A stretch of DNA of 27,730 bases from a virus, in IMG/VR virus record IMGVR_UViG_3300035703_000363, positions 1 to 27,730 of that record; one strand, given 5' to 3'. The stretch's first letter is position 1; every line of letters begins with the position of its first letter. Below, one piece after another: positions 1 to 27,730 of the stretch. Below the pieces are notes generated by a model, which did not search any database, was not told where the DNA came from, and saw only the letters and a list, made by a program, of their open reading frames with translations. The position numbers were made by a program, and so were the translations under genes.

Positions 1-1
1 A

Positions 2-382
2 ACGAATCCTCGCGGTGGTGTGGTGGTGTGGGGCCAGAAGACGCTTCAGGTCGCCGCCTCGGCACTCGACAGGGTCAACGTCCGCCGCCTCCTCATCGAC
101 ATCCGTCGTCAGGTCCGTGAGATCGCACAGACGATCCTCTTCGAACCAAACCGTGAGGCGACACTCGCCCGTTTCGCTGCGGCGGTCACACCACGTCTTC
201 AGAGGATCCAGCAGCTCAGTGGCCTTGAGAGATTCAAGGTGGTCATCGACTCCTCGACAACGACGCAAACTGACATTGAAAATAACACGATACGTGGTAA
301 GATATTCGTACAGCCCACCAAGAGCATCGAGTTCGTCTCGCTTGACTTCGTGGTCGCCAACAACCTTGCCCAAGTACAGTGA
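2..382 (+). CDS. Contractile tail sheath protein, C-terminal part (5' truncated by window edge)
   Basis: The reading frame is open to the left edge, so only the last 126 residues are visible. The peptide starts TNPRGGVVVWGQKTLQ and continues through VNVRRLLIDIRRQ, FEPNRE, RIQQLSGL and GKIFVQPTKSIEFVSLDF. This series is the conserved C-terminal domain of contractile sheath subunits (T4 gp18 type), the part that packs on the tail tube and carries the arms linking neighbouring subunits. A GTG codon at position 20 could be read as a start, but the conserved NPRGG segment lies upstream of it, so it is internal. The gene sits upstream of the tail tube gene as in T4, separated from it here by a small gene and a homing endonuclease gene. 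The family call is by eye but the motif series is very characteristic. Confidence 0.9.
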   Translation, partial: TNPRGGVVVWGQKTLQVAASALDRVNVRRLLIDIRRQVREIAQTILFEPNREATLARFAAAVTPRLQRIQQLSGLERFKVVIDSSTTTQTDIENNTIRGKIFVQPTKSIEFVSLDFVVANNLAQVQ

Positions 383-389
383 GATTTAA

Positions 390-767
390 ATGAGAATAAC
401 ACGCCAACAGCTAACAGACCTCATTAACGAAGAGATTTCCTCCGCCCTCCTGGAACGTCAGAACAGGCGTCTCCTGGAGGCGGCGGTTCCTGGTATGTCG
501 CACACCTCCGCATATGACATGGTGGAGTTCGCAAAGGCATACATGGAGCTTCCTCGCGATTTGAGAAAAGTCCTTGACTTCGTCATGGAAGGTAGGGGAG
601 AAAACGTGACTCTGGAGGAGGTGCAGGACCTGCACGACATCCTCACGGGTTACAATTCAGAACTCGACGATTACTTGAAGGAAGCACTCGCCGCGGCGCA
701 GGTGTACTACGACGAGGAAGATGAAGACGACGGCACTTGGGCCGCCGCAGTTCGAGCCAACCGCTGA
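390..767 (+). CDS. Small acidic phage protein with capsid-targeting-like N-terminal leader
   Basis: This 125-residue protein starts 7 nt after the sheath stop, with a weak GAG ribosome site before the ATG. The first 22 residues, MRITRQQLTDLINEEISSAL, form a basic-then-acidic amphipathic helix ending in INE-E. This resembles a leader seen on many small proteins of large phages and fits the (I/L)-x-E rule of the T4 prohead protease. The body is helical and acidic (YNSELDDYLKEAL) with a very acidic stretch YYDEEDEDD near the end. I do not recognise a fold or function. By position and leader it could be a virion-packaged or assembly protein. The gene ends at a strong terminator that closes the sheath transcript. 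Confidence 0.7.
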   Translation: MRITRQQLTDLINEEISSALLERQNRRLLEAAVPGMSHTSAYDMVEFAKAYMELPRDLRKVLDFVMEGRGENVTLEEVQDLHDILTGYNSELDDYLKEALAAAQVYYDEEDEDDGTWAAAVRANR

Positions 768-790
768 ATTAAATCAGCAAAATAATGAAG

Positions 791-822
791 AGGGACAGGA
801 TGAGAGATTCCTGTCCTTTTTT
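791..822 (+). terminator. Rho-independent terminator after the sheath operon
   Basis: A perfect 8-bp stem, GGACAGGA (793-800) with TCCTGTCC (809-816), has an 8-nt loop and is followed at once by six T residues (817-822). G792 and A791 can extend the stem by pairing with T817 and T818. It lies between the small leader-bearing gene and the end of the opposing endonuclease gene, whose stop codon overlaps the T tract. Confidence 0.85.
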
Positions 823-2480
823 CATAGGTTCATCTCGTACACGACATTCTCACAACCCCATATCTTGACGACCCCCGCCGCTTCGGCCACATCGGCTTCC
901 GTCAGACCGTTCTTAGAGTCGGCTCGATACTTGAATCGATTGAATCGATTGTCGAAGTCCGTCCACCAAAAACGAGGAGGAGTCCTACTGACTTCCTTGA
1001 AACCGGCCGCCACGTAACCCACTCCGGAGCCTCCGTGTCGAGTGTCGACGTACGTCATTAATTTTGTGTGGCCTTTGTCTCTGCACCACGAGGCAGCTAC
1101 CGCGACGAGTCTGCTTAATCCACCTGGGACGTTGTGATGTTTCTTTGGGCAGCACCTCGCGACCTCCATCACACCTTCCTTCTTGTGGAAAGGTCTCCTC
1201 ACAGAGAGGGCATATACGATCTTATCTCCACAGAAGAGTCCCCAAGCCGCGGTGGATGCCACATCTCCATCTATGTGGTTTTCCTCGAAGAAGGAGCTTC
1301 TTTCCGAAGACGTCAGCTCTCGAATGTCACACTTTCTCGCGCCAATCTTTGTTGAAGACATTCCCAGGCGCGACGCAATCATTGACTTGATGATGTCCGG
1401 CTTGTCCCTCCACTCGTCCTCAAACACGTGGATGAGCTTTATCCCCTCCTTGGACGCCGATATCGACTTGTTAGAGTGGTAATTGGAAGACCGTCCCGTG
1501 TGGGAGTGCCAGTAGAGACCGTTGTACTCCACCGCCACCCTCTTCACCTCCGCGTGAATGTCGAGTTCGAGTCCACCCGGCAATACCGACCTGTCATTTC
1601 GCTTCACTTCGACTCCGAGGCTCTCGATCCATTTGGCGACCATCTCCTGCGCCAATGATCCTCCCGGTGAACACTTGAAGCAACGACCATACTGAAGGGA
1701 CCTCAGCGACCCGAAGAACGTCTCACTGCATCCGATGCACTGGACCTGTATCACCTTCTGTGCGTCGTTGACGTAGCTCTCGAGTCCTCCGACTACTTTC
1801 AACTTTCCCCGCGCCTCCACCCGAGACTTTATCTCGTCGGTCGGCAGTCTCTTCATCTTGTCGAGTCGCTTCCTGATGTTCTCCTGTCGCATCACCAAGG
1901 AGACGTTCGTCGCCATGGTCGCCACCCTCTCGTCCGTCTCCTTCGTCCGTCCCTTGGCCCACGGCACCGCATCCCCCGCTGCGTATTTCTCCTTGAGGTC
2001 GGCGGCCGCTTCGGCCACCCGCTCGTCTGTCTCTGCGGTGAGTCCCTTGTTCCAAGCGACGATGGAGCCCTCCTCGAAGGCAGCCTTCCTTCCGACCGCA
2101 GTCGCCTCACCCCTCCTCCTGACGCGTTCGTCTGTCTCCTTTGTCCGTCCCTTGGCCCACGACTCTTTACCCTTGAGCGCCTGGGACCTCGCCGCTGATA
2201 TCCTCTCCGCCTCTTCGGGACTGCACACAGCGTAGATGGAGCCGTTGTGACCGTTGATGACCTTGGAGTAACCGTTCCGCCATCCGTTCCACTTGGTCTC
2301 CGCTCCACACCCGCAGGCACATTTGACGGGACCACCGTTGAGTTCGTCCCACATTTCCTTCGACGATTTCCCGTGTTTCTCCTGTAGGTGTCCCTCGAAG
2401 GCCGTCAGCCTCTTGCCGCTGAAACCACCACACAGGGGACACACGACGGCCTCCAACTCTCTTCCTTCAATGGCACCCAT
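822..2480 (-). CDS. Free-standing homing endonuclease with NUMOD3-like repeats and a Vsr-like nuclease domain
   Basis: 552 residues on the minus strand. Order of parts: a C2H2-like finger (C14, C17, H31, H36); a C54-x-C56-x-C58 knuckle; three NUMOD3-like DNA-binding repeats (WAKGRTKETDERV at about 108-120 and 174-186, WNKGLTAETDERV at 143-155); a second Cys4 cluster (C248, C251, C267, C270); a Vsr/EDxHD-type nuclease core (LELDIHAEV at 304-312, VAVEYNGLYWHSH at 315-327, LIHVFEDEW at 349-357); and a GNAT-like C-terminal domain (about 395-505). It presumably cuts a site in related phages that lack the gene. The start is supported by GAGGA 10 nt upstream and a sigma70-like promoter. Composition differs from its neighbours: nt 1921-1980 contain 43 G/C of 60. 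It sits between sheath and tube genes, opposite to both, which fits recent invasion. The endonuclease call is firm; the GNAT-like label is inference. Confidence 0.88.
   Translation of the reverse strand: MGAIEGRELEAVVCPLCGGFSGKRLTAFEGHLQEKHGKSSKEMWDELNGGPVKCACGCGAETKWNGWRNGYSKVINGHNGSIYAVCSPEEAERISAARSQALKGKESWAKGRTKETDERVRRRGEATAVGRKAAFEEGSIVAWNKGLTAETDERVAEAAADLKEKYAAGDAVPWAKGRTKETDERVATMATNVSLVMRQENIRKRLDKMKRLPTDEIKSRVEARGKLKVVGGLESYVNDAQKVIQVQCIGCSETFFGSLRSLQYGRCFKCSPGGSLAQEMVAKWIESLGVEVKRNDRSVLPGGLELDIHAEVKRVAVEYNGLYWHSHTGRSSNYHSNKSISASKEGIKLIHVFEDEWRDKPDIIKSMIASRLGMSSTKIGARKCDIRELTSSERSSFFEENHIDGDVASTAAWGLFCGDKIVYALSVRRPFHKKEGVMEVARCCPKKHHNVPGGLSRLVAVAASWCRDKGHTKLMTYVDTRHGGSGVGYVAAGFKEVSRTPPRFWWTDFDNRFNRFKYRADSKNGLTEADVAEAAGVVKIWGCENVVYEMNL
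1930..2161 (-). repeat. Near-identical DNA repeats encoding NUMOD3-like motifs
   Basis: Positions 1930-1963 and 2128-2161 match at 32 of 34 nt. Both encode the peptide WAKGRTKETDER on the minus strand. A third, more diverged copy lies between them at about 2022-2060 (WNKGLTAETDERV). The two differences between the close copies are C/T changes, which suggests recent duplication or gene conversion inside the endonuclease gene. Confidence 0.8.
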
Positions 2481-2502
2481 CTGTTCTTGCTCCTCGGCCT
2501 GA

Positions 2503-2531
2503 ATTATAGTGATCGATCAAAAAAAAGTAAA
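2503..2531 (-). promoter_or_regulatory. Candidate sigma70-type promoter for the 822-2480 endonuclease gene
   Basis: On the minus strand a perfect -10 box TATAAT (plus positions 2503-2508) lies 17 bp downstream of TTTACT (2526-2531), which matches four of six bases of the -35 consensus TTGACA. The spacing to the endonuclease ATG leaves a short leader containing the GAGGAG ribosome site. This would let the gene be expressed by host RNA polymerase independently of the flanking plus-strand genes. No transcription data support it. Confidence 0.45.
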
Positions 2532-2570
2532 AAAAGAAAATCATCTATAATTAAATCTGTCCTGATCATG

Positions 2571-2588
2571 GGAGAAATAGGAGAAATA
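2571..2588 (+). promoter_or_regulatory. Duplicated ribosome-binding site before the tail tube gene
   Basis: GGAGAAATA occurs twice in direct tandem (2571-2579 and 2580-2588). The second copy places GGAG at the right distance from the ATG at 2591. The first copy may act as a standby ribosome site. The tail tube is among the most abundant structural proteins in a phage, so strong initiation would be expected. Confidence 0.55.
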
Positions 2589-2590
2589 AC

Positions 2591-3082
2591 ATGGCCGCTG
2601 AGACACTTGACGTAACATCGATGATTCCTGCAAAATTCGAACCAAAGCGTAAAAACAGATGGGTGCTGATGATTGAGGGCATCGACGCCTACATCATCAA
2701 GACGACAGCACGTCCGTCGATCACAACGGAAGAGGTCGAAGTCCCCTTCATCAACTCACGTCGCTACCTCGCAGGTAAGACGACCTTCGGCACCATGGCG
2801 GTCACCCTCCACGATCCGATCGCTCCTTCCGGTGCCCAGCAGGTCATGGAGTGGGTCCGCACTCACTTCGAGTCTGTCTCAGGTCGCAGTGGTTATGCTG
2901 ACTTCTACAAGCGTGACATCCAGCTCAAGATGCTCGATCCCGTTGGAACTGTGGTCGAACTCTGGGACATCAAGGGTGCATTCATCACGGAAGCCAACTT
3001 CGGTGAGGTGACGTATGAAGACGGTGGTCCTGCTGAGATCACACTGACACTTCGCTTCGACAACTGCGTACTTCAGTTTTGA
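2591..3082 (+). CDS. Tail tube protein (T4 gp19-like)
   Basis: 163 residues, the same length as T4 gp19. The protein has the tube-monomer pattern: an N-terminal segment (MIPAKFEPKRKNRWVL), a central IKTTARPSITTEEVEVPFIN stretch in which the arginine-proline turn and PFIN are typical, a DFYKRDIQLKMLDPVGTVVE beta hairpin, and the end AEITLTLRFDNCVLQF, which is the usual tube-subunit C-terminus. The product stacks as hexameric rings to form the inner tube along which the sheath contracts and DNA passes. It has its own strong duplicated ribosome site and is followed by a strong terminator, so it may form a single-gene transcript. In T4 this gene directly follows the sheath gene. Confidence 0.92.
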   Translation: MAAETLDVTSMIPAKFEPKRKNRWVLMIEGIDAYIIKTTARPSITTEEVEVPFINSRRYLAGKTTFGTMAVTLHDPIAPSGAQQVMEWVRTHFESVSGRSGYADFYKRDIQLKMLDPVGTVVELWDIKGAFITEANFGEVTYEDGGPAEITLTLRFDNCVLQF

Positions 3083-3127
3083 TGCTTACATTCGACAACT
3101 GAGTCTTATAAAAAGACGACGTAAGAG

Positions 3128-3153
3128 AGGCTGCTTCGGCGGCCTTTTCTTTT
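3128..3153 (+). terminator. Rho-independent terminator with UUCG tetraloop after the tail tube gene
   Basis: GGCTGC (3129-3134), loop TTCG (3135-3138) and GCGGCC (3139-3144) form a 6-bp stem with one G-T pair, closed by the very stable UUCG tetraloop and followed by TTTTCTTTT (3145-3153). It lies in the gap where the tail tube gene and the opposing LamG-like gene converge. It is a good terminator for the plus strand; in the other direction it lacks a T tract. Confidence 0.85.
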
Positions 3154-3197
3154 ATGCTATGCGTCTTTCTACCGAATCTTATACATCGACAATGACA

Positions 3198-4007
3198 CTA
3201 AGCACTGTATCTGGATTTTGTCGCGTTGTAGTTGGTAGACACGTCAGACGCACTAAGGCCAGAGGTGTAGAAGTAGCACGCTCCAATCTTGCCATCGAGG
3301 TAAGCGGAACCTATTCCGCTTCCGATAAATCCCAGGTATAATGGATTCGTTTCTCCGTAGGTGTCTGATCCGTGAGCCGTAGTGATGTATTCCGTCTCGT
3401 TGATGTAGACCTTGGTCGTATTGGAGACAGAAGTTATTCTGGAGATGAATGTGAACAGGTACCACGTTCCTGTAGTTACCGTGAGTGTGGAATTAGAAAC
3501 TCTTTGTGTCGCTGCGCCGTTCGTCACGCACCTTACGACTCCACCGTTCGAGAAGAGACCGGCCCAATAACCGTCGAACCCGAATCCTGATGACAGCTTT
3601 CCAAGCACGGGAATTTGAGCGTTAAGAGCAGGAAGAGTGTCGAACTTGACCCACACCTGTATCGTCCTCGACGTCGACGTGTCGAGGGACAAATTTGAGA
3701 CGTGAGGTATCATGATGTTGTCGTTCGAACCGTCCAAGTCGAACTGTCCACTGTTTGTGTTCGACCACGTCGCACCGTTTATAGTTGCGTCATTATTGTT
3801 ATCTGTTAGATCATACCACGTGGTTCCCGATCCGGGATACGACACCGAATTGGAGGCGTCCAAGTGGACAAATAGATTTGAAGTTATGATGTCAGAAGGT
3901 GGAGACGGAGGCTCAGGGGACGTTTGTATCGAATGGAATCCTGAATTGAAACCATCAGTTCCAAGGTTCGTTGAAAATCCACCTCCAAAACCTTGAGAAG
4001 TACTCAT
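3198..4007 (-). CDS. LamG-like (concanavalin fold) virion surface or adhesion protein
   Basis: 269 residues on the minus strand. Residues 5-26 form a Gly-Phe motif (GFGGGFSTNLGTDGFNSGF) like that of the next gene upstream. A Pro/Ser linker (about 29-40) leads to a laminin-G/concanavalin-like domain: LFVHLDASNSVSYPGSGT, WYDLTDNNNDATINGATW, FDLDGSNDNIMIP, RTIQVWVKF, GTWYLFTFIS, TKVYINETEY and the closing AYLDGKIGACYFYTSGLS. Such domains bind glycans or proteins and are common in phage tail-fibre and head-decoration proteins. No signal peptide is seen. The start overlaps the upstream gene's stop by 4 nt (ATGA), so translation is probably coupled. Role as decoration or adhesin is inferred from domain and context. 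Confidence 0.75.
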   Translation of the reverse strand: MSTSQGFGGGFSTNLGTDGFNSGFHSIQTSPEPPSPPSDIITSNLFVHLDASNSVSYPGSGTTWYDLTDNNNDATINGATWSNTNSGQFDLDGSNDNIMIPHVSNLSLDTSTSRTIQVWVKFDTLPALNAQIPVLGKLSSGFGFDGYWAGLFSNGGVVRCVTNGAATQRVSNSTLTVTTGTWYLFTFISRITSVSNTTKVYINETEYITTAHGSDTYGETNPLYLGFIGSGIGSAYLDGKIGACYFYTSGLSASDVSTNYNATKSRYSA

Positions 4008-4720
4008 GGTGCCGTCGACAGTATCTCCATGACGGGATAGTAGTTGGTGTTTGCGGCATCCGTTGGATCTGGATAGACCTGCGTGGATGTAGGTATGGGA
4101 ATCAATGAGGTATGGAATACAGCCAAACCCATCTGCGTGCTAATTGCTCTGTACACCACTGTGTATGTTCCTGCTGTCAAAGTCACTGCGGACGCATCAT
4201 AGACTGTATAGATGTCGTACTCCGTCCTGTTCGTGTTGACTGTCATGGGGTTGACAACTGCAGTCCTGACTGCGCTTCTAACTTTTGAGTTTGTCGCGAA
4301 AGTCTTCGTTGACAGTGCACCTCCATTTATAGACCCACCACTCTTCACTGTCAGCACCACATCAAAGTCGTCAAAAGTCACAGTCGTCCAGTTACCTAAC
4401 GGCTCTGGCGTTCTAACGAACTTGAAACCTTGTACTGTTACAGTCGAATCTACTTTCAACACCATCGTGCGTGTAAGATTACTGCGTGTGACAAATGCCA
4501 AGAAACCAGGCGAACCAGCTGTTGCTGGGTTGCTGTGAAGAGCTCTCACGCCATCTGTGATGTAGGTGTCCAAATTGGTGAACAGTGCGCCTGGTGTCGC
4601 TATCCCACCTCCGCCTCCACCGCCTTGCCCAGAAGACCTACGCTTCGAGAAACCCTGGTTGAAACCAGACCCACCAAAGTCACTGGAGAAGCCTGAATCA
4701 AAACCGCTTCCCAACCCCAT
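4004..4720 (-). CDS. Gly-rich N-terminal tag protein, probable virion decoration or fibre component
   Basis: 238 residues on the minus strand, middle gene of a three-gene operon. It begins GLGSGFDSGFSSDFGGSGF and NQGFSKRRSS, a Gly-Phe repeat shared with its downstream neighbour, followed by a poly-Gly linker of seven residues. The remainder is rich in Thr, Val and Ser and looks like beta sandwich: TYITDGVRALHSNP, VDSTVTVQGFKFV, TVTFDDFDVVLTV, AGTYTVVYRAIS and a C-terminal NTNYYPVMEIL. I do not recognise a named family. The anchor-like N-terminus plus beta body suits an extracellular particle protein attached by its N-terminus. Spacing of 3 nt to the upstream gene and a 4-nt overlap downstream indicate one transcript. 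Confidence 0.65.
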   Translation of the reverse strand: MGLGSGFDSGFSSDFGGSGFNQGFSKRRSSGQGGGGGGGIATPGALFTNLDTYITDGVRALHSNPATAGSPGFLAFVTRSNLTRTMVLKVDSTVTVQGFKFVRTPEPLGNWTTVTFDDFDVVLTVKSGGSINGGALSTKTFATNSKVRSAVRTAVVNPMTVNTNRTEYDIYTVYDASAVTLTAGTYTVVYRAISTQMGLAVFHTSLIPIPTSTQVYPDPTDAANTNYYPVMEILSTAP

Positions 4721-4723
4721 GAA

Positions 4724-5119
4724 TCAACCCACGCCTTGGAAACCGTTCGATCCAGTTATTGGTGTAATCATCTTTGATGGTATGAAAGTCAATCCAGCGA
4801 CAAGCGTGAAGGTGGAAGAGGCTCCGGCACTGCCTGATATAAAGATTCTGTCTGTTCGAAGTTCTCCCGAGAAAGAATCAGAGCCGCTGAGAATGAAATA
4901 ATTTGAGTTGGCAGTCGTTAGACCAGCTCTCGTGAATGAGATGGATATGACATTTGAAGATGCGCTTGTGTTCTTCAACGTGATGAATCTTGTGATCTGT
5001 GGAAAAACCAACTCTCTTGTTGCACCCAGGGATACCGTAGAGGAAGTCACATAGGGTGTCGCAGAAATCTGATATGCCGAAACGTATCCTTCACCTTGTA
5101 CGGGATGATTCAATGCCAT
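4724..5119 (-). CDS. Small beta-rich virion surface protein, first gene of the minus-strand operon
   Basis: 131 residues on the minus strand. Segments such as YVSAYQISATPYVTSS, ELVFPQITRFITLKNT, NVISISFTRAGL, NYFILSGSDSFSGELRT and FTLVAGLTFIP alternate strand-like stretches with turns. They resemble small beta-sandwich surface proteins of marine phages that I have seen described only as virion structural. The C-terminus GSNGFQGVG repeats the Gly-Phe motif found at the N-termini of the next two proteins. A weak AAGG lies upstream of the ATG. The gene is divergent from the gp26-like gene across a 151-nt region that must hold promoters for both directions. Function is inferred from fold impression and context only. 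Confidence 0.62.
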   Translation of the reverse strand: MALNHPVQGEGYVSAYQISATPYVTSSTVSLGATRELVFPQITRFITLKNTSASSNVISISFTRAGLTTANSNYFILSGSDSFSGELRTDRIFISGSAGASSTFTLVAGLTFIPSKMITPITGSNGFQGVG

Positions 5120-5211
5120 GGAGTGTCGCCTTGTTTGTTCATTAAGTATTCTCTTCTCATAAAATTCTATAGTAAATGCTCAATCGCAAATATAGGTCGA
5201 GTTTTTTGGTT

Positions 5212-5257
5212 GTCTTTATTTACGTCCTGCATCCCTTTGTTTATCATTAGATGCAGG
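5212..5257 (+). promoter_or_regulatory. Possible late promoter element and ribosome-site hairpin before the gp26-like gene
   Basis: GTCTTTATTTA (5212-5222) recurs nearly unchanged at 6414-6424 and may be a promoter element. Just downstream CCTGCATC (5226-5233) and GATGCAGG (5250-5257) form a perfect 8-bp stem with a 16-nt loop. The 3' arm ends in AGG of the AGGAG ribosome site (5255-5259) that serves the ATG at 5271, so folding would partly hide the site. The rest of the 5120-5270 gap is AT-rich and shows nothing else certain. Confidence 0.45.
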
Positions 5258-5270
5258 AGAAAGTACCAAT

Positions 5271-6143
5271 ATGTCAGACGATAGAGAGCAGAAGAACGCA
5301 ATCTTTGCACAGCAGGGTCCCGCAGGAGTCGATCCACGTATGCCGAGAGTCTCCCAGGCAGACAAGGTCAAGGCCGACTTCGGTCTTGAGATTCCTCATG
5401 AGGTCGTTCCACTGCCCTCCAATGGTAAGGTATACCCCCAGGACTCTTCACTCTATGGTGCAGAACTCGTTGAGATCAAGGCGATGACTGCCAAGGAAGA
5501 AGACATCCTCACCTCCCGCGCTCTTCTGAAGAAGGGAACTGTCATCACGGAGCTCATTCGGTCCTGTATGACAGATCGTTCCATCAATCCTCTCGACCTT
5601 CTGTCAGGTGACAGGAATGCACTCATGGTTGCAATCCGCGTCACAGGTTATGGTCCTGAGTACGATGTGGAGATGGAGTGTCCTGAGTGCAGTGTCAAGT
5701 CTCCTCACTCGTTCAACTTAGGTGCTCTTCCAATCAAGAGGCTCGACATCGAACCTGTAGTTCCAGGTGCGAATCTCTTCGAATTCAGACTGCCCATGAG
5801 CGGTAAGGTCGTCAAGTTCAAGTTCATGACAGGTCGTGATGAGGAAGAGATCGTTGCCCTCAGCGAGAAGCAGAAGAAGTTGGGTCTCCCAACGGATGCC
5901 ACGGTCACCACCAATCTCCTCTTTGCCATCCAGTCCGTCGATGGCATCGACGATCGTTCCAAGGTCGCCAACTTCGTCAAGTCCATGCCAGCACGGGACT
6001 CCCTCGCCTTGAGAAACTACATCCAGGACCATGAGCCAGGTCTCATCATGAAGCAAGAGACGTCTTGCAACGCCTGCGGCCACTCCGAGGAGGTGACCAT
6101 GCCACTCGGCGTCACGTTTCTTTGGCCTTCGGCCGGAAGATAG
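5271..6143 (+). CDS. Baseplate hub protein, T4 gp26-like
   Basis: 290 residues; T4 gp26 has 208, so this is a longer member. After a variable N-terminus (1-40) come IPHEVVPLPSNGKVYP (41-56), LVEIKAMTAKEEDILTSRAL, and a rule-like NPLDLLSGDRNALMVAIRV. A zinc-type Cys pair in VEMECPECSVK (C137, C140) matches a second in QETSCNACGHSEE (C266, C269), together able to hold one Zn. The end MPLGVTFLWPSAGR is typical. The family is the T4 baseplate-hub gp26 group, needed for assembly of the central hub on which the tape measure and tube are built. The gene leads the plus-strand tail assembly run and is followed 13 nt later by a gp51-like small gene, as expected for this pair. The AGGAG ribosome site supports the ATG at 5271. 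Confidence 0.82.
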   Translation: MSDDREQKNAIFAQQGPAGVDPRMPRVSQADKVKADFGLEIPHEVVPLPSNGKVYPQDSSLYGAELVEIKAMTAKEEDILTSRALLKKGTVITELIRSCMTDRSINPLDLLSGDRNALMVAIRVTGYGPEYDVEMECPECSVKSPHSFNLGALPIKRLDIEPVVPGANLFEFRLPMSGKVVKFKFMTGRDEEEIVALSEKQKKLGLPTDATVTTNLLFAIQSVDGIDDRSKVANFVKSMPARDSLALRNYIQDHEPGLIMKQETSCNACGHSEEVTMPLGVTFLWPSAGR

Positions 6144-6156
6144 AGAACCTCTTATA

Positions 6157-6390
6157 ATGGAACCTGCGTTCCTCCTGATGTATTATGGAGGATTCACTTG
6201 GAGCGAAACGCAAGTTCTTCCCGTCTCCTATAAGAGATGGTTCATCGAGAGGATCAACAGAGAGTTGACTCGGACGTCGGAGTCCGGAAACACTCAGAGC
6301 AGAGCACTACACCAGAACTCACCTGATGTCAGGGCGTTGCAAGGAAAGGCGAGGGATTCGTCTCCATCGAGATTGCGTAGATTCACGTAA
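6157..6390 (+). CDS. Small gp51/DUF6760-like tail assembly protein
   Basis: 77 residues. The core MYYGGFTWSETQVLPVSYKR followed by WFIERINREL matches a small phage family with the pattern GGFtWsE..slPv..r.WfieRinkE that follows gp26 in many myoviruses and is often labelled baseplate hub assembly catalyst or tail assembly chaperone. The C-terminal 35 residues are polar, basic and probably disordered. An alternative start is the Met at residue 8 (nt 6178), right before the conserved core; neither has a good ribosome site, so translation is probably coupled to the upstream gene. The family link is by memory of the pattern. Confidence 0.65.
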   Translation: MEPAFLLMYYGGFTWSETQVLPVSYKRWFIERINRELTRTSESGNTQSRALHQNSPDVRALQGKARDSSPSRLRRFT

Positions 6391-6408
6391 TTTCTGAGTA
6401 TCTTTTTT
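6371..6408 (+). terminator. Weak possible terminator after the gp51-like gene
   Basis: TTGCGT (6373-6378) pairs with ACGTAA (6385-6390) with one G-T pair and a 6-nt loop; the second arm contains the stop codon of the gp51-like gene. A T-rich stretch follows but the run of six T lies 12 nt downstream, so termination would be inefficient. Confidence 0.25.
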
Positions 6409-6409
6409 G

Positions 6410-6437
6410 CTTCGTCCTTATTTAGTTTTTGACGAAG
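6410..6437 (+). promoter_or_regulatory. Leader hairpin with embedded TTATTTA element before the 6448 gene
   Basis: CTTCGTC (6410-6416) and GACGAAG (6431-6437) form a perfect 7-bp stem with a 14-nt loop. The loop contains CTTATTTA, and GTCCTTATTTA (6414-6424) matches the element before the gp26-like gene at 10 of 11 positions. The 3' arm abuts and partly overlaps the ribosome site GAAGAGG before the ATG at 6448. It may be a promoter, a translation-control hairpin or both. Confidence 0.4.
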
Positions 6438-6447
6438 AGGATAGCAC

Positions 6448-6744
6448 ATGGAGTCTGACGATAAACTCGATGATTTGAATGAAGGTTACTATCTCAATCT
6501 GACAGGTAAGCTGTTGTTGGCTTCACTTGGTGCATGGTTGGTTGGCAAGGTCGTCAACACTAAGATCAGGGGTAATCAAGACGAGATGTCCGCGGTCGCT
6601 AATGCTCTGATGGCCTCCCGCAGGTTTCAGGACGAGCTACACCGACCAGGAGCTACAGTACAGTCAGTCATCGACAAACTGAGAATCAAGCAGATGTCTG
6701 CCTCTGAGTTTGAAAGAGTTCTTGGCGTCAAGTGGCCTCTCTGA
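6448..6744 (+). CDS. Small membrane-like phage protein upstream of the tape measure gene
   Basis: 98 residues. An acidic N-terminus (MESDDKLDDLNEG) is followed by a hydrophobic segment LNLTGKLLLASLGAWLVGKV (about 17-36) that could cross a membrane or be an amphipathic helix. The rest is soluble and helical: EMSAVANALMASRRFQDELH and SVIDKLRIKQMSASEFERVLG. I do not recognise a family. It sits 12 nt before the tape measure start, where tail assembly chaperones or initiator proteins often lie. The GAAGAGG site and a leader hairpin precede it. Role is unknown; a tail-assembly or tape-measure partner is a guess. Confidence 0.65.
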   Translation: MESDDKLDDLNEGYYLNLTGKLLLASLGAWLVGKVVNTKIRGNQDEMSAVANALMASRRFQDELHRPGATVQSVIDKLRIKQMSASEFERVLGVKWPL

Positions 6745-6756
6745 TCTGAGGGATAG

Positions 6757-9700
6757 ATGGCCGACGGTAAGGGAATAGATCCAAAGACAGCTGAGGAGCT
6801 AGCGAAGGCCACTCAGGCGGTCCGTGCTGCCGCAGTCGAAACGACCAAGGCATTTGAGGAACAACTCAAGATAGTGACTCAATTACGTGACGCCATGTCA
6901 CAACTGGCAGACTCTACCAAGTCAATGGGCGAGTCTGATCAAGGCGGACTCATGAGTCCTTCCAAGTGGCAGGAGGTCACGAAACAGATAGAGAAGACTC
7001 GTACGGCTGCCAAGTCGTCTTCCGATGTCATGACGAAACTTGGTAAGGTGATGAAGTCCGACCTCACCAAGGCTGCCACGACAGCGGCAGGAGCAATCAC
7101 GGGCCTTGGACAAGGTTTCAGGAATCTGTTCGCGGTGATGAAGGCCGGCGCCGGCATATTCAAGGGCATCACAGGTGCCGCTTTTGGTTTGGGCAAAGCC
7201 CTGCTCTCGGTTCCCTTTAAGATATCAAGCGCGCTTCAGAACATGGCTGCCAAAGGTGGTGGAGGCAATGAGTTAATTGCGCAGTTAGAAGAAATTAGAG
7301 ATAATTTCGGAAGTCTTAAATCAGACTCTTCACAGGCGATCATTCAGACGGCCAACAACATGATGACGATGAATCAGACGGGAGTCGATTCATACAGGAT
7401 ATTTGGTAACACGGCCGAGCGATTGAAGCTGGTGACAGAACTCGCCAACGGCATGGGTGCCTCATTCCAGTCATTTCAAGATGAAATAGTCCAAAATGGC
7501 ACTGCCATCATTTCGTATCAGAAGGGCCTCGGTCTCACGAACGAGCAGATGGGTACTCTCGCATCCAACGCGATGAGGATGGGCAAGGGAATCGCTCAGG
7601 TGCAGAACGAGATGACGAAGCAGGCCGTTGGAATGTCCAAGGCTTTTGGTGTCAATGCCAAGGTCATCTCCAAGGACATGGGCAAGGCCATGGCTGACCT
7701 CGCGCACTTCGGTCACCTTTCGACGAAGGAGATGGCGGTCGCCGCCACCTTCGCCAACAAGTTGGGTGTCTCAGTCGACAAACTGACGAGCGTCATGGAC
7801 GCCACATCCACCTTCGATCAGGCGGCTGAAGGTATGTCGAAGTTGAATGAGCAGTTCGGTACCAACATCGACGCCACGGCCATCATGTCGGCGCAGAACC
7901 CGGCTGAGAAGGTCGAGATCCTCAGGAAGGAATTCGCGAAGACGGGCAAGTCTCTCGAGAGTATGACGTACCAAGAGAGAATGCTCATCAAGCAGAGCTC
8001 TGGTCTCTCGGATGAGATGATGAACGCCGCCTTCTCCGCCAAGAACGCCGGTGTTTCACTCGACGCCATCCAACGTCAAGGTTCCAAGAACGAGAAGAAG
8101 ACGTTGTCTCAGGCAGACGCCATGCACGAATTGGCGGACTCAATCAAGCGTCTCACGCCTTCCGGTGATGTTGGTTCAGGCTCCATATTCGATCGCTTCA
8201 TTGAAGGATTCGGTCGAGGAATAATGGGCTCAAAAGAGTTCGTTAAGATAATGAACAATATTCGCCAGATATTCAGGATGGCCACGATGGAAGGCGTCAA
8301 GCTTGGAAGGATGTTTGTCGACCTCTTCCCGGGCGTTAAGGACATTCTCGGCGGACTCGGTGACCTCTTCAATCCTGCGAGGTTCAAGAGGATGTTCGAC
8401 GGCGTCTTAAAGGCTTTCAAAAGCTTCGGCGACTCCGGCTCCAAGGACGTCAGCAAGCTGATGGACGACATCCAGAAAAACTTCTTCAACTTCTTTAATG
8501 AAGGTGAAGGACCTGGAAAGAAGGTCCTCGCAGGATTCGGCAAGTTCTTTGAAGCCATCGGCATCATCTTTGGCAAGTTGACAGAGTGGCTTGTCAAGAA
8601 GATGGCGAAGGGTGTCGCTGCCATCACCGAATTCATCAAGAACCCACAGATACCAAAGGTGGCCGGTGGCCCTGGTGGTTCAAAGATCATGGAGGCGTTC
8701 TCGGGTGTCCTCGACGCCTTCAAGTTCCAACTGCTTCCTGAGTTGAAGAAGCTAGGTAAGTTGCTGTGGGAAAATTTCGTGTCCTTCTTTAAAGAGACAG
8801 TCATTGGTTCCACGGCAGGTAAGATTGCAATCGGAGGTGCAATCGCCACAGTGTTGGCACCCGCAATTGCCGGGGCCGTCGGCGGAGCGGGAGCTGGAAG
8901 CTTGCTGAAGAAGGCCGGTGGTTCTTTGTTAGGTAAGGCGGCAGGTTCTGTATCAGAAGCGGCAGGTGCCGCAGGTGCCGCAGGTGCCGCAGGTGAAGTT
9001 GCAGGTGCAGCCGGCGCGATGGGTACAGGTGCGACTTTTGTAGGCAAAGCCACAGAGGCAATGGGTAGTGTAATTCCCAATAAAGAAGTCGTCGAAAAGA
9101 TGAAAACTGCCAGCGAGACGAAGATTGATTTCAAAGGTCTCAAAGATTTTTTGAAAAATCTAGCGTTGGTGATGACTGTTGGTATGGGGGCAATGCTCGT
9201 TGCGATCGGCGCGATAAAGGCATTCAACATTGGCGTCGCAGACATAGGCAAGGCTTCTTTGCTGCTTTTGGCAATGGTGCCGCCAATGGCCGCCGCTGGC
9301 CTCTTAGTCATTGAAGCAAATAAGATTGCACCAATGGTGAAGAGTGGTTTAAAAGAAACTCTTGCTGGATTGGCAGCAATGGGATTGGTCCTCGTAGCGC
9401 TTGGTCTGGCAGGAGCTGCTATGGGTGCATTGACGAAGAAAATTGGTGTTCAGGAGATGCTCGCCGGCGCTGAGGTTCTCAATACCATGTCAAGCGTCTT
9501 CATGAAGACTGGTCTTATCATAGCTGAGGCAGCTGCGATAGGTGCAGGCATCATAATGTCTGCTGGAACAGGCGCAATTGCCATCGTCACAGGTATGGCC
9601 ACCATGGCCACGGCGGTGGGTGTAATGGCCGACTCCGCGGTGAGCGTGTATAGGTCACTTGCAGGTCTTCAAGGAAATCCTGCAGAGATGAAGATGAAAT

Positions 9701-11262
9701 CCGAGGCATTCGCATCGATCCTTGGCTCTATATCCAACATGGCCAATATCATAAAGGACATCATTAAAGAGATGAACGCCGGCATCATCGACACACTCTT
9801 CGGTGACAGCACCACCAAGAAGATTGAAAAGATGAGCAAGTTTGTAAAGATCCTGTTGAATGGTGAAGATGGCAAGGGAGGCATTCAGGGCATTGTCACC
9901 ACGATAATGAAGGGAATGGTTGGAGGAATAGGTAACCTCAGCGACTCTCAATTGGCTGCATTTCCCTCTGTCGCCAACGTTTTCAAGGTGGTGGTCGACC
10001 TCATCAGCACTATAGCCACTGCGGCCAAGGGCGGAGGCGGAATTGGTAACGTTGACATTAAAAACAACAAAGGCGTCATAAACGTCATCAATCAGGCACC
10101 GAATGTCTCAGAATTAATTTCCAGCCTATCTGAATCAATGCCCAAGATATTCGATGGAATCGTGCAATTGACGAATAAGATACCAGCCGACAAGGGTTTT
10201 GCCAAGAAGCTTGAGACCGTCGGCGCAATCTTTGATGTCTTCTCCAAGATGACGAGTACCATCGGAAGAGCCACAGAAACTTCAGATTGGAAAGAGTCTG
10301 CCAAGTACGCAGAACCAGGCACAAATTACGGACCTATCCAAGAGATGGGTCGTCAGATGGGTTTCATCTACAACGTATTACAGTTGTTGAATGGTGAAAA
10401 GATATTGTCCGACTGGACACCTGGTCTTAATGATATGACTTCAATTATCGGCAAACTTAAAGTACCTAATGAAGCAGGTTTCAAATCGAAGCTTGGTGGA
10501 ATAGGAACTCTATTCGAAACGATAGGAAAAATAACGAAGTCCATCGGCGGAGGCACTGCCAATGTTAGTGATGTGAGGCAAGGTGAAGGCCCAATTCAAG
10601 CTTTCGCACGGCAGATTGGATTCTTATACAATGTACTCCAGGTGCTTTCAGGTCAAAACATTGGAGTCACCGGCGGTGTTTCGCTAAAGCAGATTTCCGA
10701 TGTCATGAAGCAAATAACGATCGATCAGGCCATCTTTGGTAAGGCGAACGAGCTCGTCCTCGTCTCTAACAAGATAACTGCTCTCTCCGCTTCAATGACG
10801 AACATTTCCTCCAAGATGGGTGATATCAAATCTGCCTATGACAAGATGGCCGGCAATGTCTTTGCCGTCAATAAAGAAGGAATCACGAAAAACATCCAAG
10901 CCATCCAAGAAATGGTCGCCCAGACCCAGGAGATGGACAAGGCCCTGTCGACACTTCCAAACATCGACATGAAGGCGAAGCTCACCGCCATCGCCAAGGG
11001 CATGGGTCTCGGTGGAAAGAACGTCTACACGGTTGACGGTAAGGACGTCATCATCAACGTCACACTCACCGTCACGATGGAGGCCGGTGAGGTGGAGAAC
11101 GTCATCATCGGCAGGAAGGAATCCATCATTCGTGACAGAATCAACTTCGCCCTCGACAGAGGCGCAAAGGGCGATGCCAACTTGAAGAACGCACTCATCA
11201 AACCCAACAAGGCGTCCAACTCGACAATGTACGGTTCCGGCATTGCAAACTCCGGTGGATGA
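6757..11262 (+). CDS. Tail tape measure protein
   Basis: 1501 residues, the longest gene in the window and directly downstream of tail assembly genes. The N-terminus is coiled coil (AVRAAAVETTKAFEEQLKIV). Residues about 150-470 match the conserved tape-measure region (GMGASFQSFQDEIVQNGTAI, MGKGIAQVQNEMTKQAVGMS, ATFANKLGVSVDKLTSVMD). Residues about 688-970 are hydrophobic, Ala/Gly-rich and hold several membrane-like helices, which in tape measure proteins may help the tip form a channel in the host membrane. A 70-residue segment is duplicated near 1144-1216 and 1238-1303. It sets tail length and is ejected ahead of the DNA. At about 0.15 nm per residue the tail would be near 225 nm, much longer than T4. 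GAGGG stands before the ATG. No frameshifted chaperone pair is visible upstream. Confidence 0.93.
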   Translation: MADGKGIDPKTAEELAKATQAVRAAAVETTKAFEEQLKIVTQLRDAMSQLADSTKSMGESDQGGLMSPSKWQEVTKQIEKTRTAAKSSSDVMTKLGKVMKSDLTKAATTAAGAITGLGQGFRNLFAVMKAGAGIFKGITGAAFGLGKALLSVPFKISSALQNMAAKGGGGNELIAQLEEIRDNFGSLKSDSSQAIIQTANNMMTMNQTGVDSYRIFGNTAERLKLVTELANGMGASFQSFQDEIVQNGTAIISYQKGLGLTNEQMGTLASNAMRMGKGIAQVQNEMTKQAVGMSKAFGVNAKVISKDMGKAMADLAHFGHLSTKEMAVAATFANKLGVSVDKLTSVMDATSTFDQAAEGMSKLNEQFGTNIDATAIMSAQNPAEKVEILRKEFAKTGKSLESMTYQERMLIKQSSGLSDEMMNAAFSAKNAGVSLDAIQRQGSKNEKKTLSQADAMHELADSIKRLTPSGDVGSGSIFDRFIEGFGRGIMGSKEFVKIMNNIRQIFRMATMEGVKLGRMFVDLFPGVKDILGGLGDLFNPARFKRMFDGVLKAFKSFGDSGSKDVSKLMDDIQKNFFNFFNEGEGPGKKVLAGFGKFFEAIGIIFGKLTEWLVKKMAKGVAAITEFIKNPQIPKVAGGPGGSKIMEAFSGVLDAFKFQLLPELKKLGKLLWENFVSFFKETVIGSTAGKIAIGGAIATVLAPAIAGAVGGAGAGSLLKKAGGSLLGKAAGSVSEAAGAAGAAGAAGEVAGAAGAMGTGATFVGKATEAMGSVIPNKEVVEKMKTASETKIDFKGLKDFLKNLALVMTVGMGAMLVAIGAIKAFNIGVADIGKASLLLLAMVPPMAAAGLLVIEANKIAPMVKSGLKETLAGLAAMGLVLVALGLAGAAMGALTKKIGVQEMLAGAEVLNTMSSVFMKTGLIIAEAAAIGAGIIMSAGTGAIAIVTGMATMATAVGVMADSAVSVYRSLAGLQGNPAEMKMKSEAFASILGSISNMANIIKDIIKEMNAGIIDTLFGDSTTKKIEKMSKFVKILLNGEDGKGGIQGIVTTIMKGMVGGIGNLSDSQLAAFPSVANVFKVVVDLISTIATAAKGGGGIGNVDIKNNKGVINVINQAPNVSELISSLSESMPKIFDGIVQLTNKIPADKGFAKKLETVGAIFDVFSKMTSTIGRATETSDWKESAKYAEPGTNYGPIQEMGRQMGFIYNVLQLLNGEKILSDWTPGLNDMTSIIGKLKVPNEAGFKSKLGGIGTLFETIGKITKSIGGGTANVSDVRQGEGPIQAFARQIGFLYNVLQVLSGQNIGVTGGVSLKQISDVMKQITIDQAIFGKANELVLVSNKITALSASMTNISSKMGDIKSAYDKMAGNVFAVNKEGITKNIQAIQEMVAQTQEMDKALSTLPNIDMKAKLTAIAKGMGLGGKNVYTVDGKDVIINVTLTVTMEAGEVENVIIGRKESIIRDRINFALDRGAKGDANLKNALIKPNKASNSTMYGSGIANSGG
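8962..8997 (+). repeat. 9-bp tandem repeat in the tape measure gene
   Basis: GCAGGTGCC is repeated perfectly three times (8962-8988) followed by a fourth copy with the last two bases changed (8989-8997). It encodes Ala-Gly-Ala units in the Ala/Gly-rich hydrophobic region. Such a repeat can expand or contract in frame and thereby change tape measure length by three residues per unit. Confidence 0.85.
10186..10665 (+). repeat. Duplicated segment of about 70 codons in the tape measure protein
   Basis: Residues near 1144-1216 (nt 10186-10404) and 1238-1303 (nt 10468-10665) align: GFAKKLETVGAIFDVFSKMT against GFKSKLGGIGTLFETIGKIT, then GPIQEMGRQMGFIYNVLQLL against GPIQAFARQIGFLYNVLQVL. The protein copies are clearly related but the DNA has diverged, so the duplication is old. 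Coordinates are approximate at the edges. Confidence 0.8.
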
Positions 11263-11285
11263 TGTAGATTCCACTTGAGGTGAGC

Positions 11286-11594
11286 ATGAAGAAAGACGAC
11301 TATCTCAAGACGCTGCGACACGACGAAGTTTTCAAGGAAGTATTGTCACGTGCCACATCAGAAACAGAACGCCGGGCGATCAAGGCATACACAGAAGATT
11401 TCATAGTAAATTTCTACAACACACTCATAGAACCACTCAACAAGGCCATGGAAAAGGATCCTGACTTGTTAAAGAAAGTGTATGCAGAAATCGAAAATGA
11501 ACTAATTAACAGTGGAAGTTTAGAAAACGATTCGAATGCCGCCGATCAACAACAATCAACCACCACCGACAACGACGCCGGGCCAAGGTCTTGA
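11286..11594 (+). CDS. Unknown small acidic protein between tape measure and hub genes
   Basis: 102 residues if started at the ATG at 11286, which has GAGG 5 nt upstream; a GTG two codons earlier overlaps that site and is less likely. The protein is helical and charged (DYLKTLRHDEVFKEVLSRAT, AYTEDFIVNFYNTLIEPLNK, DLLKKVYAEIENELI) with a disordered tail rich in Asn, Gln, Thr and Asp. It overlaps the next gene by 59 nt in another frame; the tail is the overlapped part, so the overlap probably imposed its composition. No family recognised. Position suggests a tail or baseplate assembly role. Confidence 0.65.
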   Translation: MKKDDYLKTLRHDEVFKEVLSRATSETERRAIKAYTEDFIVNFYNTLIEPLNKAMEKDPDLLKKVYAEIENELINSGSLENDSNAADQQQSTTTDNDAGPRS

Positions 11595-14500
11595 CACAGG
11601 CACCGGAGGTTTTCCCATCGACGGAAAGAGGAACGCCTACGACGTAGGTTCTGACGTAGGTGATGAGCTACCACTGCCTGAGTGGTCATCAGGTCAGGTG
11701 AAAGTGGACAATGCACCACAGGACTTGTCTGACGGAACAAAGCGTACTTTAGCCTCGTATTTGAGCAAGACTACTCTTGGCGAAACTGCGTCTTCACCAA
11801 CTTCTGTCAAGAATTCGTATCCTGTCACGCATAATCCTTCGGATCAACCCGATCCTGTATCTCTCAAGGATCCTGCAGGATACCCAACAAATCCGTCTGC
11901 AAGTTCCAACAGCACAAAATACGTCGCCGCCAACACTCTCTCCAGCAGGTCAGACGCGGCCACGAGCCTCAAGATGTTGAGGGGTCGACAGCTGCCAAAT
12001 GGCGAGTCAAAGGTCGACGGTCATGAACTTTTAAGGCAGGCAGCACAAGAGAAACCGGGTCGCCCCCAGAATCCTTCGGCGGTCGACGGAACATTACCGA
12101 AGATCGAGACGACGAGGTTAAACGAAAATAGTCCAATTAAGAACTATAGTAACGCCGTCATTTTTAATCGATTTAATCCTGAGGGTAACCAGTATGAGCA
12201 GACAGGTGCTGGGCTCACAGCCTTCCAGTTTGCATCCAAGTATGAGATGGGCACGAGCACTGCTGACAGGGACATGTCGTATGGTCGACTTGCGCAGATC
12301 GGTAATGCCCTGTCGATTAGGGCAGGCCTTGAACTGACGTCGACGCAGGAGGGCAACAATCCTTCGGGACCCGGAGCAGACGCTGCCGCATTGTTACCAG
12401 GCGCTGCGCAGCTTGGAATCTCAAGGATCGACAGAAATACTCTGACCGCACAGAGCGTCCTTGATGATGGTCTCTTCGACAGCATCGACACGGACCTCCT
12501 CACGGACCCGGCAGGCCTGTCTTGGGGAACGATGAACAACGTTCTTGATCAATATGCAGGTGTGTCCAACTTTGGAATGCAATTACTTTCGGTAGCATTA
12601 GTAGTCGCTCTTGGAGTTGTGTTGGCGTTGTTCATGAAGCTATTCTCCTTTGGAGGGACTTCTGAATACGAAACTGTTGATGAACAACAACGTCTGCCTT
12701 ATGGCGCATCAAGATATGATAAGCAAAGATCATCAGGTCCTGGTGTCACCGAAATAGTAAAACTGGTCACAGGCCAAGTTAGTGTATGGAGACTATTGGG
12801 AATTTCTCCAACTAGCGTGAAATTTGAAAAGTGTTTATCATCAGGTGCTTTGCAATTTTTTGCAATTGATTCTCAGGCCGATACAGCGAGTGAATTAGCT
12901 GCGACGGTCGCAGTCGACGGACTGATACCTGCGTCACAAAATCCTGGTTTTTATTCTGTTATGGCAAGAAGCTTTAATAGGTCTTTTTTACTCTTGTCTG
13001 ACTATTTCGTTGCCCTTGCAAAAGCTTTTGGCTCCGGTGCAGTCGCAGGTGTCAGGCAGGCGTTTTCAATAATTGATGTCATTAGGTCTTCAAGATTCAT
13101 TAAATTCATCGACACGTTTGGACAATTAGGAGATTTAAAACTCGGCTCCAATGCGAGCACAATAGACGACACATCAAAAGGCCCAGGTAAAAGATTCATT
13201 ACGAAAATAGATCGAGCACCTGATAGATCTGCAGGAAAAGGTCGTCTAAATAATTCAGGACTTTTTCAATCAAAGTCAGCGTTCACGGCCCTTGATTTGC
13301 TCATCATGCCTTCAAACATAGTGGGTCTAAATTCAAAAGCGCTACAAATTCCAAATTACAAGTCTAATTTGACGGAACCTAATTATCGCACGATATCTGA
13401 TGGAAGAATTTCGACTGAAACTCGTGAACAATTGGAGGACATATTAGAAGGCGAATATGTTCCATTTTACATTCATGATGTTAGAACGAATGAAATACTG
13501 AGTTTTCATGCATTTTTAACATCACTTACGGATGATTATTCAGCTTCCTATGATGCCTCTGAGGCTTTTGGCAGAGTAGAACCAATAAAAACATACAAGG
13601 GCACGGCTAGGAAAATAGGTTTTTCCTTCATCCTTGCCGCGTCATCATCAGACGACTTTGATGTCATGTGGACGAAGATTAACAAACTAACGACCATGGT
13701 CTATCCTCAGTTTTCTGAAGGAAGAAAACTTGTTAGTTCAGATGGAAAAAATGCGCTTTACGCACCTTTCAGCCAGACGATGACTGCGTCACCCATGGTC
13801 AGGGTCAGAATAGGTGATTTGATAAAATCAAATTATTCTAAATTCAACCTTGCGAGATTGTTTGGTTTCTTCTACGAAGATTCAAAAATAAGCAATTATA
13901 CTCCTGATAATAAACCTCCAACATTGACTCAAGAAAGCGCCATGAAAAAATCCATGGTTGCTGGTAACACTTTCCGTTTAAAGACTGGCATAAAAATGGG
14001 CAATGAGGTTGAAGGTAAACTGCCAATACCATCTGCCACGGAACAGCAAACAAAAACCGACCCCAATTTAGAGTTGCCAGATCATCTTGTTTTAAAGATA
14101 AAATCAGTTACAAAAGGTAACCCTATAAACGGCGATGATGATTATTATGACTGTGTCGTTGAAGTGGGTAAAGATGCTGACGGACCGCAAACCCAAGAAG
14201 ATATTAATAATCTAAATCAATACCTTGGTGGCACCTCTTCTACAAGAGGCATCATAGGCAGAGTTTATAATTTTCATGCAAGTAGTCTGGAACCGACAAC
14301 AGAAACTAAAAACAAAATATCAGCATTAATCGATAGTTCAAGACCTTCTGCTGGAGCCGAGAATTCATCATACAAAGAGCAAGTTGAAAACTTCATGTCT
14401 GATGAAGATACCGCAGATAAGGGTAATGCGATTTCAAAATCTTTTAGAACCGTAGGGGGCAAAGGCCTACCTGGATTTATAGAATCACTTGCATTCGATT

Positions 14501-14676
14501 GGTACGACAGGGTAACGTGGACTACAAATGAAGGTGAAGGTAGGAAAGCACCAAAGATGTGTAAGGTAACGATCTCCTTCTCACCATTCCATGACATTAC
14601 GCCAGGTCTTGACCACAAAGGTTTCAATCGAGCTCCTGTGTATCCTGTTGGCCCTTTTGCTTCTAGGAAGGTGTGA
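11536..14676 (+). CDS. Large baseplate/hub-associated structural protein with one internal hydrophobic helix
   Basis: 1046 residues. The first 330 are low complexity, Pro/Ser/Asn-rich and probably extended. A membrane-like helix follows (LLSVALVVALGVVLALFMK, about 350-368). The C-terminal half holds a segment at about 640-730 (YVPFYIHDVRTNEILSFHAF, FGRVEPIKTYKGTARKIGFS, DFDVMWTKINKLTTMVYPQF) that I recall from large structural proteins in the baseplate regions of big myoviruses. The end, FDWYDRVTWTTN with APKMCKVTISFSPFHDITPG, looks like a hub beta domain. The ATG at 11536 lies inside the preceding gene with no good ribosome site, so coupling is likely. Base composition changes inside the gene, GC-rich before about 12540 and AT-rich after. 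Exact role is inferred. Confidence 0.68.
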   Translation: MPPINNNQPPPTTTPGQGLDTGTGGFPIDGKRNAYDVGSDVGDELPLPEWSSGQVKVDNAPQDLSDGTKRTLASYLSKTTLGETASSPTSVKNSYPVTHNPSDQPDPVSLKDPAGYPTNPSASSNSTKYVAANTLSSRSDAATSLKMLRGRQLPNGESKVDGHELLRQAAQEKPGRPQNPSAVDGTLPKIETTRLNENSPIKNYSNAVIFNRFNPEGNQYEQTGAGLTAFQFASKYEMGTSTADRDMSYGRLAQIGNALSIRAGLELTSTQEGNNPSGPGADAAALLPGAAQLGISRIDRNTLTAQSVLDDGLFDSIDTDLLTDPAGLSWGTMNNVLDQYAGVSNFGMQLLSVALVVALGVVLALFMKLFSFGGTSEYETVDEQQRLPYGASRYDKQRSSGPGVTEIVKLVTGQVSVWRLLGISPTSVKFEKCLSSGALQFFAIDSQADTASELAATVAVDGLIPASQNPGFYSVMARSFNRSFLLLSDYFVALAKAFGSGAVAGVRQAFSIIDVIRSSRFIKFIDTFGQLGDLKLGSNASTIDDTSKGPGKRFITKIDRAPDRSAGKGRLNNSGLFQSKSAFTALDLLIMPSNIVGLNSKALQIPNYKSNLTEPNYRTISDGRISTETREQLEDILEGEYVPFYIHDVRTNEILSFHAFLTSLTDDYSASYDASEAFGRVEPIKTYKGTARKIGFSFILAASSSDDFDVMWTKINKLTTMVYPQFSEGRKLVSSDGKNALYAPFSQTMTASPMVRVRIGDLIKSNYSKFNLARLFGFFYEDSKISNYTPDNKPPTLTQESAMKKSMVAGNTFRLKTGIKMGNEVEGKLPIPSATEQQTKTDPNLELPDHLVLKIKSVTKGNPINGDDDYYDCVVEVGKDADGPQTQEDINNLNQYLGGTSSTRGIIGRVYNFHASSLEPTTETKNKISALIDSSRPSAGAENSSYKEQVENFMSDEDTADKGNAISKSFRTVGGKGLPGFIESLAFDWYDRVTWTTNEGEGRKAPKMCKVTISFSPFHDITPGLDHKGFNRAPVYPVGPFASRKV

Positions 14677-14678
14677 GC

Positions 14679-14975
14679 ATGGCAAACAGCAGATACCTTA
14701 GAGATCCTCGTATCAATCTTGGCCGTCAACTTGGCACTGCCAATTCAACGCTGCGTTTGAAGAACGCGATTCGTGACGGCATAATACCCATCGTAAATCA
14801 GGTGATAGCCACCGGTGACGACCGTCTCGATACTCTTGCAGGAACCTTTTATGGTGACGGTAGATATTGGTGGATCCTCGCCGCGGCGAGCGGCATTGGG
14901 TGGGGCATGCAGGTACCTCCCGGCACCGTCATCAGCATAGTCAATTTGGAAGACGCTTTAACTGTTGTCAGGTGA
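14679..14975 (+). CDS. LysM/gp53-like small baseplate protein
   Basis: 98 residues from the ATG at 14679, preceded by AGGAAGGTG. The C-terminal half (about 40-90) has the LysM-like pattern NQVIATGDDRLDTLAGTFYG, DGRYWWILAAAS and QVPPGTVISIVNL: a T-G-D-x-L start, an aromatic YGDGRYWW helix and the closing PPGTxI strand. T4 gp53 and tail protein X carry similar domains and bridge baseplate or hub parts. The N-terminus (RYLRDPRINLGRQLGTANST) is basic. The gene overlaps neither neighbour but is almost contiguous with both (2 nt before, 1 nt after), in the same transcript. Family assignment is by motif. Confidence 0.75.
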   Translation: MANSRYLRDPRINLGRQLGTANSTLRLKNAIRDGIIPIVNQVIATGDDRLDTLAGTFYGDGRYWWILAAASGIGWGMQVPPGTVISIVNLEDALTVVR

Positions 14976-14976
14976 C

Positions 14977-17900
14977 ATGGACTTCAAGAACCTCGAAAGC
15001 ATATACAAGTATCTCAAGCCGGCCGACCTCATGGGAACTCTGAAGCTACAGAATCCCACAAATCCGGAGGATATTCACGACTTGTTCACCAGGATGATAC
15101 TGAGCGCTGAAGGCGTCATGTACACCTATGAAACAATAAAGGGTAACATAGACAATCATTTCAACACAAAAGAAAGATCTGATGAAAAGAAAAAGTTTGG
15201 TAAGTCAGTCCACGTAATTGGAAAAGAAGCTTTCAAACTGGACGATGAAAAATACTGGGAAGCATACAACACCGGAAAAAAAGTTGGTGTGGCTTCCATG
15301 AAAGATCTCATTCCATTATTGGCTGACACTTCTGATCCTGCGACCGCTGATTTTCAAGCGACAGCGATGACCGTTCGAAGTGCTTATGTCAATCCGTCAA
15401 CGCGGGGCGTCGATTCTATAGATTTTTTCCTCAACTACACTCCTCCTGTGATCGCCAACCTAATGATGCCATACCTCGATGTTGAATTTAAATTAACTTC
15501 AACGTCAAGAGATTACCTCAATCTGCCAAGTCCCATGAGATTTCTCATGGGTAGCACTGCTGTCAACAATCTTAACGGTTATGACAAGATGCTTGCACAA
15601 GCTGATTACTCAGGTGAAGTCAAGGTAGAACAAAACGTTGATGGTGAGAAGACCACAACCACATTTCCTGCCTCAACGATGGGCATGGAGATGTTCTTGA
15701 TGCCGCAGAGCCTCACCAACATGGAAGAGTTAGGTCCAAATGAAAATCGTTTGGTACGTGCGAAACCATTCTTGCCTTTCGCTTCGTTGCTTGGCCTGGA
15801 CGTATCTGTGCAGAACGCAGGCGCCGGCGCGTTTGCCCATAAGAAAGCGACATTAAAATTCAAATTACACGATAAGTCTAGGATTGGTGAGATGGCCGAA
15901 TTCATAAGAGGCCCATCAGGTTTCAACCAGGCCGTCGTTTGGACGACATACGGTTGGGTCGCACCTCTTAACATGGGCCCCAATGAAGAGTACAGCAAGT
16001 TTATTAACAACAACATGTTGATGCGTGAGTGCTGGTCAGTCGTCAATTCTCAGTTTTCATTCGATTCCTCAGGACAGGTGTCGTTCAACTTGGAACTCGT
16101 CAGCAAGGCTGCAAAAGCATTGATGGACGTCACGGTGTCACACGCCGACTCCAATCTCTTGCAGTTTCACAAAGTGATACAGTCGATATCTGCGATATCC
16201 AGCAAGATACTTGGTGAGAATAAATTCGCGATTAACGTGACTTCAGAACAAATATTGAACTCTGCCGCCTCTAACGGTATGATATCAAACATTGAGAACG
16301 TCAAACAGAGCGTCACCAACCTCATCAGCAGTCTAGGAAACAGTGCGCTTCCAAGAGATGACATAAACAAACTCAATGAGAGTCTGAATTCTCTTGTTGG
16401 CAACAGCAAATATAACGTCGCCAACGTCAACAAGATGATCGGCAATTCTGTCCATGGAGAATTTGTCAGGCTAGGAACCACCCCGGATCCATTTCTTCCC
16501 ACCGAAGAAAAAGATGAATATTTTGATTCAGACCTCATCAGTTCAATCAAACAATACAATTTGACCTCCAAAGAGCGACAGGCAGCGATAACTGCCGCCA
16601 AAGATTCTATTCCCATCAATATGAATGGCATTCCTGAGGTCGTCTCCTTCGGCAAGCTGTTTCTCAACTTTGCCGTGCCTGCGATAATGAAGACACAGTC
16701 ATGTGATGAAGTTCAAGTGTTTTTCTACGGTCTCAATGGCGAATGTGGTCCTGCGTCTTACCACAGCGTCGCAGAGTTTCCCATTAACATGACGGCGTTG
16801 TCATATGCATATGCTGAGCTCCTGAAGAGCACCAATGTCGAGGCCCTAAGTCTTCAATCATTCTTGAAATTAATCATCGATACGAATTTCGCTGACATCA
16901 GAGGCATCGGTTTCGGCATGTCGAGTTATTACAAGCCTCTCGATCCAAATAAACCCGCCGAGGCAATCAGCTCAGAAACGGCAACGGCCGAAAGAGGAAT
17001 GGTCGCTTGGCACGCGAAATACGGAGGTTTTAAGCCTCCCGTCATAGAGATGTTCGTGGAATCAGGTGAAGAAAATGAGGCTTTAAGAAGTACTGTTGAA
17101 AGCCTTAAGGCCGGAGCCACGCGTTTGCAACAACAAGAGAATGAAAAGATTGCAAAATCGCGTGGCGGTTCCAAGAAGATCATCAAGAGAATCCACATAT
17201 ACGATAAGCAGAATAATCCTTACAGGCTTGCGCAGCAGATAATAGACACAGGCAAGGATGGACCTCTTTCTGTCGGTGAGGTCAACAAAGGTTACGCGGA
17301 AGGTCGGCTCAATAAGATCTTGGAAGACGCAACACCGAAGCAATTGTTGCGTTTAAAACAGCTTCTTGAAAGTGAAAAGAAGTCATATAAGCAGGCGTTG
17401 GCACAACTGAAAAGAGAAGATCAGTCTGTCAAATACGGTGACAGCGACATTAACAATGTTGAAGTTGTCAATAGGCCTGAAGGCGACGAAATCGTCATAC
17501 CCAAGAACAGGCAGTCGTTAAAGGCGGCGCTCATGAGATCACTTCCTTGTCTAACTGTGGGCACCAATGGAAGCATGATACTGTCGTCCAACGTCGCGTC
17601 CAAAACGGACGGCGTGATGGGTGCCATCAACATCATGAATGCCGGCAGAGGCAACAATCCGGGGCAGGCTGGTCCTCCATCCAATAACCTCGGTGATGCT
17701 GGTGGGCTACCCCTTAGAGTGTCACCCGTGCAGGTGACGATGACCACTATGGGGGTACCTACTGCCTCTTTGTATCAAACGTTCTTCATAGATTTCGACA
17801 CTGGGACGTCTTTGGACAACATTTACAACTGTACGCAATTGCAACACTCCATATCCCCAGGTAAGTTCACGACGAACTGGACGTTCATGTACGCCAATGG

Positions 17901-18060
17901 CTATGGTAAGTTCAGCAATCCACCGACAGTTGAAGCTGTCGTGTCCGGACAGATGAAGACGATCCTTAATAATCAGTTGCAGAAGATCGAGGACAAAAAG
18001 AATGAAGCCACCGCGAAGGCTCAAAAAGAGGCCAATGAAACTCCTGAGGTAAAAAAATGA
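14977..18060 (+). CDS. Large hub/baseplate-like structural protein
   Basis: 1027 residues from the ATG at 14977 (AGGTGA just upstream; a TTG four codons earlier is possible). Two regions look like viral hub proteins: about 310-360 (KATLKFKLHDKSRIGEMAEF, GFNQAVVWTTYGWVAP) and the C-terminal 120 residues (PVQVTMTTMGVPTASLYQTF, FIDFDTGTSLDNIYNCTQLQ, HSISPGKFTTNWTFMYANGY), which match the typical last domain of hub proteins of the gp27/gpD kind. Between about 700 and 800 there is a Lys/Glu-rich coiled-coil stretch, and the end is a Lys-rich tail (KKNEATAKAQKEANETPEVK). No lysozyme motif is seen. It is the last structural gene before the replication block. Role as hub or wedge component is inferred from context and the C-terminal pattern. 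Confidence 0.62.
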   Translation: MDFKNLESIYKYLKPADLMGTLKLQNPTNPEDIHDLFTRMILSAEGVMYTYETIKGNIDNHFNTKERSDEKKKFGKSVHVIGKEAFKLDDEKYWEAYNTGKKVGVASMKDLIPLLADTSDPATADFQATAMTVRSAYVNPSTRGVDSIDFFLNYTPPVIANLMMPYLDVEFKLTSTSRDYLNLPSPMRFLMGSTAVNNLNGYDKMLAQADYSGEVKVEQNVDGEKTTTTFPASTMGMEMFLMPQSLTNMEELGPNENRLVRAKPFLPFASLLGLDVSVQNAGAGAFAHKKATLKFKLHDKSRIGEMAEFIRGPSGFNQAVVWTTYGWVAPLNMGPNEEYSKFINNNMLMRECWSVVNSQFSFDSSGQVSFNLELVSKAAKALMDVTVSHADSNLLQFHKVIQSISAISSKILGENKFAINVTSEQILNSAASNGMISNIENVKQSVTNLISSLGNSALPRDDINKLNESLNSLVGNSKYNVANVNKMIGNSVHGEFVRLGTTPDPFLPTEEKDEYFDSDLISSIKQYNLTSKERQAAITAAKDSIPINMNGIPEVVSFGKLFLNFAVPAIMKTQSCDEVQVFFYGLNGECGPASYHSVAEFPINMTALSYAYAELLKSTNVEALSLQSFLKLIIDTNFADIRGIGFGMSSYYKPLDPNKPAEAISSETATAERGMVAWHAKYGGFKPPVIEMFVESGEENEALRSTVESLKAGATRLQQQENEKIAKSRGGSKKIIKRIHIYDKQNNPYRLAQQIIDTGKDGPLSVGEVNKGYAEGRLNKILEDATPKQLLRLKQLLESEKKSYKQALAQLKREDQSVKYGDSDINNVEVVNRPEGDEIVIPKNRQSLKAALMRSLPCLTVGTNGSMILSSNVASKTDGVMGAINIMNAGRGNNPGQAGPPSNNLGDAGGLPLRVSPVQVTMTTMGVPTASLYQTFFIDFDTGTSLDNIYNCTQLQHSISPGKFTTNWTFMYANGYGKFSNPPTVEAVVSGQMKTILNNQLQKIEDKKNEATAKAQKEANETPEVKK

Positions 18061-18066
18061 AAACTC

Positions 18067-18083
18067 TCAAGGTGTCACCTTGA
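18067..18083 (+). promoter_or_regulatory. Perfect dyad between the structural and replication blocks
   Basis: TCAAGGTG (18067-18074) and CACCTTGA (18076-18083) are perfect complements with a 1-nt centre. As RNA the outer 6 bp can form a hairpin with a 5-nt loop, but no T tract follows, so it is a weak terminator at best. As DNA it is a classic operator-like dyad. It is placed just before the polymerase gene. The rest of the 58-nt gap contains TTATTATT (18106-18113) and no clear ribosome site. Confidence 0.4.
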
Positions 18084-18118
18084 TGTAATGTCTTTCTCAG
18101 TGGTGTTATTATTGACCT

Positions 18119-19333
18119 GTGCACCGCTTCACAATCGACTCCTCGGTCCTAGGAACAACTAAACACATCGTCGGTGATGAAGACGGATATGTCTGGTCTG
18201 AATCCGTTCCGAAGGATTCATGGCACATGACAGGTGACATCAAGTCTGCATCGACTGTGAAGTGCCTTGACACGTTGTTGAAACTGTCTCATGTGACACC
18301 TCCATCAGTTCCTGAGAGATATGTTACTGCGCTGAAGACTCTCGTGACAGGGTCCACACCACCCTTTCCCTGGCGGTATGCCTTACCTCAGGAGGAGTTC
18401 AAGAATTACTTCAAAAATCTCGTTCAGACAACGACAGACTCATTTTCTGAATTGTCTTTTGATTATTACGAGACAGCCTGGGCAGCCGGAACACGTGTCC
18501 TTAATGCATTAAAGCCTGCGAAGATAGACACTAATTTATTTCAGGACTTTATCACAGCGTCACCGCAGTCGCCGGGACTTGAGAGCTTTAGACCGAAGCG
18601 AAGTGGATTTGCGTATCCTGTGGAGTACGACAGGTTCGCCACAAGAACAGGGCGGCTCACCGTCATCGATGGTCCAAACATTCTCGTCTTGAAGAAAGAA
18701 TACAGGAAACTGATTCAATCTTCTTTTGAAGGTGGTGAGATCGTGTCCTTGGATTTTAAGGCCCTCGAGGCACGCATCGTTCTCGCTGAGTCAGGAAAAT
18801 ATTCTGAAGCCGAAGACCTATATGGAGACATCTCTACGACGCAATTCAAGGGAGTCATCCCACGTGACGTCGTTAAAGTCGCAGTCTTGGCCGAACTATA
18901 CGGCGTCTCCAAGTCTACGTTGAAGTGGAAGTTAGGCTTGTCGGAAGAAAAGATCGATTCCTTCATCGATTCTATACGTGACTATTTTGGTGTGGAGGAC
19001 CTTAAGACGAGGTTAAAAGACGACGTTTACGAGACAGGTCATGTGACCAACAGGTTTGGCCGCAAACTTCCACTTCAAAACAACCAAGACAATCTCCTTG
19101 TCAACACATATGCCCAATCGAGCGGCGTTGACGTCGCAATGATCGGATTCGATTCCGTCCTTAAGCGACTGGGAACTGACGGTATTCGTCCTCTCTTCGT
19201 CCTCCACGATGCGATCATTTTAGATGTACATCCCGACAGACTTAAAGATGTCACGACGTGTACAACTGTTGATGTAACTACATACCAGAAACCATTCCCA
19301 CTGAAGTTTGAACATCTGAGCATTAAAGAATAG
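18119..19333 (+). CDS. polA: Family A DNA polymerase, polymerase domain only
   Basis: 404 residues, with no room for the 3'-5' exonuclease domain of Pol I or T7 polymerase. Motifs in order: RTGRLT (176-181); motif A SLDFKALEAR (210-219) with D212 and E217 at the Pol I D705/E710 positions; motif B RDVVKVAVLAELYG (249-262) with R249, K253 and Y261 matching R754, K758 and Y766; FGRKLPL (313-319); motif C LHDAIILDV (362-370) with H363 and D364 but Ala where Pol I has Glu. The residue matching Pol I 762 is L257. It should extend primers in phage replication; proofreading would have to come from another protein. The start is GTG at 18119 without a clear ribosome site (an in-frame stop lies just upstream); the ATG at 18227 is an alternative. 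It is followed by the HD protein after 9 nt. Confidence 0.85.
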   Translation: MHRFTIDSSVLGTTKHIVGDEDGYVWSESVPKDSWHMTGDIKSASTVKCLDTLLKLSHVTPPSVPERYVTALKTLVTGSTPPFPWRYALPQEEFKNYFKNLVQTTTDSFSELSFDYYETAWAAGTRVLNALKPAKIDTNLFQDFITASPQSPGLESFRPKRSGFAYPVEYDRFATRTGRLTVIDGPNILVLKKEYRKLIQSSFEGGEIVSLDFKALEARIVLAESGKYSEAEDLYGDISTTQFKGVIPRDVVKVAVLAELYGVSKSTLKWKLGLSEEKIDSFIDSIRDYFGVEDLKTRLKDDVYETGHVTNRFGRKLPLQNNQDNLLVNTYAQSSGVDVAMIGFDSVLKRLGTDGIRPLFVLHDAIILDVHPDRLKDVTTCTTVDVTTYQKPFPLKFEHLSIKE

Positions 19334-19342
19334 GATCATTGC

Positions 19343-19930
19343 ATGGAACTCACACCGGAACAGATTGCAGAGAACTTTGACAAGTATCGTGGCTTCATGG
19401 AGAAGCTTGGGGACAGGGCCGAACCGGCGTTGGCTCTTGTAGATCACCTTGGAGAAAGATTGGCCTTGTGTCCTGCTTCGGGACGTAAGGATTATCACCA
19501 TGCCATTCCTGGTGGTCTCGTCGACCATTCTCTGCGTGTTCTCGGCAATGCCATGCGTCTCATCAAGGCTTTCAACTGGGATATTCCAAAGGATTCCCTA
19601 ATCATCGCCTGTCTTCTTCACGACCTCGGTAAGGTCGGCGATCATGAGAAGGATTACTACATTCCTCAAGATTCCAACTGGCACATCGAGAAGCTTGGTG
19701 AGATGTATAAGCACAACAAGGACATTCAGTATATGACTGTTCCGGACAGAGGTGTGTGGTTATGCCAGCATTTTGGACTTAAACTGACTCAACCCGAGTG
19801 GCTTGCTATTAAGCTCAATGATGGCCAGTATGCTGATGAGAATGCTCCTTATAAGATGAAGGAACCTTCGCTTGTGGATGTCGTCCACATTGCAGACTAT
19901 ATCTCCACAAAACAAGAGAAGAATCTGTGA
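19343..19930 (+). CDS. HD-domain phosphohydrolase
   Basis: 195 residues. The HD metal-binding pattern is complete: HHAIPGGLVDHSLRV with H62, LLHDLGKVGDH with H93-D94, and DVVHIADYIS with D185 closing the site. Such enzymes use one or two metal ions to hydrolyse phosphate esters, often nucleotides. The substrate cannot be read from the sequence; its place between DNA polymerase and SSB suggests nucleotide or nucleic-acid metabolism during replication. The ATG at 19343 has AGGA about 8 nt upstream, overlapping the polymerase stop region, so the two are co-transcribed. Length and single-domain layout are ordinary for small HD proteins. Confidence 0.85.
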   Translation: MELTPEQIAENFDKYRGFMEKLGDRAEPALALVDHLGERLALCPASGRKDYHHAIPGGLVDHSLRVLGNAMRLIKAFNWDIPKDSLIIACLLHDLGKVGDHEKDYYIPQDSNWHIEKLGEMYKHNKDIQYMTVPDRGVWLCQHFGLKLTQPEWLAIKLNDGQYADENAPYKMKEPSLVDVVHIADYISTKQEKNL

Positions 19931-19949
19931 CTCCTGAATACTTATCCGC

Positions 19950-20240
19950 ATGAGCGCTTTACTGAGACAGTACATCGAAGCAGTCCTTTCCGAGGTCACT
20001 GACTATCGTGTACCCAATCAGTTGGTTTCCAAGAACGGACCAAAGAAGCAAAACGACAATAAGTCGGATAAGAAGGATTCGGAAGAGGAGAAGGACGATA
20101 TGGACGAGATGAGCGTCGCAGCCAATATTGCAGGTTACACAGCACCTCTTGGTGCTTCTTCAGCTGACGTTGGAGCAAATCCGACGAAGCCTGGTCAAAA
20201 GTTGAAGAAGAGCAAGAAGGATTTTGTCCGCTGGAAGTGA
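19950..20240 (+). CDS. Small lysine/acidic-rich protein with capsid-targeting-like leader
   Basis: 96 residues. The N-terminus MSALLRQYIEAVLSEVTDYR is a short amphipathic helix ending in LSE, matching the (I/L)-x-E cleavage rule of T4-type prohead proteases and resembling the leader of the gene at 390-767. The middle is highly charged and disordered (KKQNDNKSDKKDSEEEKDD). The C-terminus ANIAGYTAPLGASSADVGAN followed by KKSKKDFVRWK resembles small phage proteins I have seen without assigned function. No ribosome site is evident and the only possible start is this ATG, since an in-frame stop lies 15 nt upstream. It may be an internal virion protein made with the replication genes, but that is inference. 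Confidence 0.62.
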   Translation: MSALLRQYIEAVLSEVTDYRVPNQLVSKNGPKKQNDNKSDKKDSEEEKDDMDEMSVAANIAGYTAPLGASSADVGANPTKPGQKLKKSKKDFVRWK

Positions 20241-20305
20241 ACTCTGTTGGTGCGAGACAATTGAAAAGTCCGTCACCTTTGTGATAGGTTGAGGATTCGA
20301 ATAGA

Positions 20306-20371
20306 GACGACGTTTTTACTACGTGGTGTAGTTTCGTCGTCGACAGACGAAATAAGGAAAAGGAAAAGGAA
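20306..20371 (+). promoter_or_regulatory. Structured ssb leader: two competing hairpins and triple AAGGAA
   Basis: Hairpin 1: GACGACG (20306-20312) pairs with CGTCGTC (20335-20341), with an inner stem ACTAC (20318-20322) / GTAGT (20328-20332). Hairpin 2: TTCGTC (20333-20338) pairs with GACGAA (20346-20351), 7-nt loop. Both use 20335-20338, so they cannot form together. Three perfect tandem AAGGAA hexamers follow (20354-20371), giving an A/G-rich unstructured run with several possible ribosome sites before the ATG at 20379. T4 gp32 represses its own translation by binding a pseudoknot and an unstructured stretch upstream of its start; this leader has the same parts. Confidence 0.6.
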
Positions 20372-20378
20372 TAAAATC

Positions 20379-21221
20379 ATGGCAATCGATCTTGAAGCAA
20401 TTAAGCGTCGTGTGGCAGAACTCAGTGGTGTCAAGAAGACCTCGTCGATCCAAATGTGGAAACCAGGTCTCGGGGAACATAAGGTCCGTTGCCTCCCATG
20501 GAAGAACACAGTTGATGGTCAACCGTTCGCCGAGAGATGGTTCTACTATATCGGCGAGAACACTGGCATCCTGACTCCAAAGCAGTTTGGTAAGCAAGAT
20601 CCCATCGACGATCTCATTCGTAAGCTATACAGCAGTGGGAAGCCGGAGGATCGAGTTCTCGCCAAGAAGCTCGCGCCGAAGATGCGCTGCTATGCTCCTG
20701 TCATCGTTCGCGGTGAGGAGGACAAGGGCGTTCAGGTCTGGGCATTCGGCAAGCTCGTCTATCAGCGAATGCTTGGATTCTTCCTTGATGAGGAGGTAGG
20801 TGACATCCTTTCTCCAACAGAGGGCTTCGACCTTAAGGTTACGATCTCGAAGCAACCAGGCAAGCAGTTTAATGATACGACCGTCGATCCTGCTAGGAAG
20901 TCAACGCCTCTTCATGCTGATGCTGCTACAGCCCAGAAGTGGCTCGACAACATTCCCAACATCGACGACATGTATCGACTCAAGTCGCCCCAAGAGATTG
21001 AGGCAGTTCTCAACAACTGGCTCAACGGTGGTGGCAGTGAACCTACCCAAGAAGGTGGTACCACTCGCGGTGCTGAGCCTGCAGATGAGCTAGAGAATCT
21101 TGTTGCTGAGGTGAAGTCTGCAGTTCCTGCAGACAAGAAGTCTACCAAGAAGGTAGATAAGGTGGAAGCCAAGAAGCAATCATTAGATGATGCCTTTGCA
21201 GATCTAATTGGTGAAGACTGA
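20379..21221 (+). CDS. ssb: gp32-like single-stranded DNA-binding protein
   Basis: 280 residues from the ATG at 20379. The core (about 20-200) has the OB-fold pattern of T4-type gp32: MWKPGLGEHKVRCLPWKN, FAERWFYYIGENTG, MRCYAPVIVRGEEDKGVQVW, AFGKLVYQRMLGFFLDEEVG and FDLKVTISKQPGKQFNDTTV. The T4 zinc ligands are not evident, as in many distant relatives. A Gly/Glu/Lys-rich linker (about 217-265) leads to an acidic tail DDAFADLIGED, the usual docking tail for polymerase, helicase loader and recombinase partners. It coats single strands during replication and recombination. The 138-nt untranslated leader is the longest in the replication block and looks regulatory. A strong terminator follows the stop. 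Confidence 0.85.
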   Translation: MAIDLEAIKRRVAELSGVKKTSSIQMWKPGLGEHKVRCLPWKNTVDGQPFAERWFYYIGENTGILTPKQFGKQDPIDDLIRKLYSSGKPEDRVLAKKLAPKMRCYAPVIVRGEEDKGVQVWAFGKLVYQRMLGFFLDEEVGDILSPTEGFDLKVTISKQPGKQFNDTTVDPARKSTPLHADAATAQKWLDNIPNIDDMYRLKSPQEIEAVLNNWLNGGGSEPTQEGGTTRGAEPADELENLVAEVKSAVPADKKSTKKVDKVEAKKQSLDDAFADLIGED

Positions 21222-21229
21222 TTAAAATG

Positions 21230-21270
21230 AAGGCGGGTGGTAGGAAAACTGCTGCCCGCCTTTCTTCTTG
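21230..21270 (+). terminator. Rho-independent terminator after ssb
   Basis: GGCGGG (21232-21237) pairs with CCCGCC (21255-21260); AA before and TT after extend the stem to 8 bp, and the enclosed bases can pair further with G-T wobbles around a GAAAA loop. TTTCTTCTTGTT follows. It separates ssb from the recombinase gene, so ssb can be made in excess of downstream genes. Confidence 0.8.
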
Positions 21271-21295
21271 TTGATCTCTTTTATAAGGAAAAATA

Positions 21296-22477
21296 ATGGC
21301 AAAGAAAGATAGAGAAACCGAAGGAGCACCTGTAAAAAAGTCTGAAGTTGATGACATGATGAAGGATCTCATCACGTCAATCAATAAGGAGTTTGGAACT
21401 CGTGTCGCCTACAACTTGTCTGAAATGGACGCACCTACGATTGTAAAACGCTGGATTGATACAGGTTCTATTCAGCTAAATTATGCAATTCGTAATGCAT
21501 CACAAGGCGGTTATCCTGAAGGTAGAATTATTGAGATCAGCGGTCCACCTTCTTCAGGTAAGTCACATCTCGCCTATCACGCCGCAGCAGTTGCACAGAA
21601 GCTTGGTGGTCTCGTGGTCTATGTCGACACCGAAAACGCCACTCCTGTACAGAAGCTCGCTGATATGGGTATCGATGTCCGCAAGAGATTCGTCTATGTT
21701 GATACCCACTGCACAGAGGAAGTCTTCTCCATCATTGAATCCACAATCACGAAGGCGAAGCAGATCGTCGAGAAGAACGTTCCAATCGTTGTGATCTGGG
21801 ACTCTGTGGCCGCAACATCACCCAAGGCCGAGCTTGACGGTGAGTATGAAGACAACTCTATCGGTCTTCAGGCTCGTGTCATCTCCAAGGGTATGCGTAA
21901 GATCACGGGTGTCATTGGACAGAACAACGTCACTCTCCTTTGCATCAATCAGATCCGCGAAAAGATCGGTGTGATGTACGGTGATCCAACCACCACACCT
22001 GGCGGTAAGGCAATTCCGTTCCATGCCTCCGTCAGAATCTCCCTGTCCAGCGGCAATCCCGTCAAGGACAAGGACAACAATGTCATTGGCATCCACGTCA
22101 TCTGCACACTCAAGAAGAACAAGGTGGCACCCCCTTTCAAGAAGTGTGAGTTTGACATCATCTTTGGTAAGGGCATCGTCGAGCATGAATACATCTTCGA
22201 TGAAGTGCGTACCTGGTGCAAGGAAAATGGCGGTGTCATCTTTGAGGGAAACAAGATCTCCATTACAGGTGACGGCGCCTGGAAGGAACTTACTGTCTCC
22301 TCTGAAAAGACAGGTGAAGTTCTCATCACCAAGAAGTTCTACAAGGCAGACTTTGGCGAAGTGATGAAGGACGAGAAGTACAAGAAGTATGTCGATGCCG
22401 TGATTGAAGCCGCGTTGACCATAAATCCAGGCACAATTGAACAGTTAATTGAAGAGGAGATAACGTCTGATGAGTGA
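21296..22477 (+). CDS. uvsX: RecA/UvsX-type recombinase
   Basis: 393 residues. RecA-fold ATPase with Walker A GPPSSGKS (83-90), catalytic Glu in VYVDTENAT (E113), Walker B VVIWDS (165-170) and an L2 region CINQIREKIGVMYGDPTTTP followed by GGKAIPFHASVRI that is closer to bacterial RecA (NQxRxKIGVMxGxPETTxGG) than to T4 UvsX. KNKVAPPFKKCEFDIIFGKG is also a RecA-like stretch. It forms filaments on single-stranded DNA and drives strand exchange for recombination-dependent replication and repair, working with the SSB made by the gene just upstream. AAGGAA lies 7-12 nt before the ATG. The stop overlaps the dUTPase start by 8 nt. Symbol uvsX is used for role; a recA label would be equally fair. Confidence 0.9.
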   Translation: MAKKDRETEGAPVKKSEVDDMMKDLITSINKEFGTRVAYNLSEMDAPTIVKRWIDTGSIQLNYAIRNASQGGYPEGRIIEISGPPSSGKSHLAYHAAAVAQKLGGLVVYVDTENATPVQKLADMGIDVRKRFVYVDTHCTEEVFSIIESTITKAKQIVEKNVPIVVIWDSVAATSPKAELDGEYEDNSIGLQARVISKGMRKITGVIGQNNVTLLCINQIREKIGVMYGDPTTTPGGKAIPFHASVRISLSSGNPVKDKDNNVIGIHVICTLKKNKVAPPFKKCEFDIIFGKGIVEHEYIFDEVRTWCKENGGVIFEGNKISITGDGAWKELTVSSEKTGEVLITKKFYKADFGEVMKDEKYKKYVDAVIEAALTINPGTIEQLIEEEITSDE

Positions 22478-22895
22478 CATTGTCGTAGGTTATAAGAATC
22501 AGATTCCGCCAAGATATGCGACGCCTGGTTCCGCAGGTTGCGACCTCATTGCGAGTGAAGAAGTCACTTTACCACCTGGCAAGTGGGCGGCCGTCAACAC
22601 TGGACTTTACTTGGAAATCCCCAAAGGCTATGTAGCCCTTGTCTGCCCACGTTCTGGTCTGGCCCTCAAGAATGCCATCTCTGTCCTCAATGCACCAGGT
22701 GTCATTGACTCTGATTATAGAGGTGAAGTTAAGGTGATTCTTGTCAATCATGATTCTCTTAGATACACAGTGAAGAAGGGTGATAGAATCGCTCAACTTG
22801 TCTTCACACCTGTCGTGCAGGTTGAAATGAAACCTATCGATCAACTCACGTCTACTGATCGTGGTGAGGGTGGATTCGGTAGCACTGGGAGATAA
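22470..22895 (+). CDS. dut: dUTP diphosphatase (dUTPase)
   Basis: 141 residues, the usual length of a trimeric dUTPase subunit. All five motifs are present: GSAGCDLIA (20-28), PRSGLALKN (60-68), NAPGVIDSDYRGEV (74-87) with catalytic D80, GDRIAQLV (104-111) and the C-terminal arm RGEGGFGSTGR (131-141). It hydrolyses dUTP to dUMP and diphosphate, which keeps uracil out of phage DNA and supplies dUMP for thymidylate. It overlaps the recombinase gene by 8 nt and is followed by the small membrane-protein gene after 1 nt, so it is part of a tightly coupled operon. No missing residues were noticed. Confidence 0.96.
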   Translation: MSDIVVGYKNQIPPRYATPGSAGCDLIASEEVTLPPGKWAAVNTGLYLEIPKGYVALVCPRSGLALKNAISVLNAPGVIDSDYRGEVKVILVNHDSLRYTVKKGDRIAQLVFTPVVQVEMKPIDQLTSTDRGEGGFGSTGR

Positions 22896-22896
22896 C

Positions 22897-23214
22897 ATGG
22901 AACAGGTCCTTTTAGTTCTACTCTCATTTGGTCTTGGCTATGCCTTAGGATCTCTTGACAATCTTCGAAAGGCGCTAAAAGGACCTGTTGAAGAACAATC
23001 TAACTCTTTTGTTTCTGGTGTGATTAATTCTCAGAGAGATCAAAAGACTCAAGTACGTAAGAAAGTCACAATTGATGAAACAAAGTATGTGACTGACATT
23101 TCAACAGAGGCCTTGGAATTAAAAGGTTCTTCCCTTGGTGTTGTGACACAGACTTCTGACAACATAACGACTGCAGCAAACAAGCTCGCTCAATTAAAGA
23201 AGATGAAAGGATAG
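22897..23214 (+). CDS. Small single-pass membrane protein upstream of the actin-like gene
   Basis: 105 residues from the ATG at 22897 (GGGAGATAAC upstream). A hydrophobic segment at residues 3-20 (QVLLVLLSFGLGYALGSL) is followed by basic residues (DNLRKALK), which predicts N-out/C-in topology with an 85-residue cytoplasmic tail. The tail contains KKVTIDETKYVTDIST, a conserved-looking block, and ends KLAQLKKMKG. No family is recognised with confidence. The gene lies 1 nt after the dUTPase gene and 8 nt before the actin-like ATPase gene, so the products are probably made together; it could be a membrane anchor for the filament protein, but that is inference. Confidence 0.65.
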   Translation: MEQVLLVLLSFGLGYALGSLDNLRKALKGPVEEQSNSFVSGVINSQRDQKTQVRKKVTIDETKYVTDISTEALELKGSSLGVVTQTSDNITTAANKLAQLKKMKG

Positions 23215-23222
23215 TTATAGAC

Positions 23223-24227
23223 ATGGCTAAAGGTTTAGATGTCGGCACTTCATTCATCGTCCTCTCATCCGAGGGCGAGGGTGGAACCGTTGAGTACAAG
23301 GATTTCAGAGACGCTTTCTACGTGATCAAGCCCACCACTCCGATCGCATCAAAGATGATCGAGAAGGGCCTCGCCGGAAAAGTTTTCGTAAAAGACACAG
23401 ATGGTTCCTACATCATCCTGGGCAAGGATGCCATTGAGAAAGCAGTGGAAAGGAACGACTCTGCGAAGCGACCCATGTATAGAGGAGTCGTGTCTTCCAA
23501 GGAGAAGGACGCTCGACGTGTCCTGTCGTACATACTTAAGGAAGTTGCTGGAAAGGCCACAAAGAAGGGCGAAAAGCTCGTCTTCTGTGTTCCTGCACAA
23601 CCAGTCGATCAGGAAGACGATGATTTTGATGTTGGCTACCATGAGGACGTCGTCAAGAAGGTCCTCGAAGAATGTGGTTATGAAGCTCGGGCGATCAACG
23701 AAGCGGAAGCGCTATGTTACTCGGAGCTTGCGGACGATGACTATACCGGTGTTGCCTTGTCTTGGGGCGCGGGTATGGTTAACGTTTGTGTCATGCTAAA
23801 CGGCGAGCCTGTCGTCAAGTTCTCCACAACGAAGTCTGGTGACTGGGTTGATCGCATGGCAGCAGTTGCCACCGGTGAGACAGATTCGATCGTCCAGGCC
23901 GAAAAGGAACAGGGCGATTTCACCATTGGCAAACCCAATGATAATCAGGTTCTCGCTGCAGTCGCCACCTATTACGATCGTCTCATTGATTACACCACCA
24001 AGCAACTCGCAGTGGCGATGGATGGACACAAGTCACTTCCAAAGTTTAAGGATCCACTTCCTGTCGTAGTGGCAGGTGGCACCACAAAAGCCAAGGGATT
24101 TGTAAAGCATTTTGAGATGAAGCTCGTTGAAAACGACTTCCCATTGCGTGTTAAGGAAGTGCGCCACGCCGCCGATCCTCTTCACGCCGTCGCTAGGGGT
24201 TGTCTCATCGCATCGCAGATTCTCTGA
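23223..24227 (+). CDS. Actin-fold ATPase (ParM/MreB/Alp-like)
   Basis: 334 residues, the size of ParM and MreB. Actin-superfamily signatures in order: phosphate-1 loop KGLDVGTSFIVLS (3-15); connect-1 helix INEAEALCYSE (158-168); phosphate-2 loop VALSWGAGMVNVCVM (177-191); a GDWVDRMAA stretch (206-214); and the adenosine motif PVVVAGGTTKAKGF (280-293). In most actins phosphate-2 starts with an Asp (DxGxGT); here the region reads LSWGAGMVN, so that Asp is missing. Such proteins usually form ATP-driven filaments that segregate DNA or position complexes; phage examples transport phage DNA or replication centres. It lies in the recombinase-dUTPase operon beside a small membrane protein. An Hsp70-like or non-filament role is possible. 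Confidence 0.82.
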   Translation: MAKGLDVGTSFIVLSSEGEGGTVEYKDFRDAFYVIKPTTPIASKMIEKGLAGKVFVKDTDGSYIILGKDAIEKAVERNDSAKRPMYRGVVSSKEKDARRVLSYILKEVAGKATKKGEKLVFCVPAQPVDQEDDDFDVGYHEDVVKKVLEECGYEARAINEAEALCYSELADDDYTGVALSWGAGMVNVCVMLNGEPVVKFSTTKSGDWVDRMAAVATGETDSIVQAEKEQGDFTIGKPNDNQVLAAVATYYDRLIDYTTKQLAVAMDGHKSLPKFKDPLPVVVAGGTTKAKGFVKHFEMKLVENDFPLRVKEVRHAADPLHAVARGCLIASQIL

Positions 24228-24586
24228 TGGACGCTAACGTAACGTGGAACGTTTCTGAAGACACTGCAAGTCTTTTGGAAGCGATTTCTAAATGTAAGAA
24301 GGAGTTGACCAAACTTTGCTTCGCAAAGTTTGGGTCAGCAAAAATCTCTGAGTATAAAGTCTTTGCACCGCAAAAAGTATGTGAATTACTTTTATTAGCA
24401 GATGGTAACACCCTCATCAAAGGCAAAGAATTTGACTCATACTGCCACAAGGCACTCACTGACTTTGAGCAATTCAGACTCTTCAAGACGAAGATGTTTG
24501 GCGATTCAATTTTAAGGATTGAAGCCAAATTTGATGTTGGTGAAGGTATATGCAAGCATTGGTATGGCGACGTAACTTTAGCTTGA
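24227..24586 (+). CDS. Unknown protein translationally coupled to the actin-like gene
   Basis: 119 residues. The ATG at 24227 shares its A with the stop codon of the actin-like gene (TGATG), a classic coupling arrangement. The protein is mixed helical and beta with a run of Cys and Lys early on (ISKCKKELTKLCFAKFG), a middle VFAPQKVCELLLLADGNTLI, and an end FDVGEGICKHWYGDVTLA. No family recognised. A 14-bp inverted repeat lies inside the coding region at 24306-24337. The 3' end overlaps the opposing endonuclease gene by 9 nt, so the present C-terminus may have been set by that insertion. Confidence 0.6.
   Translation: MDANVTWNVSEDTASLLEAISKCKKELTKLCFAKFGSAKISEYKVFAPQKVCELLLLADGNTLIKGKEFDSYCHKALTDFEQFRLFKTKMFGDSILRIEAKFDVGEGICKHWYGDVTLA
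24306..24337 (+). repeat. Long inverted repeat within a coding region
   Basis: TGACCAAACTTTGC (24306-24319), loop TTC (24320-24322), then GCAAAGTTTGGGTCA (24323-24337) make a 14-bp stem with a single bulged G in the 3' arm. It sits inside the unknown gene at 24227-24586 and is by far the longest near-perfect hairpin I found in the window. There is no T tract after it, so it is not a simple terminator. Confidence 0.85.
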
Positions 24587-25567
24587 GCTGTTAACAACAG
24601 ATCTTACTGACTGTTCTATGCCAACCTCTCTAATGTCTTGCTCCCATATAACTGCAGTCTTGTACCCAAGCTTGACTGCAGTTTCTAATTTCTTTTCGTC
24701 TTCTCTCCAAAGATCTGACGCAAAAATATTTCTTGAAGCATCAAAGAAACACGCTTCATACAAGTCAGGATTGAGATGCCAATAATCTCCATTCACTTCT
24801 ATGACGAGATTTAGCTCAGGAACATAGATGTCATATACGTAAGTTCTCTCATGTGTGGCAGGATGACTATGAACTGTTCCCGGGAACAGTCGAAGAAATT
24901 CTTCAAAAATGGAAATTTCAATCTTACTTCGCCAGAGGCCATTGTTTCCGTAGCCAAATTTTCCGTTCTTCCACGCTTGAGAAGTAGCTTTGCTGAGTTT
25001 TTCTCTTGTGTCAGAAGAATGATTCTTGCCTTTCATCGGGCTTTGTCCACCCCGCTCGAAATACTTTTTTCTTGCTTCACTGAGCTTTGTTTTTGTTTCT
25101 TCTGAGAACTGCTTTCCACGATTTGGACTGTTCTTTAACATCCATTCAGACTGCTCTTTGCTTCTTCTTTCATAGAATCCGTTTCTCGTTGCAGTCTCAA
25201 CTGCTTTCTTTCTTGATTCTGCAATTTTCTCAGGTGTAAGTGTGCCTCTTTCTATTCGAGTCTTTGTAGATTCAGAAATTTTTTTCTTCGTTTCTTCAGA
25301 CAGGATTTTCCCTTTTTGAGATTCACTTATTTTTCTGTTCCATTCAGGTGTGCGATTCTGTTTTTTTCCAATGTTTTTTAAGCATCTTATTTTTCCTCTT
25401 TCAGCCATGATTTTCTTTGCACATTCTTTGTATTCATGCTGTAATCCTTCCTTTAAGAGACGCGTTATTTTATTTCTTCCAAATCCATACAACTTCATGA
25501 GATCTGGTATGCTATGAGATCCTGATTTAAAAAGAGCACACATTTCCTGTAGTACATTGTCGTTCAT
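24578..25567 (-). CDS. Second free-standing homing endonuclease (HTH + NUMOD3 + Vsr-like nuclease)
   Basis: 329 residues on the minus strand. Residues about 18-42 form a helix-turn-helix-like start (HSIPDLMKLYGFGRNKITRL). NUMOD3-type repeats follow: KGKILSEETKKKISES (85-100), RGKQFSEETKTKLSEA (150-165), KGKNHSSDTREKLSKA (179-194). The C-terminal nuclease is Vsr-like/PD-(D/E)xK: WRSKIEISIFEEF (212-224), YVYDIYVPELNLVIEVNGDY (243-262) with D246 and E257, and a closing YKTAVIWEQDI (302-312). It shares architecture with the first endonuclease but little direct sequence, and has opposite composition (nt 25261-25320 contain 19 G/C of 60), so the two came from different sources. Its end overlaps the 24227 gene by 9 nt and its start is adjacent to a perfect dyad. 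No clear ribosome site is visible. Confidence 0.85.
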   Translation of the reverse strand: MNDNVLQEMCALFKSGSHSIPDLMKLYGFGRNKITRLLKEGLQHEYKECAKKIMAERGKIRCLKNIGKKQNRTPEWNRKISESQKGKILSEETKKKISESTKTRIERGTLTPEKIAESRKKAVETATRNGFYERRSKEQSEWMLKNSPNRGKQFSEETKTKLSEARKKYFERGGQSPMKGKNHSSDTREKLSKATSQAWKNGKFGYGNNGLWRSKIEISIFEEFLRLFPGTVHSHPATHERTYVYDIYVPELNLVIEVNGDYWHLNPDLYEACFFDASRNIFASDLWREDEKKLETAVKLGYKTAVIWEQDIREVGIEQSVRSVVNSSS

Positions 25568-25568
25568 A

Positions 25569-25582
25569 CCAATAAGTATTGG
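25569..25582. promoter_or_regulatory. Perfect dyad in the divergent gap between endonuclease and exonuclease genes
   Basis: CCAATA (25569-25574) and TATTGG (25577-25582) are perfect inverted arms around AG. The dyad begins 1 nt upstream of the endonuclease ATG (25567, minus strand) and lies in a 41-nt gap that must hold any promoter for the two divergent genes. It could be an operator or an RNA hairpin limiting endonuclease translation. Confidence 0.4.
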
Positions 25583-25608
25583 GGTAAGCTGTAAAAGAAC
25601 TAAGATAC

Positions 25609-26571
25609 ATGAATAGACCTATTTTTATTGTGGATGGTATGAATCTCTTTTTGCGAAGTTTCAGTGCTTATCCAACAATGTCCTCACACGGATATCAAAT
25701 GGGAGGCTGCGTAGGATTTCTAAAATCGCTTCAGCGCCTGTGCAGAGAATTTCAACCTTCTAAAGTGTATATCACATGGGAAGGAGGAGGTTCTCAGCGC
25801 AGGCGTAAATTATATTCTGAATATAAGGCCAATAGAAAACCTGGTAAGCTTAATCGCTTTTATGGTGACGATATTCCTGACACTGAAGAGAACAAGCAAC
25901 ATCAGCTTGTTACGCTCATTGGTATTTTAAAGAATGTGCCTGTCTGTCAAGTTTATGTTTCTGACTGTGAGGGAGATGATATCGTAGCGTTCCTCGTGAG
26001 AGGTCCTTTCAGAAACAAAGACGTCATCATCGTTTCTGCCGATAAAGACATGTACCAACTTCTTGGGCCAAAAGTCAAGATATACTCTCTGTATAGAAAG
26101 AAATTCATCACAGACGCCGATCTGTTTGAAGAATTTCGAATCAAGTCGCACAATTTCGCCTTGGCGAAATGTCTCTGTGGCGACGACTCTGACAACATCC
26201 CCGGTGTTCAGGGTCTAGGTTTCAAGACAGTTGCGAAGAAGTTTCCAATGTTGGCATCCGATGAAACTATAATTCTTCAAGACCTTCTGAGTTACGCTCA
26301 CACACAGAAAGGCACCCTATACAAGAGGGTGGCAGAAAACGCAGATATCGTTAATAGAAATTGGCAATTGGTCCATTTGGACGGAAGCATGCTCTCAGCG
26401 GACCAGACGATCCGCGTGAATCACATGGTAGATACATTTGCTCCATCTGTCAATAAGATGACATTCATTAAGTTGCTGCTTAAAGAAGGAATCAACGACT
26501 TTGACCATGAGGGTTTTTTCTATGACCTCTCATGTGTTGATGGTTTGAGATTCGCTTCGGGGAATCAATGA
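25609..26571 (+). CDS. 5'-3' exonuclease / flap endonuclease (T4 RNase H-like)
   Basis: 320 residues, close to T4 RNase H. FEN/PIN-type metal ligands are in place: D9 in IFIVDGMNLF, YSEYKANRKPGK (69-80), E121, D123 and D124 in CEGDDIVAFL, D145 and D147 in VSADKDMYQL, and D192, D193 and D195 in CGDDSDNIPGVQGLGFKTVA, which runs into the helix-three-turn-helix that binds DNA. It removes RNA primers and flaps on the lagging strand and prepares ends for recombination. The ATG at 25609 has only weak purine-rich sequence upstream. The 3' end overlaps the helicase start by 4 nt (ATGA), so the two are probably translated together. Confidence 0.9.
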   Translation: MNRPIFIVDGMNLFLRSFSAYPTMSSHGYQMGGCVGFLKSLQRLCREFQPSKVYITWEGGGSQRRRKLYSEYKANRKPGKLNRFYGDDIPDTEENKQHQLVTLIGILKNVPVCQVYVSDCEGDDIVAFLVRGPFRNKDVIIVSADKDMYQLLGPKVKIYSLYRKKFITDADLFEEFRIKSHNFALAKCLCGDDSDNIPGVQGLGFKTVAKKFPMLASDETIILQDLLSYAHTQKGTLYKRVAENADIVNRNWQLVHLDGSMLSADQTIRVNHMVDTFAPSVNKMTFIKLLLKEGINDFDHEGFFYDLSCVDGLRFASGNQ

Positions 26572-27730
26572 TGCAAGACAACGAAAACAGAGTCAACAAC
26601 GTCTCCTTCGGTCAATTTGGCAAATCGTTCCAGGAGAAATTATGCCAAGCCTTGCTCGTGGATGGTAAGTTCGCAGAACAAATGATGGAGGTCGTCGATA
26701 TCTCATATTTTGAGGTCAACTACCTCAAGTTTTTGGCCGACAGGTATTTCGCATATTCGCGAAAATACAAGGTATTTCCTACCCTTCAATTATTGGTCAC
26801 AATTATTAAGGATGACCTGAAGACAGGAACAGACCTAATTCTGAGGGACCAAATCATTGATTACCTTCAACGTATGAAGGCCAATCCAGATGCAGGTGAT
26901 CTCATCTATGTCAAAGAAAAGTCTTTAGAATTCTGTAGGAAACAGGCTCTTAAGAAGGCACTTGAGTCTGCAGTTGACCAGATGCAGGCCAACAAATATG
27001 AGTCGATCGTTGAAACGATCAAGAAGGCTGTGCAAGTTGGAACTGCCCCCTCAGTTGGTCACGACTTCTTCAACGAGATGGATGCGAGATTCACGAAGCT
27101 GAAGCGTGACACAATTCCAACACGCATTCCGGAACTCGACAAGAAAGAGATTCTTAATGGTGGTAGTGGTAAGGGTGAGCTCCTCTGTGTGGTAGGTGCC
27201 TCGGGTTCCGGTAAGTCACACTGGCTTACGATGATCGGTGCCAACGCGCTGCGTGAAGGTAAGAATGTCCTTCACTACACCTTTGAGCTTTCTGAAACTG
27301 CCGTCGGCATTCGTTACGACTCCAATCTCTGTGACATGGATTCCAATGAAGTCATGGATCGTAAGGATGAAGTCATTAAGAATTATGAAGAAATGAAGCT
27401 CGGTCGTCTCTTCATCAAGGAGTATCCAACAAACACCGCATCTGTCTATACTGTCAAGTCACACATCGAACGACTTGACCTCAAGGGCTTTAAACCAGAC
27501 ATTGTCATCATCGATTATGCTGACATCATGCGGTCTTCAAGGCAATTTGACTCTCTGCGTCATGAACTCAAGCTTGTATATGAAGAGCTTCGTGGACTCG
27601 CAATGGAGATTGGAGTACCAATCTGGACCGCATCACAATCCAATAAGGATGGGGCGAACAGTGAAGTCATTGACATGACGAACATGTCTGAGGCGTATGG
27701 CAAGGCCATGATCTGTGACGTCATTGTGTC
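26568..27730 (+). CDS. DnaB-type replicative helicase (T4 gp41-like), 3' truncated by window edge
   Basis: The frame is open from the ATG at 26568 (a second ATG follows at once at 26571) to the right edge, 387 codons. Residues 1-165 form the helical N-terminal domain (SFQEKLCQALLVDGKFAEQM). The RecA-like motor has Walker A VVGASGSGKSHW (208-219), catalytic Glu in HYTFELSE (E240), Walker B DIVIIDYADIM (311-321) and the motif PIWTASQSNK (351-360) with Q357. It is the ring helicase that unwinds DNA at the fork and pairs with primase. Overlap of 4 nt with the exonuclease stop marks one operon. The C-terminal arginine finger and DNA-binding loop L2 region lie at or past the edge. T4 gp41 is the nearest functional label, given by motif and context. 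Confidence 0.9.
   Translation, partial: MMQDNENRVNNVSFGQFGKSFQEKLCQALLVDGKFAEQMMEVVDISYFEVNYLKFLADRYFAYSRKYKVFPTLQLLVTIIKDDLKTGTDLILRDQIIDYLQRMKANPDAGDLIYVKEKSLEFCRKQALKKALESAVDQMQANKYESIVETIKKAVQVGTAPSVGHDFFNEMDARFTKLKRDTIPTRIPELDKKEILNGGSGKGELLCVVGASGSGKSHWLTMIGANALREGKNVLHYTFELSETAVGIRYDSNLCDMDSNEVMDRKDEVIKNYEEMKLGRLFIKEYPTNTASVYTVKSHIERLDLKGFKPDIVIIDYADIMRSSRQFDSLRHELKLVYEELRGLAMEIGVPIWTASQSNKDGANSEVIDMTNMSEAYGKAMICDVIV

Follow-up and report, generated by a model that had tools for sequence, protein, structure and literature searches.

Genomic Context of the Locus

The window analyzed here, i.e., the whole stretch of DNA under study (27,730 nucleotides), is a 27.7-kb IMG/VR viral fragment with T4-like content, and its source is an uncultured tailed phage. 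It notably carries baseplate and tail genes, a PolA-type fragment and, 5' of the UvsX gene, a gp32-like SSB gene. Using its 1031-aa structural protein as a query, no close cultured relative was found. In a preliminary description of this DNA, three adjacent genes encoding a single-pass membrane protein (hereafter MEM), an actin-fold ATPase and a 119-aa protein were placed within a recombinase–dUTPase operon. All three open reading frames exist at the coordinates assigned to them, and the UvsX and dUTPase genes indeed precede them on the same strand:

21296–22477, plus strand: UvsX/RecA recombinase, operon neighbor (PF00154, E = 9.3e-68; phrog_97)
22470–22895, plus strand: dUTPase, operon neighbor (identity from the preliminary description and sequence motifs)
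22897–23214, plus strand: MEM, small single-pass membrane protein, 105 aa (upstream gene in 58/58 testable clade-A actin loci)
23223–24227, plus strand: Volactin-family actin, 334 aa (Pfam PF25216, E = 2.7e-66; AF2 pLDDT 93.3)
24227–24586, plus strand: 119-aa protein of unknown function (no Pfam or NCBIfam hit)
25609–26571, plus strand: 5'-3' exonuclease, RNase H/FEN-like (PF02739, E = 1e-28)

The order UvsX, dUTPase, MEM, actin and 119-aa gene is compact, with 1 nt between the dUTPase stop and the MEM ATG and 8 nt from the MEM stop to the actin start. The actin stop and the ATG of the next ORF share bases (TGATG), and this 119-aa gene is translationally coupled to the actin gene. Further 3' are found a minus-strand homing endonuclease, the RNase H-like exonuclease and a DnaB-type helicase. 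The endonuclease, which is of the NUMOD3 type (24578–25567, minus strand) and separates the 119-aa gene from the exonuclease, is missing in most relatives, in which the 5'-3' exonuclease lies directly 3' of the actin unit, while a related endonuclease occupies the same site in one relative (L014). Another homing endonuclease is probably encoded by a second long minus-strand ORF (822–2480, 552 aa), in which TKETDERV segments recur and the C-terminal part resembles an endonuclease. Within the MEM gene, a 15-nt perfect inverted repeat (22901–22915/22975–22989, 59-nt loop) was considered and set aside, as it is absent in relatives.

A Volactin-Family Actin Lacking the Phosphate-2 Aspartate

The ATPase belongs to the Volactin family over its whole length, as it matches Pfam PF25216 with 224.7 bits for a cut-off of 35 (positions 1–320 of 321, E = 2.7e-66). 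This membership is secure: of the 14 control genomes, Haloferax volcanii alone passed the PF25216 cut-off, MreB-bearing controls remaining below it, and the phage protein shares 35–37% identity with plasmid-borne haloarchaeal volactins over 99% of its length. The MreB models scored below their cut-offs (PF06723, 21.3 bits vs 27; TIGR00904, 14.2 vs 366), as did the Salactin models NF053533 and PF25229 (35.5 bits vs 400 and 25.9 vs 27.1, respectively). A ParM/StbA identity was rejected on the basis of the phosphate-2 residue, which is Ser and not Asp, and of the lack of any ParM match in Pfam, NCBIfam and PHROGs.

The protein contains a phosphate-1 motif (GLDVGT), an Asp-less phosphate-2 motif (LSWGAGMVN) and the adenosine motif GGT. 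The preliminary description had pointed out the missing phosphate-2 Asp, and Ser180 does occupy the position of the Asp found in other actins; this is nevertheless no peculiarity of one phage. Indeed, Ser180, Gly182, Gly184 and Asn187 are invariant in 73/73 phage volactins aligned from three clades, an alignment across which the phosphate-1 Asp6 is also kept, and the haloarchaeal volactins compared have the same S-x-G-[AS]-G-M-x-N loop. The absence of the Asp is thus a fixed trait of the whole family. In AlpC, mutation of the phosphate-2 Asp led to a catalytically inactive protein whose filaments were rare and more stable (PMC4446434), so volactin turnover without this residue needs another route. 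Tyr139 and His140, likewise invariant in the 73 phage sequences, are candidates for a replacement catalytic arrangement, judging from their conservation. Purifying selection on the actin gene is strong (dN about 0.02–0.04 and dS 0.6–1.6 against close relatives), and the gene is the most conserved of the operon, or one of the most conserved.

An AF2 model was computed from the 73 phage sequences (mean pLDDT 93.3, pTM 0.90) and used in place of a shallower one, built from close relatives only, which reached a pLDDT of 72. Foldseek comparison with the PDB returned as top matches the MamK filament (TM 0.71/0.73), the BeeR filament (0.72/0.69) and MreB. PilM and FtsA gave TM values of 0.51–0.54, compared with 0.59–0.72 for MamK, BeeR and most MreB entries, and the first DnaK entry appeared at rank 39 (TM 0.55/0.38). 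This ranking argues against an Hsp70-like monomer, the fold that had been named as fatal to the original proposal, and the predicted structure supports a filament-type actin fold. Such a fold is nevertheless no proof of polymerization.

The Conserved Unit Is a Membrane Protein–Actin Pair

A first scan of viral sequences yielded 361 actin relatives, 80 of which were taken into a locus comparison; over all scans, the viral relatives number in the hundreds. In clade A, the phage group of the present locus, a MEM gene lies upstream of 58 of the 61 distinct actins; since the contigs of the remaining three are cut within or after the MEM gene, this corresponds to 58/58 testable loci. Reverse search from MEM alone retrieved an actin gene 6–83 nt downstream in 29/29 loci, with a profile built from closer MEM sequences and many contigs common to both searches. 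The pair is found in diverse contexts, namely with uvsX, dut, exonuclease and helicase genes, with IMP dehydrogenase (IMPDH) and DNA polymerase III alpha, with ribonucleotide reductase, with RuvB, or with sugar-transferase/NUDIX genes. The 119-aa protein was present in only 16/80 loci, all from close relatives. The conserved unit is therefore the MEM–actin pair and not the trio first put forward: the association of actin and membrane protein is strongly supported and recurs everywhere in relatives, but the third gene does not follow it and, missing from 64/80 loci, the 119-aa protein is set aside as a core adaptor.

In two loci (L047 and L050, 5178–6008), a DNA methyltransferase gene lies between the MEM and actin genes. 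In another (L344, downstream of 2815), the actin gene (64% identical) seems to be split, with matches to residues 1–244 and 171–334 lying 1.6 kb apart, perhaps through an inserted element or because part of the gene is duplicated. Intein-like domains were also observed in neighboring ribonucleotide reductase (L057, 389–4390) and DNA polymerase III alpha (L027, 8036–9691) genes.

Anatomy of the Membrane Protein

MEM is composed of an N-terminal membrane helix, a variable linker, a first motif (VTIDETKYVTDISTEALE, about residues 57–74) and a C-terminal second motif (SDNITTAANKLAQLKKMKG, residues 87–105). Across the family, the consensus sequences are K-I-x-IDD-x-KFVTDVSTD for motif 1 and DDI-x-x-A-x-x-KLA-x-LKK for motif 2, with mean majority fractions of 0.63 and 0.62, compared with 0.25 for the linker. 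Leu97 and Lys101, both in motif 2, are invariant. The helix, which has the signature G-Y-x-x-G-R, is only moderately hydrophobic in 6/41 MEM sequences. Lys and Arg residues average 0.12 before the helix vs 3.0 in the 20 residues after it, with the same sense in 41/41 sequences, and, following the positive-inside rule, this pattern places the MEM tail in the cytoplasm. As read from the sequence, the layout is that of a membrane tether with short putative binding motifs.

Partner Tails in Other Phage Clades

Two further phage clades of volactins were delineated, clade B around the huge phage LR756511 and clade C around LR745208. A maximum-likelihood tree, arbitrarily rooted and computed without an outgroup of other actins, separates clades A, B, C and the archaeal pair, with support values of 87/83 for clade C and 100/100 for the others. 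Upstream of volactin, a distinct partner gene is found in each of the phage clades.

In clade C, the partner is a 160–270-aa protein ending in F-[IV]-P-x-x-I...D-x-A-x-x-A-L-x-x-L-R-K, which is encoded directly upstream in 17 distinct loci and in LR745208; an HMM of this tail had a match no more than 2 kb upstream in about 15 of the other 20 clade-C loci. When compared with each other, the tail profiles of clades A and C match in register (HHalign, P = 3.1e-4), with a score equalled by none of 600 permutations (300 by column and 300 by block). As the clade-C tails had first been chosen by eye, a second test matters: over 4520 ORFs from 75 clade-A loci, the clade-C tail HMM gave 22 matches on the ORF at the partner position and three elsewhere, a count for which, the loci being related, a Fisher p is no true probability. 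The presence of the same tail type on a different carrier makes this tail look like a general volactin-binding element. Clade-C volactins (L081, L237–L283) lie among long unannotated genes resembling a virion cluster, and the tail-bearing partner could there link the filament to virion parts.

The clade-B partner is a protein of 70–80 aa with the end W-x-IPDF....K-x-x-FGK, recovered by pattern in 52/63 loci. Its tail was considered as a member of the same type, but it gave no profile cross-hit to the clade-A, clade-C or archaeal partners and is hence kept as a separate type. Downstream of the clade-B actin (L155–L234), there is also a conserved gene whose product reads 'DLGAAAYxLMH...SSEFHRFDSCLMSLKKI'. 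Overall, the layout of an actin with a tail-bearing partner recurs in other phage groups, and probably in haloarchaea.

Haloarchaeal Volactins and DUF7139

The volactin of H. volcanii (VolA, HVO_2015), which belongs over its full length to the same PF25216 family as the phage actin, forms dynamic filaments in living cells, the tips of which touch the membrane (PMC10869688). A gene for a DUF7139-type membrane protein (PF23600) lies upstream of volactin in 4/4 plasmid records from three named haloarchaeal strains, and DUF7139 is also present in the H. volcanii genome (presence only). The haloarchaeal relatives share with the phage actin both the Asp-less phosphate-2 loop and an upstream membrane-protein gene, although the phage partner is a one-helix protein of 100 aa and DUF7139 a multi-helix one.

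The cytoplasmic tail of DUF7139 carries the motif SSTVDDQTAKLKELR in Natrinema and SNDVDDAVDGLRQLQ in Haloarcula. A motif matrix derived from the clade-A phage proteins only ranked DUF7139 first among 60 ORFs in one archaeal locus and first among 61 in the other; the match is short, and of the p values from shuffled tails (0.055 and 0.0005), only one of the two is significant alone. This similarity is a lead and no proof of homology.

Distribution

Among 50,697 phage records, no cultured phage had a detectable volactin, and the only matches were two uncultured huge phages; hundreds of environmental phage contigs, in contrast, carry one. In a scan of genome collections, volactin occurred on only three metagenome-bin contigs, and a survey of 395 Bacteroidota genomes recovered a single convincing case, on one of these same contigs, so that nothing points to a common bacterial source within this phylum. 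This contrast between cultured and environmental phages points to a widespread phage cytoskeleton that has gone unstudied. In the literature searched, mostly outside subscription journals, there was no report of phage volactins, of the MEM partner or of DUF7139. Given the secure Volactin membership, the actin represents a known type; the new part is its obligate membrane-anchored partner together with the recurring tail.

Proposed Mechanism and Alternatives

The computations give the family, a predicted fold, the pairing, a membrane helix with its topology signal, and a tail that is conserved and has a similar counterpart in another clade. On this basis, we consider it reasonably probable that the locus encodes a membrane-tethered phage actin filament system, captured by a tail-binding anchor and expressed with replication genes. 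The volactin-type actin would assemble ATP-dependent filaments during the replication phase. MEM would reside in the inner membrane with a cytoplasmic tail, whose two conserved motifs would bind the filament, most likely at its end or in a groove at the end, a site proposed by likeness to the ParR C-terminal helix on ParM. Filaments captured at the membrane may then organize the replication–recombination machinery or phage DNA there, with a possible benefit for replication, and the carrier of the tail would decide what the filament is hitched to.

This reading has to be weighed against a non-filamentous scaffold resembling PilM–PilN, in which a monomer or ring docks on a MEM peptide and forms a membrane complex without dynamic filaments. 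Such a scaffold is consistent with the presence of PilM:PilN and FtsA:FtsN structures among the structural matches of the model, with the binding of PilM to a short peptide from a membrane protein with one transmembrane segment, and with the absence in volactin of an Asp needed for hydrolysis elsewhere. It is unlikely, given that PilM and FtsA fit more poorly than MamK, BeeR and most MreB entries, and that VolA, the closest studied relative, makes dynamic filaments in cells (PMC10869688). MreB–RodZ, PilM–PilN and FtsA–FtsN do similarly associate an actin-fold protein with the cytoplasmic portion of a partner that crosses the membrane once, but RodZ, PilN and FtsN are unrelated in sequence to MEM, these systems have cell-wall or pilus roles, and PilM and FtsA are the weaker structural matches. 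The cell-shape role of VolA itself need not apply to the phage protein.

Two other explanations appear improbable, and about equally so. A ParMRC- or AlpAC-like system would segregate or transport DNA through an adaptor that binds DNA, a role in which the 119-aa protein could serve, MEM being secondary. The replication-operon setting and the AlpAC precedent in a phage favor such a DNA mover; nonetheless, the constant partner is a membrane protein, and the 119-aa protein is not part of most loci. In addition, no DNA-binding adaptor was found near the operon, and positions 22000–25700 contain no repeat array of three or more units but two-copy families only, with no centromere-like repeat. AlpC–AlpA of the Corynebacterium prophage CGP3 likewise pairs a phage actin with a small co-transcribed partner and is linked to replication, but AlpC keeps the phosphate-2 Asp, and the adaptor AlpA binds DNA and has target repeats, in contrast to the membrane protein found here. 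In plasmids, ParM also has a partner encoded next to it, ParR, whose C-terminal helix binds the filament; the present system differs by its membrane-anchored partner, its lack of centromere repeats and its actin family. The last explanation is host takeover, the pair disturbing host MreB or FtsZ, cell shape or envelope, or blocking superinfection. The membrane location favors it, as do the varied genomic contexts of the pair, which are also seen with accessory takeover genes, but several of these contexts concern replication or nucleotide metabolism, and the actin, at or near the top of the operon in conservation, does not resemble the usual host-specific takeover gene. As for the tethered filament that we favor, PhuZ of jumbo phages is likewise a phage-encoded filament for intracellular organization but is a tubulin, without a dedicated membrane-anchor gene.

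Implications for the Volactin Family

More tentatively, and with a probability we would place somewhat below even, haloarchaea and phages may have in common a volactin module made of an Asp-less actin and an upstream-encoded partner, in which a filament-binding C-terminal tail is borne by varied carriers: a one-helix membrane protein, the multi-helix DUF7139 protein, or proteins of a probable virion gene cluster. If so, DUF7139 would be the membrane anchor of haloarchaeal volactin, and volactin hydrolysis would use a different catalytic arrangement. DUF7139 thereby becomes a concrete candidate for the factor holding volactin tips at the Haloferax membrane. A family that always lacks the phosphate-2 Asp tests what filament turnover really needs, and the MEM–actin pair offers a small two-gene system for asking how phages anchor filaments to the membrane.
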